In this document: one piece after another, positions 1 to 64,000 of the stretch
Numbering within the stretch: the stretch's first letter is position 1
How the letters are laid out: the number at the start of each line of letters is the position of its first letter
Assembly (NCBI GenBank): GCA_025058175.1
Contig: JANXED010000003.1
Coordinates: forward strand, 1 to 64,000
From: Candidatus Calditenuaceae archaeon
GTDB lineage: Archaea > Thermoproteota > Nitrososphaeria_A > Caldarchaeales > Calditenuaceae
Length of the DNA: 64,000 nt
Reading direction: 5' to 3'
Translations under genes and position numbers: made by a program
The notes under the pieces: model-generated
Told to the model about the DNA's origin: nothing
The model's database searches: none
The model's input: only the letters and a program-made list of their open reading frames with translations

Positions 1-1
1 C

Positions 2-718
2 TCTGTCACGCCGGTGATCGATGCAGCAACTGCGGAGCCCGTGTACAGGTATTTACTTCCTGAGAAGATTTTCTACTTCAACGTAACTGCTCTCGGTGAA
101 CGACTCAGTGGAGCGCTCAGCAAAGGAATAATGGCGCTCAACAAGGTCTCATTCAACGGAACTGAGTGCAAAGTTGAGGCCATCGACTTCAGATTGATAG
201 AACTTCGAGAGCTCTGGAAGAGGTCAGTCCCGGTGAACAGATTCGCGGTACGCTTCATCACACCCACAAGGTTTACCGCGCCGCCGAGGGACGTGTCCGA
301 TCTGCTGGGCCTAAGCGGTGATCGAGTGTGGCTGGCTCCTCCGCGCAACGTGATGTTCCCCGATCCTGAGAGGCTGTTGGTGAGCCTCCTTAACTTCTGG
401 GTTGCCAACCTCGGCGAGACGCCAGTTCCTAATGAGGCGTACAGGAGGTGGCTGAAGGCCGGGGGGGTTGCATGCTCTGGCTATCCGAAGGGCATAAAGA
501 CTGTCTCATTGAAACGGGGTGGGGCGAGCATCGGATTCTTGGGGAGGGTCCACTACGTAATACCCTCAGACTCGCTGATGTCCGAGACCTTCATGAGGTT
601 CACCGATGCGCTTCTCAAGCTGGGGGAACTCTTCAACGTCGGCGACGAGAGGACAGCGGGACTCGGGATGATCAAGTACTCGCGTTACGAGGTATCTCAT
701 CAGACTTTCACACGTTGA
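2..718 (+). CDS. cas6: Cas6-like CRISPR RNA endoribonuclease, 5'-truncated
   Basis: The frame is open to the window edge without a stop, so the first residues are missing and the GTG at 14 may be internal. The visible part matches Cas6, the RAMP-fold nuclease that cuts CRISPR precursor RNA into guides. The support is the C-terminal half: a GFLGRVHYVI-type strand near residue 174 (counted from the GTG at 14) and the glycine-rich loop NVGDERTAGLGMIKY at 208-222, typical of Cas6 RNA binding. The catalytic histidine cannot be assigned. No repeat array, Cas1 or effector gene lies to the right; any CRISPR locus would be to the left of the window. Another RAMP protein is the main alternative. Confidence 0.7.
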   Translation, partial: SVTPVIDAATAEPVYRYLLPEKIFYFNVTALGERLSGALSKGIMALNKVSFNGTECKVEAIDFRLIELRELWKRSVPVNRFAVRFITPTRFTAPPRDVSDLLGLSGDRVWLAPPRNVMFPDPERLLVSLLNFWVANLGETPVPNEAYRRWLKAGGVACSGYPKGIKTVSLKRGGASIGFLGRVHYVIPSDSLMSETFMRFTDALLKLGELFNVGDERTAGLGMIKYSRYEVSHQTFTR

Positions 719-821
719 CCGAGCTGTCGGTCAGAGGTCGATTTCGCTCCGGTTAAGCGAAAAGGGGGCTTGTGATCGCCGAAGTTCGGAGCTCGAGTTC
801 GCCTTCGGACTATCGGGTGAC

Positions 822-2279
822 TCACTCTCCCTCGCTCAGCCCCGCTACCTTCATGGCGAGCCTCTCGGCCTCGGCGAAGTCGTAGTCCCTGTAGAGCGCG
901 ATCTTGCTGGCGGCGACGGATCCCTCCGCGTGTATCATGGCGCCTAACAGGTATCCGGTCAGGGGCCCTCCAGCCAGCTCCCGCACGAGTCTCATGACTT
1001 TGAATCGATCCAGCCCGCTGAACTTCGGACTGCCCTGCATGAACTTCTCTATGTAGTGCCCAGTGGCCGGGTTCTTGAGCTCTGCGGTCGAGGGAAGGGT
1101 GGAGACGAGTCCTCCAGCTATGTCGATCAGGTTCTTGATCACGACTGGGAAGAAGGCGTTCGAGTACAGCTTGCCGATGTTTGTGTAGACGGGGTTCGGC
1201 ACGAGGATCCCCGTTTCGGGGTCGCGGATCGCCTTCAACGCGGCCATCCTCGTGGCCATGCGCATGATCTCCTTGTAGAGGACTATGTCCAAGATGTCGT
1301 CCCTGACGTGCGGCGCGTTCTCGATGCCGTTGCAAGCGGCCGCCAGCCTCGCCGCGCCTAAGAAGAGGTCGACCAGGACGGACCGGTAACTGACCGCCGT
1401 ATACCTGTGGTAGGTTGCGAATAGGTTCGCGAGCTCGCCGGCTAACCTCCACTCCTTGAAGAGGAAGACCCGGTCCCATGGGACGAAGACGTGGTCAAGG
1501 ACCGTGAGCGTCTCGGCCTCGAGGTTCGACGAGCTGAGCGGGGCGTCCTCCTTCTCCGCGTAACCGTCGAACTCCAACAGGGGCCTCACGATGAACTTGA
1601 GGCCCTTCGCGTTTGCGGGGATCGCGAAGGCAACGGAGTAGTCTTGGTCCTTCTCGGTCATTGCCCTGCTGGGGATGAAGAACAGCTCGTCGGCGACTAC
1701 GCTCTGGGTCGTGTGGGCCTTGGCACCGCAGACCACGATTCCGCCCTCGCTCACCTCCACGACCCGTAGGTAGAGGTCGGGGTCGGGCTGCTCGTGGGGC
1801 CTCTTGGACCGATCCCCCTTGACGTCCATCTGGGCCGTCGCTAGCGCCAAGTCCCGGGTCACGACGTGCTCGTAATACCTCATCAGCCTCTCGTGGTATT
1901 CGCCCTTGCCCTGCTCCTTCTCCAGCCTCTTCGTGATTATCATCAGCGCGAACAGGGCGTCGCTTCCTATCGCCTGCGTGATGTTGAATATCCCGTTGCA
2001 GGCCCTCGTGAGGGCACCGATCGTCTCTGCGCGTTCCACTAGGTCCTGCTCACTCCTAGGTACCTTGAAGAAGGAGCTGACGGGACCGAACCTCTCGTCC
2101 TCGTAGACGAGTGTAGCCCTGTAGGCTGGGTCGCTCCTCAGTTCGTACATCCTTTTTGCGTGATGGAGCGGGATCCTGAGGGACGGGTGGCCGGCGATGT
2201 CGCTAACCCTCTTACCCATGTAATAGACTTCCCTGCCGTCCTGTATGCTCGCTATATAATCTTCTGGGTTTCTGATCAT
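822..2279 (-). CDS. HpaB/AbfD-family flavoprotein lacking Fe-S cysteines
   Basis: Full-length member (485 aa) of the 4-hydroxyphenylacetate 3-hydroxylase / 4-hydroxybutyryl-CoA dehydratase family, with the acyl-CoA-dehydrogenase-like fold and the GDRS motif near 155-158. The start is taken at the ATG 27 nt after a TATA-like box; a GTG three codons upstream is possible. In 4-hydroxybutyryl-CoA dehydratase the [4Fe-4S] cluster is held by C99, C103, H292 and C299. Here the matching positions are N99, A103, H291 and Y298, so only the histidine remains. It is therefore probably not that dehydratase but an FAD-dependent hydroxylase or a diverged member. It is divergent from an acyl-CoA synthetase gene, suggesting an aromatic or acyl-CoA substrate. 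Substrate unknown. Confidence 0.8.
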   Translation of the reverse strand: MIRNPEDYIASIQDGREVYYMGKRVSDIAGHPSLRIPLHHAKRMYELRSDPAYRATLVYEDERFGPVSSFFKVPRSEQDLVERAETIGALTRACNGIFNITQAIGSDALFALMIITKRLEKEQGKGEYHERLMRYYEHVVTRDLALATAQMDVKGDRSKRPHEQPDPDLYLRVVEVSEGGIVVCGAKAHTTQSVVADELFFIPSRAMTEKDQDYSVAFAIPANAKGLKFIVRPLLEFDGYAEKEDAPLSSSNLEAETLTVLDHVFVPWDRVFLFKEWRLAGELANLFATYHRYTAVSYRSVLVDLFLGAARLAAACNGIENAPHVRDDILDIVLYKEIMRMATRMAALKAIRDPETGILVPNPVYTNIGKLYSNAFFPVVIKNLIDIAGGLVSTLPSTAELKNPATGHYIEKFMQGSPKFSGLDRFKVMRLVRELAGGPLTGYLLGAMIHAEGSVAASKIALYRDYDFAEAERLAMKVAGLSEGE

Positions 2280-2288
2280 CTCTTTCAC

Positions 2289-2373
2289 TACCCCCTCGTG
2301 GTTAATAAATCTATGACCGACCTAATGAGCAATAAAGGAAAGGCTTAAAATTTAGGTTCACCGTCGCAAAGGC
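2289..2373. promoter_or_regulatory. Divergent promoter, HpaB-like gene / acyl-CoA synthetase
   Basis: AT-rich stretch in GC-rich surroundings. On the plus strand CTTAAAATTTA at 2344-2354 lies about 25 nt before the GTG at 2374. On the minus strand ATTTATTAA (2302-2310) lies about 27 nt before the ATG at 2279. Both spacings fit archaeal TATA boxes with leaderless transcripts. Confidence 0.6.
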
Positions 2374-3993
2374 GTGGTCTTTCAGTTGAGTTTAATCTGC
2401 GTCCTCAGGCGTGCGGCCTTATTATTCGGAAGTCAGGAGATAGCTTCTTATAAATCGGACGGTGAAATTTTAAGATACAGCTACACTGAGTTTTACGAAA
2501 GGGTAAAGCGGCTCGGCTCAGCTCTCCGGGGCTTAGGTGTAGGCGAGGCCGACGTCGTGGGAACGCTCGCGTGGAACACTCACCGTCACCTCGAGCTGTA
2601 CTACGCCGTCCCCTGCATGGGCGCCGTCCTGCACACGTTGAACCTCAGACTTTCGAAGCGTGAAATAGGTTACATTCTCAACCACGCGGACGACAAGATC
2701 GTCTTCGTCGACGAAGACCAGTACGCCGCCTTCGCGGAATTGGGCAGGCACGACCTCAGATGCGTAATCATGGGGGAGGATCAGACGGAACACCGGTCAG
2801 GGGTCGCGTCGTATGAGAAATTACTGGAGAACGGCCAGCAGGGCTTCGAGTTCCCCGACAGCCTAGACGAGAACGCGCCGGCGTTCCTCCTCTACACGAG
2901 CGGAACGACTGGGCCTCCCAAGGGAGTGATTCACAGCCACAGAAGCGTGTTCATCGCTGGGCTGGCGCTCTGTCTCCCTCAGTTCTTCAACCTGACGGAC
3001 CGTGACGTGGTGCTCCTACAGGTCCCGCTTTTCCATGCGGTCGGATGGTTCCTCCCCTTCTCCTCGATGATAGCGGGAGCGAAGATCGTCCTACCCGGTC
3101 CACATCCTACCCCTCAGAGGCTCGCTGAGCTGATAGAGGGCGAAAGGGTGACCGTGACCGCAGGCGCACCGACCGTCTGGATCAACTTCCTCAATCACCT
3201 CAACAAAACCCGGAACTACGACATCAGCAGCCTGAAGAGGGTCATCGTCGGAGGAGCCTCTCTCACGCCGGCGATATTGAACGAGTTCGAGGAATTAGGT
3301 GTGGAGGTAGTGCACGCGTGGGGGATGACCGAGGGGCCAGCCGCGGTGGTCAACTGGCTCAAGAGGGACATCGACGGCAACGAGGAGGAGGTGAGGAGGG
3401 TCAAGCTCAAGCAGGGAATACCGGTCCCCGGCATCGAGGTCAAGGTCGTGGATCAGGAGGGGAACGAGCTTCCTCGGGATGGGAAGTCGGTCGGAGAACT
3501 ACTGTTCAGGGGAGCGTGGGTTATCGACTCGTACTTCAAGGACCCAGAGAGGACAGCTCAATCCTTCTGTGGAGGATGGTTGAGAACTGGTGATGCGGCG
3601 ACTATTGATGAAAAGGGCTACATTCAGATAGTCGATAGATACAAAGACCTCATAAGGAGCGGGGGAGAATGGATCTCATCGGTTGACTTAGAGAATCTCA
3701 TAATGAGTCACCCCGCTGTACTCGAAGCAGCCGTCGTGGGGGTTCCACACGAGGTATGGCAGGAGAGGCCTCTGGCTTTTGTTGTACTCAAGGGCGATTA
3801 CGTGAACAAAATCGGTAAGGCAGAGATAATCGATCACCTGAGAGAACGGGTGGCTAAGTGGCAGTTACCCGATGAAATAATCTTCGTCGAATCGATACCG
3901 AAAACAGGGACAGGGAAGTTCGACAAGAAGGCCCTTCGCGAGATGTACAAGAATTATTTCATTGAAAGGTCAACGAAAAGTCAGCAACCATAA
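2374..3993 (+). CDS. AMP-forming acyl-CoA synthetase
   Basis: ANL-superfamily enzyme (539 aa) that activates a carboxylic acid with ATP to the acyl-adenylate and then the CoA thioester. Visible core motifs: the phosphate loop YTSGTTGPPKG at 174-184, WGMTEGP at 316-322, GWLRTGD at 401-407 and the C-terminal PKTGTGKFDKK with the catalytic lysine near 515. The overall pattern is that of medium/long-chain fatty acyl-CoA ligases rather than acetyl-CoA synthetase. A TATA-like box 25 nt upstream supports the GTG start with a leaderless transcript. Its divergent partner is an HpaB-family flavoprotein, so the two may act on one compound. The acid activated cannot be told from sequence. Confidence 0.9.
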   Translation: MVFQLSLICVLRRAALLFGSQEIASYKSDGEILRYSYTEFYERVKRLGSALRGLGVGEADVVGTLAWNTHRHLELYYAVPCMGAVLHTLNLRLSKREIGYILNHADDKIVFVDEDQYAAFAELGRHDLRCVIMGEDQTEHRSGVASYEKLLENGQQGFEFPDSLDENAPAFLLYTSGTTGPPKGVIHSHRSVFIAGLALCLPQFFNLTDRDVVLLQVPLFHAVGWFLPFSSMIAGAKIVLPGPHPTPQRLAELIEGERVTVTAGAPTVWINFLNHLNKTRNYDISSLKRVIVGGASLTPAILNEFEELGVEVVHAWGMTEGPAAVVNWLKRDIDGNEEEVRRVKLKQGIPVPGIEVKVVDQEGNELPRDGKSVGELLFRGAWVIDSYFKDPERTAQSFCGGWLRTGDAATIDEKGYIQIVDRYKDLIRSGGEWISSVDLENLIMSHPAVLEAAVVGVPHEVWQERPLAFVVLKGDYVNKIGKAEIIDHLRERVAKWQLPDEIIFVESIPKTGTGKFDKKALREMYKNYFIERSTKSQQP

Positions 3994-4022
3994 CGGTCAG
4001 ATACGCACTACAGGTGCGGAGT

Positions 4023-5528
4023 TCACACGGGTCGTCCGGCTCCCCGGAAGAGCTGTATGACAACGTAGTTCACGAGGAGCTCCGTGACACTCGGCGGCAG
4101 GTTGTTGAAGAGCTGATATATAGTCGACATCTCCTTGGGGAGGCCCTCCTTCAGGCCAAGGGCCTTGAGGAGCGCGGGGCCGTAGACCTCTAGGCTCCTT
4201 TCAAGCTCCCTCATCAGAGCCCCCAATGAGGCCAGGTCGAACTCCTGGGGCGTGATCAGCCGCATGATCAGACCTAGTCCCTCGATCAGTCCCTCTGCTT
4301 CGCTGGGCGGGAGCCTCCTCACGAGATCGGTGCACTCCTCCAGGTCCCTCACCATCTCATCGCAGGTTCTCCTGTTGAGCGGAGTGATCGTGAGGTGGAC
4401 GCTTGGGGGTATCCCCATCTCAGGGACGCCCCTCTGAGGCAAGAGGTACCAGCCCCTCTTCGTCATCTCGTCGGAGAGCCTGAAGAGGTTGAGGTCTTCC
4501 GAGGTGAAGGCGAGTATGACCGTCGGCCTCCCCATAACCCTGTAACCCAGCTTCTCCACGCCGCGGGAGATCAGGTCTCTCGCCTCGATTATCGACCTGG
4601 TGAGCCGCAGGTAACCCTCTTCGCCCAAGTAGTGGAGGACTGCCCACGTGGAGGCCAGGTGTCCCGCGGACCTCGACGAGAGCACGGCGGGGTTCACGAT
4701 CGGGTAACCCGGCCACCTCAGGCAGGCGAACTGGGAATACATCTTGTAGTACTCCTTCCTGAAGAGGACCACCGATGCTCCTATGGGCGCGTATGCGTAC
4801 TTATGCGGGTCCAGCGATATCGAGGTGACCCCCTCGACGCTGAAGTCGAAGTCCGGGACGTCCTCGCCCAGCTTCCTCATGAACGGGAGCGCGAAGCCGC
4901 CGACACAAGCGTCGACGTGGAACCAGATGCGACCGTCCTGCGCGACCTCGGCCATCTCCTTAACTGGGTCGACAGTCCCAAAGAGCCAGTTCGGAGCAGA
5001 AGCTGCGACCATCGCGGTGTTCTCCGTGATCGCCTCCTTCACGGCCTCGACATCAGCCTGAAGCGTCTCCGGGTCCACCTTCACTCGTTTGACCTTTAGG
5101 CCCATGTACTCGGCGGCCTTGTCGAAGCACGGGTGCGCGGTGACGGGGATCACTAACTCGGGGATCGTGATCGTTCCTCTCCCGAGGATGAACCAGTCGC
5201 GCGCGGCCTTCACCGCGAGGAAGACGCTCTCGGTACCGCCGAAGGTGTAGGTCCCCGCGACCTGCTCGTCGCCGTTCATCAACCTTGTCGCGATCCCGAC
5301 CACATCTCTCTCCATCCTGATCACGCTGGGGAACTCCGTGAAGTCGAGCATGTTCTTGTCCATGAAGGCCCTGAAGGCCTCGAGGGCGATTTCCTTCAGG
5401 TCGTCGAGGCCGGACTCGAAGGCGATCGTGAAGAGCCTCCCGCTCGACGGCTCCGCGTCCTCTGAGGCGTATTCCCTCAGCCTCGCGAAGATTTGCTCCT
5501 TGGAAAGTGAAGGCCACTGGGAGTTCAC
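4023..5528 (-). CDS. PLP-dependent lyase/decarboxylase, sphingosine-1-phosphate lyase-like
   Basis: Fold-type I PLP enzyme of the group II decarboxylase superfamily (501 aa). Visible: FGGTES at 96-101 (phosphate contact), HVDAC at 204-208 with the cofactor-binding aspartate, and SLDPHKYAYAPIG, whose lysine 243 should form the Schiff base. The DPHKY-APxGxSVVLF pattern is closer to sphingosine-1-phosphate lyase than to glutamate or tyrosine decarboxylases. The C-terminal ~100 residues are an extra helical tail. The GTG start lies 27 nt after an AATTATA box (5552-5558, minus strand). Archaea lack ordinary sphingolipids, so the substrate is open; a phosphorylated amino-alcohol or an amino acid is possible. 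Confidence 0.8.
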   Translation of the reverse strand: MNSQWPSLSKEQIFARLREYASEDAEPSSGRLFTIAFESGLDDLKEIALEAFRAFMDKNMLDFTEFPSVIRMERDVVGIATRLMNGDEQVAGTYTFGGTESVFLAVKAARDWFILGRGTITIPELVIPVTAHPCFDKAAEYMGLKVKRVKVDPETLQADVEAVKEAITENTAMVAASAPNWLFGTVDPVKEMAEVAQDGRIWFHVDACVGGFALPFMRKLGEDVPDFDFSVEGVTSISLDPHKYAYAPIGASVVLFRKEYYKMYSQFACLRWPGYPIVNPAVLSSRSAGHLASTWAVLHYLGEEGYLRLTRSIIEARDLISRGVEKLGYRVMGRPTVILAFTSEDLNLFRLSDEMTKRGWYLLPQRGVPEMGIPPSVHLTITPLNRRTCDEMVRDLEECTDLVRRLPPSEAEGLIEGLGLIMRLITPQEFDLASLGALMRELERSLEVYGPALLKALGLKEGLPKEMSTIYQLFNNLPPSVTELLVNYVVIQLFRGAGRPV

Positions 5529-5688
5529 GAGGATTTGTTATGCTGAGCCGATATAATTGTTTAGGACTGAGTTTGAGCTACTCGTTCGCCTCCGCACGAC
5601 GGTCAGGTCGCAATCCTCGCGGCGCTAAAGTGCCTGAGCTGGTCTTCGACCTCTTTGATCTTTTATAGCGGCAGCCGGAAGTGGCAGC

Positions 5689-6621
5689 GTGAGAGTCTCT
5701 CCCGCCATCGTCGTAGAGGATCTCACCAAGAGGTACGGTGATGTCCTCGCGGTGGACAGGATCTCTTTCACGGTTAACGAGGGCGAAGTCTTCGCGCTTC
5801 TCGGTCCCAACGGCGCCGGGAAGACGACGACCGTCGAGATGCTCGAATGTTTGCGAACGCCGACCTCAGGGAACGCGTACCTGAAGGGCTTCAGCATCCG
5901 AGACCCCGCCGGCGTACGGGAGATCAAGAAGCTGATCGGCGTCCTGCCCCAGGAGTTCAACGCCGAGGACGACCTCACCGTGTACGAGAACGTCGAGCTG
6001 GCGGCAGCGTCGAAGGGCGCGGAGAACGTCAGGGAGGTCCTCGAGAAGCTGGGCCTCTGGGAGCTCAGGGGCAGGCTGTTCTCCAAGCTCTCGGGAGGGC
6101 TGAAGAGGAGGGTCGGGATAGCGATGGCCCTCGTGGGGGACCCGGAGATCGTCTTCCTCGACGAGCCCACGACCGGACTTGACCCGGAGGCGAGGCGGGA
6201 GACCTGGCTCTACATCAAGCAGCTGAAGAGGGAGGGCGTGACGGTGGTCCTCACCACCCACTACATGGAGGAGGCCGAGAGGCTGAGCGACAGGGTCGCG
6301 ATCATCGTCAAGGGGAGGATCGCTGCGATCGGCGAGGTGAGGAGGCTGATCGAGGAGCACGGGGGGAAGACGAGGCTCTTCTTCGAGGGGTTGGAGGAGA
6401 GGGCTGTCAGGTCTCTCCGGGAGAGAGGGTACGAGGTCGAGGTCGCCCCAGATGGCCGAGCCGTCGTAAAGGTCCGCACGCAGTCGGAGGTCGCGGAGGT
6501 GATCTCGACCCTCAGGGAGCTCTCGGTCGAGGCCTACCCCGAGATCAGGAGGGCCGGGCTCGAGGACGTCTTCCTGAGGGTCATCGGGTCAAGGCTCACC
6601 GAGAGGGGCGAGCTGGCGTGA
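5689..6621 (+). CDS. ABC-2 type transporter, ATP-binding subunit
   Basis: ATPase of a DrrA/CcmA-like exporter (310 aa). Walker A GPNGAGKTT at 39-47, signature LSGGLKRR at 134-141, Walker B VFLDEP at 155-160 followed by the TTGLDP D-loop, and a switch histidine in TTHYMEE. The extra ~80-residue C-terminal domain is usual for drug or lipid exporters of this class. TTTTATAG (5661-5668) lies 25 nt before the GTG start, suggesting a leaderless transcript. It overlaps the downstream permease by 4 bp (GTGA), so the two form one transport unit. The substrate is unknown. Confidence 0.92.
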   Translation: MRVSPAIVVEDLTKRYGDVLAVDRISFTVNEGEVFALLGPNGAGKTTTVEMLECLRTPTSGNAYLKGFSIRDPAGVREIKKLIGVLPQEFNAEDDLTVYENVELAAASKGAENVREVLEKLGLWELRGRLFSKLSGGLKRRVGIAMALVGDPEIVFLDEPTTGLDPEARRETWLYIKQLKREGVTVVLTTHYMEEAERLSDRVAIIVKGRIAAIGEVRRLIEEHGGKTRLFFEGLEERAVRSLRERGYEVEVAPDGRAVVKVRTQSEVAEVISTLRELSVEAYPEIRRAGLEDVFLRVIGSRLTERGELA

Positions 6622-7859
6622 GGGCGGCACCGACCCTGATCAAGCTACTCTTCAAGGCCTGGATGAGGAGCAAGCAGAGCATCTTCTTCGGGTTCCTCTT
6701 CCCCGTGATGCTCCTGCTCATCTTCGGGAGCGTCTTCGGAGGGCCTTCGCCGCCGAACTACACGCTTTACGTCAGGAACCTCGACGTCGACCAGAGCGGG
6801 AAGCCTGGAGCCCTCTCGGAGGCCTTCATCAGGGCCCTCAACGAGAGCGTCTTCGAGGTCCACCTCCTCAGGCCCGACGACCCCGCGCCGCGCGGCACCG
6901 GATTCGCGGCGGTCCGGATCCTCACGATCCCGAAGGGCTTCACCGAGAACCTCCTTAACGTCACCGTCGCCAACAGGCTCGAGATCACGGCCGACACGAT
7001 ACTGAGGATGGTCGCGATGGCCGGGGAGTCGATCCCCCCGCAAACCAGAGCAGAGATCGAGTCGTCGGTGAGGGCGATAAGGTCCTTCAGGCAGACCATT
7101 GGGGGCGAGAGGCCTAAGCTGACCCTGGAGGGCAGCCCCGACGACAGGCTCCTCCAGCCGATCGAGGGCATCATCAACGTGATAGCGTCGAAGTTCGAGC
7201 TCGCGCTCCTCAACGCCTCCTCGGCGATGGAGGTGAGCTCAGTCTTAACGCAAACCAAGCAGCTCCGCCTCGTCGACTACTACCTCCCCGGATACGTCGC
7301 GGCCTTCGTCATGACGAACGGGTTGATCGGGGTCTCCCTCCTGGTCTTCGACGCGTACAGGCGCGGCCTAGTCAAGCTCCTCGCCTCGACGCCGCTCCCG
7401 AAGTCGACGTGGATCGCGTCGATCGTCGTCGTCCAGACCATCGTCTCGCTGATCCTGCTGGGGGTGATGCTAGCGGTCGGCTGGGCGGTCTTCAGGATCT
7501 CCGCGTTCCCAGACGCCCTGAGCCTCCTGGTCATTCTGCTCGGGACGCTGGCCTTCACGGGCTTCGGCGTCGCGATAGGCGGCTCTCTCAGGGAGGCGGG
7601 GGCGGTGACCGCTCTCGCGAATTCCGTCGCGTTCCCGATGATGTTCCTCTCTGGAGCCCTCTGGCCCCTCGAGCTGATGCCCGAGTTCCTTCAGGCGGTC
7701 GCGAGGTTCACGCCCCTCTATTATTTCCATGTGGCCCTTAGGGAGGCGCTCATCGTCGGGTCTCCGGCCGGAGCCCTCCTCCCTGCGCTCGTGGTCGCCG
7801 GGCTGGCCGCGCTCGGCCTCTCCCTCGCGGTCGTGGCTACCAAGTGGAAGGACTTCTGA
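6618..7859 (+). CDS. ABC-2 type transporter, permease subunit
   Basis: Membrane partner of the ATPase just upstream, translationally coupled through a GTGA overlap. One hydrophobic segment lies near residues 23-42, then a soluble stretch of ~180 residues, then about five transmembrane segments from residue ~225 to the end, including the FxGFGVAIG and PLYYFHVALREAL stretches typical of ABC-2 permeases. 413 aa fits DrrB/YhhJ-type subunits with a long extracytoplasmic loop. Direction is probably export. The drug, lipid or peptide carried cannot be inferred. The 283-bp stretch after it holds no gene, only the promoter of the next operon. Confidence 0.9.
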   Translation: MRAAPTLIKLLFKAWMRSKQSIFFGFLFPVMLLLIFGSVFGGPSPPNYTLYVRNLDVDQSGKPGALSEAFIRALNESVFEVHLLRPDDPAPRGTGFAAVRILTIPKGFTENLLNVTVANRLEITADTILRMVAMAGESIPPQTRAEIESSVRAIRSFRQTIGGERPKLTLEGSPDDRLLQPIEGIINVIASKFELALLNASSAMEVSSVLTQTKQLRLVDYYLPGYVAAFVMTNGLIGVSLLVFDAYRRGLVKLLASTPLPKSTWIASIVVVQTIVSLILLGVMLAVGWAVFRISAFPDALSLLVILLGTLAFTGFGVAIGGSLREAGAVTALANSVAFPMMFLSGALWPLELMPEFLQAVARFTPLYYFHVALREALIVGSPAGALLPALVVAGLAALGLSLAVVATKWKDF

Positions 7860-8097
7860 GCCGTCTGAAGCGCATCGACCGGCGGGCGAGTCCCACGACT
7901 CCAAATGTCGACGATCGGCCGAGAGCGATCCCATCGTCTTCGTCAAGAGTCGCTATCGATCCCAGCGGGAGACGTCGTGAATCACCGGTCCCGAACGCGT
8001 TCAGAGCGGAACCCATGATCCCTACCGTCCGTCGTGTTTCCGCGCCCTTCCCCCTTTAGACGTTCGCAGGCTATGATGAATTTCCCTCGTTCGTCCA

Positions 8098-8135
8098 ATA
8101 TTTTTTACGTCGTTACCCTGTCATTATGGGGGTGA
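8098..8135 (+). promoter_or_regulatory. Promoter and ribosome site of porGDAB
   Basis: A TATA-like AATATTTTTTA run begins at 8097-8098. A purine-rich GGGGGTGA (8128-8135) lies about 8 nt before the TTG start of porG. This operon thus appears to have a leader with a Shine-Dalgarno site, unlike many genes here. The gap from 7860 shows no coding signal beyond a GAACGCGTTC palindrome near 7996. Confidence 0.5.
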
Positions 8136-8142
8136 AGTCTCC

Positions 8143-8664
8143 TTGGCCGAGGTGGTCTTCCTCGGGAGGGGAGGCCAAGGGGTGGTCACGTCGGCGCGGA
8201 TCTGCGCGACCGCCCTCTTCCGCACGGGCTTTCACGTCCAAACGTTTCCCGAGTTCGGACCGGAGAGGGCCGGCGCACCGGTCAGGGCCTACCTGAGGTT
8301 CTCCCGGAGGCCGATCGAGCTCAGGACGCCGGTAGAACGCGCGGACGTCGCTGTCGTCCTCGAGGAGAGGCTGCTGGGTTTTGTCCCGCTCGAGAGGCTG
8401 GTAAAGAGGGAGTCGCACGTAGTTGTCAACTCCGCGACGAGGGGGCCGGAGCCGTCGGGCGCGCCTTACAGGGTCACGGTGGTCAACGCGTCATGGATCG
8501 CGGAGAGGCTAGGGAGGCCGAGGTCGGTAGGGATCGCTCTGCTCGGGGCGATGTCAAGGGCGATTGGGGTGCCGGAGATCGGGGCGCTCGAACAGGCCGT
8601 CTCGGAGCACTTGAGCCCGCAGGACGCTGCGGTCGCCAGGGCGGCTTACAACGAGGTGACTTGA
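8143..8664 (+). CDS. porG: 2-Oxoacid:ferredoxin oxidoreductase, gamma subunit
   Basis: Domain III protein (173 aa) of pyruvate/2-ketoacid:ferredoxin oxidoreductase, which oxidatively decarboxylates a 2-oxoacid to acyl-CoA while reducing ferredoxin. The N-terminal GRGGQG at 8-13 and the FPEFGPERAGAPVRA segment are diagnostic of the gamma subunit. TTG start with a good Shine-Dalgarno site. First of four genes in the order gamma-delta-alpha-beta, as in other archaeal Por/Vor operons. The neighbours prove the complex but not whether pyruvate or a branched 2-oxoacid is the substrate. Confidence 0.93.
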   Translation: MAEVVFLGRGGQGVVTSARICATALFRTGFHVQTFPEFGPERAGAPVRAYLRFSRRPIELRTPVERADVAVVLEERLLGFVPLERLVKRESHVVVNSATRGPEPSGAPYRVTVVNASWIAERLGRPRSVGIALLGAMSRAIGVPEIGALEQAVSEHLSPQDAAVARAAYNEVT

Positions 8665-8665
8665 G

Positions 8666-8932
8666 TTGGCCCACCGCCCCAGGACAGCTGCGCTGATCTT
8701 CGAACCGGGGTCTTCAGCACGGAACGTCACCGCGGGCTGGAGGAGCTCTAGGCCCGTTGTGGACCTCGCGAACTGCGTCGGGTGCCTGATCTGCTGGATC
8801 TATTGTCCAGAGCCCGCGATAATCGTGACCGAGGACGGGAAGGTCGCGATAGACTACGACCACTGCAAGGGCTGCGGGATCTGTGCGGTCGAGTGTCCCA
8901 GGAGAGCGATAAGGATGGTGAGGGAGTCGTGA
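8666..8932 (+). CDS. porD: 2-Oxoacid:ferredoxin oxidoreductase, delta (ferredoxin) subunit
   Basis: Small 88-residue subunit carrying two [4Fe-4S] clusters, with cysteines at 37, 40, 43, 47 and 67, 70, 73, 77 in two CxxCxxCxxxCP motifs. It passes electrons from the TPP site on the beta subunit to external ferredoxin. TTG start one base after the porG stop; the 3' end overlaps the porA ATG (ATGA). The first ~30 residues are the usual delta-subunit extension ahead of the ferredoxin core. Confidence 0.93.
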   Translation: MAHRPRTAALIFEPGSSARNVTAGWRSSRPVVDLANCVGCLICWIYCPEPAIIVTEDGKVAIDYDHCKGCGICAVECPRRAIRMVRES

Positions 8933-10092
8933 TGTTGCTCAACTCGCTCCTCATGACCGGGAACGAGGCCGCGGCGTACGCGGTCAAGCAGTCCGACGTC
9001 GACCTGATCACCGCATACCCGATCACGCCCCAGACGACGATCGTCGAGAAGTTGGCCGAGTACGTCGGGAGGGGGGACGTCAAGGCCGCGATGGTCCTCA
9101 TCGAGTCGGAGCACTCCGCGCTCAGCGCGTGCATAGGCGCCTCCGCGGCGGGGGCCAGGGTCTTCACCGCCACCAGCAGCCAGGGGCTCGCGTACATGCA
9201 CGAGGTGATGTACGTCGCCTCCGGGCTGAGGCTCCCGATCGTAATGGCGGTGGCGAACAGGGCGCTCTCCGCTCCGATCAACATCCACTGCGACCACTCT
9301 GACATCATGGGTTCGAGGGACTCGGGATGGGTCCAGGTCTTCTGCGAGGACCCGCAGGACGTCTACGACAACGTCGTCAAGGCCTTCAGGCTCGCCGAGG
9401 ACCCGAGGGTGCTGCTCCCGGTAGCGGTTAACTTCAACGGCTTTACCACCTCGCACTCGTGCGAACCAGTCGCCGTGCTCCCAGATGAGGAGGTCAGGAG
9501 GTTCCTCCCGAGGAGGGAGAGGCATAGGCTCAGCTACGACGAGCCGATGACGATCGGTGGCTTCGCGCTCCCGGACGCCTACTTCGAGTCGAAGGTCGAG
9601 CAGGAGAAGGCCCTCAGGGCCGCGGGCCGAGTCTTCACGGAGGTTGAGGAGCTTTACCCGAACTCCGAGTCGAAGAGGGGCGCGATCCACGCCGAGTGGA
9701 CCGGGGGGCGAGTGAAGCTGATTTGCATGGGCGACGTCGCGGGGTCGCTCAGGCACTTCGTGAAGACGCAGAGGCTGCAGGACATCTTCGATGTCCTCTC
9801 GGTCAGGCTATTCAGGCCCTTCCCGAGGCGGAGGTTGATCGAGCTGCTGAACGACGCGGAGCTCGTGGTCGTGATGGACAGGTCCCTCTCGCCGGGGGCC
9901 GTGTCGCCTCCGCTGGTCTCAGAGGTCAAGTCCGCGCTTTACGACGCAGGGTTCCGTGTACCGGTGTGGAGCGTCGTTTACGGGCTTGGCGGGAAGCCTG
10001 TCACGCTGAGGAAGATCGGCAGGCTCCTCGGGGAGGCGGAGAGGGGAGTGAGGGAGCGTGAAGCCAGGTCGAGGCGGATCCTCCTCAGGTGA
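8932..10092 (+). CDS. porA: 2-Oxoacid:ferredoxin oxidoreductase, alpha subunit
   Basis: Alpha subunit (386 aa) with the pyrimidine-binding and transketolase-C domains. The TAYPITPQTTI motif near the N-terminus contacts TPP and the 2-oxoacid, and the SxGLAYMHE segment is typical. The frame runs open about 50 codons further upstream, but those codons overlap porD and do not resemble the family; the ATG overlapping the porD stop (ATGA) begins MLLNSLLMTGNEAAAYA and is chosen. Forms a complex with the gamma, delta and beta subunits. Confidence 0.93.
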   Translation: MLLNSLLMTGNEAAAYAVKQSDVDLITAYPITPQTTIVEKLAEYVGRGDVKAAMVLIESEHSALSACIGASAAGARVFTATSSQGLAYMHEVMYVASGLRLPIVMAVANRALSAPINIHCDHSDIMGSRDSGWVQVFCEDPQDVYDNVVKAFRLAEDPRVLLPVAVNFNGFTTSHSCEPVAVLPDEEVRRFLPRRERHRLSYDEPMTIGGFALPDAYFESKVEQEKALRAAGRVFTEVEELYPNSESKRGAIHAEWTGGRVKLICMGDVAGSLRHFVKTQRLQDIFDVLSVRLFRPFPRRRLIELLNDAELVVVMDRSLSPGAVSPPLVSEVKSALYDAGFRVPVWSVVYGLGGKPVTLRKIGRLLGEAERGVREREARSRRILLR

Positions 10093-10102
10093 GGTGGCCG
10101 GC

Positions 10103-11005
10103 ATGGTGTCAAGGCTCGACGAGCTGGTCGGGTTCGAGCCCCTGAGCCCGGGCCACTCGGCCTGCGCGGGCTGCGGCGCGATGATCGCGGTCAGGCAGGT
10201 CCTGCTCGCTGTGCCGCAGCCCTACATCGTCGTGAACGCCACCGGGTGCGTCGAGGTCGTGACGACCCAGTACCCGAACACGGCGTGGAGGGTCCCGTAC
10301 GTCCACGTGGCCTTCGAGAACGCGGCAGCGGTCGCCTCTGGGATCGAGGCGGCCCTGAGGGTCCTGAAGGAGAAGGGGCTGGCGCGGGACCATAGGGTCG
10401 TCGTGATCGCAGGCGACGGGGGTACCGCGGACATAGGCCTCCAAGCGCTCTCGGGCGCCCTCGAGAGGAGACACTCGTTCCTCTACGTCTGCTATGACAA
10501 CGAGGCCTACATGAACACCGGGATCCAGCGCTCCTCCCTCACGCCCCACGGCGCGTGGACCTCGACTACGCCGTTCGGGAAGGCGGGCCCGAAGAAGGAC
10601 CTGATCGCGTTCGCGGTCTCCCATGGCGTCCCCTACGCCGCCACCGCATCGCCCTACTTCTGGAAGGACCTCGCCAACAAGGTGAGGAAGGCCCTGACCT
10701 TCGATGGGCCGACTTTCCTCCACGTCCTGGCGCCCTGCAACAGGGGCTGGAGGTTCGATCCGTCCCTGACGATGCGGATCGCGAAGCTCGCGGTCGAGAC
10801 TCGGTACTTCCCGCTCTACGAGGTCGAAGAAGGGAAGTACAGGATCAATTACTTCGTCTCGAGGCCACGGCCGCTCGAGGAGTTCCTCCGTCTCCAAGAG
10901 AGGTTCAGCTACCTCCTCAGACCCGAGAACGCCCATCTCCTCGAGGAGCTGAAGAGGGAGGTTGAGGCCCGTTGGGAGGGGCTGGTGAGGCTGGCCGGCT
11001 CGTGA
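10103..11005 (+). CDS. porB: 2-Oxoacid:ferredoxin oxidoreductase, beta (TPP) subunit
   Basis: TPP-binding beta subunit (300 aa). CAGCG (C21, C24), C49 and the later APCNRGW cysteine supply the proximal [4Fe-4S] cluster. GDGG at 105-108 to N133 (YDNEAYMNTG) is the magnesium-TPP motif. The ATG at 10103 has GAGGTG just upstream and is preferred over an in-frame GTG at 10058 that would overlap porA. Last gene of the operon; a strong hairpin follows 24 bp after the stop. Confidence 0.93.
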   Translation: MVSRLDELVGFEPLSPGHSACAGCGAMIAVRQVLLAVPQPYIVVNATGCVEVVTTQYPNTAWRVPYVHVAFENAAAVASGIEAALRVLKEKGLARDHRVVVIAGDGGTADIGLQALSGALERRHSFLYVCYDNEAYMNTGIQRSSLTPHGAWTSTTPFGKAGPKKDLIAFAVSHGVPYAATASPYFWKDLANKVRKALTFDGPTFLHVLAPCNRGWRFDPSLTMRIAKLAVETRYFPLYEVEEGKYRINYFVSRPRPLEEFLRLQERFSYLLRPENAHLLEELKREVEARWEGLVRLAGS

Positions 11006-11029
11006 GTTGCTGAGGGCCTAGCCCATCGA

Positions 11030-11047
11030 GAGGTCTGTCGAGACCTC
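11030..11047. terminator. Hairpin between porB and tRNA-Gly
   Basis: Perfect inverted repeat GAGGTCT-GTCG-AGACCTC, a 7-bp stem with a 4-nt loop. It lies between two convergent units, porGDAB on plus and tRNA-Gly on minus, so it may end both. No T-run follows, so termination is inferred only from position and symmetry. Confidence 0.45.
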
Positions 11048-11092
11048 AACGGTTAGGGGCGCGAGGCCGAGACCTTGAAGATGTCTGCCCTC

Positions 11093-11166
<74 letters not shown>

Positions 11167-11274
11167 CACCGACCTGCCATCCTGCTCAGCTCTTAACATT
11201 TTCGGGAGATCGGCAGAGCCCTGGCGCCCGATCGCGGTACGTATTTCCCTTAGGTCTGCGCACGTGGTAGGAGC

Positions 11275-11934
11275 ATGCTGGCAGCGCAGGAGATCTCGGA
11301 GGGCCTCAGAAGGGCGATGGGCGACCGGGGGAAGAGGAAGTTCGTCCAGTCGGTGGAGCTACAGGTGAACCTCAGGGACATAGACCTGAAGAAACCGGAG
11401 AACAGGTTCACTGAGACGGTCGAGCTGCCGAGGGGCCTGGGGTCGAGGCCGAGGAGGGTCGCGGTGATCGCGGGCGGCGCGCTCGCTGTTGAGGCGAGGA
11501 AGTCCGCGAACATCGACAAGGTCCTCGAGAGGGAGGAGGTCGAGCTGCTCGTGGGGAACAAGAAGGCCGCGAAGAAGCTCGCGAGGGAGTACGACTACTT
11601 CCTCGTCGACACTTCCCTCATCTCCCTCGCCGCGAGGGCCCTGGGGTCAGCACTGGGCTATGTGGGGAAGGCGCCGGTGCCCGTTCCAGCGGGGACCGAC
11701 ATCGACGCGATGGCCGCGAGGTACAAGCGGAGCGTGACGGTCAGGGTGAGGAAGAACCCGCAGGCGAACTGCGTGATCGGGACCGAGGAGATGCCGATAG
11801 ATCACCTCCTCGAGAACGCGCAGGCGGTCCTGAACAGGGTCGTCGAGAGGCTCCCGAAGAGGTGGGCGAACGTTCAGTCGGTCTACCTGAAGCTCTCGAT
11901 GGGCGAGCCGGTGAGGCTCTCGGTCAGGCGGTAG
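11275..11934 (+). CDS. rpl1: Ribosomal protein uL1
   Basis: Large-subunit protein L1 of the stalk that binds 23S rRNA helices 76-78 and helps release E-site tRNA. 219 aa is the normal archaeal length; the N-terminal RKFVQSVELQVNLRDIDLKKPENRF and the central GxALGxYVGKAPVPVP-like segment are family hallmarks. ATG start. In most archaea uL1 lies in an operon with uL11, uL10 and P1; here uL11 is next door but on the opposite strand, and the two coding ends overlap by 11 bp. uL10 and P1 are absent from the window. Confidence 0.96.
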   Translation: MLAAQEISEGLRRAMGDRGKRKFVQSVELQVNLRDIDLKKPENRFTETVELPRGLGSRPRRVAVIAGGALAVEARKSANIDKVLEREEVELLVGNKKAAKKLAREYDYFLVDTSLISLAARALGSALGYVGKAPVPVPAGTDIDAMAARYKRSVTVRVRKNPQANCVIGTEEMPIDHLLENAQAVLNRVVERLPKRWANVQSVYLKLSMGEPVRLSVRR

Positions 11935-12418
11935 CCGCCTCTCCGAGGAGCCCCTCGTGTACCCCCTCTTCGAGTTCCCTGAGGACCTCCTTGGGGTTCT
12001 TGCCGTCGACGTTCACGCCCATGCTCACGCAGACCCCGAGGACGGTCTTGACCGCGGCCCTGAGCGAGTTGACCCTCATGTGGGGCATCTTCATCCTCGC
12101 GATCTTCACGACCTGCTCCATCGTGAGGTTCGCGACCGCCTTCCTCCCGGGCTCCCCCGAGCCCTTCTCGATCTGGGCCTCCTTCGCTATCAGCGCTGAG
12201 ACCGTGGGTATCCCGACCTCGACGTCGAACTCTTTCGTGTCGGTGTTGACCCTGACTTTCACGGGGACCCTCATCCCCCTGAACTCCGAGGTCAGCTCGT
12301 TGATCCTCTCGACGACCGCGAGGACGTTCAGCCCCAAAGGTGTCAGCGAAGGGCCTATCGGCGGACCGGCGGTCGCCTTCCCTCCCTCAACGTCGAACCT
12401 GAACGTCTTGATGGGCAT
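11924..12418 (-). CDS. rpl11: Ribosomal protein uL11
   Basis: L11 of the GTPase-associated centre (164 aa), needed for factor-dependent GTP hydrolysis. The N-terminal domain has the GGKATAGPPIGPSLTPLGLN motif; the C-terminal RNA-binding domain contains KIARMKMPHM and GVCVSMGVNVDG. The ATG lies close to a CTTTTATTAG box (about 12441-12451, minus strand), suggesting a leaderless transcript. Convergent with uL1, overlapping it by 11 bp at the 3' ends. Confidence 0.96.
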   Translation of the reverse strand: MPIKTFRFDVEGGKATAGPPIGPSLTPLGLNVLAVVERINELTSEFRGMRVPVKVRVNTDTKEFDVEVGIPTVSALIAKEAQIEKGSGEPGRKAVANLTMEQVVKIARMKMPHMRVNSLRAAVKTVLGVCVSMGVNVDGKNPKEVLRELEEGVHEGLLGEAATA

Positions 12419-12503
12419 CCCGCGCAGCTGCCCTTCCTCGATCTAATAAAAGTCGTCGGACCTCGTGACCAGGCTTTTAACTCCCCGAGGGCTGGTGAGG
12501 GAC

Positions 12504-13814
12504 GTGAAGAGGACGCACGAGATCGCCGAGATCCCCGAGGAGCCCGGGACGACGGTGAGGATCGCGGGGTTCGTAGAGAACGTGAAGGAGGTCGGGAGGC
12601 TGGTCTTCGTCTGGGTCAGGGACAGGAGCGGGATCGCGCAGCTCACCTTGAGGAAGGCGGAGGCGCCCGAGGACCTCGTTAGGGTCGCGAAGTCCCTGAA
12701 CACCCACGACGTCGTCTCGGTCGTCGGCGTGGTTCCGGAGCGGAGGGAGGCGAAGGTCGGAATCGAGCTGATCCCGAAGGAGGTCGAGGTCCTCTCGAGG
12801 GCGGAGAGGCTTCCGATAGACGTGACGGGGGCCGCCGCGACCCAGCTCGACACGAGGCTCGACTGGAGGCCCATCGACCTCAGGAACCCCAGGAACCTGG
12901 CCGTGTTCAGGATCCAGCAGTCCCTCGTCAGGGGGATGACCGAGTGGCTCGAGTCCCGCGGGTTCGTTCAAGTCTTCACGCCCTGCATCATCGGCGCTCC
13001 CTCAGAGAGCGGCGCGGAGATGTTCGAGATCGACTACTTCGGGAAGAGGGCCTACCTCAGGCAGGACCCGCAGCTACACAGACAGCTCCTGATGGTCGCG
13101 GGCTTCGATAGGATCTACGAGGTCGGTCCGAGTTGGAGGGCCGAGCCCAGCCACACGCCGAGGCACCTCTGCGAGCACAGGGGCTGCGCCGTTGAGCTCT
13201 CCTACATCTCCGACGAGACTGACGTCATGAGGGTCGAGGAGGAGCTCTTCATCGCGGGGCTGAAGAGGGTCCTCGAGGAGAGGACGAGGGAGCTCGAAGC
13301 TCTCGGCGTGGAGCTGGAGGTGCCGAGGACGCCGCTCCCTGAGCTCAGGTTCCCGGAGATCTACGAGATCCTCAGCTCGATGGGCAAGGATATCAGGTAC
13401 GGCGACGACCTTGACAGGGAGTCCGAGAGGCTCCTCAGCCAGTACGTCTTGGAGAAGTACAAGTCGGAGGCCTTCTTCATCAACAGGTTCCCGTTCGCCG
13501 TGAAGCCCTTCTACGTCATGAGGGTCGACGAGGACCCGACGTGGGCGAGGAGCATCGATCTGGTATACAGGGGGCTTGAGATGAGCTCGGGGGGACAGAG
13601 GGAGCATAGGTACGAGAAGATCGTGGAGCAGGTCAGGCTCAAGGGGATGAACCCCGAGAGCGTGAAGTGGTTCACCGAGTTCTTCAGGTACGGCGCACCA
13701 CCCCACGGTGGCTTCAACATCGGGATCGAGAGGCTGACGATGGCGGTAGTCGGAGCCTCGAACATCAGGGAGGTCGTGCTCTTCCCGAGGGCGCCTGAGA
13801 GGTTCATGCCTTGA
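12504..13814 (+). CDS. aspS: Aspartyl-tRNA synthetase, archaeal type
   Basis: Class IIb synthetase (436 aa) that charges tRNA with aspartate. N-terminal OB-fold anticodon domain, then catalytic motifs 1-3: the QLHRQLLMV region, motif 2 around SWRAEPSHTPRHLCEH, and motif 3 GGFNIGIERLTM. The frame opens at 12465, but archaeal AspRS proteins begin right before RTHEIAEI; the GTG at 12504 has GGTGAGG at 12494-12500 and lies downstream of a CTTTTAACT box (12474-12483). No bacterial GAD insertion. Whether it also charges tRNA-Asn cannot be decided here. Confidence 0.93.
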   Translation: MKRTHEIAEIPEEPGTTVRIAGFVENVKEVGRLVFVWVRDRSGIAQLTLRKAEAPEDLVRVAKSLNTHDVVSVVGVVPERREAKVGIELIPKEVEVLSRAERLPIDVTGAAATQLDTRLDWRPIDLRNPRNLAVFRIQQSLVRGMTEWLESRGFVQVFTPCIIGAPSESGAEMFEIDYFGKRAYLRQDPQLHRQLLMVAGFDRIYEVGPSWRAEPSHTPRHLCEHRGCAVELSYISDETDVMRVEEELFIAGLKRVLEERTRELEALGVELEVPRTPLPELRFPEIYEILSSMGKDIRYGDDLDRESERLLSQYVLEKYKSEAFFINRFPFAVKPFYVMRVDEDPTWARSIDLVYRGLEMSSGGQREHRYEKIVEQVRLKGMNPESVKWFTEFFRYGAPPHGGFNIGIERLTMAVVGASNIREVVLFPRAPERFMP

Positions 13815-14032
13815 GCCACGCCGAGAGGTTCGGGAGGCTGGCGAGGCGTGCCCTTGAGCCCGGCATCTCGGAGGAGGAGCTCTGGAGGGTCGCGGAGGAG
13901 ATGGTCGTGTTGAAGCGGGAGCTGAGGTCCGAGCACGGCTTCGGCGAGGGAGACGTCCCGTTCGAGGAAGAGGTAAGGCTCCAGTTCTCTAGGCTCAGGG
14001 CCCTGAGGGAGAACTTGGGCGTCGACGGCTGA
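13811..14032 (+). CDS. Small helical hypothetical protein coupled to aspS
   Basis: 73-residue ORF whose TTG start overlaps the aspS stop (TTGA), so it is probably translated with it. Rich in Glu, Arg and Leu, predicted mostly alpha-helical, no membrane segment. The stretch LARRALEPGISEEELWRVAEE faintly recalls the N-terminus of GatC, the small subunit of the tRNA amidotransferase that works with non-discriminating AspRS, but similarity is too weak for a call. Function unknown. Confidence 0.55.
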   Translation: MSHAERFGRLARRALEPGISEEELWRVAEEMVVLKRELRSEHGFGEGDVPFEEEVRLQFSRLRALRENLGVDG

Positions 14033-14154
14033 CCCCAGCCCCTTCCGTCGGAAGTCCTTTCCAGGTCTCTACCCAACATGTTATCTGAAGGTGGACGGTG
14101 AGCCCCCAACCCCTTCCCGGATTCAGTTTTATCTTGGGATCAGAGGTTCGGGTC

Positions 14155-14901
14155 GTGCAGAGCGTCAGGCTCCCCGAGCGGCCAGAGGAGCTCTTGCCTT
14201 CGGTGAGGGCGGCCCTCTGTAGGGAGCTGCTCGAGAAGCACGGGCTCCGGAAGGTCCAGGTCGCCTCAATACTTGGCGTCAGGCCCGCGACGGTCACCCA
14301 TTACCTCAGCAAGAAGAGGGGCGCGCAATGGCTCGAGGCGATCGAGTCAGACGCGACGGCCCGGAGGATGATATCCGAGGCTGCGGAGTCTATGGCGAGG
14401 AGGCACAGGCTGGGCGTGGCGGTAGAGGCCTCGAGGGAGGTCTCCGAGCTCGCGAACAGGCTCTACTCGGTCATCGCAGGCGAGCGCGCAGCCGGAGGCG
14501 CAGGGGTCCTGAGCGAGGAGACTCTCAGCTCCATCGCCGAGAGGATCAGGCTCGAGGAGGCCGTCGCGAGGAGGGTGCTCGAGGTGATGAACAGGGTGAG
14601 GGACGCCGCGGTCCAACAGGTCCTCAGGCAGATCGCGGTCGACAGCCTCAGGCACGCCGAGATACTCACGCTCGTCTCGAGGGGCATCGGGACCGACCAC
14701 GGGTCCCTGAGGTCAGACCTGGCCCTACTGGAGGAGCTGATGGAGTACGAGTCGGAGGCCGAGGAGAAGGGCCTCACCGAGCTCGCTGAGATGGTGGGAA
14801 ATCCGGCGCTCGCGGCGCTGCTGGTCTCGATCGACCACGACGAGCAGAAGCACGTAGCGATGCTCGAGGTCCTCCTCGGATCGAGGCGCAGCGTAGCCTA
14901 A
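14155..14901 (+). CDS. HTH regulator with C-terminal ferritin-like domain
   Basis: 248 aa from the GTG at 14155, chosen because TTTTATCTT (14127-14135) lies 24 nt upstream; a GTG at 14098 would add 19 residues upstream of that box. Residues ~32-56 (KVQVASILGVRPATVTHYLS) form an XRE-type helix-turn-helix like archaeal COG2522 regulators. Residues ~130-245 are a helical bundle with repeated acidic and histidine positions (E134/E135, D163 and H167, E198/E200, then D227, D229, E230 and H233 in DHDEQKH) resembling a ferritin/rubrerythrin di-iron site. This suggests an iron- or oxidant-sensing repressor. The HTH call is firm; the di-iron call is inference. Confidence 0.65.
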   Translation: MQSVRLPERPEELLPSVRAALCRELLEKHGLRKVQVASILGVRPATVTHYLSKKRGAQWLEAIESDATARRMISEAAESMARRHRLGVAVEASREVSELANRLYSVIAGERAAGGAGVLSEETLSSIAERIRLEEAVARRVLEVMNRVRDAAVQQVLRQIAVDSLRHAEILTLVSRGIGTDHGSLRSDLALLEELMEYESEAEEKGLTELAEMVGNPALAALLVSIDHDEQKHVAMLEVLLGSRRSVA

Positions 14902-14921
14902 TGGTCGTGGTTTAACGCCGT

Positions 14922-14971
14922 GAAATCCGCTCGCCCGTGCGGGAATTTCAGGGTTCAGTGAGCCTTACTGA
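14922..14971. terminator. Two hairpins after the HTH-ferritin gene
   Basis: GAAATCCGC (14922-14930) pairs imperfectly with GCGGGAATTTC (14939-14949), and TCAGT (14955-14959) pairs with ACTGA (14967-14971). They lie in the 139-bp gap before the phnD-like gene. Either may be a terminator or an operator; there is no T-run. Confidence 0.3.
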
Positions 14972-15014
14972 CGGTCGTCCTCCCGTGTCGGGCGTTGTCG
15001 TCGTGAAAGGTTAT

Positions 15015-15029
15015 TATAACGACGTTATA
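15015..15029. promoter_or_regulatory. Palindromic operator TATAAC-GAC-GTTATA at the phnD promoter
   Basis: Perfect 6+3+6 inverted repeat that overlaps the TATA box (TTATTATAA, 15011-15019) and ends 11 nt before the GTG start of the transport operon. A near-identical element, TATAAC-GCT-GTTATG, stands at 56824-56838 in front of the riboflavin kinase-regulator gene (12 of 15 positions identical). Position and symmetry suggest a repressor site. Confidence 0.55.
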
Positions 15030-15040
15030 CTCTAGCGGGC

Positions 15041-15970
15041 GTGAGACGCTCGCACCTCCTCGGGATCCTTGCGATCGTCGCGTTGGCGTCCATCGCGGTT
15101 TGGTCCCTCTGGGGCGTGCAGACCAGAGACGAGCCGATCGTTGTCGCGATCCAACCGACTCAGAACCCCGCAGCGATCCTCGAGAGGGCCCAGCAGCTGA
15201 AGGAGTACCTGACGGCCAAGCTCGGCAGACCGGTCGAGGTCTACGTCCCGACGAGCTACTCGGCGGTGATCGAGGCGCTGAGGTACGTCAACGTCCACGC
15301 GGCGATGATGGGCTCGTGGCCGTCCGCGATCGCGGTGAGGGTCGCGGACTCGGAGGTCTACCTCGCGGAGGTGAGGACCGTGGCGATCGACGGCAGGAGG
15401 GTCGAGGGCACGTTCTACTTCTCGTACTGGATCGTGAGGCCGGACTCGCCGTACACCAAGCTCGAGGACCTGAGGGGGAAGAGGGTCTGCTTCCCGAGCC
15501 CCATCTCGTCCTCGGGTTACCTGGCGCCGCTCGCGAGGATGGTTGAGCTCGGTCTCCTGACCAGGAAGGGCGATAAGCCCGTCGACCCGAAGGAGTTCTT
15601 CTCCGAGGTTTACTTCGGCGGCGGATACCAGCAGTGCTACGAGGCTTTGATGGCCGGGAACGTGGACGTGACCGTGACCGCGGGCGACGTCGCTTACGAC
15701 CTCTTCCAGAAGGTGATGGCCACGACCAGGGTGATCGAGCAGCAGGGGCCGCTCCCGTCCCACACGCTGGTCGTCTCGAAGAGGCTGGACCCGCGGACGA
15801 GGGAGCTCCTGATCTCGGCCTTTGAGGACCTCGGGAGGGAGGAGTACAGGGAGCTCATGAGGAGGCTCGTCTCCGGGCTCTTCGTCGGGTGGGAGAGGAA
15901 GGACTCGAAGGAGCACCTCGCCTCCCTGCAAAGGTTCATCGAGCTGACGGGGCTCGGGTACGACGCTTGA
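15041..15970 (+). CDS. phnD: PhnD-like ABC transporter substrate-binding protein
   Basis: Extracellular solute-binding protein (309 aa) of the phosphate/phosphite/phosphonate family. N-terminal hydrophobic segment at 5-25 (signal or anchor; no lipobox cysteine). Family features are QPTQNPAAI, the MMGSWPSAIAV segment, LRGKRVCFPSPISSSGYLAP and VTAGDVAYD. GTG start about 26 nt after the TATA box. First of three genes (binding protein, ATPase, permease). Phosphonate is the default ligand, but no C-P lyase or phosphonatase is in the window and an operator is shared with rbkR, so a flavin-related or other ligand is possible. Confidence 0.85.
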   Translation: MRRSHLLGILAIVALASIAVWSLWGVQTRDEPIVVAIQPTQNPAAILERAQQLKEYLTAKLGRPVEVYVPTSYSAVIEALRYVNVHAAMMGSWPSAIAVRVADSEVYLAEVRTVAIDGRRVEGTFYFSYWIVRPDSPYTKLEDLRGKRVCFPSPISSSGYLAPLARMVELGLLTRKGDKPVDPKEFFSEVYFGGGYQQCYEALMAGNVDVTVTAGDVAYDLFQKVMATTRVIEQQGPLPSHTLVVSKRLDPRTRELLISAFEDLGREEYRELMRRLVSGLFVGWERKDSKEHLASLQRFIELTGLGYDA

Positions 15971-15980
15971 GGGACCTCCG

Positions 15981-16688
15981 TTGAGGATATCGCTGCGGGA
16001 CGTGAGCTTCGCCTACAGGCCCGGGAGGCCGGTCCTCAGCTCCGTGAGCCTGGACATCGAGTCCGGCGAGGTCCTGATGGTCCTGGGGAGGAGCGGCGCG
16101 GGGAAGACGACGCTCCTCAAGCTCGCGGCGGGCCTCCTGAAACCACAGTCGGGCTCCGTGGTATACGAGGGCCTTCAAGTCGACGGGAGGCGAAGTCGGG
16201 CCATAGCTTACGTCCCGCAGGCGATCGGCATCGTCGAGAACCTCACGGTCCTGGAGAACGCGCTCCTCGGGGCCCTCGGCGGGCTCTCGCTCTTCTCGCA
16301 GGTCGTCGGGTCCTTCCCCAGAGAGGCGGTCTCGAGGGCGAAGGACGCCTGCGAGCTCCTGGGACTCGGGGATTACGTCAACGTCAAGGCGAAAGAGCTT
16401 AGCGGCGGGCAGAAGCAGAGGGTCGCGATCGCGAGGGCACTGGTCCAAGGCGCGAAGATTGTCCTCGCCGACGAGTTCGTCTCCCAGCTCGACCCCTTAA
16501 CTTCGCTGGAGGTGTTGGAGCTGACTAGGGACCTGAGGACGCAAGGGATAGGGTTCGCGATCACCACACACGACGTCCACCTCGTCCCGAAGTTCGGCGA
16601 CAAGGTCGCTGTGATCAGGGACGGCCGGATCGCGCTCCACAAGGACGCTTCTAACGCGTCCGTCGAGGAGGTCCTGAGCGTGTTTTGA
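15981..16688 (+). CDS. phnC: PhnC-like ABC transporter ATP-binding protein
   Basis: 235-residue importer ATPase: Walker A GRSGAGKTT at 36-44, signature LSGGQKQR at 140-147, Walker B VLADE at 161-165. The signature-to-Walker B region and TTHDVHLVPKFGDKV match PhnC. TTG start 10 bp after the stop of the binding-protein gene; overlaps the permease start by 4 bp (TTGA). Powers uptake of the ligand bound by the upstream protein. Confidence 0.9.
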   Translation: MRISLRDVSFAYRPGRPVLSSVSLDIESGEVLMVLGRSGAGKTTLLKLAAGLLKPQSGSVVYEGLQVDGRRSRAIAYVPQAIGIVENLTVLENALLGALGGLSLFSQVVGSFPREAVSRAKDACELLGLGDYVNVKAKELSGGQKQRVAIARALVQGAKIVLADEFVSQLDPLTSLEVLELTRDLRTQGIGFAITTHDVHLVPKFGDKVAVIRDGRIALHKDASNASVEEVLSVF

Positions 16689-17452
16689 GGGCCTTACGGT
16701 GGGCCGGCCCCAACGCGAACCTCCTGATCCTCCTGGGGGTCGCGCTGGTCCTGCTTTGGCACTTCGGAGCCTTCAGCCCAAGGACGATCTCCAAGCTCCC
16801 GAACCTCTGCGTCTTCCTCGCGAACGCCTTCCCTCCAGACCCGGAGCCGATACCGGTTCTCCTCGGGAGCATGCTCGAGACGGTGTTGATAGCGCTCGCC
16901 GGGACGACGCTCGCGGTCCTAGTCTCGGTGCCGCTGGCATCGCTGAGCAGCAGGTCGTTGTTCACTGCGCCGGTCACCAGCTTCTTCAGGTTCCTCCTGT
17001 CTGTGATTAGGACCATCCCGGCCATCCTCTGGGCGCTCCTCTTCGTCATCACAGTCGGGTTCGGGCCCCTAGCCGGCGTCCTGGGGACCGCGGTGTACTC
17101 GATCGGATACCTCGGCAAGCTACTCTACGAGGCCTTCGATGCGGTCGACAGGGACGTCCTAGACTCGGTCAGGATCTCTGGCGCGGGGAAGCTGGCTCTG
17201 ATGAGGTACGTCGTGATCCCTGAGTCTGCGAACTACATCATCAGCCAGGCGATCTTCATGTTCGAGTACAACGTGAGGGCCTCGACGATCCTCGGGCTGG
17301 TCGGCGCGGGAGGCATCGGGTTCTACATCCTCTCCTACGTCCAGGTCCTCGACTACAGGTCCCTCACGACGGCCCTGCTCGTGGTCCTAGCGTTCGTCGT
17401 TGCGATAGACGTCGCGAGCAGCAGGCTCAGGTCCAAGTTCTTGCCATCTTGA
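16685..17452 (+). CDS. phnE: PhnE-like ABC transporter permease
   Basis: Integral membrane subunit (255 aa) with about six transmembrane segments. The EAA loop lies around SVRISGAGKLALMRYVVIPES, and the VRASTILGLVGAGGIGFY segment is the hallmark of PhnE. Translationally coupled to phnC through TTGA. Last gene of the operon, convergent with the sulfite-oxidase-family gene 21 bp away. Confidence 0.9.
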   Translation: MRALRWAGPNANLLILLGVALVLLWHFGAFSPRTISKLPNLCVFLANAFPPDPEPIPVLLGSMLETVLIALAGTTLAVLVSVPLASLSSRSLFTAPVTSFFRFLLSVIRTIPAILWALLFVITVGFGPLAGVLGTAVYSIGYLGKLLYEAFDAVDRDVLDSVRISGAGKLALMRYVVIPESANYIISQAIFMFEYNVRASTILGLVGAGGIGFYILSYVQVLDYRSLTTALLVVLAFVVAIDVASSRLRSKFLPS

Positions 17453-17473
17453 TGTGGGCCTGGCATCAGGAGC

Positions 17474-18100
17474 TCAGAAACCCTTCGGCCTGATCGGCCT
17501 CCTCCTCGAGTGGAACCCGCCCGCGTCCTTGAACCTCTCCTCCTGCCAGACGTTCCCCCGCTCATGGTAGCCGCCGTTCTCTGGCCTCTCCCAGAACCCG
17601 TCCTCATACTCCTCGATGAACTCGATCTCGTTCAACCACTTCGCGCTCTTCCAGAGGTAGAGGTGGGGGATGAAGGGCCTCGCGGGGAACCCGTTCTCGA
17701 GGGGTATGGGCCTCCCGTTGATCCTTAAAGCGACGATAGAGTACTCGTCCAGCGCGTCCTCTACCGGCACGGGGGCCGAGTAGCCGTCTAGGCACCTGAA
17801 CATCACCCACCTGGCCTCGGGCTTGACGCCGGCGAGCTCGGCGAGGTACCTGATCTGAACTCCCTCCCACTCGACGTCCTTCACCGACCACTTGGTAACG
17901 CAGTGGGCGTCCCTGACGTACTTCTTCATCGGCATCCTGAGCAGCTCCTCGTAGGTGAACGAGAGCGGCCTCTCGACGAGACCAGTCACCGAGAGCCTGT
18001 AGCTGTTCAGGTCGACCCTCGGTATCCCCAGCGCCGCGTAGACGATGAAGTCCCGGACGTACCTCTGACCTGGAGGCAGCCTCCCCTGGACCTGCTCCAT
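17474..18100 (-). CDS. Sulfite oxidase-family molybdopterin oxidoreductase
   Basis: Cytoplasmic-looking member (208 aa) of the YedY/MsrP-sulfite oxidase family. The molybdenum-ligating cysteine is in [10 protein letters not shown] (C67), followed by [14 protein letters not shown] and the [17 protein letters not shown] stretch conserved in the family. The ATG at 18100 has AAGGGGAG upstream and is preferred to a GTG at 18172 that lies before the likely transcript start. No Tat signal, unlike YedY. No heme or dimerisation domain. MobB and MoeA genes for the cofactor lie 7-9 kb away. The substrate (sulfite, oxidised methionine or other) is unknown. Confidence 0.85.
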
Positions 18101-18202
18101 GCTCCCCTTTCCCACAAGCCCCGAGAGATATCGGTTTGTCCAGGCCGCGGTCCCGGGGTCATGGCCCCTCACCTAAATTAACACCGGCGACGCCCAATCG
18201 GT

Positions 18203-19987
18203 ATGGACGCGCAGTACATCAGGGAGCTCGTCGAGGCTGCGCAGGGCAAAAGGAAACTCACGCTCCTTTTGAGGGGCGCCCAGGTCCTCAACGTCTACTC
18301 GGGTGAGGTAGAATGGGCCGACGTCGGGATATACAGGGACAGGGTAGTCTACGTGGGCAAGGACGCTCCGAGCGCCGAGGGCGTGTTGGACGTAGAGGGC
18401 GTGGTGGTGCCGGGCTTCATCGACACCCACCTCCACATCGAGAGCAGCATGGTCACCCCGGTTAGGTTCGCGGAGGCCGTCCTCCCGCACGGCACCACGA
18501 CGGTCTGCGCTGACCCCCACGAGATCGCGAACGTCCTCGGGATCGAGGGCGTCAGGATGATGCTCGAGAACTCTAGGGAATTACCGATGAGGATCACCTA
18601 CTTCGTCCCGACCTGCGTCCCGGAGTCCGATGCGGTGACGGCTGGGGCCGAGATCACCCCGGAGGACGTCGAGAGGGCCCTCGACTGGGAAGGGATTGTG
18701 GGGCTGGGCGAGGTGATGGACTTCGAGTCGGTCCTCGCGGGCCGTGAGAAGTTCATGCGGATCCTCGAGATAGGCTGGAGGAGGAGGTGCGTGATCGACG
18801 GGCACTGCGTACTCCTCTCAGGCGCGAGGCTGAACGCGTACGTCGCGACGGGCCCTGAGGCAGACCACGAGAACTTCACTGTCGAGTCGGCGGTCGAGAA
18901 GCTCAGGAGGGGGATGTACGTCAAGCTGAGGGGGCCCTACATCCTGGACCCAAGGAGGTTCGTGAGGTCGATCGGCTCTCTCCCGAGCCCCTGGAACCGG
19001 GTGATCCTTGTGACGGACGACGTGATGCCCGACACGCTCGCGGAGAGGGGACACCTGGACTTCGTGGTCAGGTCGATGATCGAGGCCGGCATGGACGAGG
19101 TCGAGGCGATCCGGAGCGTGACACTGAGGCCCGCGACCCACATGAGGATGTTCGAGCTGGGAGCGGTCTCGCCTGGTAAGCTCGCCGACCTAGTAGTCCT
19201 CGGTAGCCTGAAGAGGATCGACGTGAGGATGGTGCTCTTCGGGGGCAAGGTCGTCGCGAGGGACGGAAGGCTCGTCGCGGAGCTCCCGGAGAGGAGGTTC
19301 GACAAGAGAGCCCTGGGCACCGTCAGGGTCAAGGACCTGAGGCCTGAAGACTTCGAGTTCAGGCCGCCGATCAGCGACGGCAAGCTGGTCCTGAACGTGA
19401 TCGAGTTCAGGAGGCCCGACCCGTCCGTGGAAGACGTCTCGAGGGCGTTCCTGGAGATGATCGTGACGAAGAGGTCTACCGCCGAGGTCGAAGTCAGGGG
19501 AGGTAGGGCCCTGCTGGGCGACGTCGCGCTGATGGTGGTAATGGAGAGGCACAGGGGCACTGGGAAGAGGGGCTACGGGTTCGTGAAGGGCTTCATGGAG
19601 AGGGGCGCGATCGCGACCACGGTCGCCCACGACTCCCACAACCTCGCAGTGATAGGGACCGACCCGAGGGACATGCACCTCGCGGCGACAGAGGTCGTCA
19701 AGTCGGAGGGAGGACTGGTCGCGACCCTGAACGGCGAGGTCCTCTCGAGGATAGAGCTCCCGATCGCGGGGCTGATGTCCGAGGAGCCCGTGCGGGTCAT
19801 GGCGGAGAAGATGAGGGGATTCAGAAGGGCGCTGGAGAGGCTCGGTGCGATCGACCACCCGTACATGCCGATCGTCTCACTCCTCACGCTCTCGGTCATC
19901 CCCGAGGCCCGCGTTACCGACAAGGGTCTCTTCGACGTCAACGCGCAGAGGTTCGTCGACCCGGTCGCGGCCGTCGTCCCGGCCTGA
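18203..19987 (+). CDS. ade: Adenine deaminase
   Basis: Amidohydrolase-superfamily enzyme (594 aa, normal for AdeC) converting adenine to hypoxanthine and ammonia. The metal motif GFIDTHLHIESSM (H76, H78, E80) is specific to adenine deaminase; the C-terminal adenine-deaminase domain includes VAHDSHNLAVIGT. CTAAATTAAC (18173-18182) lies about 26 nt before the ATG, so the transcript is probably leaderless; the same box may serve the divergent sulfite-oxidase-family gene. It leads into a dihydropyrimidinase gene 10 bp downstream, suggesting a nucleobase salvage or breakdown operon. Confidence 0.93.
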   Translation: MDAQYIRELVEAAQGKRKLTLLLRGAQVLNVYSGEVEWADVGIYRDRVVYVGKDAPSAEGVLDVEGVVVPGFIDTHLHIESSMVTPVRFAEAVLPHGTTTVCADPHEIANVLGIEGVRMMLENSRELPMRITYFVPTCVPESDAVTAGAEITPEDVERALDWEGIVGLGEVMDFESVLAGREKFMRILEIGWRRRCVIDGHCVLLSGARLNAYVATGPEADHENFTVESAVEKLRRGMYVKLRGPYILDPRRFVRSIGSLPSPWNRVILVTDDVMPDTLAERGHLDFVVRSMIEAGMDEVEAIRSVTLRPATHMRMFELGAVSPGKLADLVVLGSLKRIDVRMVLFGGKVVARDGRLVAELPERRFDKRALGTVRVKDLRPEDFEFRPPISDGKLVLNVIEFRRPDPSVEDVSRAFLEMIVTKRSTAEVEVRGGRALLGDVALMVVMERHRGTGKRGYGFVKGFMERGAIATTVAHDSHNLAVIGTDPRDMHLAATEVVKSEGGLVATLNGEVLSRIELPIAGLMSEEPVRVMAEKMRGFRRALERLGAIDHPYMPIVSLLTLSVIPEARVTDKGLFDVNAQRFVDPVAAVVPA

Positions 19988-19997
19988 GCTCAAGGCG

Positions 19998-21398
19998 GTG
20001 CGGGAGTTGGGGTTTGACCTGGTCCTGAGGAACTGCAGGGTGGCTGACCCGTTCGGGACCTTCGAGTGCGAGATTGGGGTCGAGGGCGGGAAGATAGCGG
20101 TCATCGCGAAGTCGATCGAGGCACGGGCCGAAAGGGTGATCGACGCCTCCGGGAAAGTGGTCGTCCCTGGTGCGATAGACGGGCACGTCCACTTCGAGAT
20201 GCAGTACGGCGGTGGGATGGCGACCGCTGATGACTTCGACTCGGGCAGCTCAGCGGCCTCGTGTGGTGGCGTCACGACCTTCATCGACTTCGTCACGCCC
20301 GAGAGGGGAGGATCGATCGTCGGGGCCTTCGAGGAGAGGCTGGCGGCCGCGTCAGCGAAGTCGAGGATCGACTTCGGGCTCCACGTCTGCGTCCTCGAGT
20401 GGGGTCCGAGGGTAGAGGCTGAGCTGAACGAGCTCGTGGGCGGGAGGGGCGTCTCCTCGGTCAAGGTCTTCACGGCCTACAGCAGGAGGGGGCTGATGAT
20501 CGACGACGGGTCCCTCCTCAGGGCGCTGAGCTGGGCCTCGAGGGCCGGGGTGCTGGTCCTCTGCCACTGCGAGAACGAGTGGATTGTCCTGAAGGAGACC
20601 GAGAGGGTCGTGGAGGAGGCGGGTGCGGACGTCTCGAGGTACGAGGAGAGCAGGCCGGCGGTCTCGGAGGCGGAGGCGGTCCTGAGGCTCGGCTACCTCT
20701 CGTCGGTGACCGGGGCAGAGGTCCTGGTCGTCCACCTCTCCTCGGGAGCGGGGTTGAGGGCCGCGGAGGCCGCGAGGGGGATCGGGGCGAGGATGTGGGT
20801 TGAGACCTGTCCCCACTACCTCCTCCTCACGAAGGAGGTCTACTCGAGGCCCGACGGTGGGCTCTTCGTCATGGCGCCGCCCCTGAGGACGCGGGAGGAC
20901 GCCCAGGCCCTCTGGTCCGGGCTCGCCTCGGGGCAGATCGACGTGGTGGGGAGCGACCACGCGCCCTATGCCTCTGCCCACAAGCTCAAGTCGAGGGACT
21001 TCAGGGAGATCCCGGGCGGCGTCCAGGGGACTGAGACGATCGTTCCGACGCTCTTCTCGGAGGGAGTGAGGAAGGGCAGGATCAGCCTCGAACGCTTCGT
21101 CCGCCTGACCTCCTACGTCCCCGCGAGGGTCTACGGCCTCTACCCGAGAAAGGGGAGGATCGCGGTGGGAGCGGACGCGGACATCGTTCTGATCGATCCG
21201 GAGAGGAGGGTGAGGCTCGGGAAGGACGTCCTCCACAGCAGGCTCGACTTCTCGATCTACGAGGGGGTTGAGGTCACGGGGTACCCCGTGCTGACGATCT
21301 CGAGGGGCGAAGTGGTCGCTGAGGACGGAGAGGTCACCTCGAGGCCCGGGAGGGGGCGGTACGTCCATAGGGCGACGAGGGCTCAGGTCCCCAGGTAG
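19998..21398 (+). CDS. hyuA: Dihydropyrimidinase / hydantoinase
   Basis: Cyclic-amide hydrolase (466 aa), opening dihydropyrimidines, hydantoins or related rings. Metal ligands HVH at 63 and 65, a carbamylated lysine in SSVKVFTAY (K156), and GSDHAPYASAHK near the end of the barrel. The frame is open far upstream inside ade, but those codons are out-of-frame shadow; the GTG at 19998 (or the TTG at 20007) begins the family similarity. Co-directional with adenine deaminase. Its 3' end overlaps the convergent ThrC-like gene by 16 bp. Allantoinase is less likely from the KVFTAY and SDHAPY context, but substrate range needs testing. Confidence 0.88.
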   Translation: MRELGFDLVLRNCRVADPFGTFECEIGVEGGKIAVIAKSIEARAERVIDASGKVVVPGAIDGHVHFEMQYGGGMATADDFDSGSSAASCGGVTTFIDFVTPERGGSIVGAFEERLAAASAKSRIDFGLHVCVLEWGPRVEAELNELVGGRGVSSVKVFTAYSRRGLMIDDGSLLRALSWASRAGVLVLCHCENEWIVLKETERVVEEAGADVSRYEESRPAVSEAEAVLRLGYLSSVTGAEVLVVHLSSGAGLRAAEAARGIGARMWVETCPHYLLLTKEVYSRPDGGLFVMAPPLRTREDAQALWSGLASGQIDVVGSDHAPYASAHKLKSRDFREIPGGVQGTETIVPTLFSEGVRKGRISLERFVRLTSYVPARVYGLYPRKGRIAVGADADIVLIDPERRVRLGKDVLHSRLDFSIYEGVEVTGYPVLTISRGEVVAEDGEVTSRPGRGRYVHRATRAQVPR

Positions 21399-22648
21399 CG
21401 CCTCAACTGCTCGACGTCAGGCGTTATCAGCGGTATCTCACCGACCGTCGGGACCAGCTTCTCGACCTCCTTCAGCCCCGAACCCGTGACCAGCACTACT
21501 ACCTCGTCCGACCCGTCGAGGTGGCCCTCGTCCTGCAGCCTCACCGCGGCCGCGACTCCGACCGCGCCCGAGGGCTCCGCGAAGACGCCTGCTTTGCTGG
21601 CTAGGAGCTTGACCGCCTCGAGGATCTCCTCGTCGGTGACCGCGACCCCTGTCCCACCGGTCCTCCTTATCCCCTCCATCGCCGCGTCGCCGTCCCAGGG
21701 GTACGGGTCCAGCAACCCGGAGGCGATCGACTTGGGCGACCTCTCGGGCACGACATCGCTGAAGGAGAGTCCCTTCCTGACAGCCCTCACCAGGGGCTGG
21801 TTCCCCTCCGGCTGGACCGCTATCAACCTCGGCATCTCGCCCTCAACGAGCCCCAGCTCGACCAGATCCCTCACGCCCTTCCAGATCCCCGCGAGAAGGC
21901 ACCCCGAGCCAGTCGGGACGATGAACGCGTCCGGGAACCTCCAGCCCAACTGCTCCGCGACCTCGTAGACGATGGTCTTGGGGCCCTCGACCTGGTACGG
22001 GTTGAAGGGGCCGAAGCTCGGACAGGGGTACCACCCGAACTCCTCGACCGCTCTCAGCATCGCCTGGACCGTCGGGTCCCTCCCCTCCTCGACCGACTTG
22101 ACCCTGAAGAGCCTCGCGCCGTAGGAGATCAGCTGCGCCGCCTTCCCGAGCGAGACGTTCTCGGGGACGAACGCGACGCACTTCAGGCCCAGGCTCGCTG
22201 CGTATGCGGCTAGCGCTGAGGCAGCGTTCCCGCTCGATGCGGTCACAACCGTCTCCGCACCCCACTCGGCGGCCTTCGCGGCTCCCACGGCCATCGCCCT
22301 GTCCTTGAAGGAGCTCGTGGGGTTCCGGGTCTCGTCCTTCAGCCTCATCCTCCTCAGGCCGAGGTGGTCGTTGAGCCTCCTGGCGCAGAACAGCGGTGTC
22401 AGGCCCTCGTCGAAGGGCGCGCCGAACTCCATCGCGGCAGGGAGCAGTTCCCAGTACCTCCAGACCCCTCCGGCCCAAGGCCTCCTCGAGACCGCCTCCC
22501 TGGTCAGGAACTCCTTCAGCTCCTCGTAGTCGTAGACCACGTCGAGCCTCCCGAGGTCCCTGGAGGCGCAGAGGACCGGCCTCTCGGTCGGCAGGTAGCT
22601 CCTTCCGCACCTCGAGCAGACCAGCTCCCTGACGAAGGACACGCTCAC
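21383..22648 (-). CDS. thrC: Threonine synthase-like PLP enzyme
   Basis: Fold-type II PLP enzyme (421 aa). N-terminal zinc-ribbon remnant (C11, C14, C27) as in archaeal ThrC, PLP lysine K115 in NPTSSFKDRAMA, and phosphate loop SSGNAASALAAYA. Threonine synthase turns O-phosphohomoserine into threonine. It is the third gene of a minus-strand set (oxidoreductase, SsnA-like deaminase, this one), overlapping the deaminase by 4 bp (GTGA), and no other threonine gene is near. A related ammonia-lyase role tied to nucleobase breakdown is therefore possible, though the sequence itself reads as ThrC. Confidence 0.8.
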   Translation of the reverse strand: MSVSFVRELVCSRCGRSYLPTERPVLCASRDLGRLDVVYDYEELKEFLTREAVSRRPWAGGVWRYWELLPAAMEFGAPFDEGLTPLFCARRLNDHLGLRRMRLKDETRNPTSSFKDRAMAVGAAKAAEWGAETVVTASSGNAASALAAYAASLGLKCVAFVPENVSLGKAAQLISYGARLFRVKSVEEGRDPTVQAMLRAVEEFGWYPCPSFGPFNPYQVEGPKTIVYEVAEQLGWRFPDAFIVPTGSGCLLAGIWKGVRDLVELGLVEGEMPRLIAVQPEGNQPLVRAVRKGLSFSDVVPERSPKSIASGLLDPYPWDGDAAMEGIRRTGGTGVAVTDEEILEAVKLLASKAGVFAEPSGAVGVAAAVRLQDEGHLDGSDEVVVLVTGSGLKEVEKLVPTVGEIPLITPDVEQLRRYLGT

Positions 22649-24015
22649 GCACCTCCGCGCAGAGGCTCGACGGCCCTGAGCGGCCCCTCGCCCAACTTCT
22701 CCCAGAGCCTCTCGATCGACCTGAGGACCCTCTCCTCCGCCTCCCTCTGGTCGAGCCTCGTGAGCCTCCCGTCTCTAGCGACGACCTCGCCGCCGACCAT
22801 CACGAGCCTTACGTCCGATCCCCTCAGCCCGTTGACGACGTAGGAGTACGGGTCTCCGGTGAGGGGCGTAGCCATTACGGTCGGCCTCACGACGATCAGG
22901 TCCGCGAGCTTCCCGGGCCTCAGGGACCCTAGGTCCTTCAGGCCGTAAGCCCCAGCAGCCCTGACGGTCGCCATCTCTAGCACCACCTTCGCGGAGAGCG
23001 CGGTCGGGTCCCTCCTGTGGACCCTGTGGACCAGGAACGCGGCCCTCGCGTTCTCGAAGGCGTCGAAGACGTAGCCGTCGTTCCCGAGGCAGACGTTCAC
23101 GCCCTCCCTGAGCATCTCCGGGACCGGGGAGACGCCCACGGCGTTCAGCATGTTGCTCATCGGGTTGTGGGCGACGTTCGCCCCCGTCCTCGCGAGGATC
23201 GATATCTCCTTCGGTGAGAGGTGGACGCAGTGGGCCAGGACAGCCCTCGGCGAGAGCAACCCCAGCCCCTCGAGCCTCTCGACGGTCCTGATGCCGTACC
23301 TCTCGATGTTGTGGTAGACGTCGTTCGGCCCCTCGGAGACGTGGACCGTGATCGGGCAGTCGAACCGCCTCGAGAGTTCTACGGCCCTCTCGATCAGCTC
23401 GTCGGTGACCGTGAAGGACGCGTGGACGCTCACCATCCCCATCGCCCTCCGCGAGGATGAGCTCGAGAGGAACCGCTCGTTCTCCTTCAGCCCCCTAAGG
23501 CCCTCATCGCCGCTCCGCCTCTCCGTCGCCTCGAAGGAGATCAGGCCCCTGATCCCGACCTCGTCGACCGCCCTTGCGATCGCGTCGAGGGACCCCTCGA
23601 TTCCGTTGGGCGCGGAGTACGTGTCGGCGAAGCAGGTGGTCCCGGTGAGGGCCATCTCCATGGACGCGGCCAGGGCCGTCGCGTAAGCCGCCTCGTTGTC
23701 CAGCCTCTCGTCCAGCGGCCACCAGACCCTCTGGAGGATCTGGAGGAAGTCAGTCGGCGGCTCGACCTTCAGGCCGGATCCCCTCAGCGCGATCCCGTAC
23801 AGATGGGTGTGGCCGCAGATCAGCCCCGGAAGCACGAAGCTCCCCCTCGCGTCGACGACCTCGTCGACCTTCTCCGTCCTCGTCAACTCGTCGGCCTTCC
23901 CGACCGCGGCTATCCTCTCGCCCTCGACCAGGACGGCTCCGTCCCTGATCACGCCGAGCTCGTCGTCCATCGTGACTAACACTCCGCCCCTGACCAGCTT
24001 CCTCTCGGACTTCAT
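22645..24015 (-). CDS. ssnA: SsnA/TrzN-type metal-dependent aminohydrolase
   Basis: Amidohydrolase (456 aa) of the chlorohydrolase/guanine-deaminase group. Complete metal and catalytic set: H69 and H71 (GLICGHTHLYG), H225 and E228 (HVSEGPND), H262 (AHCVHL) and D313 (GNDGYVFD). The YHNIERYGIRTVERLEGLGLL and FENARAAFLVHR stretches recall SsnA, a deaminase-like protein found in bacterial purine-degradation clusters. Alternatives are guanine deaminase or S-adenosylhomocysteine/methylthioadenosine deaminase. Starts 9 bp after the F420-type oxidoreductase stop, and its stop overlaps the ThrC-like start. Confidence 0.8.
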   Translation of the reverse strand: MKSERKLVRGGVLVTMDDELGVIRDGAVLVEGERIAAVGKADELTRTEKVDEVVDARGSFVLPGLICGHTHLYGIALRGSGLKVEPPTDFLQILQRVWWPLDERLDNEAAYATALAASMEMALTGTTCFADTYSAPNGIEGSLDAIARAVDEVGIRGLISFEATERRSGDEGLRGLKENERFLSSSSSRRAMGMVSVHASFTVTDELIERAVELSRRFDCPITVHVSEGPNDVYHNIERYGIRTVERLEGLGLLSPRAVLAHCVHLSPKEISILARTGANVAHNPMSNMLNAVGVSPVPEMLREGVNVCLGNDGYVFDAFENARAAFLVHRVHRRDPTALSAKVVLEMATVRAAGAYGLKDLGSLRPGKLADLIVVRPTVMATPLTGDPYSYVVNGLRGSDVRLVMVGGEVVARDGRLTRLDQREAEERVLRSIERLWEKLGEGPLRAVEPLRGGA

Positions 24016-24024
24016 CGTCCCACC

Positions 24025-25032
24025 TCAGAGGGCTGCGAGGGCCCTAATCGCGTACTCGACGTCGCCGCTCAGCGGGAGGATGAGGGGCGCGGTGCAGCCG
24101 TGGGCCATGTACTCTTCGATCTTCCTCTTCACCTCGGACGGCGTGCCCGATGCCGTAATGAGCCTCACGACGTCGTCCGGGACGATCTCCATCGCCCTCT
24201 CGATCCCGCCAGGCTTCGCGGGCCATCCGCCCATCGCCCTCTGAACCTCCTCGATTAGGTCCTCTCTCACGCCGCTCGCCTTCATGATGTGGGGCTGCTG
24301 GCCGAGGGTCATCGTTACGTGCTTCTTCGCGAGCTTGACGGCGTAGTCGCCGTCCTCGTGGACCGAGCAGGCTATCAGCTGGGGCCTGTCGATGTCCTCC
24401 AGCCTCCTCTTGGCCCTCGCGGCCCCGACCTTGATGTGCTCGATGGCCTTGTCGTTGTAAAGAGGCGAGACCAAGTAGTTGAGGAGGACGCCGTCCGCTA
24501 TCTCGCCCGATAGCTCCATCATCTTGAACCCGGTGGCGCCGATGTAGATCGGGACGTTCCTCGGGACCGGACCCTTGCCGTGCAGGACGTCCAGCCTCAC
24601 GCCCCTCAGCTTGACGAACTCGCCCTCATGGGTCACCTCCTCCATCCTGAGGAGCCTCCTGATCGTCTCGACGTACTCCCTCATGCACTTAAGGGGCTCC
24701 CTCCTCTCGATCCCGACCTTCCACGCGAGCGGGTCCCACCAAGCCCCGAGGCCCAGCAGGATCCTGTCGTCGGCGAGCTCGTCGAGGGTCGCGAATGTCT
24801 GAGCGATCAACGCGGCGTTCCTTGTCCAGGTGTTGATCACGCCCGCTCCAACTTTGATCCTCTCTGTCACGGCGGCGATGGCGGTCATCGGGACTATCGC
24901 GTCTCTCGAGAGCCTGGACTCGGCGATCCAAACCGACTCGAAACCTTGCTCCTCAGCGATCTGCGCGTACCTCATCATTTCCCTGACGTGCATGTCCTGA
25001 AGATAGAGCCCGAGACGGGGTATCGAGCCCAC
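24025..25032 (-). CDS. LLM-class F420-dependent oxidoreductase (Mer-like)
   Basis: Bacterial-luciferase-fold TIM barrel (335 aa) resembling methylene-tetrahydromethanopterin reductase and other F420-dependent enzymes: [21 protein letters not shown] at the N-terminus, [12 protein letters not shown] after strand 3, the non-prolyl bulge region [14 protein letters not shown], and [25 protein letters not shown]. First gene of the oxidoreductase-deaminase-ThrC set. GTG start about 25 nt after a minus-strand CTTATTACT box. True Mer is possible but other one-carbon genes are absent; an F420-linked oxidation in the nucleobase pathway is an alternative. Confidence 0.82.
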
Positions 25033-25118
25033 ACTTCGAATACCTCGCCGTGAGTAATAAGATGAAAACCGGGAGGGATCGGGTTAAGCTTTTCACGGTC
25101 CGGGGCGTTGAGGAGCCG

Positions 25119-25613
25119 GTGTGGGTCATAGCGGTCTTCGGGTTCAAGAAGGCAGGTAAGACGAGGCTCGCCTCGATGATCGTCTCGGCGCTCAGGTCGA
25201 TGGGGTACAGGGTCGCGGCGGCGAAGCACGTCCACCACGCCGACTTCACGATCGAAAGGGAGGGGTCCGACAGCTGGAGGCTTTACCAGTCCGGTGCCGA
25301 CCCGGTGATCGTCTCCTCCCCGAGGGAGACCGCGGTGATCCACAGGTCCGTCGCGATTAGGGGGGTCGGGGACTTGAGGGCGCTCGCGGGCGACGTGGAC
25401 TTCCTCGTCGTCGAGGGCTTCCAGTCGATGATGCCTCAGGATTCCGAGGGCGTCGTCAGGATCAGGGTGCTCAGAGAGGAGGGGGAGGACGTGGGACCGA
25501 ACGACATCCCGGTCTCCTTTGCGCCCAACCCATCGGCGAGGTACCTCCTGCCGGATCAGTTCGACGAGCTCCTCTCGGAGGTCCTGCGGGTGGTCCGCGG
25601 GCCCACCGGGTGA
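25119..25613 (+). CDS. mobB: Molybdopterin-guanine dinucleotide biosynthesis adaptor MobB
   Basis: P-loop GTPase (164 aa from the chosen start) assisting addition of GMP to molybdopterin. Walker A GFKKAGKTR lies at 8-16, followed by AAAKHVHHADFTIEREGSDSWR and the VEGFQ motif, all typical. The frame opens at 25050, but GGTTAAGCTTTTC (25082-25094) resembles a TATA box and the GTG at 25119 just precedes the family's first strand (WVIAVFGF). Followed 7 bp later by moeA, so the two probably form a cofactor unit. Target enzymes in this window include the sulfite-oxidase-family protein. Confidence 0.88.
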   Translation: MWVIAVFGFKKAGKTRLASMIVSALRSMGYRVAAAKHVHHADFTIEREGSDSWRLYQSGADPVIVSSPRETAVIHRSVAIRGVGDLRALAGDVDFLVVEGFQSMMPQDSEGVVRIRVLREEGEDVGPNDIPVSFAPNPSARYLLPDQFDELLSEVLRVVRGPTG

Positions 25614-25620
25614 GGTCTCG

Positions 25621-26817
25621 GTGAGTGCGCTGAAGCTGGTGACCCTCGAGGAGGCCCAGAGGGCTGCAGTCTCCGCGGGGTCCCGGAGGACGCTGGAGCT
25701 GATCGAGCTGCCGATCGAGGAGGCGGTAGGTCGCGTCGTCGCAGAGCCGGTCTTCTCGGGCTCCGACGTCCCCGGAGTCGACAGGGCGGCCCTCGACGGC
25801 TTCGCGACCAAGTTCGAGTTCCTCGAGCGGAGGGACGGCGGGGGCGCGGTGAGGCTCAAGCTCTCGGAGTCTCCGGGGGATGGGCCGTGGGCGGTGAGCG
25901 TCCTCACCGGACAGCCGATCCCGCCGGGATCGGACGTCGTGATCAGGACGGAGCACGTCAAGCTCGAGGGCCAGAAGCTGGTTTTCAGGGGGATGGCCGA
26001 GAGGTGGGAGAACGTCGAGAGGAGGGGTTCATTCTTCAGGGCCGGCGATCGGGTCGTCGAGCGCGGCGAGCTCCTCAGGCCTCCGCAGGTCGCCGTCCTC
26101 TCGGAGCTGGGCGTAAGGAGGGTCTCCGTGTACAGGAGGCCGAGGTGTGCCGTGATCTCGGTCGGCGGTGAGCTCCTGAGCGAGTCGGGGAGGGCCATCC
26201 CGAACGACTACGCCCACGTCGTCGCATCGTACCTCCGCCAGATGGGCTGCGATGTTACCTCGATCGAAGCGGTCGGGGACGAGGTCGACGGGTTGGTGGG
26301 CAGGGTGAAGGGGGCCGCTGAGACCAACGACCTGGTCGTCACCGTCGGGAGGGCCTCGAGCGGGAGCAACGACGTCGTCCGGAAAGCCTACGCGGAGATG
26401 GAGGGCGCAGAGGTCCTCTTCCACGGCGTGCGGCTCCACCCCGGCAAGCCGGTCGGCTTGGTGATGGTGAGGGAGCGGAGCTGGCTAATCCTTCCCGGCT
26501 CCCTGACAGCCGCGATCGCTGGCCTCCATCTGATCGGGGCGCCCTACCTGAGGTCCCTCTACCGCCTCAGGTCGCCTCCACCCGAGCTCGCTGCCGGTCT
26601 GGACGGCGACGCTCCCGGAAGACCGGGCGTCAGCAGCGTCTACTTCGCATCGCTTGAGCCATCCGGAGAGGGGGTCAGGGCGAAGGTGCTCCCTAAGGGC
26701 GTCAACAACCTCTACACCGCGTCCAGGGCGAACGCGTTCCTAGTCGTCCCGCCCGGCGCCCACGCGACGTTCGGTGAGGCCGTCAAGCTGACCCTTCTCG
26801 GGAGGCTGACATACTGA
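25621..26817 (+). CDS. moeA: Molybdopterin molybdotransferase MoeA
   Basis: 398 aa, the usual length. MoeA inserts molybdate (or tungstate) into adenylated molybdopterin. Visible: LPIEEAVGRVVAEP, the conserved PGVDRAALDGFA segment, GQPIPPGSDVVIRTE, the TVGRASSGSNDVV region and the HPGKPVGLVM motif. The TGGxS-type motif usual in MoeA reads TVGRASSG here, a slight departure. GTG start 7 bp after mobB; longer upstream frame is shadow of mobB. Archaea often carry two MoeA paralogues, one for Mo and one for W; which this is cannot be told. Confidence 0.9.
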   Translation: MSALKLVTLEEAQRAAVSAGSRRTLELIELPIEEAVGRVVAEPVFSGSDVPGVDRAALDGFATKFEFLERRDGGGAVRLKLSESPGDGPWAVSVLTGQPIPPGSDVVIRTEHVKLEGQKLVFRGMAERWENVERRGSFFRAGDRVVERGELLRPPQVAVLSELGVRRVSVYRRPRCAVISVGGELLSESGRAIPNDYAHVVASYLRQMGCDVTSIEAVGDEVDGLVGRVKGAAETNDLVVTVGRASSGSNDVVRKAYAEMEGAEVLFHGVRLHPGKPVGLVMVRERSWLILPGSLTAAIAGLHLIGAPYLRSLYRLRSPPPELAAGLDGDAPGRPGVSSVYFASLEPSGEGVRAKVLPKGVNNLYTASRANAFLVVPPGAHATFGEAVKLTLLGRLTY

Positions 26818-26858
26818 CCGCGGAAGACTTATACTGACGGGGGTGTTGGTGCGGTGAG

Positions 26859-27089
26859 ATGCCCGTTCAAGCGTACGTACTGATCAGGACCAAGCCTGGC
26901 TACGCGAAGAGGGTCGCCCAGGAGCTCACGAAGGTCCAGGGATGCCTCGCTGTCTGCAACGTCACGGGGAGGTACGACGTTATCGCCTTCGTCGAGGCGT
27001 CCGACCTGCAGGCCCTCGGGTCCTTGATCGTCGAGCGCGTCCACGCCGTCGAGGGGGTCGAGAGGACGGAGACCGCGGTCGTCGTTTGA
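26859..27089 (+). CDS. Stand-alone Lrp/AsnC ligand-binding (RAM) domain
   Basis: 76-residue protein consisting only of the alpha/beta sandwich that forms the C-terminal effector domain of Lrp/AsnC regulators: [19 protein letters not shown], then a [15 protein letters not shown] beta strand and [18 protein letters not shown]. No DNA-binding domain. Such small RAM proteins usually bind amino acids or pair with full regulators. ATG start with TGAGATG context; sits between moeA and an ABC ATPase. Ligand unknown. Confidence 0.85.
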
Positions 27090-27160
27090 CCTCATGCCGT
27101 CAAAACCGCAGCGCACCGTCCATCACTCTTTTATTGCTGAACGGCATTCACTATAACGAG

Positions 27161-28702
27161 TTGACGGATCCCCAGCTGATCCCCCTGGTCGAGATGAGGG
27201 GGATAACGAAGAGGTTCCCGGGAGGGGTCGTGGCCAACGACGGGGTCGACTTCACCCTCTACGCGGGAGAGGTCCACGCGCTGCTGGGCGAGAACGGAGC
27301 GGGGAAGACGACGCTGATGAACATACTCTACGGGCTCTACAGCAAGGACGAGGGCGAGATCCTCATAGAGGGCAGGAGGGTCAACATTAGGTCGCCGAAG
27401 GACGCGATAAGGCACGGACTCGGGATGGTCCACCAGCAGTTCAAGCTGATCCCCAAGCACTCGGTCCTCGAGAACGTCGTCCTGGGCCTGAAGGAGGCCG
27501 GGATCGTGCTCGACTACGGCAAGTTGAGGTCGATGCTCTCGGAGCTGGTCGCGAGGTACGGCTGGAACGTGAGCCCCGACGACTACGTCTGGCAGCTGAC
27601 CGCCTCCCAGAAGCAGCAGGTCGAGATCCTCAAGATGCTCGTGAGGAGGGCGAAGGTCCTCATCCTCGACGAGCCTACGTCGATCCTCACGCCCCAGGAG
27701 ACCGCCCAGTTCTTTGAGAGCGTGAGGGCGATGGCCAACTCCGGGATGGGGGTCGTGTTGGTGACGCACAAGCTGGAGGAGGTGATGAGGGTGAGCGACA
27801 GGGTGACTGTGATGAGGAAGGGGAGGGTCGTCGCGGTCAGGAGGACTAGCGAGGTCTCCATGAAGGAGCTGGTCTCCCTGATGATAGGGAGGGAGGTGGG
27901 GCTCTCCTACCCGCACGCTCCTCCGCCCTCGCAAGAGCCGGTCCTGGTGGTCGAGGACCTCCACGTGAGGGACGAGAGGGGACACTTGGCAGTGAAGGGG
28001 GTCTCGTTCAGCGTCAGGAGGGGCGAGATCTTCGGGATAGCTGGGGTGGCGGGGAACGGTCAGGACGAGCTCCTCGAGGCGATCTACGGGCTCAGGAAGG
28101 TATCGAGGGGGAGGGTAATCCTCATGGGGATGGACGTCACTAACGCGCACACCTACGACCTGGTCCTCGAGGGTGTCTCGATGATCGTCCCGGAGCCACA
28201 GAAGGGCGTAGGGCTGGGCTTGGAGGTCGCCGAGAACCTTTTGCTGAAGTGCTACAGGAGGCCTCCCTACTCGAGGGCCGGGATACTGAACAGGAAGCTG
28301 ATGAGGAGGAGGTCCGAGGAGCTGATCGGGAAGCTCTCGATCGTGACTAGGTCCGCGACCGCGAAGGCCCAGACCCTCTCCGGCGGCAACCTCCAGAGGC
28401 TGGTGATCGCGAGGGAGCTCTTCGCGTGCCCGACCGGAGAGCTGCCGCGGCTCGTCCTCGCGGCGTACCCGACGAAAGGACTCGACGTGGGGGCGACCGA
28501 CTTCGTCAGGAGGCTCCTCCTAGACCTGAAGTCGAAGGGCGTCGCGATCGTCCTCCTCTCCGACGACCTCGAGGAGCTCCTCGCGATGAGCGACAGGATA
28601 GGCGTGATGTACAAGGGCGAGATGGTGGGAATACTGGAGAGGGGTTCGGCGAGCTTGGAGCAGGTGGGAGTGATGATGCTGGGGGCCAGGGGCGCGGGCT
28701 AG
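27161..28702 (+). CDS. Nucleoside/sugar-type ABC transporter ATPase (two ABC domains)
   Basis: Fused double ATPase (513 aa) of the RbsA/NupO type that powers uptake of nucleosides or simple sugars. First domain: Walker [10 protein letters not shown] near 43-51, unusual signature LTASQKQQ, Walker [12 protein letters not shown]. Second domain: degenerate Walker [18 protein letters not shown], as normal in this family, and a standard LSGGNLQR. The N-terminal [17 protein letters not shown] matches BmpA-linked nucleoside systems. The TTG at 27161 is favoured after a CTCTTTTATTG box (27126-27136); the ATG at 27194 is an alternative. No permease or binding-protein gene adjoins it. Confidence 0.85.
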
Positions 28703-29751
28703 CCCATCACCATGCACATCACTGCCTTCTGCACGTGCAGCCTGTTCTCGGCCTGCTCGAAGTAAAGCGAGTACTCGGGGTTGTCGATCACGTCGTCCGT
28801 CACCTCCTGCCCCCTGTCCGCCGGGCCGCAGTGCATGTACTTCCCCCTCCTCGTCAGGTCCATCAGCTCCTGGGTGCAGATCCAGTCCTTGAACCTGTTC
28901 TGGTACTCCACCGCGCCCTCCTTGTCGACCTTGCCGTTGTACGGCGGGAAGAAGCCTCTTGGCGACCAGGCCTTCGGGTAGACGAAGTCCGCGCCCTCGA
29001 AGGCCTCCTTCATGTCGTGGACGACCTCGAAGCTCCCGCCGTACCTGTCAACGTTCTCCTCGCAAGCCTTGATCACTCCCTCCTCCAGCTCGAAGCCCTT
29101 CGGGTGAGCCAGGACCACGTCCATCCCGAACATCGTCCCTATCAGGACGCAGCTCTGCGGGACGGCGAGCGGCTTCAGCCCACCTGAATAGGCGTAGGAG
29201 ACGACGAACTTCTTCCCGCTCGGGTTAGGGGCGACGTCGGTGATGGCCATGATGTCCGCGAGCGCCTGAAACGGGTGGTAGAGGTCGTCCTCCATGTTCA
29301 ACACCGGGATCGAGCTCCACTTTGCGAACTCCCTCACGACCCTGTGGCCCCTACCTATGTGCCACTTCGCGGCGTCCCCGTAGATCCTGATCGCGATCGC
29401 GTCGCCGTACCTGCTCAGGACCCTCGCGACGTCCGCGATCGACTCGGTCTGATACGGGACCATATCCTCAGGGAGGGTCGGGGTGTAGACGTCCTGAGGG
29501 CTGAGGAAGTGCGCGTGGCCCCCGAGCTGGAATATGCCGGCCTCGAAGGAGTTCCTGGTCCTTAGGCTCCTGTTGTAGAAGAGCATGAAGAGCGTCCTCC
29601 CCGGGAGGTAGGGCGTAGGGACCCGTGACCTGAACTTCTCCCTCAGGTCCCTCGCGGCCTTCAGGACCTCCTCGATCTCCTCCCTCGTGAAGTCGTTCGT
29701 GTTCAGGAACGACCTGCCCTTCATGGAGCCCACGTAGCTCGGAAGGCTCAT
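28699..29751 (-). CDS. Knotted transcarbamylase (AOTCase/SOTCase/YgeW-like)
   Basis: Carbamoyltransferase (350 aa). The carbamoyl-phosphate motif is SLRTR at 62-66 (STRTR in ordinary OTCases), then HPFQ at 159-162 and HCGPADR at 307-313. The region [20 protein letters not shown] (181-199), with [16 protein letters not shown] and VYPKAWSPR, matches the proline-rich knot of N-acetylornithine and N-succinylornithine transcarbamylases and the YgeW protein of purine-degradation clusters. A separate ordinary ArgF lies at 60920-61843, so this one need not serve arginine synthesis. Convergent with the nucleoside-type ATPase gene, overlapping by 4 bp. Confidence 0.85.
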
Positions 29752-29851
29752 GGCGACCCGAGTGGTGGCCGCCCTCTGATAGAGGTTACCGAGGACCGGC
29801 AGCGCGTCTCGCAGGGTCGGGGTGAAGGGTTAATAGCGCTCATTGGGGAGT

Positions 29852-30517
29852 ATGACCGTGGCTTTCATCGGACGCCAGAAGCTCGAGGACGTCAGAAGGG
29901 TCGTCCTAATGACCTCCAAGGACCACACCAGGAAGTCGATCCAGATGCTGAGGGCCCTAGGGGCGATGATGGAAGTGCTCGTCGAGGGCGGCGCTGACAA
30001 GTCCTTCCTCCAGCAGAAGTTCAACGAGATCCTCAAGCTCGACGACGAGTGCAAAGCCTTGAAGTCCGAGGCGGAGGAGAGGATCCTCGAGGCGGGGGCG
30101 CTTCTGGTCGAGCGGGGCGACTTCATCAGGCTACTGGGCTGCCTCGACAAGGTCCCCGACAGGCTCGAGGGGGTTGCCTATAGGACCCTCAGCCTCGTCG
30201 AGCTCGGGAGGCCCGAGGGCGAGGCCCTGAGGCCGGTCGTGGACCTACTCGAGGAGGTGGGGGTCTGCCTCGAGACGCTCAACAGGGCGATCACTGCGCT
30301 CGAGATGGACTCGGCTCAGGGTTACCAGAAGCTGAGGGAGGTCAAGGCGCACGAGAAGAGGGTCGACGACATCTACCGGAGGACGGGGATCGATATTCTG
30401 AGGAGGGGCCAGCTCACCGCCCACACGCTGCTCCTGAGGGAGATCGTGGACCTCCTCGAGTCGGTCTCGGACATCTCCGAGGAGGCCGCGGACGTCCTGA
30501 GCATCCTTTACCGGTAG
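29852..30517 (+). CDS. PhoU-like protein (UPF0111/DUF47 family)
   Basis: About 221 aa, all-helical, matching the DUF47/PhoU-like family: KSFLQQKFNEILKLDDECKALKSEAEERI, then a metal-binding-type E/D-xxx-D pattern, and a C-terminal EIVDLLESVSDISEEAADVL helix, the most conserved part. Related proteins sit beside phosphate or other anion transporters and act as regulators. None is adjacent here. A GGTTAATAG box (29828-29836) lies upstream; the ATG at 29852 or GTG at 29858 is the likely start. Followed 6 bp later by endA. Confidence 0.78.
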   Translation: MTVAFIGRQKLEDVRRVVLMTSKDHTRKSIQMLRALGAMMEVLVEGGADKSFLQQKFNEILKLDDECKALKSEAEERILEAGALLVERGDFIRLLGCLDKVPDRLEGVAYRTLSLVELGRPEGEALRPVVDLLEEVGVCLETLNRAITALEMDSAQGYQKLREVKAHEKRVDDIYRRTGIDILRRGQLTAHTLLLREIVDLLESVSDISEEAADVLSILYR

Positions 30518-30523
30518 CAGGGG

Positions 30524-31087
30524 ATGGACGCGGAGGCAAGGCCTCCCTTCAGGGGCGATTACGTCGAGGGAAGCGTAGTGGTCTTCGACAGGGCCCAGGC
30601 GAGGGCGGTCTACTCCCTCGGGTACTTCGGGAAGCCGCTCGGCGTCCCCAAGCCCAAGGGCACGGACTTCGACGAGCCGCTCGTGCTAGACCTGATCGAG
30701 GCCAGGTATCTGGTCGAGGAGGGGTACCTTGAGGTCTACAAGGACGGGAGGAGGATGACCGCCGAGGAGGTCGCGGAGGTCGGGAGGGCGAACTACACGA
30801 AGTACGACGACCTCTACTCGGTCTACAGGGACCTGAGGAAGAGGGGTTACTACGTCAGCACGGGCATCAAGTTCGGGAGCGACTTCGCGGTCTACGTGTA
30901 CGGACCAGGCATAGACCACGCGCCCTTCATCGTACTGGTCAGGTCGGAGGACGAACAGCTCTGGGCGACGGACATCGTCAGGGCCGGGAGGCTCTCTACC
31001 ACGGTGAAGAAGAACTTCTTGATCGCGACCGTTGACAAGGAACGGGGACGCGTGAGGTACCTCTCGATCTCCTGGGCCAGGATGTGA
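30524..31087 (+). CDS. endA: tRNA-splicing endonuclease
   Basis: Archaeal EndA (187 aa), which cuts bulge-helix-bulge introns in pre-tRNA and pre-rRNA. The catalytic triad is visible in the C-terminal nuclease domain: Y124 (FGSDFAVY), H132 (DHAPFIV) and K163 (TVKKNFLIA), with the expected 31-residue gap between His and Lys. The N-terminal domain is the usual small alpha/beta unit. 187 aa is the single-domain length, so it should act as a homotetramer or as part of an alpha2beta2 enzyme. Neither tRNA in the window has an intron. Confidence 0.93.
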   Translation: MDAEARPPFRGDYVEGSVVVFDRAQARAVYSLGYFGKPLGVPKPKGTDFDEPLVLDLIEARYLVEEGYLEVYKDGRRMTAEEVAEVGRANYTKYDDLYSVYRDLRKRGYYVSTGIKFGSDFAVYVYGPGIDHAPFIVLVRSEDEQLWATDIVRAGRLSTTVKKNFLIATVDKERGRVRYLSISWARM

Positions 31088-31089
31088 GT

Positions 31090-31623
31090 CTAGCCGCTCT
31101 TTCTGCCGATCACCATCTCGAGGAGCGTGCCGAGTACGAGCCAGGCAGCGTTCTTGTCGATCGCGATGCATGGCAGCACCGGAATTGTGGGCGGCACGCT
31201 GAGCACGAACCTCACGTCCTCGGGCTTCAGGGCCTGGGGCAGGTCCTGCTTGTTAGCCGCGACGACAATCGGCAGCTTCCCGAACTGGGCACGGGCCCTC
31301 TTGAACTCCTCGACCGAGGCTGAAATGGACTCGGAGTCGCTCGAGTCGACCATGAAGATAACGCCGTGGGCTCCGACCGAGAGCACCCTCCACATGAAGG
31401 AGAACCTTGGCTGTCCGGGGCTTCCGAACAGCCTCACCACGTACCCGTCCCCTATGTTGACCATCCCGAAGTCCATCCCCACAGTCGTCTTCTCCTTCTT
31501 CCTCCTCTCCTCGGGGGAAGTTACCTCAACGTCCGTCGTCATGCTCAGTCCGGCCAAGGTCTTGATGAATGTGGTCTTCCCTGCGTTGAAGGGTCCCACG
31601 ATGAGGACCTTGATGCTCCTCAT
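31090..31623 (-). CDS. Arf/MglA-like small GTPase
   Basis: 177-residue GTP-binding protein of the Ras-like superfamily. P-loop GPFNAGKTT at 10-18, a switch I TTVGMDFG segment at 46-53, switch II GSPGQPRF with the glutamine position at 71, and NKQD at 124-127 for guanine specificity. The GMDFG/GSPGQ pattern places it with archaeal Arf/SRbeta/Gtr-like proteins. No lipidation site or membrane segment. Third gene of a minus-strand operon behind two roadblock-domain proteins (gap 4 bp), the classical regulators of such GTPases. ATG start. Confidence 0.9.
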   Translation of the reverse strand: MRSIKVLIVGPFNAGKTTFIKTLAGLSMTTDVEVTSPEERRKKEKTTVGMDFGMVNIGDGYVVRLFGSPGQPRFSFMWRVLSVGAHGVIFMVDSSDSESISASVEEFKRARAQFGKLPIVVAANKQDLPQALKPEDVRFVLSVPPTIPVLPCIAIDKNAAWLVLGTLLEMVIGRKSG

Positions 31624-31627
31624 GACC

Positions 31628-31993
31628 TCATTCCTTGAAGTAAACCGAGAGCAGCATGTTGATGAAGCCGAGGTTCGGGTTGGACTTCGTTATCGCGACG
31701 ACTACGTCGCCCCTATAGGGCATCGCGAAGACGTACCTCCGGTCCGTCAGCTCGACGTAGATCCTCTTGTAGTCCCCGAGCTCGAGCATCTCCAGCACCG
31801 ACCTGATCACTCCCGAGACAGCCGAGATCGCGGCGGCGAGGTAGTCGGGGCTTAGCGAGATCGAGTTGGCGTGGGCGACCGGCGTGCCATCAGGCTTAGC
31901 TACCAAGAGTACTTCTATCGCTCCCCTGCTGACCCTAAGGACCTCCTCCAGGTAGACCTTGAGGGAGTCTGGGTCGTAGTGGAACCCGCACAA
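31628..31993 (-). CDS. Roadblock/LC7 domain protein
   Basis: 121-residue single-domain protein of the roadblock/longin-like fold: helix 1 SLKVYLEEVLRVSRGAIEVLLVAKPDG, then PVAHANSISLSPDYLAAAISAVSGVIRSVLEMLELGDYKRIYVEL and a final beta strand with helix. Roadblock proteins dimerise on small GTPases as activating or scaffolding partners (MglB in bacteria, Ragulator in eukaryotes). It lies 4 bp upstream of the GTPase gene and 3 bp downstream of a membrane-anchored roadblock protein, so the three are almost surely co-expressed. Confidence 0.88.
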   Translation of the reverse strand: MCGFHYDPDSLKVYLEEVLRVSRGAIEVLLVAKPDGTPVAHANSISLSPDYLAAAISAVSGVIRSVLEMLELGDYKRIYVELTDRRYVFAMPYRGDVVVAITKSNPNLGFINMLLSVYFKE

Positions 31994-31996
31994 CGC

Positions 31997-32644
31997 TCAC
32001 CTGACCTCCAGCATCCGCGCGAGCACGACCCTGATCTGCTCCGTTATCCTCCGCAGTTCTTCCGCACCGACCGGGCGGCCCGTCCTGAAGTGGGCGTAGA
32101 CCTCCCTCTCGTCGACGGTCGCGACCTTCACCACCCCCTCAACGCCTCCGTCGAAGACCGCGAAGGACTTGGCGCGGTCGTTGGCCATCATTATGACCGA
32201 GAACGCCTCCGCGAGCAGAGCAGCGAGCCTCTCCGGGTCATCTTCGCCCTCGTGGTCGATCACGTGACCGGCTGAGTCGAAGAGGAGGACCGACTTGAGG
32301 TTGAAGGTCCTGAGGAGGTCCTTCAGGTCCGAGATCTCCCCGACCACTATAACCTCAGGCTGCGGAGGTTGCTCTGGTGGAGGCGGTGGGGGCGGGACGG
32401 GGGCGGTCTGGACCGTTTGCTGCGGCGTCTCGGGCTCCGCGGGAACTTCGGACTGCGGCCGCGCGGTCGCCTTCTCCTCCTCCGGTTGGACGGGTTTGAT
32501 CGTGATCTGGAGCGCCTCCCTCATGAGCTTCAACTCCGTGGTGATCCTCCTCAGGCCCGAGATCACCGTGAGCAGAACGACTATCACGGCTACCGCGATT
32601 ACGGCCGACCAGACCAGTCCCATCATCTCAGCGACTTCCTGCAA
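31997..32644 (-). CDS. Membrane-anchored roadblock-type protein with proline-rich linker
   Basis: 215 aa. Residues 9-30 form one transmembrane helix, followed by a charged helix (33-48), then a low-complexity linker rich in Pro, Glu and Gln with a run of seven prolines near 84-90, and from ~99 a C-terminal domain (EISDLKDLLRTFNLKSVLLFDSAGHVIDHE) with roadblock-like layout. TTG start; a CGTATAAGAA box (32691-32700, minus strand) lies upstream. First gene of the GTPase operon. The likely role is tethering the GTPase-roadblock module to the membrane; roadblock assignment is by pattern. Confidence 0.72.
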   Translation of the reverse strand: MQEVAEMMGLVWSAVIAVAVIVVLLTVISGLRRITTELKLMREALQITIKPVQPEEEKATARPQSEVPAEPETPQQTVQTAPVPPPPPPPEQPPQPEVIVVGEISDLKDLLRTFNLKSVLLFDSAGHVIDHEGEDDPERLAALLAEAFSVIMMANDRAKSFAVFDGGVEGVVKVATVDEREVYAHFRTGRPVGAEELRRITEQIRVVLARMLEVR

Positions 32645-32682
32645 CGCTCGGACTCCACCGAGACTCCCCGTAATTCCCCCTC

Positions 32683-32700
32683 AAAAAACGTTCTTATACG
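32683..32700 (-). promoter_or_regulatory. T-run terminator and TATA box between B-box gene and GTPase operon
   Basis: Read on the minus strand, CGTATAAGAA (32691-32700) resembles a TATA box for the roadblock operon, and a six-T run (32683-32688) may end transcription of the upstream B-box gene, an archaeal T-tract terminator. Both are compositional calls. Confidence 0.4.
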
Positions 32701-32733
32701 GAGAGCGGGAGACCGTGCGGCGCGCTCCGCAGG

Positions 32734-32946
32734 TCAGACCCCGGCCATACTCCGGATTGACGCGGAACCCCGGACCCCCGTGGAGATCAGGACGACCGCC
32801 CTCTCCGGGAGGACGCGCCTCATGTAACAGACCTTGCAGACGGTCCTCGATCCGGTGAAGACCGCGCATCTATTGCAGACCATCCGGGAGCAGATGGCGC
32901 ACTTCCTGACCGCGAAGTTGTCCGGGTGGTAGTAGCACCTGTACAT
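32734..32946 (-). CDS. B-box-type zinc-finger protein
   Basis: 70-residue protein from the ATG at 32946; longer upstream frame has no similarity and is rejected. Residues 1-41 hold a B-box-like pattern: CYYHPDNFAVRKCAICSRMVC followed by CAVF and CKVC, giving C4, H7, C16, C19, C24, C27, C37 and C40 for two zinc ions. The C-terminal 28 residues have no recognisable fold. In archaea B-box domains often precede a membrane protein; here it stands alone, upstream of the GTPase operon. Role unknown, probably protein-protein contact. Confidence 0.75.
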   Translation of the reverse strand: MYRCYYHPDNFAVRKCAICSRMVCNRCAVFTGSRTVCKVCYMRRVLPERAVVLISTGVRGSASIRSMAGV

Positions 32947-33079
32947 GATCGCGTGGTCCTCGGCGGCGCCGGCCACTTTCGCCCCGAGCACGGGTCGTCG
33001 ACGCCTCCAGGGCGATATTTCACGGTGCCCGCGGGAAGGGCGACGGGAATCCGGGCGTAATGCCCTTATGCTCTCGTGG

Positions 33080-34228
33080 TCATCGTCTCGGCACAATCCT
33101 GACCACTCGGTCGTCGCCGGGCCTCGGTCTGCCGCGGCCGTCCCGGTTGCTGGTGAGGAGGTAGACGGAGCCGTCGGGTCCTTGTACCACATCCCTGAGC
33201 CTGCCCAGAGCTCCCCGAAGGAGGACCTCATGGGATGCGGCCGACTGCTCCTCGGCGTCCAACGCGACGGCGTGCAGCGCTTCTCCCCTAAGCGCAGCGA
33301 AGAGCAGCCTGCCCTCGAGTGCCTCGAGCTCCGACCCTGAGCAGAACGCGCAGCCGGAGGGCGCCCAAGTCGCGTCGCCGCTCTCCAGGACCGGGTCCAC
33401 GAACCTCGGGTCGCGTCCAACGCCGATCACGTGGGGCCACCCGTAGTTGCCTCCAGGGACGATCAGGTTGAGCTCGTCGTGCGCGAACCTCCCGAACTCG
33501 CCGGTGGGTCCGTGTTCGGTCGCGAAGAGCCTCCCGCGCTTTGGGCTCCAAGCGATCCCCTGGGGATTCCTGTGGCCGTAGCTGTAGACGATCGACCCTC
33601 GGAACGGGTTGTCGGACGGTGCGGAGCCGTCGGGCCTGAACCTCAGGACTTTCCCAGCCAGCGAGTCCAACCTCTGGGAGAGCTCGGGCCTCGCGGCGTC
33701 CCCCGTCGTCGCGTAGACGTTCCCGTCTAGCCCGACCTTCACCCTGCCGCCGTTGTGGATCGATGCGGCCTCGATCCCTGAGACTAGGACGACGTGGTCC
33801 CCGAGCGAGAGGTCGTCGAAGAGCAGGACCGAGTTCGTCAGGCGCTGGCCGGCGTACGAGGTCCTGTATACCAAAAGCCTCGGACCCCTTCCGAGCAGGC
33901 TGCACCCGAGGAGCCCTCCTTCTCCGACGTGGGCGACGTCAACTGTCCCGAGGAGCTCTGCCCTGCCGGAGCTAAGGTCCAGCAGCCTAACCCTTCCAGG
34001 CCTCTCGGTCACGACCGCCTCGTCTCCGCTGAGGAACGCGATCGACCATGGTATCTCGAGGCCTTCAGCGACCGTCTCGACGTCGAAGTCCGCGCGTCCT
34101 CGCCCCTCGGGGGCCGCGACGGGCGTCGTCAAGGCCCTGAGCCCGAAGTAAGTAGCTCCTGCTAACAGGGCGGCACCTGCACCGACCAGGAAACTCCTCC
34201 TGCTCAACCTACTGAGCGCTCCGCTCAC
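33080..34228 (-). CDS. PQQ-dependent aldose sugar dehydrogenase, Tat-exported
   Basis: About 382 aa. Twin-arginine signal SRRSFLVGAGAALLAG near the N-terminus (RR at 10-11), then a six-bladed propeller of the soluble glucose dehydrogenase/Asd type: SIHNGGRVKVGLDGNVYATTGD, YGHRNPQGIAWSPKRGRLFATEHGP and ELNLIVPGGNYGWPHVIG contribute PQQ, calcium and catalytic histidine sites. Oxidises sugars outside the membrane with PQQ. The GTG at 34228 follows GGAGGGAG; a TTG at 34243 is also possible, and the frame is open to 34426 without family similarity. No PQQ synthesis genes nearby. Confidence 0.85.
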   Translation of the reverse strand: MSGALSRLSRRSFLVGAGAALLAGATYFGLRALTTPVAAPEGRGRADFDVETVAEGLEIPWSIAFLSGDEAVVTERPGRVRLLDLSSGRAELLGTVDVAHVGEGGLLGCSLLGRGPRLLVYRTSYAGQRLTNSVLLFDDLSLGDHVVLVSGIEAASIHNGGRVKVGLDGNVYATTGDAARPELSQRLDSLAGKVLRFRPDGSAPSDNPFRGSIVYSYGHRNPQGIAWSPKRGRLFATEHGPTGEFGRFAHDELNLIVPGGNYGWPHVIGVGRDPRFVDPVLESGDATWAPSGCAFCSGSELEALEGRLLFAALRGEALHAVALDAEEQSAASHEVLLRGALGRLRDVVQGPDGSVYLLTSNRDGRGRPRPGDDRVVRIVPRR

Positions 34229-34289
34229 CTCCCTCCGCTCCAAGCTCCTCAGGCCTAGATTTGGGCGATTCCTCACGACGCGGACCAGG

Positions 34290-34532
34290 TCACCGGACGT
34301 TGAAGACAGACCTCGCGGCCCACTTGAGCTCCAAAGCCCTCTTCTCGCTGGGGGCGGCCACGGCGTACCGCCTCCTCGCCCCTTCGCGCCTCGGCGTGAA
34401 CTCGATCGGCACGCCGCGCCCCTCATCCATTTGCACTAGACCGTCCCGAGCTCCGAAGTCAGGGAGAGCGTCCGTCTTCAGCGGTCGATGACCCAGGTCA
34501 CCCTCTCGTCTCCGGACCCGGCCAGGCCTCAT
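34290..34532 (-). CDS. Possible small hypothetical protein
   Basis: 80-codon frame in the gap between the sugar dehydrogenase and tRNA-Glu. Its last ~48 codons show the local coding style (GAG, AGG, AAG, GTC, GCC) and read as a charged, soluble sequence ending KRALELKWAARSVFNVR. No family is recognised and the true start is unclear (an internal ATG at about residue 35 is possible). It could be a real short gene or chance. The rest of 34229-34566 shows nothing else. Confidence 0.35.
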   Translation of the reverse strand: MRPGRVRRREGDLGHRPLKTDALPDFGARDGLVQMDEGRGVPIEFTPRREGARRRYAVAAPSEKRALELKWAARSVFNVR

Positions 34533-34566
34533 CGCCCCTAGATCGAGACGAGCGTCGTGAAGGTCG

Positions 34567-34644
34567 TGGTGCCCCGGCCGGGATTTGAACCCGGGTCCCC
34601 GGCTCGAAAGGCCGGTATACTTGACCTGGCTATACGACCGGGGC
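34567..34644 (-). tRNA. tRNA-Glu (anticodon TTC), CCA encoded
   Basis: Minus-strand cloverleaf: acceptor GCCCCGG/CCGGGGC, D arm with AGCCAGG loop, anticodon stem CCGGC/GCCGG with loop CTTTCGA (anticodon TTC, reads GAA and GAG), T arm CCGGG-TTCAAAT-CCCGG, discriminator A and an encoded CCA at 34567-34569. No intron. Confidence 0.95.
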
Positions 34645-34706
34645 CTCTGCAGCTAACCACTGCGCGTTCTAAAAAGGATTTTAACCGCGCCGGAGAATTA
34701 TGCCCG

Positions 34707-36284
34707 ATGTCCGGTCAGCAGAAGATCACCTACGTGACCCTCTTCGCGGACCCGACGATCCACCCGAACTTCGAGAACGCGCTGAAGGAGGTGGAGAGGA
34801 AGTACCTGGGGAGGAGCTACCCGCTGTACATCGGCGAGGAGGAGGTCTGGACCGGCGAGGAGTTCGAGGACCGGAGCCCAATAGACACGAGCTTACTGGT
34901 TGCGAGGTTCCAGAGGGCGAAGAGGGAGCACATCGCGAAGGCGATCGACGTCGCAGACAGGTCCTTCGAGGGCTGGTCCGAGCTTGACTGGAGGGAGAGG
35001 GTCAAAGTGATGGAGAGGGCGGCGCAGCTGATCGACGAGAGGAAGTTCGAGATAGCCGCGGTGATCACCTACGAGGTCGGGAAGAACAGGCTCGAGGCGC
35101 TGGCGGAGTGCTGGGAGGCGATCGACGCGATCAGGTACTACTGCAGGGTGATGGAGGAGAACAACGGATACCAGAGGGACTTGGGGCCCGGAGCTCCGGG
35201 TGAGGTCTGTAAGATGGTCGCGAGACCCTATGGCGCCTGGGTCGTGATATCTCCGTTCAACTTCCCGTTCATGCTCGCGAACGGAATGATCCTCGGCGCC
35301 CTCATCACGGGTAACACGGTCGTCTTCAAGCCGACCAGTGAGGCCCCGCTCGCAGGACTCCTCCTCTACAGGGTCTTCAGGGACGCAGGAGTTCCGCCCG
35401 GAGCGATCAACTTCCTGACAGGGCCCGGAGACGTCTTCGAGGAGGAAGTGACGACGAACCCGAAGGTCGCGGGGATAGCCTTCACCGGGTCGAAGGAGGT
35501 CGGGATGAGGCTCTACAGGAGGTTCCTCACCAGCCAGCCCTACCCCAAGCCGATCATCCTCGAGATGGGGAGCAAGAACCCGACGATCGTGACCGAGAAG
35601 GCGGACATCGGGAAGGCCGTGACAGGCGTGATTAGGGCCGCGTTCGGGTACGGAGGCCAGAAGTGCTCCGCGACCTCGAGGCTCTACGTCCACGAGCGGA
35701 TCTACGAGCGGTTCCTAGAGGAGCTCGTGAGGGAGACGTCGAAGCTGAGGGTCGGGGACCCGAGGGAAAAGGAGACCTTCATGGGCCCGGTGATCAACAG
35801 GAGGGCCGTCGAGAACTTCAGGGCCTACGTCGAGGAGGCGAAAAGGGCGGGGGGCCAGGTCCTCTACGGGGGCGAGGCGCTTGGAGGGGAGCCTTACGAC
35901 AGGGGCTTCTACGTCCAGCCGACGATCATCGCTGACCTCCCGCGCGGCCACAGGCTCTGGAAGGAAGAGCTCTTCCTCCCGATCCTGCTGGTGGCGAAGT
36001 TCAGGGCCCTCGACGAGGCGATAAGCGCCGCAAACGACACCGAATATGGCCTCACCGCGGGCATCTTCTCAGAGGACAAGTCCGAGGTCGAGAGGTTCTT
36101 CTCGAAGATACAGTTCGGCGTCTGCTACGCAAACAGGCGGGGCGGGTCGACGACTGGCGCTTGGCCTGGAGCCCAGACCTTCGTCGGGTGGAAGGCGAGC
36201 GGGGCGACCGGGAAGGGCGTCGGAGGGCCCCACTACCTGCTGACGTTCCTCAGGGAGCAGTCGAGGACGGTCGTCGTCGAGTGA
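34707..36284 (+). CDS. Aldehyde dehydrogenase, 1-pyrroline-5-carboxylate dehydrogenase-like
   Basis: NAD(P)-dependent aldehyde dehydrogenase (525 aa), most like delta-1-pyrroline-5-carboxylate dehydrogenase, which turns glutamate semialdehyde into glutamate. N185 (SPFNFPF), E286 (LEMGSKNP) and the catalytic C320 (GQKCSATS) are in place; LGRSYPLYIGEEEVWT and PITEYGLTAG-type C-terminal segments fit. The ATG at 34707 follows a GGATTTTAACC box near 34675-34685; the open frame further left runs through tRNA-Glu and is not coding. No proline dehydrogenase adjoins. A general aldehyde dehydrogenase is the alternative. Confidence 0.85.
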   Translation: MSGQQKITYVTLFADPTIHPNFENALKEVERKYLGRSYPLYIGEEEVWTGEEFEDRSPIDTSLLVARFQRAKREHIAKAIDVADRSFEGWSELDWRERVKVMERAAQLIDERKFEIAAVITYEVGKNRLEALAECWEAIDAIRYYCRVMEENNGYQRDLGPGAPGEVCKMVARPYGAWVVISPFNFPFMLANGMILGALITGNTVVFKPTSEAPLAGLLLYRVFRDAGVPPGAINFLTGPGDVFEEEVTTNPKVAGIAFTGSKEVGMRLYRRFLTSQPYPKPIILEMGSKNPTIVTEKADIGKAVTGVIRAAFGYGGQKCSATSRLYVHERIYERFLEELVRETSKLRVGDPREKETFMGPVINRRAVENFRAYVEEAKRAGGQVLYGGEALGGEPYDRGFYVQPTIIADLPRGHRLWKEELFLPILLVAKFRALDEAISAANDTEYGLTAGIFSEDKSEVERFFSKIQFGVCYANRRGGSTTGAWPGAQTFVGWKASGATGKGVGGPHYLLTFLREQSRTVVVE

Positions 36285-36597
36285 CCGAACCCGACGTATG
36301 ACGTTTCTCGTCGACTCCGCGAGAGCGGTTCTCTGACCGCTTCCACGTCATTTGATCCCGTCAAATCAGCGACGGCTTAGTAGATGTTGCTGGCGAGGGC
36401 GAGGTCTCCGAGGCTCATGATTCGATCGAGTGAAGGGGGATCAGGGGGACGGCATCCGGCTGGTTACCGGCATGAGGGGCCGTGCGACGTCTTAGGGCTT
36501 CGCGTGTTGACCCATGGACGTGCACATGTCGGTGCGGTCGCGATGCCGCGAGCCTCCGGCTCGGTGCTCCGTCGAGTTTTTACACTCGCCTCCGCGG
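36285..36597. other. 313-bp non-coding gap with two inverted repeats
   Basis: No convincing gene. AGCGGT-TCTCTG-ACCGCT (36324-36341) and ATTTGA-TCCCG-TCAAAT (36350-36366) are perfect inverted repeats soon after the aldehyde dehydrogenase stop and may terminate it or bind a regulator. GTTTTTACAC (36576-36585) is a likely TATA box for the next gene. A non-coding RNA in 36367-36570 cannot be excluded. Confidence 0.4.
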
Positions 36598-37239
36598 TTG
36601 ATCGAGGAGTTGCGGGGAAAGCGCGAGCTCGAGAGGGAGGTCCTGAGGAGGGCCTCGGGGTGGCTCGTCGAGGCGATGGTCAGGAGGAGGGTCTCGCCGT
36701 TCGCCCTGACCTACTCGGCGTTAGGGCTCGCGGCCCTCGCGGCCTCGATGTTCGCGCTCCACAGGGCGTGGGCCTGGTTCGTGCCGCTCGGAGGGCTAGT
36801 GTACCTAGCGTCGGGGCTATTGGACGCGTTAGACGGCGAGGTCGCGAGGAGGGAAGGGAGGGTCACCGCGAGGGGTGCCTTCGAGGACTCGGTGCTCGAC
36901 AAGTTCGGGGAGGCCGCGGTCTCGGTCGGGCTGCTGATGGGGCCTGCAGGCGGGCTCGAGGTCCTGCTCTTCGCGACCGGGTCGCTGCTCGTCAGCTACG
37001 CTAGGGCCCGCGCCGAGTCACTAGGAGTGGAGCTGGCAGGCATCGGGGTCGCGGAGAGGGCGGAGCGAACGGTCGGCCTCGTCGTGGGGACGCTGACATA
37101 CCCACTCTGGGAACACGTGCTGAACCTCGCCCTCGCGGCCGTCGGGGTAGCGGCCTACGCTACGGCGGTTCAGAGGTTCGTCGTCGCGTCGAGGGCCCTC
37201 GCTGGGCGGGGCGATCCGTCACCCGGTGGGCGCCGATAG
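36598..37239 (+). CDS. CDP-alcohol phosphatidyltransferase (archaeal lipid synthesis)
   Basis: Membrane enzyme (213 aa) joining CDP-archaeol to an alcohol phosphate, probably inositol phosphate (archaetidylinositol phosphate synthase). The full family motif is visible: D76xxD79G80xxAR84, G93, D97 and D101 in LDALDGEVARREGRVTARG. About five transmembrane helices. The TTG at 36598 is about 20 nt after the TATA-like run; a TTG at 36610 is an alternative, and longer upstream frame lies before the promoter. Its end overlaps convergent hisC by 21 bp. The alcohol is not certain. Confidence 0.85.
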   Translation: MIEELRGKRELEREVLRRASGWLVEAMVRRRVSPFALTYSALGLAALAASMFALHRAWAWFVPLGGLVYLASGLLDALDGEVARREGRVTARGAFEDSVLDKFGEAAVSVGLLMGPAGGLEVLLFATGSLLVSYARARAESLGVELAGIGVAERAERTVGLVVGTLTYPLWEHVLNLALAAVGVAAYATAVQRFVVASRALAGRGDPSPGGRR

Positions 37240-38316
37240 GGCCTCCTTGAACGCGCGGATGAACCGGTCGTTCTCCCGCCTCGAGCAGACCGTGACCCTG
37301 ACGCAGCCGCTCAGGTAAGGGTTCCCCTCGAAGCTCCTCACGACGATCCCCTTCCTGAGGAGCGACCTCTTCACCTCGGAAGCGTCGCGGTCGAGGAGCC
37401 TGATCAGGAGGAAGTTCGCGGATGACGGGTAGACGAGGACTCCGTCGAGCCTCGAGAGTTCCGACCTCAGCCTCTCCCTCTCCCTCACGATCCTCTCCAC
37501 GTCCCTCCTCACGTAGCCGTGGCTCTTGAGCGCGATCGCCCCGCACCTCGCGTTGACCGACCCTATGCTGTTGGGGGGCCTGGCCTTGTTCAGCTCCCTC
37601 ACGACAGACCCGTTCGCGACCAGGTAGCCTATCCTGATCCCCGCCAACCCGAAGGCCTTCGAGAGTGTCCTGATCACGCAGAGGTTCTCGTGCCTCGAGA
37701 GGAGCCTCACCACGGTCCTCCCGGAGAACTCGTGATAGGCCTCGTCGACGACGACCAGCGCCTCCGTCTCGCGGCAGACCCTCTCGATCGTGCCCTCCTC
37801 GAGCCCGTTCCCGGTCGGGTTGTTGGGGTCGCAGAGCCAGACGACGGATGTGCTCCGGTCACAGGCCCTCAGGAGGGAGTCGACGTCCTCGATGAAGCCC
37901 TCGAGCCTCGCGACGCCCCTGAACTCGGCGCCTTGGAGCTCGGTCGCGACCCTGAAGTATGAGTAGGTCGGGACTGGAGAGGCCGCGCTCCTCCCCTTCG
38001 CGAGGAAGGCCCTCGAGACGATGTCGATCGCCTCGTCGGCGCCGTTCGTCGGGACGATCAGCTCCGGGTCCCACCCCACGTACTCCGCCATCGCCTCCCT
38101 CAGCTCCCTGTAGCTCGTGTCAGGGTACTGGTTGACCTCGATCCGATCCAGCTCCGACCTCAACGCCCTCATCACCGCCGACGGTCTGTAGGGAGATACG
38201 TTCGTGTCCATCCTCACCACGTCCTCCGGCCTGAGACCGAAGGTCCTCGCGATCTCCTCGGTCGAGGGCTCCCAAGCGTACGGCTCGAACCCCGATAGGT
38301 CCTCCCGCGGCCTCAC
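37219..38316 (-). CDS. hisC: Histidinol-phosphate aminotransferase
   Basis: PLP fold-type I aminotransferase (365 aa) of histidine synthesis. Typical segments: RMDTNVSPYRPSAVMRAL, NQYPDTSYRELREAMAEYVG, VPTNGADEAIDIV, WLCDPNNPTGN and the PLP lysine in RTLSKAFGLAGIRIGY. The GTG at 38316 starts the conserved RPREDLSGFEPYAWEP; the frame is open to a GTG at 38385, but that codon sits inside the promoter shared with eL21. No other histidine genes in the window, so it is detached from a his operon. Confidence 0.9.
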   Translation of the reverse strand: MRPREDLSGFEPYAWEPSTEEIARTFGLRPEDVVRMDTNVSPYRPSAVMRALRSELDRIEVNQYPDTSYRELREAMAEYVGWDPELIVPTNGADEAIDIVSRAFLAKGRSAASPVPTYSYFRVATELQGAEFRGVARLEGFIEDVDSLLRACDRSTSVVWLCDPNNPTGNGLEEGTIERVCRETEALVVVDEAYHEFSGRTVVRLLSRHENLCVIRTLSKAFGLAGIRIGYLVANGSVVRELNKARPPNSIGSVNARCGAIALKSHGYVRRDVERIVRERERLRSELSRLDGVLVYPSSANFLLIRLLDRDASEVKRSLLRKGIVVRSFEGNPYLSGCVRVTVCSRRENDRFIRAFKEALSAPTG

Positions 38317-38383
38317 GCGTCCCGAGGCGCTCCGGGAAGTGATAAGCTCAACCGCCGAAGCCGGACGGATCCCGCTTTTCAAC

Positions 38384-38422
38384 ACTTAAATACACTGAAG
38401 GGACTGGTTCTAAACCGGGTGG
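38384..38422. promoter_or_regulatory. Shared hisC/eL21 promoter and eL21 ribosome site
   Basis: TTAAATA (38386-38392) is a symmetrical-looking TATA box that can serve both directions: eL21 on plus and hisC on minus. GGGTGG (38417-38422) lies 6 nt before the CTG at 38429 proposed as the eL21 start. Confidence 0.55.
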
Positions 38423-38428
38423 AAAGGC

Positions 38429-38722
38429 CTGGCGCGGCATCACGGCTACAGGTACCGGACGAGGACGCTGCTCACGAAGCCGGTGGGGTCGAGGATGGGG
38501 CCTAGGCCCGAGGTCCATTTGGTAGACTACCCCGTGGGCAGCAGAGTCGTGATCGCCTCCGACCCCATGGTCCACAGGTCGCTGCCGCACAAGAGGTTCC
38601 ACGGCAAGGTCGGGACCGTCGTAAGAAAGAGAGGTAGGGCCTACGAGGTAGAGGTCTACTTAGGGTCCAAAAGGAAGGTGCTCTACGTCCTCCCTGACCA
38701 CCTCAGGCCCCACGCGGGCTAG
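38429..38722 (+). CDS. rpl21e: Ribosomal protein eL21, probable CTG start
   Basis: Archaeal/eukaryotic L21e (97 aa from the chosen start). The C-terminal part VDYPVGSRVVIASDPMVHRSLPHKRFHGKVGTVV is diagnostic. The conserved N-terminus, here ARHHGYRYRTRTLLTKP, is encoded upstream of the first ATG or GTG codons in this frame (GTG 38483, ATG 38495). Between the in-frame stop at 38411 and that N-terminus the only near-start codon is CTG 38429, which has GGGTGG 6 nt upstream and a TATA box about 40 nt upstream. The start is therefore inferred to be CTG. Heads an operon with rpoF and the DUF655 gene. Confidence 0.88.
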   Translation: MARHHGYRYRTRTLLTKPVGSRMGPRPEVHLVDYPVGSRVVIASDPMVHRSLPHKRFHGKVGTVVRKRGRAYEVEVYLGSKRKVLYVLPDHLRPHAG

Positions 38723-38732
38723 GTGACCTCCC

Positions 38733-39098
38733 TTGCCGAGGCGCGTGATCTCTTCAAGGCCGCTCTCGATACCGGAGGTGAAGGAGCTACTCGAGGGGGT
38801 ACAGAGGGGCAGGTCGCCGATGGTCCAGAGGGTCTACAGCTACGTCTCGGCATACTCGAAGGTCAGCCCGGATGCCGCAAGGGCCCTCAAGGAGGAGCTG
38901 ATGCGGGACCATGGCCTCGACGAGCTTGAGGCGACGCAGGTCGTGAACGTCTGCCCGATGACCGTGGAGGAGCTCAGGTCGGTCCTCTCCGGGTACAAGA
39001 GGCTGCTGCTGACGGTCCTCGCGGACGAGGAGAGGCTCAGGAGGATTGTCGAGACGATCAGGAAGCACGCGGGCTCAGACCGAAGGTCCGAGGACTGA
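38733..39098 (+). CDS. rpoF: RNA polymerase subunit Rpo4 (RpoF)
   Basis: Archaeal Rpb4 homologue (121 aa), which with Rpo7 forms the stalk of RNA polymerase. Matches include SIPEVKELLEGVQRGRSPMVQRVYSYVSAYSKV and the HRDC-like LDELEATQVVNVCPMTVEELRSVL. TTG start preceded by GGTGA, 10 bp after the eL21 stop. The eL21-rpoF-DUF655 order is conserved in archaea. Confidence 0.93.
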   Translation: MPRRVISSRPLSIPEVKELLEGVQRGRSPMVQRVYSYVSAYSKVSPDAARALKEELMRDHGLDELEATQVVNVCPMTVEELRSVLSGYKRLLLTVLADEERLRRIVETIRKHAGSDRRSED

Positions 39099-39099
39099 T

Positions 39100-39681
39100 A
39101 TGCGGGAGTTCGAGCGCTGGAGGCCGAAGGTCTACGAGGACGAGGCGATAGTCCTAGGGATGGAGCAGTCGAGGAGGGGCGGGAGGCACGGGCACGCGAA
39201 CGTCATCTACCTCCTGGGGACAGAGCACTTCACGCTCCTTGAGGCCGCGGTCTCCCCTGAGCTGAAGCTGGTCCCAGGGAACCTCCTCTACATCGGGAAG
39301 GACGCGCCGAGGGACATGGTCAGGATCATCAGGAGGATAGGGTACCAGGACCTCCCCGAAATGGCGAGACTCGAGCTCGAGAGGGCGGTGGAGAGGATCG
39401 TCAACGAGAAGGAGCCGAAGTTCGTGAAGTTCTTCAACACCTGCGGCCCCCTCACACCGAGGCTCCACGCGCTCGAAGTGATCCAGGGGATCGGGAAGAA
39501 GACGATGCTGAAGGTCCTCGAGGAGAGAGAGAAGAAGCCCTTCGAGTCCTTCGAAGAGATCGAGAAGAGGACCGGACTGCAGGACGTGAAAGGAAGCGTC
39601 GTGAAGAGGATACTCCAGGAGCTCTCTGACCCCGACAACAGGTATTGGCTCTTCGTGAGGCCGCCGCACGTCGAGGCCTGA
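39100..39681 (+). CDS. DUF655 RNA-binding-type protein
   Basis: 193 aa, full length for DUF655. N-terminal beta-rich (OB-like) part with KVYEDEAIVLGMEQ and GNLLYIGKD; C-terminal helix-hairpin-helix IQGIGKKTMLKVLEEREKKPFESFEEIEKRTGLQ. Function is not established; its constant place beside eL21 and rpoF, and often the 16S rRNA dimethyltransferase gene, points to RNA or ribosome work. The dimethyltransferase gene is missing here, replaced by an ABC ATPase. ATG start one base after the rpoF stop; the longer frame is shadow. Confidence 0.9.
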   Translation: MREFERWRPKVYEDEAIVLGMEQSRRGGRHGHANVIYLLGTEHFTLLEAAVSPELKLVPGNLLYIGKDAPRDMVRIIRRIGYQDLPEMARLELERAVERIVNEKEPKFVKFFNTCGPLTPRLHALEVIQGIGKKTMLKVLEEREKKPFESFEEIEKRTGLQDVKGSVVKRILQELSDPDNRYWLFVRPPHVEA

Positions 39682-39750
39682 TTCCGGCGAGCTCGAGGCC
39701 CGGGGCTCCAGCTCTCACGTAAATATTGCCCGGCTCCGGGGCGGGTCGGG

Positions 39751-40503
39751 ATGAGCGAGCTCGTGAGGATGGAGGACGTCTCCTTCGCTTACGCCAACTC
39801 CCGGAGCCCAGTCCTCCAGGGGATCAACATCCACGTGAACTACGCCGAGTTCGTGGGGATCGTCGGGCCGAGCGGGACCGGCAAGTCGACGCTCCTCAGG
39901 CTCATGTCTGGACTCCTCAAGCCCACGAAGGGCAGGGTCCTCTTCAGGGGCGAGCCCCTCAACGGTCCTAACCCCAGGATCTCGATGATGTTCCAGTCCC
40001 CGACGCTCTTGCCATGGCTGACCGTGATCGAGAACGTCACGCTCCCCCTCAAGGCGAGGAGGGACCTCACCGAGGAGGAGAAGAAGGAGCTAGGGATGAG
40101 GTTCCTCGACCTCACGGGGCTCTCGGGGTACGAGAGGGCCTACCCTAGGGAGCTCAGCGGCGGGATGCAGCAACGCGTCGCCCTCGCGAGGGCCCTCGTC
40201 AGCCTCCCAGACCTCCTTCTCCTCGACGAGCCGTTCAGCAACCTGGACCCGCTGACCGCGCTGGCCCTGATCAGGGAGATAGAGCACATGTGGTACGACT
40301 CCAGCCTCCCCCCGGCCTCCGTCGTGCTGGTCTCGCATAACGTCGACGAGATAGTCCAGCTCTCAGACAGGATCCTCGTCCTGAAGGGAAGGCCCGCGAC
40401 CGTGGTCGCGGAGGTTAAGGTCGAGCTCGAGAGGCCTAGGGTCAGGCGGAGCCCGGAGTTCCTGAACATCGTCGATGAAGTGATCGTGCTGATGGGGAAC
40501 TAA
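39751..40503 (+). CDS. NitT/TauT-type ABC transporter ATPase
   Basis: 250-residue importer ATPase of the nitrate/sulfonate/taurine group. Walker A GPSGTGKST at 39-47, MMFQSPTLLPWLTVIENV (Q-loop with the LLPW signature of this group), signature LSGGMQQR, Walker B LLLLDEP, and VSHNVDE. GTAAATATT (39719-39727) lies 28 nt before the ATG. No permease or binding protein adjoins. It is convergent with a gene for the C-terminal domain often fused to such ATPases, the two stops overlapping by 4 bp. Confidence 0.9.
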   Translation: MSELVRMEDVSFAYANSRSPVLQGINIHVNYAEFVGIVGPSGTGKSTLLRLMSGLLKPTKGRVLFRGEPLNGPNPRISMMFQSPTLLPWLTVIENVTLPLKARRDLTEEEKKELGMRFLDLTGLSGYERAYPRELSGGMQQRVALARALVSLPDLLLLDEPFSNLDPLTALALIREIEHMWYDSSLPPASVVLVSHNVDEIVQLSDRILVLKGRPATVVAEVKVELERPRVRRSPEFLNIVDEVIVLMGN

Positions 40504-41006
40504 GGCTTAGACCTCCTGGTCCTCTTGATCCTGAAGGAAGAGGACTCGCCGTCGTACTCCAGTATCCCGGTCGCGACCAGCCAGTCGATGATGAATGAGT
40601 TGAGCCTCCTGAGCTGCTCCTCCTCTACCGCGCAGAGCCCAAGCCTCTCGTTGATCTCCTCGACCGAGAGCGGCGACTGGACCGAGGAGAGGAGCGCGAT
40701 GATCGACCTGAAGGGCTCGAGGCCCTGCACTAGCTCCTTCAACATCCCCAGCTTCCCGGAGGTCCCCTTCCTGCTGAAGGCCTGACCCTCCCTCGTGAGG
40801 ATCAGGTCACCGTTCGCCACCTCGACGAACCTCAGCGCCCTCGCGACCTCCGCGACCCTCAGGAGGTGCCCGGTCTCCATCCCGGTCTCCCTCGCGAGTC
40901 TGTGCAGGTCAATCCGGCCTCCCCAGAGCACCAGGACCTCGACCAGCCCCGCGATCATCGAGGGCGTCACGTCGATGGGGCAGCTCTGTTGCTCCTCTTC
41001 CGACAA
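40500..41006 (-). CDS. Stand-alone AAA-associated C-terminal domain (winged-helix-like)
   Basis: 168 aa resembling the 'AAA-associated' C-terminal domain (PF09821 type) normally fused to NitT/TauT ATPases: PSMIAGLVEVLVLWGGRIDLHRLARETG, LLRVAEVARALRFVEVANGDLILTREGQAF and a helical end. The layout is winged-helix-like, so a regulatory role is likely. Here it is a separate gene on the opposite strand from the ATPase. TTG start after AAGGGG; shares the AT-rich ATTTAAAT promoter region (41057-41067) with uS9. Assignment by pattern. Confidence 0.65.
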   Translation of the reverse strand: MSEEEQQSCPIDVTPSMIAGLVEVLVLWGGRIDLHRLARETGMETGHLLRVAEVARALRFVEVANGDLILTREGQAFSRKGTSGKLGMLKELVQGLEPFRSIIALLSSVQSPLSVEEINERLGLCAVEEEQLRRLNSFIIDWLVATGILEYDGESSSFRIKRTRRSKP

Positions 41007-41089
41007 CCCCTTCGGACGAATCCCGGCGTCCTCATAAAAACCCTGACCCGGTTCTCATTTAAATACAGAACGAGCCCGAAGACTTGAGG

Positions 41090-41506
41090 ATGGTGCAGGC
41101 GGCGAGGGCGGAGGCGCTCAGAACGGTCTTCGTGGGGAAGAGGAAGGAGGCGGTTGCGAGGCTGAAGGTCGAGCGGGGCTCGGGGAAGGTGGTGGTGAAC
41201 GGCACTCCGATCGAGCTCTGGGGGAACTGGGTCGCGAGGGAGAAGGCGCTGGTGCCGATCAGGATCGTCGGCGAGGCCGCCGGTTCCTACAACTTCTACC
41301 TGAACGTACAGGGAGGAGGGATCCTGGGCCAGGCCGACGCGATCGCGATCGCGATCTCGAGGGCCTTGGCGGCGCTCAACCCGGAGCTGAGGAAGTCCTT
41401 CGAGGCCTACGACTACCACCTGATCTCCGGTGATCCGAGGAGGACCGAGCCCAAGAAGCCGAACAGGAGGTCCGCGAGGAGGTTCAAGCAGAAGTCCTAC
41501 AGGTGA
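41090..41506 (+). CDS. rps9: Ribosomal protein uS9
   Basis: 138-residue small-subunit protein whose C-terminal tail reaches the P-site tRNA. FVGKRKEAVARLKVERGSGKVVVNGTPIE and the basic RRSARRFKQKSYR end are diagnostic. TTTAAATAC (41058-41066) lies 28 nt before the ATG at 41090, indicating a leaderless transcript; a TTG two codons earlier is unlikely. In many archaea uS9 follows eL18 and uL13; here it stands alone with nep1 42 bp downstream. Confidence 0.95.
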   Translation: MVQAARAEALRTVFVGKRKEAVARLKVERGSGKVVVNGTPIELWGNWVAREKALVPIRIVGEAAGSYNFYLNVQGGGILGQADAIAIAISRALAALNPELRKSFEAYDYHLISGDPRRTEPKKPNRRSARRFKQKSYR

Positions 41507-41548
41507 CCCACCGAGGCTTAGAGCGACAGGCCTGGAGCTGACGGCCTC

Positions 41549-42232
41549 TTGCCGAGGGTCGACTTAGTGATAGCCGAGGCCGCGATCGAGCTGATCCCTA
41601 GGGAGCTCTGGGGAGAGCCCGACGTCGTCTCCTTCTGCAGGAGGAGGAAGAAGGACGTCAGGTGGACGCTCCTCGACTCCTCCTACCACCACAGGGCGAT
41701 GAGGAGGCTCAGCGACGGCCACAGGCGCGGCAGACCTGACATCGTCCACTTCACCCTCCTCGAGGCCCTCGGCTCGCCGCTGAACCTCTCGGGGATGTTG
41801 GGGGTCCACGTCCACACCCGGGACAACAGGTGGATCAGGGTGAACCCCTCAACAAGGCTCCCGAGGGTTTACGACCGGTTCAAGGGCCTCATCGAGCAGC
41901 TCTACAGGGAGGGGAGGCTCACCGCCGACGACGGTACCGTCCTCCTCGAGATGGAGGAGTCGGACCTGAGGAGTGTGCTGGAGGAGCTCGGTCCGGGTCA
42001 AAGGGTCCTCCTCCACGAGTCAGGGGAGGACATGGAGGCCGCGATCGGGGCGGGTTCGGTCGAGGCGGACGGCATGAAGCTCATCGTCGGCGGCTTCCCG
42101 CACGGTGACTTCGGCCCGGAGGTGCTCGAGGTGGTCGACGTCGGGCTCAGGGTCTCGAACCACAGGCTCGACGCGTGGGTTGCGGTCTCGAGGGCCCTCT
42201 GCCTGCTAGAGAGGCACTTGCTGGGCTCTTGA
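41549..42232 (+). CDS. nep1: 16S rRNA pseudouridine N1-methyltransferase Nep1
   Basis: SPOUT-fold methyltransferase (227 aa) that methylates a pseudouridine in helix 35 of 16S rRNA during small-subunit assembly. Family segments: LLDSSYHHRAMRRLSDGHRRGRPDIVHFTLLEALGSPLN, VHTRDNRWIRVNPSTRLPRVYDRF, the knot-forming VGGFPHGDFGPE, and the C-terminal SNHRLDAWVAVSRAL. TTG start, downstream of uS9; both act in 30S biogenesis. Confidence 0.93.
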   Translation: MPRVDLVIAEAAIELIPRELWGEPDVVSFCRRRKKDVRWTLLDSSYHHRAMRRLSDGHRRGRPDIVHFTLLEALGSPLNLSGMLGVHVHTRDNRWIRVNPSTRLPRVYDRFKGLIEQLYREGRLTADDGTVLLEMEESDLRSVLEELGPGQRVLLHESGEDMEAAIGAGSVEADGMKLIVGGFPHGDFGPEVLEVVDVGLRVSNHRLDAWVAVSRALCLLERHLLGS

Positions 42233-42245
42233 GGAGGAAAGAGGT

Positions 42246-43946
42246 TCAGCCGTACCTGAAGATGACCCCGTGGCCACGCCTCTCGTGTCCGAAGTCCACG
42301 ACGCCCTTCGGGCCTATCACGCCGCAAGTCCCGCACGCGACGCACGCCACATAGTCGAACCTAAGCCTCGCCCTCGCCACGTCCTCGAGGGTCTCCTTGA
42401 GCGCCCTGGCCCTCGCGGCCTCCTCGGAGAGCCCCTCGGACATCGCCCTGTTGAGGTTGAAGAGGTAGAGGTCTCTGTAGGACGCGAAGACGCCCTTGTC
42501 GAGCAGGAGCGTGTAGCAGTTGACCGGGCACGCCGGCACCCACTGCTTCAGGGCGAAGGCGGACGCGGCGTCGATGTCGACCTTGATGTGGCTGTAGTGG
42601 TGGTCCTCGTCGTACTGGAGCATGCCCGTGAGCTCTTGGACCCTCTTGATGACGTCCCTCGACCCCGAATGCGGAGCGTTGCTCGACGCCGAGATCACCC
42701 GCTCCCCTCCGGTCGCGAGCAGCAGCCTCGGGCCCAAACCGTACCCGATCCGGCCCTCGCTTATCGCGGAGTTGGTGGCGGACCTCCTGATGTCCCTGTG
42801 GATCGGTCTTAGGAGCTCCCTGTAGTGAGAGAGCGCGTCCTCGTCGAACTTGTCGGCCGCGATGCACCTCAGCGCGACCTCGGCCGCCATTATCCCGGTA
42901 GCGATGGCCCTCCTCATGCCGTCGATGAGGCCACCGATCTTGACGAAGGCTCCAAGCGCGTCGCCGGTCACCAGGAACCCAGCCCTGTAGGGCTTCTCGA
43001 GGAACGTCTTGTGGCCCTTCGGTATGTTGTGTGCCGAATACTCGACGAGCTCTGCGCCCTCGAGGTACCTGGAGACCGCAGGGTGTGCCTCGAACTCCTC
43101 CAGCATGTCCATCGGCTTCCCGACGTTGACCGGGTCCTCGGCCGCGCGCCTCAGGTACGAGTCCAGTGAGACGACGATCCCGACGCTGAGGGTGTCCTTG
43201 TTCGTGTAGAGGAAGGCGCCTCCGCTCACGCCCCTCATGAAGGGCCCGACGAAGTAGATCGCCTTGCCCTCGCCCTGCCCGACCCCGAACCTCTCCTCGA
43301 TGAGCTCGGGCTTCAGCTTGAAGACGTGTTTGACGCCGTGATAGACCTGGTACGGCTCGAGCTTCGGCCTCAGTCCCGCCTCGACCACGAGGTTCGACGT
43401 GACGCCGCTCGCATCGATCACCAGCTTCGACCTCAGCTCCTCGTCGCTGGTCCGAACCCCGACCACCCTTCCGTCCTCGAAGAGGAGGTGCTCCACGGTG
43501 GTGCAGGTGTTCAACACTCCCCCAGCCTCTTGGACTCTGTTCGCCATCCACCGGTCCATTCTCGCCCTGAGGACCGAGTAGGCCCTCTCGCCGGTGTAGT
43601 TGAATCCCGTGACCCCGAGCCTTGTCAGGAAAGAGCGCTCGTCGACCCTCCTGACCTTGTACGACGCGGTGCCGTTGGAGCGAGTGGCCTCGGTGACGAA
43701 GAGGACCTCGTGCGAGACGATCCGCCTCTCGACCGGCCCCCTCTCGACGAAGTCGGGGAAGACGTCGATCACCGTGTAGCCCGGGATGTAGTCCAGGTAC
43801 AGGACCCCGCCCGAGACGTTCTTGCTCCCCGCGAGGGGGCCGCGCTCCAGAAGGGCGACGTCGACGCCGTTCTGGACCAGCTTCATCGCGGCCGCGCATC
43901 CGGCGGGCCCCGCTCCGACAACTATGACGTCGAAGTCGTAGCCCAA
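42246..43946 (-). CDS. fixCX: FixC-FixX fusion: ETF-quinone oxidoreductase with ferredoxin domain
   Basis: 566 aa. Residues 1-~450 are FixC, a flavoprotein with GAGPAG at 11-16 for FAD and the GGVLYLDYIPG and SAHNIPKGHKTFLEKPYRAGFLVTGDALGAF segments. The C-terminus is a FixX ferredoxin: C473, then C535, C538 and C541 in CVACGTC, for one [4Fe-4S] cluster. In most organisms FixC and FixX are separate. With the FixA/EtfB and FixB/EtfA subunits encoded just upstream it forms the Fix/Etf complex that uses NADH to reduce quinone and, by bifurcation, ferredoxin or flavodoxin. Stop-to-start gap of 1 bp from fixB. Confidence 0.9.
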   Translation of the reverse strand: MGYDFDVIVVGAGPAGCAAAMKLVQNGVDVALLERGPLAGSKNVSGGVLYLDYIPGYTVIDVFPDFVERGPVERRIVSHEVLFVTEATRSNGTASYKVRRVDERSFLTRLGVTGFNYTGERAYSVLRARMDRWMANRVQEAGGVLNTCTTVEHLLFEDGRVVGVRTSDEELRSKLVIDASGVTSNLVVEAGLRPKLEPYQVYHGVKHVFKLKPELIEERFGVGQGEGKAIYFVGPFMRGVSGGAFLYTNKDTLSVGIVVSLDSYLRRAAEDPVNVGKPMDMLEEFEAHPAVSRYLEGAELVEYSAHNIPKGHKTFLEKPYRAGFLVTGDALGAFVKIGGLIDGMRRAIATGIMAAEVALRCIAADKFDEDALSHYRELLRPIHRDIRRSATNSAISEGRIGYGLGPRLLLATGGERVISASSNAPHSGSRDVIKRVQELTGMLQYDEDHHYSHIKVDIDAASAFALKQWVPACPVNCYTLLLDKGVFASYRDLYLFNLNRAMSEGLSEEAARARALKETLEDVARARLRFDYVACVACGTCGVIGPKGVVDFGHERRGHGVIFRYG

Positions 43947-43947
43947 C

Positions 43948-45066
43948 TCAGATCGACCTCAGCTCCTCGATCAGCCTCGGGAGGAACTCGTAGAGGTCCC
44001 CGACGACGCAGTAGTGCGCGATCTGGAAGATGGGAGCGTTCGGGTCCGTGTTAACCGCGATGATCTTCTTCGCCCTCTGCATCCCGACCCTGTGCTGGAG
44101 GGCTCCGCTTATCCCTAGGGCGATGTATACGTCAGGAGCAACGGTCTTCCCCGTCTGGCCGACCTGCCTCTCCTTCGTGATCAGGCCCTCGAGCTCCTTG
44201 AGCTGGGCGTAGATCAGGGCCCTGCTCGAGCCGATCTCCGCCTTCAGCCTCAACTTCTCCTGTATCAGCCTCTTCAGCTCCTCCGCCATCTTGTAGGCTT
44301 CCCTCGGGTCCCTTGGGTTCCCCGTGGCGTCCCTCAATATCCCGAGCCCCAGGCTGACGACGACGTTCGCCTCCTCGAGCTTCACCTCGCTCTTCGGGAG
44401 GCGCCTCGTCTCGAGGACCTCCACTTGGAAGTCGTCTTCGTTGAACCGTGGCTCCCACTTGATCACCTCACCGGTCCTGCTCTCGTCCCTCGGCAACGGC
44501 GTGAAGTTCCCGGGCCTCACGCTGCTGATCTGGGGCCTGTGCTTCGGCGTGAAGATCTTCGCGATCCTCGTCGCGAAGTCGGGCCTCACCTGAGCTATGC
44601 AGTTCTTGTAGACGTACCGGCCCGTGGGCAGGTTCATGATGAAGTCCTCCACTATCAGGTCGATCACGTCCGCGGCGAGACCCGTCCTCGTCCTATAGGC
44701 GACCCTCGGTCCGAGGTCCTTCCCGATCTCGCTGGTCACGAAGAGCAGCGCCCACGGCTTCAGCTTCAGGACCATGTCGGAGAGGACGGTCGTGTACGGC
44801 AGGACCTGGTAGTCCTTGAGGCGGGGGTCGTCGCAGTAGATCACCTTATCGGCCCCGTAGTAGATCGGCTCGTTCACGAGGTCGCCGAGGTTGTAGCCCA
44901 TCAGGACGCCGACGACCTTCATCCCGACCCTCTCGGCGATCTTCTTGGCACCGGCTATGACCTCGGTCGTCGCCCTGGTGAGACGGCCGTCCTCGTGCTC
45001 GCAGTAGACCCAGACGTCGGTGTACCCCTCTATCCTGACCTCAATGCTTTGCAGCTGCGAGGACAC
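43948..45066 (-). CDS. fixB: Electron-transfer flavoprotein alpha subunit (FixB/EtfA)
   Basis: 372 aa. Two-domain FixB: N-terminal nucleotide-fold with VYCEHEDGRLTRATTEVIAGAKKIAERVG and C-terminal FAD-binding domain PDVYIALGISGALQHRVGMQRAKKIIAVNTDPNAPIF. The central AEIGSSRALIYAQL region is a variant of the ETF FAD signature. Binds the ETF FAD that shuttles electrons to FixC. Overlaps the 3' end of the beta-subunit gene by 26 bp, so translation is coupled. Confidence 0.92.
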   Translation of the reverse strand: MSSQLQSIEVRIEGYTDVWVYCEHEDGRLTRATTEVIAGAKKIAERVGMKVVGVLMGYNLGDLVNEPIYYGADKVIYCDDPRLKDYQVLPYTTVLSDMVLKLKPWALLFVTSEIGKDLGPRVAYRTRTGLAADVIDLIVEDFIMNLPTGRYVYKNCIAQVRPDFATRIAKIFTPKHRPQISSVRPGNFTPLPRDESRTGEVIKWEPRFNEDDFQVEVLETRRLPKSEVKLEEANVVVSLGLGILRDATGNPRDPREAYKMAEELKRLIQEKLRLKAEIGSSRALIYAQLKELEGLITKERQVGQTGKTVAPDVYIALGISGALQHRVGMQRAKKIIAVNTDPNAPIFQIAHYCVVGDLYEFLPRLIEELRSI

Positions 45067-46243
45067 CGCCGAACACCTCCGCTATCAGGTCCTTCAGGTC
45101 GTACACCTTGACGAGCCCCCTCGCCTCGAGCTCCCTCACCAGCTCCTCCGGCAGGCCCTCGACCTTCTGGAACCTCTCGAAGGGCCCGTAGGTCTTGCCG
45201 TTGAACTCGAGCCTCTCGACCCTCTCGGAGAAGACCTTCGTCACGCCGAGGAACTTCTGGACCGGTATGCCGCCTATGTCTATCCCCGGACCGACGATCG
45301 TCGGGGAGCCTGCCAGCCCTATCTGAGAGGGGTCGGCGCCGATCGCGTCGGCGCTCCAGACGACGACCTCCGGAGACTTGTTCCTGTAAGAGAAGGACCT
45401 CGACCTCTTCCTCCTCGAGACCCGAGGTACGTCGGGCCTGTACTCGGGCGAGATGGTGATCAGGCAGGGCAGCGGAGACCTGACCCTCTGGACGTAGGAC
45501 CCGAGCTTCCGCTCCGCAATCAGCGTCCCGCTCTCCGCGTCGACCTCGAACCAGGTGACGTGCGTGATGTCCGGTATCTGTCTGCCCATCAGGTCCGAGA
45601 GCGCTTCCGCGGTCTGGGGCCCGGTGCTCCCGGTCTCGCCGTCGGATGTCTTTAGCCCCGCGACGATCAGGAACCTCTCCAACTCGACCCTCACCCTATC
45701 TAGCGCCTCGATCACCTCGTCCCTCGTCGCCTGGCCCCTGGCGTAGCGCTGGAGGACCCCGAGCGGCGCGCCGGGCTTGTCGGTGTAGAGGAGGTTCGGG
45801 ATCAGGTTCCTCTCGTAGAGCTCCTTCGCCCTCTCGAGGACCCTCTCGGGGCCTTCGCCGGACTCGACCATCGACCTCAGCTCTTCGACCGCGCCCCTGT
45901 TCAGGTCGAGCACCTTCTTGATCCCCAGGGCCAGCGTGTATGCGGTAGCCCACGTGTCGGCACCGGCCATCCTCCTGTCGCTCAGGATGATTCCCTCGTC
46001 GACGCCCTCGATGGGGTGGGCGTAAAGCTCCGAGATCAGCGGCTTCACCTTGAAGTCGGGGCCCATGCTGACCGCGACGAGCTTGCCGCCGTTGTACCTC
46101 TTCGCGTAGTCGGCGGCCTGGAGCGCCTTGAAGTCGAGCGGGTTGATCACGAGGTCCATCTCCTCCCTCTTCAGGACGCCGCCGACCGTGATGACCCTGG
46201 TCGTCCTGGCCGGCACAGCCTTAGTCAACAGTATCACGATCAC
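45041..46243 (-). CDS. fixA: Electron-transfer flavoprotein beta subunit (FixA/EtfB) with insertion
   Basis: 400 aa, against about 260-290 for usual EtfB/FixA. The core is clear: NPLDFKALQAADYAKRYNGGKLVAVSMGP, RRMAGADTWATAYTLALGIKKV, DGETGSTGPQTAEALS and ITISPEYRPDVPR. Between the ALGIKK helix (about 110) and the VELERFLIVAGLKTSDGETG stretch (about 190) sits an extra helical insertion of roughly 70-80 residues. First gene of the Fix operon; GTATAAATTAAG (46270-46281, minus) is a good TATA box upstream of the GTG start. This subunit would carry the bifurcating FAD. Confidence 0.9.
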   Translation of the reverse strand: MIVILLTKAVPARTTRVITVGGVLKREEMDLVINPLDFKALQAADYAKRYNGGKLVAVSMGPDFKVKPLISELYAHPIEGVDEGIILSDRRMAGADTWATAYTLALGIKKVLDLNRGAVEELRSMVESGEGPERVLERAKELYERNLIPNLLYTDKPGAPLGVLQRYARGQATRDEVIEALDRVRVELERFLIVAGLKTSDGETGSTGPQTAEALSDLMGRQIPDITHVTWFEVDAESGTLIAERKLGSYVQRVRSPLPCLITISPEYRPDVPRVSRRKRSRSFSYRNKSPEVVVWSADAIGADPSQIGLAGSPTIVGPGIDIGGIPVQKFLGVTKVFSERVERLEFNGKTYGPFERFQKVEGLPEELVRELEARGLVKVYDLKDLIAEVFGGVLAAAKH

Positions 46244-46335
46244 GATCTCTCAAGAACTCTCTACCCTATGCTCTTAATTTATACCCTCCGAGAGAAATCG
46301 GATCGTCGGTATGCTGGAGTCGGGGGCAGACCCCG

Positions 46336-47517
46336 TCACTCGATCAGCGACTGGAGCCTCCTCAGGGCCTCGAGCTTCGCACGGTCGCCGAGCTTCGCGG
46401 ACTTGACCGCCTCCCGAAGGACCTCGGCGTTCCTGAGCATCGCCCTCCTGTCGACCATGTAGGGCCTTCCGCTCTTCGTCCCGTGGGCGTAGGCGAACTT
46501 GACCGGGTCCCGCCAAGAGAGCCTAGTGCCGTAGACGAGCGCTGAGACGTACGCCAGCCCCCTGACCGTCGCTGGCCCCATCCCCTTAACAGAGAGGAGC
46601 TCCTCGAAGCTCTCGACGCCCTTCGCCCTCCTGACAGTCTCCTCGTCGAACGACCTCGGCGGGAGGAGGTGCCTTGGGACCTCGGCACCTGCGAAGGGCC
46701 CTGCGTCCCTATCGAGGAGCCTCTGGCCCTTAAGGAGGGCCCTGGCCTGAGTCAGGTCCTCGTTGAGCCTCGTCATGGGCGTGTCCTTCAGCATCTCGAC
46801 CACCGCCTCCCTCGTCTCCCTCGACTCCGGGCTGGTCATGTCCAGTACTGCGGCCTCGCTCCTCTCGGCGACGATCGACGTGTGGGGCCTCTCGGCCGAC
46901 GCTCCCTTCTCGGACGACCAGTGGTATCGCCTCGCTAACCCGGCCTCTACGTTCATCCCCTGGTTGATCGCCGCCCAGCTCCCCTCCTCCGAGACGACCA
47001 TCGCGTGGAAGTAAACAGCGTAGGAGTCCTGGAGGGCCGCGTCATCGACGCTGCACGTCAGCCTCGAGACGGCGATCAGTTCGTCCTTCTCCCTGAGGCC
47101 CACCTCGCGGTCAAGCTTCTCGAGCTCGTAGGGCACCCACCTCATCTCCTCGCCCTTCCCTCCCACCACCTTCACCGGGACGTCCGCGCCCCTGAGCCCC
47201 TCCTTGAGGGCCTTGAGCGTGACCGTCGTCTGGCCGCTGGTGTCCCACTCGAACCCTAGGACGCACGCGAGGGCCGTCAGCCACGCGGGGTCAGAGAACC
47301 TCCTTACGGTCTCCTCGGGCCCGTGAACCTCGACGAGGGCCCTGACTATCTCCCTCCCCAGCTCGACCATCTCCTTGAAGTGGGGAACCGGACCCGAGAC
47401 CAGCCAGAGCCTCGCCTCCCCTACCCTCCTCACCGGCACAAGTTCCGCCGCTCCAGATTTAGGATTTACCGCCTGTCGGACTGAGGGGCTTCCCTCCCCA
47501 GCGCCGAAAACGTTCAA
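46336..47517 (-). CDS. DUF763 protein
   Basis: 393 aa, matching the archaeal/bacterial DUF763 family of unknown function: KSGAAEL and WLVSGPVPHFKEMVELGREIV at the start, WDTSGQTTVTLKALKEGL, AINQGMN, a helix-hairpin-helix-like ELLSVKGMGPATVRGLAYVSALVYG, and FAYAHGTKSGRPYMVDR near the end. The DNA-binding-like HhH suggests nucleic-acid work, but no activity is known. The TTG at 47517 is chosen because the conserved KSGAAEL lies before the next start codons. Confidence 0.85.
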   Translation of the reverse strand: MNVFGAGEGSPSVRQAVNPKSGAAELVPVRRVGEARLWLVSGPVPHFKEMVELGREIVRALVEVHGPEETVRRFSDPAWLTALACVLGFEWDTSGQTTVTLKALKEGLRGADVPVKVVGGKGEEMRWVPYELEKLDREVGLREKDELIAVSRLTCSVDDAALQDSYAVYFHAMVVSEEGSWAAINQGMNVEAGLARRYHWSSEKGASAERPHTSIVAERSEAAVLDMTSPESRETREAVVEMLKDTPMTRLNEDLTQARALLKGQRLLDRDAGPFAGAEVPRHLLPPRSFDEETVRRAKGVESFEELLSVKGMGPATVRGLAYVSALVYGTRLSWRDPVKFAYAHGTKSGRPYMVDRRAMLRNAEVLREAVKSAKLGDRAKLEALRRLQSLIE

Positions 47518-47541
47518 ATCCTGTGGCCTGATCGGGGCGCC

Positions 47542-47868
47542 GTGGCTGGAGAGAGGGTCCCGAGGGTCGTGGCCGTGGAGCTACAGTCGCCCGAGGACCT
47601 CTTCAGGCTGGCCTCCCTCCTGCCGGCGCCGTTCGTCAACTACTCGGCCGAGGACGGAGTCATCTTCCTCCCACTAGGAGGCCTGGGAAGGGCCGGGACG
47701 GTTTACTTCGCGAGGGTCGGCAGCGAGCTGAGGTCGAGGTTCGCCCACGTCAACAGGCTTAAGGGCACGGTGAGCTTCGGGGACGAGGCCTCGCTCGAGC
47801 CGAACGTCGTGAACGTCGAGGTCCTCAGGGTCAAGTCCCACAACGTCCCGATTCCGAGGTCAAAGTAG
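47542..47868 (+). CDS. Hypothetical protein, 108 aa
   Basis: No family recognised. Starts at a GTG and reads as a compact soluble alpha/beta protein (VVAVELQSPEDLFRLASLL, then GVIFLPLGGLGRAGTVYFARV and a basic end). Coding style is local. Its 3' end overlaps the convergent Pno1 gene by 9 bp. It is divergent from the DUF763 gene, 24 bp apart. Confidence 0.6.
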   Translation: MAGERVPRVVAVELQSPEDLFRLASLLPAPFVNYSAEDGVIFLPLGGLGRAGTVYFARVGSELRSRFAHVNRLKGTVSFGDEASLEPNVVNVEVLRVKSHNVPIPRSK

Positions 47869-48432
47869 GCCGCGCCTGCTGAACTTTCTCCTCTGGGCGT
47901 ACTGGTCGAGGTACCTGTAGACCGCGCTGTGAGGGGACCCTTGGACCAGCATAGTCACCGCTCTCATCGCTGCCTCCACGTCCTCCGGGTGCCCCATTAT
48001 CGCGACCCTATCGCCCTGAATCGCGACGTCGACGTGGGCCGTCTCCTCGATGATCCTCTTAGTCTTCCCCTGCGCGCCGATCACCCTGCCCATGACCCTC
48101 CTGACGTCCTCAGGGTCCTTACCGACGTGCTCGGAGACGTCCATCACCGAGAGCGTGACGTTGTCGCTGGCGAGCTTCATAGCGACCTCGGGCTTGAAGC
48201 CGCTGGCTATCGCGGTCACCATATCCCTCGCCTTGAAGAGCGCGACCGGGTCCCCTCCTTCGGACGGAGGCCTAGCGAGCCTTATCTCGACCCTGCCGTC
48301 GGAGCTGTCGACGTTCAGCAGCACCCCCAGCCGGTCCTCGATGGCCTTCTTCGTCGATCCCCCCGGCCCTATCAGGACCGCGAGCCTCTCCGGGGGCACC
48401 GTGACGTAGAAGACCTGCTCGTGTCCCGCCAT
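47860..48432 (-). CDS. Pno1/Dim2-type KH-domain protein
   Basis: 190 aa with two KH domains: GPGG at 22-25 (VLIGPGGSTKKAIEDRLG) and a second GxxG in GRVIGAQGKTKRIIEETAHVDVAIQGD. Same arrangement as eukaryotic Pno1/Krr1 and archaeal homologues, which bind the 3' end region of 16S rRNA during 30S assembly and can assist Nob1 or the dimethyltransferase. The C-terminal SPHSAVYRYLDQYAQRRK is family-typical. ATG start. Confidence 0.9.
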   Translation of the reverse strand: MAGHEQVFYVTVPPERLAVLIGPGGSTKKAIEDRLGVLLNVDSSDGRVEIRLARPPSEGGDPVALFKARDMVTAIASGFKPEVAMKLASDNVTLSVMDVSEHVGKDPEDVRRVMGRVIGAQGKTKRIIEETAHVDVAIQGDRVAIMGHPEDVEAAMRAVTMLVQGSPHSAVYRYLDQYAQRRKFSRRGLL

Positions 48433-48539
48433 GGCTCCACCGGGTCTCCCGCGCCTCGCTATTCAAGCATTAGACCCGATCGCTATCTTGGGCCGGAAAG
48501 GGAAATTACGCCCAGCCCGGACTGAACACTGGGGTCAGT

Positions 48540-49349
48540 GTGGGCTTGCTACCGCCGCTCGAGGGCTTCATGCTGAGGGCCTACGTCGCCGGCGTCCTGG
48601 TCGCGGTGATCCTCCCGGTGGTCGGTAACTTCGTGGTCCCGAAGAGGCTCTCGATGATCGGGGACACCGCGGCCCACGTGACCTTCGGGGCTCTGGCAGC
48701 CGCGGCCCTCCTTGACGTCGCGTCCCAGGACCTCCTGCTGTACGGTGTGACCGCGCTCGCCGTGCTCGGGGTACTCTGGATGGTCAGGTCCCTGGGCTTC
48801 TCGGGCGATACGGCCGCGGCGATCTTCCTCGCCCTCGGGGCAGCCACCGCCTCGATCGCCTACAGCCTCGGGTCGAGGCTCAGCGTCCAGGGGATACTCT
48901 TCGGCTCGATCCTGCTGGTCGGGTGGGAGGAGATCGCGTCCGCGACCGTCGTACTAGGGGTTGTCCTGGGGACCCTCGCGCTCCGGTACAGGGCCCTCCA
49001 GCTCTACGTCCTCAGCAGCGAGCTCGTCAGGCTCAGGGGTCACAGGCCCGAATACGTCGAGGTTCTGCTGGCGGTCCTCGCGTCGATGGCCGTGGTGAGC
49101 TCGATAAGGCTTCTCGGGGTCCTGATGGTAACCGCGCTGACCATAATACCGGTGGCCGCCGCCTCGAGCCTCGCCACGTCGATGAAGCGGTGCCTGGCGC
49201 TCTCGATCGCGATCGCACAAGCGTCGGTCTTCGCCGGGGTCACGCTCTCCTATCACGTCGGATTCCCGCCCGGCGCAATGACCGTCCTCGTAGCACTCGC
49301 GGCTTTGGTCACGAGCTCCTCGCTCTCGAGGGCCGGGGTGAGGGTCTGA
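48540..49349 (+). CDS. ABC-3 (ZnuB/TroC-type) metal transporter permease, orphan
   Basis: 269 aa with about eight hydrophobic helices. FMLRAYVAGVLVAVILPVVGNFVVPKRLSMIGDTAAHVTFGALA is the diagnostic N-terminus of metal-ion ABC permeases (zinc or manganese), and RLLGVLMVTALTIIPVAAA is the conserved C-terminal loop. No ATPase or metal-binding lipoprotein adjoins it. The next gene, 1 bp downstream, is a secreted beta-domain protein with a C-terminal membrane helix, possibly an accessory partner. Confidence 0.85.
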   Translation: MGLLPPLEGFMLRAYVAGVLVAVILPVVGNFVVPKRLSMIGDTAAHVTFGALAAAALLDVASQDLLLYGVTALAVLGVLWMVRSLGFSGDTAAAIFLALGAATASIAYSLGSRLSVQGILFGSILLVGWEEIASATVVLGVVLGTLALRYRALQLYVLSSELVRLRGHRPEYVEVLLAVLASMAVVSSIRLLGVLMVTALTIIPVAAASSLATSMKRCLALSIAIAQASVFAGVTLSYHVGFPPGAMTVLVALAALVTSSSLSRAGVRV

Positions 49350-49350
49350 G

Positions 49351-50565
49351 TTGGCTCGCGGATCGATCGTAACAGCCCTCGCGCTCGCGGCCGCCCTCCT
49401 CCTCTCGTCGCACCTCCAGCCCGCGTCCTCGTCCCCGTCACTGGTCGTCAGCGTCCTGAACGCCGAGCACGTCGTCAACGAGCTGAGGGTCGTGATCGAG
49501 GGGCCGATGGGGACGCTCACCTACGAGGGGAGGGCCTCGGTCACGCTCTCCGGGGTCGTCAGGGGCGTCTACAGGGTCTCCGTGTACTGGAGGTCCCACC
49601 TGATCGCCTCAAGGGCCGTCGCTGTCAACGTCGAGAACGTCGTCGAGACGATCGAGCTGCCGTTCTTCGACTTCGCGCTGAGGGTCGTCGACCTGAGCGG
49701 CGCAGAGCTGCCGGGGCCCTTCGCGGTCAGGGTCGAGCCTCCGGACGCGCTCGGCGAAGTTAGGGTCGTAGGGAGCTCGATCGTCTTAAGGAACGCGCTG
49801 AGGACGCTTCACTACACGATATCGGTCGAGTGGGAGAGCAGGGTCTACAACAGGAAAGCCTTCGGCGTGGGAGCGGGGTCCGGCGATGACCTGAGCAGGA
49901 GGGGCGCCGTCGTGCTCCCGGTCGGCGACGTGAGGGTCTCCGTGATCGACAGGAGGGGCAAGGGGCTGGGCGGTGCGGTCTTGAGGGCGATGGGCGTGAG
50001 CTCCGCGACCGACGAGGGAGGAGCGGTCGTCCTGAGGAGGGTGCCGCTGGAGGGGCCCGAGGGGCCGAACAGCCTCCCGGTGACCGTGACTTACGAGGGC
50101 TATGAGGTCGCCAGCGAGGTCCTCCTGCTCAGTAGGGAGGTCAGGTCCTTCACCGTGACCGCGTCGGTCTACGAGCTGACGGTCTCCGTGCTCGGCGCGA
50201 ACGGCCAGCCGCTTCAGGGGGCAAAGGCCTCGCTCGTGAGGGAAGGGCACGAGGTCGGTACCGCCTTCGCGGACCAGGGAGGCGTCGCGAGGCTCAGCAG
50301 GGTCATACCGGTCAAGCACTTCCTAAGGGTCGAGTACAAGGGCCTCTCTGAGGTCAGGGAGCTCTCGCCGGAGGCCGTGAGGCGCGGGTCGGTTGAGCTG
50401 AGGCTCCCGGTCTACCTCGAGATCGGGGGCATCCCGCTCACCTTCGAGCAGCTCGTCGGCCTCGCGGCCGGTTCGGTCGGCTCGGTGGTAGCGGTCGTCC
50501 TCGGGATCGCCCTCTTCGTGAGGTCCAGGACCAGGAAGCTCCGGGTCGCGGGTCCTATCTACTGA
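49351..50565 (+). CDS. Secreted, membrane-anchored multi-domain beta-sandwich protein
   Basis: 404 aa, TTG start 1 bp after the ABC-3 permease stop. Residues 1-28 form a signal peptide. Then come about four repeats of 80-100 residues resembling carboxypeptidase-regulatory/Ig-like domains (for example VRVSVIDRRGKGLGGAVLRAMG and LTVSVLGANGQPLQGAKASLV), each with a turn followed by a GxA strand. A C-terminal helix near 363-390 (LVGLAAGSVGSVVAVVLGIALFV) with a basic tail anchors it in the membrane, with the domains outside. Its 3' end overlaps convergent nadE by 11 bp. Function unknown; coupling to the permease hints at substrate capture or assembly. Confidence 0.7.
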   Translation: MARGSIVTALALAAALLLSSHLQPASSSPSLVVSVLNAEHVVNELRVVIEGPMGTLTYEGRASVTLSGVVRGVYRVSVYWRSHLIASRAVAVNVENVVETIELPFFDFALRVVDLSGAELPGPFAVRVEPPDALGEVRVVGSSIVLRNALRTLHYTISVEWESRVYNRKAFGVGAGSGDDLSRRGAVVLPVGDVRVSVIDRRGKGLGGAVLRAMGVSSATDEGGAVVLRRVPLEGPEGPNSLPVTVTYEGYEVASEVLLLSREVRSFTVTASVYELTVSVLGANGQPLQGAKASLVREGHEVGTAFADQGGVARLSRVIPVKHFLRVEYKGLSEVRELSPEAVRRGSVELRLPVYLEIGGIPLTFEQLVGLAAGSVGSVVAVVLGIALFVRSRTRKLRVAGPIY

Positions 50566-51430
50566 CCGGTTGCCACTCCCTCGGGTAGCGCCAGTCGGAG
50601 CCGTGCGACCTGAACCCAATCCTGAAGACTTCGGGCATCATCCTCTTGTGCTGGCTCGACCTGACCATCCTCTCGACCCTCTCCACTAGCGAGGCGTCCA
50701 CGCCCAGCTCCTCCGCCACCCTCTCGGAATCCATCCACATGTCGAACCTCAGGTAGAGGATGCTGTCGAGCAGCTCGTAGCTCATCCCGATTTCGTCGAC
50801 CGCCAGGTGGTCCCTCCAGAGCCTAGGAGAAGGCGGCTTCGTCAGGACCCTTTCCGGTATCCCGAGGTACATCCCCAGCTGCCTCACCTGCGTCTTGTAG
50901 AGGTCCGCGATGGGCATCACGTCGACCCCGGCGTCGCCGTACTTGGTGAAGTAACCGATCGTCAGCTCGGACTTGTCGCTGGTCCCGATGACGAGGCTGT
51001 CCGTGCTCGCGGCGACCGCGTGGAGGAAGACCATCCTCACCCTCGCGGCGATGTTGCCCCTGACCACCCTGTCCGCAACGTCAGCCCTCGCGGATATCTC
51101 CTCGACCACGTGGTCCACGTCGATGATTCTGTAGTTGGACTCGGGGATCGAGAGCTCCTTGACGACCGTCAGGGCGTCCATCAGGTCCTCCTCAGGCGTC
51201 ACCGAGGTCGGGAGTATCAGGCACCTGACCCTCTCCGGCCCCAAGGCCCTAGCCGCGATGTACGCGGTCACGGTCGAGTCCAGTCCCCCGCTCAGCCCGA
51301 CCACGCCCCCCGACTTCCCTGCGTGTTCGAAGACGTACTGCCTCAGCCGCCTCGAGAGGTACTCTGCGATGAGCTCTGCGTCGATCTCGAGCTCCCTTAT
51401 CGGGATCTCCCGCAAATCCCGCCCGCCCAC
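50555..51430 (-). CDS. nadE: NH3-dependent NAD+ synthetase
   Basis: 291 aa. ATP-pyrophosphatase loop SGGLDSTV near 46-53, then GTSDKSELTIGYFTKYGDAGVDVMPIADLYKTQVRQL with the substrate-binding residues, and KPPSPRLW. No glutaminase domain, so it uses ammonia. Makes NAD from nicotinate adenine dinucleotide. The GTG start shares the AT-rich promoter at 51443-51454 with PEP carboxylase. The C-terminal RIGFRSHGSDWRYPREW tail is usual in archaea. Confidence 0.93.
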   Translation of the reverse strand: MGGRDLREIPIRELEIDAELIAEYLSRRLRQYVFEHAGKSGGVVGLSGGLDSTVTAYIAARALGPERVRCLILPTSVTPEEDLMDALTVVKELSIPESNYRIIDVDHVVEEISARADVADRVVRGNIAARVRMVFLHAVAASTDSLVIGTSDKSELTIGYFTKYGDAGVDVMPIADLYKTQVRQLGMYLGIPERVLTKPPSPRLWRDHLAVDEIGMSYELLDSILYLRFDMWMDSERVAEELGVDASLVERVERMVRSSQHKRMMPEVFRIGFRSHGSDWRYPREWQPVSR

Positions 51431-51442
51431 CTCGGGCCCATC

Positions 51443-51454
51443 CTAAAAATCTAA
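51443..51454. promoter_or_regulatory. Divergent promoter, nadE / ppcA
   Basis: CTAAAAATCTAA lies 31 nt (centre) before the ATG of ppcA and, read on minus, just upstream of the GTG of nadE, so a single AT-rich element can serve both genes. Confidence 0.5.
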
Positions 51455-51478
51455 CCCGAGGCGCGTCGCTTCAAGGGG

Positions 51479-53044
51479 ATGCGGGAGGTCGAGAGGCCAA
51501 TACCTAGGGCAATGGCCTCGCAGCACCCGGACCACGTCTCGGCGCCTCCGTGGTCGAGCGACCCGATGATCGCGGGGGAGGACGAGGTCGTCGAGGTCTA
51601 CTGGGCCTACGCGGAGTACGGCGCGGACGAGGTGATGTGGGACGCTGAGGGGAAGGACATTGACCCGCACGTACTGAGGAAGCTGATCACGTCGTACCCG
51701 GACTACTTCAGGTCCAAGAGGCTCGGGAAGGAGGTCTTCCTCACCTTCAGGCTCCCGAACCCCTCCATCGAGGTCGTCGAGCGGAAGGTCTTCCTCGAGA
51801 CGCTCCAGTCGATCCCTAGGCACAACGACGTCGCGAGGGCCTTCTACGGCGACGAGGGCCCTCCCGCGGTCTTCGAGGTGATCCTGCCCTTCACCACCAG
51901 CCACGTCGAGCTCCTCAGGGTCGGGGAGAGCTACAGAAAGGCCGTGGCCGCTCCCCTGAAGGAACGAATCGACTTCCAGGGCACTAGGCTCGCGGACTGG
52001 GTCGGCGAGATTGAGCCGGAGTCGGTCGGGGTCATACCCTTGGTCGAGGACCTCGGGACGATATCGAGGCTCGAGCAGCTGCTGGTGAAGTACGCGGAGC
52101 TCGTGGGCCCGAAGTACCTCAGGGTCTTCCTCGCCAGGTCGGACCCTGCGATGAACTACGGCTTCGTCGTCGCGGTCCTCCTCGCTAAGTACGGACTCTG
52201 GGCCTGCAGGAGGGCATCGGAGCAACTCGGGATACAGATCTTCCCTATCATCGGCGCCGGGTCGCTCCCGTTCAGGGGCCACAACTCCCCCGAGAACGTC
52301 GAGGGCTTCGCGGAGGAGTACAGGGGCGTCCACACGGTCACGGTCCAATCGGCGTTCAGGTACGACTACCCTGTCGAGCAGGCGAGGACAGCGGTCTCGA
52401 GGTTGAAGTCTGCCCTCCCCGGCGGCGAGGCAAGGGAGGTCGACAGGGAGCTGATGCTGAGGGTCGCCTCGAAGCTGGTCCCGGCGTTCCAGGGCAGCGT
52501 GGAAGCGGCCGCGAGGGCGATCAACCTTGTCGCGTCCTACGTCCCGCCCAGGAGGGCGAGGAGGCAGCACGTCGGCCTCTTCGGCTACAGCAGGAGGGTC
52601 GGGTCGATAACGCTGCCCAGGGCGATCCCGTTCACAGCCGCGCTCTACTCGATCGGGATGCCTCCCGAGTTCATCGGACTCAGGGCGCTGAGCTCCCTGA
52701 CCGAGGAAGAGTTCGACTTCCTGAAGGAGACGCACGTCAACATCAGGAGGGACCTCGAGGCCGCCGCGAGGAGGGTCAGCTGGGAGTGCATCTCACTCTT
52801 CAGCGAGAACAGGGATGAGGCGAGGAGCGCGTTCGGGTCCGAGTTCGTTGAGCGGTTCGTCCCGAGTTACGTCGAGGACCTCAGCGCTGTCGAGGAGAAC
52901 CTCGGGGTGAAGACCGGCCCGAGGTCCCTCTCCGACAGGGTCTACCTCAAAGCCGTCGAGATCGTCGCGATCTCCGTCCTCACCGGACTCGACCCGAGGC
53001 AGGAGCTCGTCAGGGCCGCCTCGCTGCGCCGCTCCTTAGGGTAG
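51479..53044 (+). CDS. ppcA: Phosphoenolpyruvate carboxylase, archaeal type
   Basis: 521 aa, the compact archaeal PepcA form. It carboxylates PEP to oxaloacetate, refilling the citric-acid cycle. The N-terminal RAMASQHPDHV, the EVMWDAEGKDIDPHVLRKL metal region, and GxxxQ... GLFGYSRRVG and the final RAAS stretch match the family. ATG start with a TATA box about 31 nt upstream, likely leaderless. Shares its promoter region with nadE. Confidence 0.94.
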   Translation: MREVERPIPRAMASQHPDHVSAPPWSSDPMIAGEDEVVEVYWAYAEYGADEVMWDAEGKDIDPHVLRKLITSYPDYFRSKRLGKEVFLTFRLPNPSIEVVERKVFLETLQSIPRHNDVARAFYGDEGPPAVFEVILPFTTSHVELLRVGESYRKAVAAPLKERIDFQGTRLADWVGEIEPESVGVIPLVEDLGTISRLEQLLVKYAELVGPKYLRVFLARSDPAMNYGFVVAVLLAKYGLWACRRASEQLGIQIFPIIGAGSLPFRGHNSPENVEGFAEEYRGVHTVTVQSAFRYDYPVEQARTAVSRLKSALPGGEAREVDRELMLRVASKLVPAFQGSVEAAARAINLVASYVPPRRARRQHVGLFGYSRRVGSITLPRAIPFTAALYSIGMPPEFIGLRALSSLTEEEFDFLKETHVNIRRDLEAAARRVSWECISLFSENRDEARSAFGSEFVERFVPSYVEDLSAVEENLGVKTGPRSLSDRVYLKAVEIVAISVLTGLDPRQELVRAASLRRSLG

Positions 53045-53100
53045 GCCCTTGAGCCGTCGGGCTGTGACAACGCTAAAGCCTGCGCCGCCGACGCGGTGCC

Positions 53101-53394
53101 GTGGTTGCGGAGCGGAGCTCGAAGCGGTACGTGGCGAGGCTCGAGGTCGAGGGTGGAGCCGCGGCGAGCGTCGTCTCTGATGTCTTGGAGAGGTTCGGGC
53201 GCTCGGTGACCGGCCTTTACCTGGGCTGGGACGCTGAGGAATCTAGGGAGGTCTACGTGGAGTTGGAGTGCGACGAGGACTTGCTTGTGGAGTTCGTCGA
53301 AGAGGTGAAGAGGAGGAGCGGGGTGATCTCGCTGACGGTGAGGAGCCTCGAGGGGCTATTGGACTTCGCTTCAGCTTGGAGAAAGGCCCTCTGA
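53101..53394 (+). CDS. Hypothetical protein, 97 aa
   Basis: No family recognised. GTG start. The predicted pattern is strand-helix-strand-strand-helix-strand-helix (RYVARLEVEGGAAASVVSDVLERFG, GLYLGWD, VYVELECDEDLLVEFVEEVKRR, ISLTVRSLEGLL), as in ferredoxin-like or ACT-like small domains. Acidic, soluble. Convergent with the NuoI-like gene 4 bp away. Confidence 0.6.
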   Translation: MVAERSSKRYVARLEVEGGAAASVVSDVLERFGRSVTGLYLGWDAEESREVYVELECDEDLLVEFVEEVKRRSGVISLTVRSLEGLLDFASAWRKAL

Positions 53395-53398
53395 CCCA

Positions 53399-54307
53399 TC
53401 AGCCGAGCTTCCTCCTTAGCCAACCCATTATCGCGTCGATCGGGTTGATCGAGGGCGGGTTCGTGGAGATCTTCGGCCCCGCTAGCGCCACTGGATTGTA
53501 GACCAGCCCGACCCTTGAGGTCGACGAGAGCTCGAAGTCCGGAGTCATCTCGAGGGCGTAGAACGGGCAAGCGTCGACGCAGAACCCACAAAAGACGCAC
53601 CTCCCGTAGTCCACCGAGGGGAAGTAGGACTTCTTGTTGACCGGGATGTTCAAGTTCCTCTTCTCGACACGCAGGGTGACGGAGGAGCCGTCCTTGGAGA
53701 GCTCGTAGACGGCCCTGTCCGGTGACTCGTCCTTCACCAGCCTCACCTCGTAGCCCTCGGAGATCAGGGCCCTGAAGGGGTCCTCGAGGTAGTTGACGAC
53801 CAACCGATCGAGGCCGTGCGCCCAGACCGCGTCTGCGTTGAGCCTCACCGAGTACCCGGACTGGGTCTTCGTCGCGGCCTTGAGGTCCACCATCACAGGG
53901 AGGATCGGGTGCGAGAAGCCTCCCCTGTACTCGTCCGAGAGGTACCTCGTGAACCCCTCCGCGATCAGGTCGACGGCCCTCGTGACGGGAGAGCCCCTCT
54001 TCCCCAGCTCCGCGTAGGCCGACTCGGCCATCTCGAGGAAGACGTCGTAGGCGTAGACCATCGTGATCGCCTCGGCGATGTTCTGACAGGCGATGTCGCA
54101 GAGGCTGCATCCGGTGCACTTGTCGAGCCTCAGAAGGTGCCTTCCCTTCGACCCCGGATACGCGATCCCGGCCTTGGGGTCGTACCTGTAGTTCTCCTGG
54201 AGCGCGCTCGGAACCCTCTCGTATGGGTACTTGAACGTGTAAGGCTTCGCGAAGACGTGCTTGGCCGCCGTCCAGAGGGGGCCCAGCACCTCCTTCAGCG
54301 TGACCAT
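53399..54307 (-). CDS. NuoI-like 2[4Fe-4S] protein with large insertion
   Basis: 302 aa. The N-terminus (KPYTFKYPYERVPSALQENYRYDPKAGIAYPG) and two cluster motifs match subunit I of NADH/F420H2:quinone oxidoreductase: C64, C67, C70, C74 and C237, C240, C243, C247. Normal NuoI has about 30 residues between them and ~150-180 in all; here ~160 residues intervene (75-236), rich in charged and beta-forming stretches. The last cysteine of the first motif is followed by Q rather than P. ATTTATTATC lies 25 nt before the ATG on minus. No other complex I subunit adjoins. Confidence 0.82.
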   Translation of the reverse strand: MVTLKEVLGPLWTAAKHVFAKPYTFKYPYERVPSALQENYRYDPKAGIAYPGSKGRHLLRLDKCTGCSLCDIACQNIAEAITMVYAYDVFLEMAESAYAELGKRGSPVTRAVDLIAEGFTRYLSDEYRGGFSHPILPVMVDLKAATKTQSGYSVRLNADAVWAHGLDRLVVNYLEDPFRALISEGYEVRLVKDESPDRAVYELSKDGSSVTLRVEKRNLNIPVNKKSYFPSVDYGRCVFCGFCVDACPFYALEMTPDFELSSTSRVGLVYNPVALAGPKISTNPPSINPIDAIMGWLRRKLG

Positions 54308-54421
54308 TCGGGATCCTCTCCTACTCGTCGATAATAAATTGAACTGGTGAACGTGGGTCCGGTCTTGAGAGGTTCGCGGGTCGGCGCTCAGGTTTTAATC
54401 GGGTTCGATCGGGGCTGCGGC

Positions 54422-54862
54422 GTGAAGTTCGAGGGTTCCTTCGAGCTTAACGCACCGCCCGAGAAGTTCTTCAAGGTGGCCAGCGACCCGAGGCAGTTCA
54501 GCAAGGCGATCCCCGACGTCAGAAAGGTCACCGTGATCGACGAGAGGCAGTTCGCCGTCGAGTTCGTGATCTCCCTCGGTCCGATAAAGGGGAACATGAA
54601 GGTCGACTTCAGGTACGAGGACGTCACGCCCTACAGCAGGGTTGCGGTCGTGGGGAAGGGGAGCGGGCTTCAGTCGACGGTCAACGTGAGGATCGACGCC
54701 CAAGTGGAGCCGTCCGAGAGGGGGTCGAGGGTCAAGTGGGCAGCGGACCTCACGGTCGGCGGACTGGCGGCGAGCGTAGGCGGGAGGTTGATCGAGAGCG
54801 TGACGAAGGAGAAGGTGACCGAGATAATAGACAACCTCAGGAAGATCGTCGAAAGGGGCTGA
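54422..54862 (+). CDS. coxG: CoxG-family SRPBCC protein
   Basis: 146 aa helix-grip domain like CoxG, the accessory protein that anchors or matures aerobic CO dehydrogenase: KFEGSFELNAPPEKFFKVASDPRQFSKAIPDVRKV, then GSRVKWAADLTVGGLAASVGGRLIESV. The GTG at 54422 is 26 nt after TTTTAATC (54393-54400), so longer upstream frame is rejected. CoxLMS genes are not in the window; CoxG-like proteins also exist without them as lipid- or quinone-binding proteins. Confidence 0.82.
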   Translation: MKFEGSFELNAPPEKFFKVASDPRQFSKAIPDVRKVTVIDERQFAVEFVISLGPIKGNMKVDFRYEDVTPYSRVAVVGKGSGLQSTVNVRIDAQVEPSERGSRVKWAADLTVGGLAASVGGRLIESVTKEKVTEIIDNLRKIVERG

Positions 54863-54877
54863 GGCACTTGACCTGCG

Positions 54878-56032
54878 TTAGCCCGTGATGCTGTGGTACC
54901 ACCTGAGTATGTACTCCGGTAGCTTAAGCCCCCTCTCCTGCAGCCTCTCGACCAATAGGATCGGGACGGGGCTGGTCGCGAACGCGGCCTTGATGTAGAA
55001 GTCGTTCGGCGCGCCTGGCTCGGCGTTCGTCTCGATCCTGAAGGTGTGGTCCGAGAGCGACTCGAGCGTCGTGTTGCTCCTCCCGACTATCGAGAGCACG
55101 GTCCCCCCGAGCTTCTTGAAGTTCCTGCACCAGGAGATCACGACTTCGGTTTCGCCGCTGTAGGAGATCACGAGGAGGACGTCCCCTGCCCTTGGCGGCG
55201 GCGTGCTCGACTCCCCCGCGACGTAGACCTGGTCGCCGATCGCCCTCTTTACGTGTCCCAGCCTCACGGCTATCATCCTGCCCACCTCCCTTCCGCTCCC
55301 GAGTCCCGCGAAGAACGCGAGGTTCCTCCTCTCCAGGAGCTCCACTAGCGTCTTGGTGAAGTCGCTGCCCACGAATGCCTCGATGACGCCGTTGGTCTCG
55401 TTCATCAGCCTCTGGACCCTCTCCCTGATCTCGTAGGGCCTGCCGGTGTAGAGGGACTCGGCTATCGCCTGTAGGACGAGGCTGGCGCCTAAGATGAAGA
55501 CGTCCTCGAGGATCCCGACGGACTTGAAGGCTGACGTGTCGACAGCGTCCTCGTCGATCTCGCGGCCCTTCACGGTCAGGCAGGTCCCGAAGTCCCTCCC
55601 GAGCCTCCCGAGCGGAGAGTTCGGGTCGCTCGTGACGACGTCGACGCTGAACTCCCTCCTCCTTCCGGTCCTGGTGATGTAGAGCGCGAGCTTCTGGGCG
55701 TCCACCAGAGGCACCAGCGACCTCCCGCTCCCCGAGAGGACCAGAAGCGAGAGCTTGCCGTAGCGCTCCCAGAGGATCGGCGCTGCGCCGTCCATGTCCC
55801 GGTCGGGGAAGCCGACGTCAGCCCTGTCCATCACGACCTTCCCTCCCCTCATCTTCGCGATCTCGGAGCAGACGATGTTCAGGGCGCCCTTGCTCCTCCC
55901 CTCGCCGTTGAGCACGATGACGCCTGCCCCCCTTAGCGACGCGTATAGCGCCGCGGCCTCCTCCCAGTTGACCTGTGAGACGTTCTCGAAGACCTGGTTC
56001 ATGTAACCGATGGAGCTCCTCGGGATCAGCAT
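54878..56032 (-). CDS. Tandem SIS-domain protein
   Basis: 384 aa made of two sugar-isomerase (SIS) domains. The first has GEGRSKGALNIVCSEIAKMRGG and VLSGSGRS; the second has GLGSGREVGRMIAVRLGHV, YVAGESSTPPPRAGDVLLVISYSGETE, like 6-phospho-3-hexuloisomerase (PhiA). PHI is normally a single domain of ~190 aa. The pair may be a phosphosugar isomerase or a sensor. CTTAAATCAC lies just upstream of the ATG on minus. The substrate is unknown; no hexulose-phosphate synthase is adjacent. Confidence 0.75.
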   Translation of the reverse strand: MLIPRSSIGYMNQVFENVSQVNWEEAAALYASLRGAGVIVLNGEGRSKGALNIVCSEIAKMRGGKVVMDRADVGFPDRDMDGAAPILWERYGKLSLLVLSGSGRSLVPLVDAQKLALYITRTGRRREFSVDVVTSDPNSPLGRLGRDFGTCLTVKGREIDEDAVDTSAFKSVGILEDVFILGASLVLQAIAESLYTGRPYEIRERVQRLMNETNGVIEAFVGSDFTKTLVELLERRNLAFFAGLGSGREVGRMIAVRLGHVKRAIGDQVYVAGESSTPPPRAGDVLLVISYSGETEVVISWCRNFKKLGGTVLSIVGRSNTTLESLSDHTFRIETNAEPGAPNDFYIKAAFATSPVPILLVERLQERGLKLPEYILRWYHSITG

Positions 56033-56159
56033 CCCTCGGCCCTACCAGATCTCACCGTGATTTAAGCTTGGGAGCTCAGAGATGGGATCGGACTCGGCCT
56101 CTGGCTCCTGTATAGGGAACGTACCTTAATATAACGAGCGAAGCTCTGTCGCTCAGGGC

Positions 56160-56768
56160 ATGGCGTTTCAGTACCCGTTCCCCGGAGCGACGACGCTCGG
56201 AATCAGAGGTAAGGACGCGGTGGTGCTGGCCTCGGAGAAGAGGCTGACCTACGGCTACTTCGTCGTCTCGAAGAACGTCAGGAAGGTCTTCCAGGTCACC
56301 CCAAGGGTAGGAGCGGCTTGCGCGGGGTTAGTCTCGGACATGCAGAACCTCATTAGGGACGTAAAGTTCCTCGTGAATCTGTACGTCATCGAGGAGAGGA
56401 GGCAGCCCTCCGTCACCGCGATCGCGAAGGTGATGTCGAACCTCCTCTTCGGGAGCAGGTACTTCCCCTACCTGACCGAGGCGATCGTCGGCGGCTTCGA
56501 CGACAAGGGGCCTCACGTGTTGGTCCTCGACGCGATGGGCTCGATGATCGAGGACGACTACGCGGTCGTCGGGTCGGGCGCGGAGATCGCGGTCGGCGTG
56601 CTCGAGGGCGAGTACAAACCCGAGATGGGCTCCCAGGAGATCTACTCGCTCGCGATCAAGGCCCTCAGGGCGTCCATGGCCAGGGACAGCGGCAGCGGTA
56701 ACGGCATCGACATCCTCCTCATAGGGAGCAGCGGGATTCTGAAGGACGAGACCGTCCCCGTCAGCTAG
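56160..56768 (+). CDS. psmB: Proteasome beta subunit, apparently non-catalytic
   Basis: 202 aa. The fold is clear: TTLGIRGKDAVVLASEKRLTYGYFVVSKNVRKVF, VGSGAEIAVGVLE, RDSGSGNGIDI. Aligned on E26 (E17 of the Thermoplasma subunit), K42 (K33) and the DSGSG motif (D166/S169), the residue at position 1 is A10, not threonine. The nucleophile Thr1 thus seems absent, as in the non-catalytic beta subunits of some Thermoproteota. An alternative cut before T11 would shift the register by one. Propeptide about 9 residues. CTTAATATAAC (56125-56135) is the TATA region. A PAC2-type chaperone-like gene lies 0.8 kb downstream. Confidence 0.88.
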   Translation: MAFQYPFPGATTLGIRGKDAVVLASEKRLTYGYFVVSKNVRKVFQVTPRVGAACAGLVSDMQNLIRDVKFLVNLYVIEERRQPSVTAIAKVMSNLLFGSRYFPYLTEAIVGGFDDKGPHVLVLDAMGSMIEDDYAVVGSGAEIAVGVLEGEYKPEMGSQEIYSLAIKALRASMARDSGSGNGIDILLIGSSGILKDETVPVS

Positions 56769-56823
56769 GCACCTTTCAGTCCTGGTCGGACCCACATGGC
56801 TCAGTTCAAACTATATCAGGTGG

Positions 56824-56838
56824 TATAACGCTGTTATG
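56824..56838. promoter_or_regulatory. Palindrome TATAAC-GCT-GTTATG before rbkR
   Basis: Near-perfect inverted repeat ending 4 nt before the rbkR ATG, downstream of a TATA box (CTATATCA, 56811-56818). It matches the perfect palindrome at 15015-15029 in 12 of 15 positions. A site between TATA box and start is where an archaeal repressor would act, and RbkR itself is the obvious candidate. Confidence 0.55.
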
Positions 56839-56842
56839 CGCG

Positions 56843-57571
56843 ATGGCCCTGAACCTCGTGGCCATCAAGGCCCTCCTGAACCTCTACGCACAGAACGGGT
56901 TCTCCAATAGCGTCAGGGTCTCCACCCCCGCTCTCGCTAAGGCCCTGGGGACCTCGCAGCAGTCGGCCTCTAGGATCCTGATAAGGCTCGAGAAGGAGGG
57001 GCTGATCGAGAGGCGGTCCGTGGGCAGGGTGACGTACGTGAGGGTGACGGAACTCGGACTCAACAAGCTATTGGATCTATATACGGACCTCAGGGCGGTC
57101 ATCGAGAGGCCGATGGACTTCGTGCTCGAGGGCAGGGTCTTCACGGGCTTCGGCGAGGGCGCCTACTACGTCTCGTTGCCCGAGTACAGGCGGCAGTTCA
57201 GGGAGAAGCTTGGGTTCGACCCTTACCCGGGAACGCTGAACGTCAGACTGCTCTCGGTCGACTCGATACACAACAGGAGGCTGCTCAGCAAGATCGCCGA
57301 CGTCAGGATCGAGGGCTTTAGAAACGGGAACAGGACCTACGGCGGCCTCAAGGCGATCGGCGGGACCTTCAACGACTCCGAGCTCTGCGCTGTGCTGTTC
57401 ATCGAGCGGACGCACTACGGCGACGACGTCGTAGAGGTCATCTCGCCGGTCTACCTCAGGGGGAGGTTCGGGCTGAAGGACGGCGACAAGGTCAGGGTAA
57501 GGGTCACGATACCTAAGGAGAAGGTCGAGCGCGAGCAGGTCGGCGGTGAGCTCGTGAGCGTCGGACCCTGA
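56843..57571 (+). CDS. rbkR: HTH-regulator / CTP-dependent riboflavin kinase RbkR
   Basis: 242 aa, two domains. Residues ~10-75 form a MarR-like winged helix (STPALAKALGTSQQSASRILIRLEKEGLIERR); ~95-225 are the archaeal CTP-dependent riboflavin kinase (GFGEGAYYVSLPEYRRQFREKLGFDPYPGTLNVRL and the final ISPVYLRGRFGLKDGDKVRV). Such proteins make FMN and also regulate riboflavin genes. A palindrome lies right at the start codon, suggesting autoregulation. Likely leaderless (TATA at 56811-56818). Confidence 0.93.
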   Translation: MALNLVAIKALLNLYAQNGFSNSVRVSTPALAKALGTSQQSASRILIRLEKEGLIERRSVGRVTYVRVTELGLNKLLDLYTDLRAVIERPMDFVLEGRVFTGFGEGAYYVSLPEYRRQFREKLGFDPYPGTLNVRLLSVDSIHNRRLLSKIADVRIEGFRNGNRTYGGLKAIGGTFNDSELCAVLFIERTHYGDDVVEVISPVYLRGRFGLKDGDKVRVRVTIPKEKVEREQVGGELVSVGP

Positions 57572-57604
57572 GCGGCTTCTCCCGAGCGGCTTAAATCGAG
57601 GGCG

Positions 57605-58381
57605 TTGAGCGAGAAGAACGGAGGTGCTTCGGTTTTGGATCTGGTCGAGGAACACGCGGAGTTCGTGAGGGGGAAGAAGGTCCTGTTGGACCTCTCTCCC
57701 GGGCCTGGGGCCGTGGGCATGATCCTCGCGAACGTCCTCCTGGAGCAGAAGGGCGTCAGGAGGGTGAAGTCCCTCTTCTCCCCGCACTTCCCGCAGGTCT
57801 GTCTGATCGACAGCGAGGGGGTCTCGAGCCTCCCCAAGGTCGAGGTCTACCAGTACGTCGACTCGGTAAACGCGGTCGTCCTCGTGAGGAACTTCGTCGT
57901 CGACTCGACGGAGGCCGGCGAGTCGGTCTCGGAGAGGCTCGTCAGGGATCTGGGGATCATTCCGGAGGACCTGCTCATCGTCGTCTCGAGCAGCAGGTTC
58001 ACGGGCACCGGCGACCTCTACGTCGCCTCCACCGACCAGGAACTCCTCAGGAGGGCAGTGGCCCTGGGCGCGAAGATGGCCCCATCCATGGACGCGCTCC
58101 CAATGGACAGACTCTCTTCGGCGCTCCTCAGGAGGTGCGTGATCTCCGGCGCGAGGGCGATGTTCGTCGTCGCCGACACCGAGGCGTTCATGCCCGACTT
58201 CAGGGCCACTAAGAGGCTTGCTCAGCTGATCTCGACTCTTCTCGGGATCCAGATCGACACCACGAGGCTTGACGAGGAGGTCGCAAAGCAGCAGAGGTTC
58301 ATCCAGCAGATGGAGAGGGCCGTGAGGGGGATGCTGGAGCACGGGGAGGAAGAGGAGAGGAGGCCGTCCTACATCGGATGA
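57605..58381 (+). CDS. PAC2-family (proteasome assembly chaperone-like) protein
   Basis: 258 aa resembling the archaeal PAC2/PbaB family: KKVLLDLSPGPGAVGMILANVLLEQKGVRRVKSLFSPHFP, VYQYVDSVNAVVLVRNFVVDS, LGAKMAPSMDALPMD and a C-terminal charged coiled segment QQRFIQQMERAVRGMLE. Archaeal PbaA/PbaB bind proteasome alpha subunits or act as ATP-independent chaperones. A proteasome beta gene lies upstream. TTG start after GGCTTAAATCG (57589-57599). The PAC2 call is by pattern. Confidence 0.75.
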   Translation: MSEKNGGASVLDLVEEHAEFVRGKKVLLDLSPGPGAVGMILANVLLEQKGVRRVKSLFSPHFPQVCLIDSEGVSSLPKVEVYQYVDSVNAVVLVRNFVVDSTEAGESVSERLVRDLGIIPEDLLIVVSSSRFTGTGDLYVASTDQELLRRAVALGAKMAPSMDALPMDRLSSALLRRCVISGARAMFVVADTEAFMPDFRATKRLAQLISTLLGIQIDTTRLDEEVAKQQRFIQQMERAVRGMLEHGEEEERRPSYIG

Positions 58382-58382
58382 C

Positions 58383-60515
58383 TCAGTCCACGATCTCGTA
58401 GATGTAAACGTAGGCGTAGGTGTTGGGGCTATACGGCGGACTTGATGAGTAGACCAGTCTGAACCCTTCTATCTGGGGCGGACTGTACGTGTAGTAGGTC
58501 TGCGCCCCGAGCCTCACTGGCTTATAGGGTATCATCAGCCCTAGCGTCGTCTCCCTCCAGAACTTCTCGGTAGCTGTGGTCGGGGATCCCTCAGGGCCTA
58601 AAAGGCTCGCCTCATCTATCCTCTGATAACCGATGTTCTCCGCCTCTTGATTCGCTATCTTCAGCATCCAATACCATTTGCTTTCGTCTCCGTAAAATAA
58701 GAGCTGGCCTCCCTGCTGGCCTCCGACAAAGGGTGCGAAGGTCACGAAGATCAGTACGTGTGTCGCACCAAGCTCCTTGAAGATCCTCTTGCTCGCGTTC
58801 GGAGGCGAGAGGAAGGCGTAGGCTGTCTTCGCGATCCTGATGCTGTCGATGGTCGTGTTGTCGATGATGCTGGTCCTGTTGCCGAGCCTCGAGATCCAGT
58901 TGCCATAGTCCCACCAGGACGCCACGACCGCGTCCTGAGGTAGGTTGTTCCTCATCCACTCGAGGGCCCTCGGCCAATCGTGGAGGGGTTGCTTGACGGG
59001 CAGGCTGCTGGCCAGCACGGTCGGCGGGACGTCGGCGTAGTCGATGCTGGAGTACTGGGAGAGTCCCCCGGCTTTGGCGGGGACGTAGTACAGCGTCAGC
59101 GCTAGCAGGACGGCCAGCGGGACAGCGATCGCAACCCTGCTATCGAACGGCGCCCTTCTCCTGGCCCTCGGGGCGGGAGCCGCTAGGGCCTTGAAGGTCG
59201 ACTCGAGGACGTGGGAGGTCGTCGTCCCGGCGAGAACGGCCACGACCGGCGAGGTCGGGAGGGCGAGCCTCACCATCGAGGAGGCGAAGTAAAAGGCCAG
59301 GACCGCGTAGACCGTCAGGAAGACCGACTCGTTGGTCCCCCTCTTCACCAGGAGGTAGAGCGCGAAGGGCGCGAGGAGGAGCGTCGGGCCGAAGTCGAGG
59401 AAGAGCGAGCCCCAAGTAGCGAGCTGGTTCTCGGCCACCGACTGCACGATCGGGAGGGTGCCCCTCAGCTGCGGGAGCAACACTGAGAAGAACTTCAGGC
59501 CGGGTATGTCGAGGGCTCCGAGCGCGAGGGATGCCAATCCCACTACCCCGATGGCCAGCACGATGCCCCTCGTCACGAGGAGGGACCTCACTTCGTCGAG
59601 GCGCTCCTTCGCCAGCCACGCGGCCACCAGATATGGTATGACCAGCCAGCCCGCAGCCATGCTGATCTCGGTGAGGTAGCCTACGCCGAGCTTGGGGACG
59701 TTGACGGCTATCGAGGCGTAGGTCGCGAAGGTCGCGAGATAGGCCACTAGGATCCTCCTGTCCATCCTGCCCAACAGTGCAAGCACAGCCGTGTAGAGCG
59801 GTATCAGCGCGATCACTAGCCTGTGAGCTCCCCAGGTGGCCGTGACGTACCCGATCAGTAGCCCCGCGATGAGGCCGAAGAACAAGGAGCCCCTCAGTGT
59901 CCTCTTCTCGTTGATGGCTATCAGGTAGAAGATGAAGGCCGCGTGCATCAGCGGTATCGAGAGGGCCTCGTCGTCGAACCAGCCGTAGTGGGTCCTCGAG
60001 ATGTGGGCCGCGCTGAGCGCTAGGAGGAGCGCGGAGGCGAGGGCAGCGCCCCTCCCGACGACGTACCTCGCGAAGAAGTAAACGGCTACGACGGTGACCA
60101 TGCCGTAGAAGACTGGGAGCGCTGCTGCGAGCGCGACGGGGTCGACCGATACGCCCATCGACGAGAGGGTCAGGTAGACGAAGGCCATGGTGAAGGCCAC
60201 TCCGGGGTAGAAGGTGGTCCCCACGTTGAGGCCAGTCGGGTGCCACGAGAGCGTGTCGACCATCCCCCTGAACTCCCAGAACCCGGCCCAGCCCCTCTCG
60301 ATGATCATCCTCGCGACCGTGTAGTGCCACCAGGGGTCGAACTCGCTGAGGACCGGGCCCCACCTCGCGGGGAGGGACCTCACCATGAAGGCCGCCGAGA
60401 CGGCGAGCAGCAGTATAGCGGCCTCGAGCGGGGTCAGCCTCCCGCCAAGCCTCCTGTCGAGCCACCTCAGGGGATCGGAGAGCCTCTCCAGCAGCCTACC
60501 CGCTCCGCTCCGCAT
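58383..60515 (-). CDS. aglB: Oligosaccharyltransferase AglB (STT3)
   Basis: 710 aa, membrane enzyme that moves a lipid-linked glycan to asparagine in secreted proteins. About 13 transmembrane helices in the first ~475 residues, then a soluble domain outside. First acidic motif SEFDPWWHY (D60), second GWFDDEA (178-184), an external-loop SVAENQ motif (359-364, the SVSE/TIXE equivalent), and WWDYGNW at 534-540 for sequon recognition. GATTATTAGG (60539-60548, minus) lies upstream of the ATG. Stands alone; no glycan-assembly genes nearby. Confidence 0.94.
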   Translation of the reverse strand: MRSGAGRLLERLSDPLRWLDRRLGGRLTPLEAAILLLAVSAAFMVRSLPARWGPVLSEFDPWWHYTVARMIIERGWAGFWEFRGMVDTLSWHPTGLNVGTTFYPGVAFTMAFVYLTLSSMGVSVDPVALAAALPVFYGMVTVVAVYFFARYVVGRGAALASALLLALSAAHISRTHYGWFDDEALSIPLMHAAFIFYLIAINEKRTLRGSLFFGLIAGLLIGYVTATWGAHRLVIALIPLYTAVLALLGRMDRRILVAYLATFATYASIAVNVPKLGVGYLTEISMAAGWLVIPYLVAAWLAKERLDEVRSLLVTRGIVLAIGVVGLASLALGALDIPGLKFFSVLLPQLRGTLPIVQSVAENQLATWGSLFLDFGPTLLLAPFALYLLVKRGTNESVFLTVYAVLAFYFASSMVRLALPTSPVVAVLAGTTTSHVLESTFKALAAPAPRARRRAPFDSRVAIAVPLAVLLALTLYYVPAKAGGLSQYSSIDYADVPPTVLASSLPVKQPLHDWPRALEWMRNNLPQDAVVASWWDYGNWISRLGNRTSIIDNTTIDSIRIAKTAYAFLSPPNASKRIFKELGATHVLIFVTFAPFVGGQQGGQLLFYGDESKWYWMLKIANQEAENIGYQRIDEASLLGPEGSPTTATEKFWRETTLGLMIPYKPVRLGAQTYYTYSPPQIEGFRLVYSSSPPYSPNTYAYVYIYEIVD

Positions 60516-60564
60516 CCCCGGTTACCGCGATGACTCACCTAATAATCTAACCCCAAAGCTGCGA

Positions 60565-60858
60565 TCACTTAGCCAGCCCGAAGGCCATTCCGATCAGGAG
60601 CCCGACGAAGAACATTGGGTAGCTCAGAAGGGGTCCGAGCAGGCTCCTCACCGAATCCATTATCGGCCTCAAGGACTCGAGGAGAGACTGGAGGGGCAGC
60701 ACGTCAGCGAGGGCGAGGCCGAGCAGCACCGTGACGGCGATGACCAAGGTCACTAACACAAGTCCCCTCAGGGCCTGTGCCAACCCGTACCCAATCAACA
60801 TCCCGACCATCAAAGTGATGCCGTGGACGACGTACTGCTGCGTCGAGGGGTCCAGCAA
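60565..60858 (-). CDS. Small membrane protein, 97 aa
   Basis: Three hydrophobic helices: about 12-30 (GITLMVGMLIGYGLAQAL), 32-52 (LVLVTLVIAVTVLLGLALA) and 76-97 (YPMFFVGLLIGMAFGLAK), with a soluble stretch between. TTG start; GCTTATAACC (60888-60897, minus) is a likely TATA box. The layout recalls small FUN14-like proteins but the signature is not clear. Function unknown. Confidence 0.65.
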   Translation of the reverse strand: MLDPSTQQYVVHGITLMVGMLIGYGLAQALRGLVLVTLVIAVTVLLGLALADVLPLQSLLESLRPIMDSVRSLLGPLLSYPMFFVGLLIGMAFGLAK

Positions 60859-60919
60859 CGCAGCCCTTATGTTACAACATCAACTAACGGTTATAAGCTT
60901 TCTCCGTCACCTCTGAAAC

Positions 60920-61843
60920 TCATTTCCACCTGCCGTAGATTAGGTACAGGAGCGCAGCCTCCGTGTGCATCCTGTTCTCGGCTTGGTCGATCATCACGGA
61001 GCTCGGACCGTCGGCCACCTCGGCCTCAACCTCCTCGCCCCTCTTCACAGGCATGCAGTGCATGAACTTGGCTCCGGGTTTGGCCTTGGACATCAGCTCC
61101 CTCGTGACCCTGTAGCGAGGCAGGAAGGCCTTCAGCCTCCGCTCCCTCTCTGCCTCGAAACCCATCGAGACGAAGACGTCGGTGTAGACGAAGTCCGCGT
61201 CCCTCACGGCCTCGACCGGGTCCTCGGTGAATGTGAGCTCCGCGCCAGAGGCCCTTGCGGACTCGAGGGCCTTCCTCCTCTCCTCTTCAGGGACCCAGTA
61301 GCCCTCAGGTGAGGCGATCGCGAAGTCGACGCCGGTCAGGGCGCAGGCCTGCATCAGGGAGGTGGCGACGTTGTTCCCGTCCCCGACGAAGGCCACCTTG
61401 ACCCCCTTGAAGGTCTTCTTCAGCTCGAAGACCGTCATCAAGTCGGCTAGGGCCTGGCAGGGGTGGTGCTTGTCCGAAAGGGCGTTGATCACCGGGACCC
61501 TTGAGTTCGCGGCCAGCTCCTCCAGCGTCGAGTGGCTGTAGACCCTGCAGACGAGTCCGTCGACGTACCTCGAGAGGACCCTCCCCACGTCGCTGACCGG
61601 TTCGCCCCTAGCGAGCTGCAGCTCCGCGGACGAGATGTAGTCGAACCTCCCACCGAGCCTGCTGATCGCGGAGGTGAAAGAGACCCGCGTCCTTGTCGAG
61701 GGCTTCTCGAAGATCAGCGCGATCGTCTTCCCCTTCAGCCCCGAGCTCGGGTAACCTTCCGTCTTGAATCGCACAGCGGTCCTGACGGCCTCGACGAACT
61801 CGTCCCTCGAGAGGTCCAGGACCTCGAGGAAGTGCCCCCTCAT
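60920..61843 (-). CDS. argF: Ornithine carbamoyltransferase
   Basis: 307 aa, standard anabolic OTCase making citrulline in arginine synthesis. Carbamoyl-phosphate site STRTR at 49-53, HPCQ at 127-130, and the ornithine region HCMPVKRGEEVEAEV near the end. The ATG at 61843 is chosen because ATAATAG (61869-61875, minus) lies 29 nt upstream and the protein then has normal length; the frame is open 22 codons further. No other arginine genes adjoin. A second, divergent carbamoyltransferase sits at 28699-29751. Confidence 0.94.
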   Translation of the reverse strand: MRGHFLEVLDLSRDEFVEAVRTAVRFKTEGYPSSGLKGKTIALIFEKPSTRTRVSFTSAISRLGGRFDYISSAELQLARGEPVSDVGRVLSRYVDGLVCRVYSHSTLEELAANSRVPVINALSDKHHPCQALADLMTVFELKKTFKGVKVAFVGDGNNVATSLMQACALTGVDFAIASPEGYWVPEEERRKALESARASGAELTFTEDPVEAVRDADFVYTDVFVSMGFEAERERRLKAFLPRYRVTRELMSKAKPGAKFMHCMPVKRGEEVEAEVADGPSSVMIDQAENRMHTEAALLYLIYGRWK

Positions 61844-61966
61844 CTCGGCACTGGATTCCGATTGTGGGATAATAGCGTATTCCGGTTCAAGCTCCGCGCG
61901 CACTTCCACCTTCGCACCGGTCCTGCTCTCTCCGCTTAAATCGGATGGGCCCGCGGACTCACCGGG

Positions 61967-62155
61967 TTGGCGGTCCAGCTCAGGACCAAGAGCGGCCTGA
62001 GGCCCCTGACAGTGAGGCTGCCTGAGGCGTACCTCGACGCGCTGGAGGAGCTGGTCGACTCGGGGGTCTACGCTAGCGTCGCCGAGGCAGTCCGGATGGC
62101 GATCAGGGACCTGATCTCGAGGGAAGGGTTCCTGATCAGGGCGGAGCGGAGATGA
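61967..62155 (+). CDS. Ribbon-helix-helix (CopG-like) regulator
   Basis: 62 aa. A beta strand (RPLTVRLPEAYLDALEELV) followed by two helices (SVAEAVRMAIRDLISREG) is the RHH DNA-binding fold. TTG start; GCTTAAATC (61935-61943) lies upstream. Such proteins are antitoxins, plasmid or virus regulators. It overlaps the next gene by 4 bp (ATGA). No toxin is recognised beside it. Confidence 0.8.
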   Translation: MAVQLRTKSGLRPLTVRLPEAYLDALEELVDSGVYASVAEAVRMAIRDLISREGFLIRAERR

Positions 62156-62574
62156 GCCGAGGCCTGATGGTCAAGGAGGTCGAGGGCGCGCTGCTCGGGC
62201 TCGTTGAGAGGCTGAGGGAGGAGGGATTGATCGCGGCCGTTGTGAGGGAGGTCACGCTGCCCATCTACCCGAGGGCCTTCGTCTTGCTGAGGGAGGTGCG
62301 CCTCGAGAGGACAACCGTCGGCGGGAGCGGGATCGGCGCCGACCAGGAGTACGAGGTCGTCGTGGAGAGCTCGAGGCCGGACGCAGTGCTTCAGGCATCG
62401 GAGGCGGTCAGCGCTGCAGTCAGGTTCGCAGAGCTGGTCCTCTCCGAGGGCCCGAGGGAAGTCGGCGGCCGGCCTCTGGAGCTCTTCCCCTACGAGCTGA
62501 GGGTCCTCGACGTCCTCGAGTCGGGGAGGAAATCGACGGTCGTCTCTGTCCGCGTGAGGGCTCGCGTCGGTTGA
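62152..62574 (+). CDS. Hypothetical protein, possibly tail-terminator-like
   Basis: 140 aa, coupled to the RHH gene through ATGA. An N-terminal helix (EVEGALLGLVERLREEGLIAAV), then strands with long loops (LPIYPRAFVLLREV, DQEYEVVVES) and a C-terminal beta part. This alpha/beta layout recalls small tail-terminator or minor-tail proteins of head-tailed viruses, but there is no firm motif. Its end overlaps a convergent membrane-protein frame by 155 bp. Confidence 0.5.
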   Translation: MSRGLMVKEVEGALLGLVERLREEGLIAAVVREVTLPIYPRAFVLLREVRLERTTVGGSGIGADQEYEVVVESSRPDAVLQASEAVSAAVRFAELVLSEGPREVGGRPLELFPYELRVLDVLESGRKSTVVSVRVRARVG

Positions 62575-63019
62575 GATCCTCCTCGGGCCTACTCCCAAGC
62601 AGCCTCATCAGCGTCAGCGAGAGCGCCATCACCGCGACTCCCAGAGGCAGGAGGATCGGTGCCGCGGTCCTGAAGTCTCTCCTCGAGGCCACCAGCATCG
62701 CGACCCCGATGCCGTAGGCGGTGCCGAGCGCCGCGACCACCCTTCTGAAGACGGTGGACCTCTCGGAGTACGCAAGTCCCGCAGCAGCCGCGAGGGCGAC
62801 CGAACCAGCTGCCAAGAGGGCCAGCGACTCGGCGGTCCTCCACCTCACCCTAATCTCGTACTCATCGAAGTGGACCGGGAAGTCGCCGGGGAGCGGGACG
62901 TGGAACTCCCTCACGACCGTCCTCTTTACAAGCTCCGACTCGGGCGAGGAGAGAGCGATCCCCCCTCCGATCAGGGCGAGGGAGGCGAGCGCGAGCCCGG
63001 CCAGCAGCGTGACCCTCAT
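62420..63019 (-). CDS. Membrane protein with Arg/Pro-rich tail, possible frame error
   Basis: 199 aa. A signal/anchor at 5-24, an external beta-rich stretch (VVREFHVPLPGDFPVHFDEYEIRVRW), then about three helices between 63 and 140. From about residue 148 the frame runs antisense to the plus-strand gene and becomes Arg/Pro/Ser-rich, unlike a real domain; an adjacent frame stops at 62589, so the true 3' end may be near 62575-62590 after a frameshift. Start overlaps the preceding gene's stop by 4 bp. Confidence 0.6.
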   Translation of the reverse strand: MRVTLLAGLALASLALIGGGIALSSPESELVKRTVVREFHVPLPGDFPVHFDEYEIRVRWRTAESLALLAAGSVALAAAAGLAYSERSTVFRRVVAALGTAYGIGVAMLVASRRDFRTAAPILLPLGVAVMALSLTLMRLLGSRPEEDLNRREPSRGQRRPSISSPTRGRRGPSARRGRAPEAGRRLPSGPRRGPALRT

Positions 63020-63306
63020 CTCCTCAAGCCCCTCCGGGAAGCGAGCATGGCGCTCAGCAGGTCGTTAAGCAGCGTCACGGTACCTCCGGTGAGGAGCATC
63101 TGGTCTAGGCGGACGTCGTCGAGCTCGAGTCCAAGGTGCGCCGAGGTCAGGCCGACCAGCGCCCCGAGGGCGACCGTCCTGAGGAACTTCTCCGGCGAGA
63201 ACTCCTCCCGCCTCCTCGACTTGAGGTAGCCCGCGCCGGCGAAGACAGCTCCGTAGAGCGCGCCAAAGAGGGCCGAGGAGAGGCTCAGCTGGACCTCATG
63301 CTCCAA
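63016..63306 (-). CDS. Small membrane protein, holin-like layout
   Basis: 96 aa. Two hydrophobic stretches, about 8-27 (LSSALFGALYGAVFAGAGYL) and 42-60 (FLRTVALGALVGLTSAHLG), and a polar C-terminus. Overlaps its neighbours by 4 and 11 bp. No family recognised; size and layout are those of virus holins or archaeal small membrane proteins. Confidence 0.6.
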   Translation of the reverse strand: MEHEVQLSLSSALFGALYGAVFAGAGYLKSRRREEFSPEKFLRTVALGALVGLTSAHLGLELDDVRLDQMLLTGGTVTLLNDLLSAMLASRRGLRR

Positions 63307-63502
63307 CCGCGTACCACCTCTTGGTCCTCGGCGAGAGCCTGACGGAGCTGTTGCAGCAGGGGCACCTCAGCGAGCCTCCTCTGTCCTCGCAGCACCTCGA
63401 GGGTAACGCGACCTCGCAGACCGCGCACCAGGCGTACCCGAGCCCATACCTCACCCTCCTCGACGCGCCCTCGACTGAGGCGCAAGTGGACCTGCACCTC
63501 AC
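63296..63502 (-). CDS. Zinc-ribbon protein
   Basis: 68 aa with two knuckles, CAVC at 26-29 and CPCC at 47-50, separated by 17 residues and followed by SSVRLSPRTKRWY, a typical zinc ribbon. Extra cysteines at 3, 7, 38 and 39. GTG start overlapping the preceding stop (GTGA). Preferred over the alternative frame on the same strand, which has no cysteine pattern. Confidence 0.65.
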   Translation of the reverse strand: MRCRSTCASVEGASRRVRYGLGYAWCAVCEVALPSRCCEDRGGSLRCPCCNSSVRLSPRTKRWYAVGA

Positions 63503-63735
63503 CTCTTACCCGACCTCCTCCCGGCCCTCCTGACCATCTCGCTCAGCGAGAGGGCGCCGCCGAAGCTCCCGACCAGCGTCGCCTCTATCGCCCTGCCTGC
63601 CCAGAGGAGAGCCACGAAGGCCACGGCTAGGAAGATCGCTAGGGCACCGAGCCAGTCCTCGACGCCGAAGCTGACCGTAACGCCCCTCTGGTTCCTCCTC
63701 ACCGTCAGCCTCGCCTCCCTCCTCACCTCACTCAC
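63499..63735 (-). CDS. Small membrane protein, 78 aa
   Basis: A basic beta-forming N-terminus (ARLTVRRNQRGVTVSFGVEDW), one strong transmembrane helix (29-47, LGALAIFLAVAFVALLWAG), and a basic end. GTG start 8 bp inside the end of the upstream gene. Function unknown; part of the overlapping gene chain at the right edge. Confidence 0.55.
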   Translation of the reverse strand: MSEVRREARLTVRRNQRGVTVSFGVEDWLGALAIFLAVAFVALLWAGRAIEATLVGSFGGALSLSEMVRRAGRRSGKR

Positions 63736-64000
63736 CCGTCAGGAGCACCGTGCCCCTCGCCCTGATGTCCTCCCCGAGGGCCGCGAGCTCCTCCCTCACC
63801 GCCCTCAATAGTGAAGCGGCCTCCTCCTTCCTCGTCGACCTCCACGCCAGAAAGAGGAGCGCGGCGACGGTGCTGGAGAGCTTCCTGATCCTCAGCGGTG
63901 GGTCCGCGAGCGGGACCTGGTGCCCGTGGGACTCGAGGGTCGCGTCGATCAGGGCCTCCGCCTCCTCGAGGAAGACCGCCAGCAGCTGGTCGAGGGACGA
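63728..64000 (-). CDS. Partial protein, possibly virus head-tail connector-like
   Basis: Frame open from the window edge to a TGA at 63728-63730, giving the last 90 residues of a minus-strand gene; the start lies outside. All-helical, with EEAEALIDATLESHG, VPLADPPLRIRKLSSTVAALLFLAW, LLRAVREELAALGEDI and a final GTVLL. The order (acid-rich helix with ID, VPL/PP turn, hydrophobic helix, long helix, G-x-xLL) resembles the DUF1320/gp36 connector family of head-tailed viruses. Resemblance by pattern only. Confidence 0.5.
   Translation of the reverse strand, partial: SSLDQLLAVFLEEAEALIDATLESHGHQVPLADPPLRIRKLSSTVAALLFLAWRSTRKEEAASLLRAVREELAALGEDIRARGTVLLTGE

Follow-up and report, generated by a model that had tools for sequence, protein, structure and literature searches.

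A membrane-tethered roadblock protein, a soluble roadblock protein and an MglA-like GTPase form a conserved archaeal cassette linked to type IV pilus genes in relatives

Three tightly spaced genes of a hot-spring Calditenuaceae archaeon raise the question of what a roadblock protein with its own membrane helix does beside a soluble roadblock protein and a small GTPase. The family belongs to the Caldarchaeales, formerly Aigarchaeota, and the genes lie within the analysed stretch of 64,000 nucleotides, referred to here as the window (Table 1). Among named organisms, Candidatus Calditenuaceae MAGs and Candidatus Calditenuis fumarioli are closest to it. The three open reading frames are as a first-pass annotation had described them, with gaps of 3 bp (31994-31996) between the genes of the membrane-tethered protein (TM-Robl) and the soluble protein (Robl), and 4 bp (31624-31627) between those of Robl and the GTPase.

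Table 1. Window coordinates of the operon genes, their putative control elements and the flanking genes
Feature	Position	Strand	Description
Small Cys-rich (zinc-finger-like) ORF	32734..32946	-	upstream of the operon, same strand
Probable promoter	32676..32698	-	TATA-like TATAAG followed by a T run; 23 nt
TM-Robl	31997..32644	-	215 aa, TTG start; single-pass membrane protein with C-terminal roadblock domain
Soluble Robl (MglB-like)	31628..31993	-	121 aa, TTG start; roadblock protein
End of the soluble Robl gene / GAATGAGGTC	31624..31636	-	TGA stop inside the purine-rich GAATGAGGTC, immediately 5' of the GTPase ATG
MglA-like small GTPase	31090..31623	-	177 aa
tRNA-splicing endonuclease EndA	30524..31087	+	convergent with the operon, on its downstream side

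The order of the genes and the protein identity (about 61, 87-91 and 73-75 %, in gene order) are kept in the two closest genomes of the same genus (G002 and G003), which indicates that all three are real genes, and the position of the TTG start of TM-Robl is common to both genomes. The 23-nt TATA-like element 5' of the TM-Robl gene, TATAAGAACGTTTTTTGAGGGGG, does not differ by a single base between the window and these two genomes, and the operon therefore probably has its own promoter. The position of the purine-rich segment before the GTPase gene suggests translational coupling from Robl to the GTPase. The neighbours of the operon are EndA, a PhoU-like protein, the Cys-rich ORF and an ORF that reads as glucose/sorbosone-dehydrogenase-like. 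EndA is a conserved neighbour in the window's family and probably stands outside the system. The Cys-rich ORF is kept at the same upstream place in nine Calditenuaceae loci.

TM-Robl consists of a transmembrane helix at about residues 10-30, a basic stretch (GLRRITTELKLMRE), a proline-rich linker at about residues 49-105 that is modelled by AlphaFold2 with low confidence or as disordered, and a roadblock domain at about residues 107-212; the model joins the N-terminal residues 2-47 in one long helix. The C-terminal domain, on whose fold the first-pass annotation made its interpretation depend, is predicted at residues 107-211 with the roadblock order of elements (alpha-beta-beta-alpha-beta-beta-beta-alpha) and a pLDDT above 90 over most of its length, and its best PDB matches in Foldseek are MglB (6hjm, 1j3w and 3t1s), Ragulator and Asgard roadblock proteins. 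The annotated layout of a single membrane pass, a proline-rich linker and a roadblock-like head thus agrees with the model. In 16 of 16 relatives of TM-Robl, no lysine or arginine precedes the membrane helix and two to four directly follow it, a charge pattern from which, by the positive-inside rule, the topology should be N-out/C-in with a cytoplasmic roadblock domain.

The soluble protein, likewise annotated as roadblock, is modelled with a roadblock fold at a mean pLDDT of 88.9, and its best structural match in Foldseek is an Asgard roadblock homodimer, followed by LAMTOR and MglB. Both window proteins score below the curated Pfam cut-off for Robl_LC7 (18.1 and 18.6 bits against 23; E 0.0023 and 0.0015), whereas the roadblock proteins of several relatives exceed it. 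Since the sequence scores fall short, the assignment rests on the predicted fold and on the relatives, which outweigh the Pfam score and identify both as roadblock proteins. Asp35 and Gly36 of soluble Robl are invariant in 31 aligned sequences, and this Asp-Gly pair is a feature of MglB proteins coupled to MglA of Groups 2-5. TM-Robl retains only the glycine of the pair, and soluble Robl rather than TM-Robl is therefore expected to act on the GTPase. The two roadblock proteins are distant from each other (when the TM-Robl domain is aligned by hhalign with the family of the soluble protein, the probability is 12.6 %), which argues against a recent duplication. An apparent paralogue at G000:C81:1822-2130 lies inside a multi-TM protein, where hydrophobic and linker segments match by chance.

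The GTPase carries the motifs GPFNAGKTT (G1, residues 10-18), TT (G2, 46-47), GSPGQ (G3, 67-71) and NKQD (G4, 124-127). It had been annotated as an Arf/MglA-like GTPase with all G motifs; the MglA-like part of this description holds, and the completeness of the motifs does not, since G3 is without its usual aspartate and no classical SAK motif is present at G5. The missing aspartate is a trait of MglA and not of Arf, and the Arf label is therefore dropped. The columns invariant among the relatives are GP....GKTT, the TT of G2, G.PGQ of G3 without aspartate and NK.D. Within the window's genus G3 reads GSPGQ; most relatives have GTPGQ and some GVPGQ. T46 and T47 are invariant in 22 sequences, and MglA of Thermus thermophilus has R-T at this place. 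Against solved structures, the profile of the GTPase finds T. thermophilus MglA best (3.5e-17), with Arf-like proteins slightly lower. MglA of Groups 2-5 is defined by GTPGQ, a threonine that replaces the intrinsic arginine finger, and a coupled roadblock protein with the Asp-Gly pair (Wuichet and Sogaard-Andersen, PMC4316618). The GTPase shares with these groups the G1 and G4 patterns GxxxxGK[ST] and NKxD, the G3 without aspartate (the serine form being a slight variant of GTPGQ) and the threonine in place of the arginine finger beside the G2 threonine; an mglB homologue is required there within four genes, and the roadblock gene is adjacent in the window and its relatives. Judged by its motifs, it is an MglA-like GTPase and not an Arf. 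In the GTPase tree, whose references do not include Group 4, the reference MglA sequences sit on very long branches.

The three-gene order, likewise decisive for the first-pass reading, recurs in the archaea surveyed. Each of the 12 genomes from the window's family has all three genes, and 11 keep the order TM-Robl, Robl, GTPase; in G001 the GTPase gene is found about 16 kb from the TM-Robl/Robl pair. The sister family (Geocrenenecus, Wolframiiraptor and Benthortus) has the same gene order, and a third family of the phylum (G382) carries two copies of the cassette. In the Thermofilales, the gene before Robl and the GTPase encodes a transmembrane protein with a coiled-coil-like linker, the C-terminal part of which aligns with TM-Robl (hhalign 94.6 %, E 7e-8), and which represents a diverged anchor. 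The same kinds of genes stand in a different order in G253. Most genomes combine the GTPase with the pair in tight operons, also apart from pili. That the partnership is retained through the rearranged orders speaks for a working module. The proposal of a complete switch is thus upheld as far as a conserved cassette is concerned, but the roadblock pair occurs in some genomes without the GTPase. In the Archaeoglobaceae, a related GTPase forms the C-terminal half of a longer protein (L122:876-2039 and L139:345-1472), with a KaiC-like N-terminal half in the former; a roadblock gene directly follows.

The gene context in relatives points to surface machinery. In the sister family, a gene for a T2SSF platform protein of ~590 aa comes immediately after the pair or triple, a divergent gene for a T2SSE assembly ATPase adjoins the cassette, and pilin-like genes are present in the same loci. 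The arrangement is ATPase / TM-Robl-Robl-GTPase-platform in the Geocrenenecus type and TM-Robl2-Robl2-GTPase / ATPase / TM-Robl1-Robl1-platform in Wolframiiraptor, where a single GTPase thus accompanies two pairs; G013, G016 and G020 have ATPase / TM-Robl-Robl-platform, with no GTPase. TM-Robl is present in 18 of the 18 sister-family genomes with the ~590-aa platform and absent in all 4 without it (Fisher 1.4e-4, kinship ignored). For the whole order the corresponding counts are 28 of 34 with the platform against 2 of 10, and both exceptions are genomes that are incomplete (Fisher 5.5e-4, kinship again ignored). The platform also occurs in two families of the order that lack the cassette, which indicates that the pilus does not need the cassette. 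Of the two cassettes of G382, one comes after a T2SSF platform gene and five ORFs for N-terminally hydrophobic, pilin-like proteins on the same strand, and the other is followed by a gene whose product matches Pilin_N weakly.

Some further observations concern these loci. The T2SSE ATPase of three sister-family genomes is about 1,090 aa long instead of 600 (L082:1245-4499, L100:6534-9809 and L110:2132-5416), and that of L110 contains an inserted segment ending ...VLLHN|T, intein-like in look. Extra roadblock-family proteins with an additional N-terminal region (up to 257-281 aa) are encoded near the pilus ATPase and the cassette in the sister family (L100:1289-2131 and 4232-5008; L086:1688-2224 and 4248-5018), often with a small roadblock gene adjacent. 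A histone-deacetylase-like gene follows one of the two cassettes of G382 (L163:8053-9075).

The linkage extends to bacteria. Among actinobacterial relatives of the GTPase, mostly from Coriobacteriia, a pilus ATPase gene is found in 29 of 31 loci, the other two being contigs shorter than 4 kb; among zetaproteobacterial relatives it is found in 0 of 10 loci. The coriobacterial locus L090 encodes PilB, a roadblock protein, an unannotated stretch, the GTPase, a one-TM protein, PilB, PilT and PilC, and in L116 a DUF4388 protein lies in the stretch between the roadblock protein and the GTPase. The L090-type operon appears to be a good bacterial model of the same switch. It spans L090:1331-11652 and contains roadblock and MglA-type GTPase genes of its own besides those of the type IV pilus.

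No pilus gene adjoins the operon in the window or elsewhere in the Calditenuaceae, and no such platform or ATPase is near the operon in the Thermofilales and Vulcanisaeta loci that were read. The ~590-aa platform was not found in the window genome, which is 57 % complete and carries a different T2SSE/T2SSF pair on contig C59; genomes of the window's family have pilus platform genes elsewhere, and archaellum and pilin genes have been reported for C. fumarioli (PMC10547907). Both the sister family and G382 show the linkage, which recurs in Coriobacteriia, and it is therefore likely to be the ancestral state; in the window's family the operon would then have moved away from the pilus genes. We infer that the pilus function persists there, with the operon away from the pilus locus.

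The cassette is thus probably a membrane-tethered switch of the MglA/MglB type that controls a type IV pilus machine. The GTPase would be the switch and soluble Robl its cognate MglB-like regulator, putatively a GAP and/or GEF, and TM-Robl, probably paired with soluble Robl, would thereby keep the complex on the membrane's cytoplasmic side. The target is likely an archaeal adhesion or twitching pilus. In Myxococcus xanthus, MglA-GTP controls type IV pili: with SgmX it directs PilB, the extension ATPase, to the pole and stimulates pili, and MglB switches MglA off (PMC7519303). By analogy with MglA, SgmX and PilB, the tethered GTP-bound GTPase may localise, recruit or activate the pilus assembly ATPase at the platform, and where or when the cell builds surface fibres would probably be under the control of the cassette. 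Among the functions first suggested, polarity, trafficking or motility, the evidence favours such surface machinery and speaks against trafficking of the Ragulator/Rag kind.

Each of the known systems resembles the cassette in part. The Group 1 systems of M. xanthus and T. thermophilus likewise combine a small GTPase with an adjacent roadblock regulator, whereas their MglA has TVPGQ and an intrinsic arginine finger in place of the G[ST]PGQ and threonine found here, and the M. xanthus system as described has no membrane-anchored roadblock protein. The closest likeness is to MglA Groups 2-5, especially the archaeal Group 4, in GTPGQ, the G2 threonine and the coupled roadblock protein with Asp-Gly. 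Group 4 as described, however, came almost exclusively from methanogens, included a single korarchaeal member and lacked conserved neighbours (PMC4316618), whereas the present cassette has a conserved third gene, occurs in TACK archaea, the Caldarchaeales among them, and is linked to pili in relatives. The Streptomyces conservon (CvnA-D) also unites a membrane protein, a roadblock protein and an MglA-type GTPase in an operon, but its membrane protein is a histidine kinase and CvnC is added, whereas here the anchor is itself a roadblock protein; neither CvnA nor CvnC is found among the operon genes and their neighbours, and a conservon identity was rejected. Roadblock proteins of archaeal type IV pilus loci (arCOG02603) are mentioned in one sentence of a paper that describes no GTPase partner, membrane-tethered form or mechanism for them (PMC4858521).

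The evidence was also weighed for other roles. TM-Robl and Robl might mainly serve the pilus motor as a cytoplasmic structural scaffold, comparable to ArlX, the scaffold of the archaellum motor, with the GTPase as an optional addition. The pair that stays beside the platform without a GTPase in G013, G016 and G020, the two pairs to one GTPase in Wolframiiraptor, the coiled-coil-like linker of the Thermofilales versions and a weak ArlX match of the G253 transmembrane protein (E 0.0048) are consistent with such a role, which is nevertheless unlikely given the tight coupling of the GTPase and the pair in most genomes, also away from pili, and the Asp-Gly pair of soluble Robl that is typical of GTPase-coupled MglB. 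Also judged quite unlikely is a switch for polarity or membrane signalling in general that, in the window's family, acts on something other than pili, for example envelope growth, the division site or nutrient signalling. The operon does lie apart from pilus genes in all of that family and in the loci of Thermofilales and Vulcanisaeta that were read, but the repeated pilus linkage, in two archaeal families as well as in Coriobacteriia, speaks against this reading.

A precursor of Ragulator-Rag or Arf-like membrane trafficking is suggested by the structural likeness of the roadblock proteins to LAMTOR proteins and by Arf as the best Pfam match of the GTPase, and Ragulator-Rag does resemble the cassette as a membrane-anchored roadblock scaffold for small GTPases. 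It differs in its anchor, its GTPase class and its role in lysosomal nutrient signalling. The GTPase reads FGSPGQ instead of the DxxGQ of Arf at G3, and it starts directly at beta-1 (MRSIKVLIVGP) without the N-terminal amphipathic helix of Arf; its 177 aa comprise the G domain alone, without the C-terminal roadblock domain of Rag. The anchor is a transmembrane roadblock protein and not a lipidated LAMTOR1, no LAMTOR1-like anchor is present, and the best match of TM-Robl is MglB. This origin is highly improbable and appears largely refuted already by the GTPase motifs.

The component parts of the proposed pilus switch are of known kinds, and its link to type IV pili is new here; the open-access literature that was searched gave no description of a membrane-tethered roadblock protein, of such a three-gene cassette or of a linkage between it and pili. 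In TM-Robl, a prokaryotic roadblock protein serves as the membrane anchor itself, a task performed by other proteins in Ragulator and possibly by the kinase in the conservon. Little is known of how archaea assemble type IV pili at the right place and time, and the cassette in pilus loci is a directly testable candidate that ties archaeal pili to the bacterial MglA polarity systems. More tentatively, a membrane-bound roadblock heterodimer may be a core part of the archaeal type IV pilus machine, with the MglA-type GTPase as a plug-in switch. If so, the coriobacterial relatives with the same pilus linkage would imply that GTPase control of pili predates the split of archaea and bacteria or was passed between them as a module.
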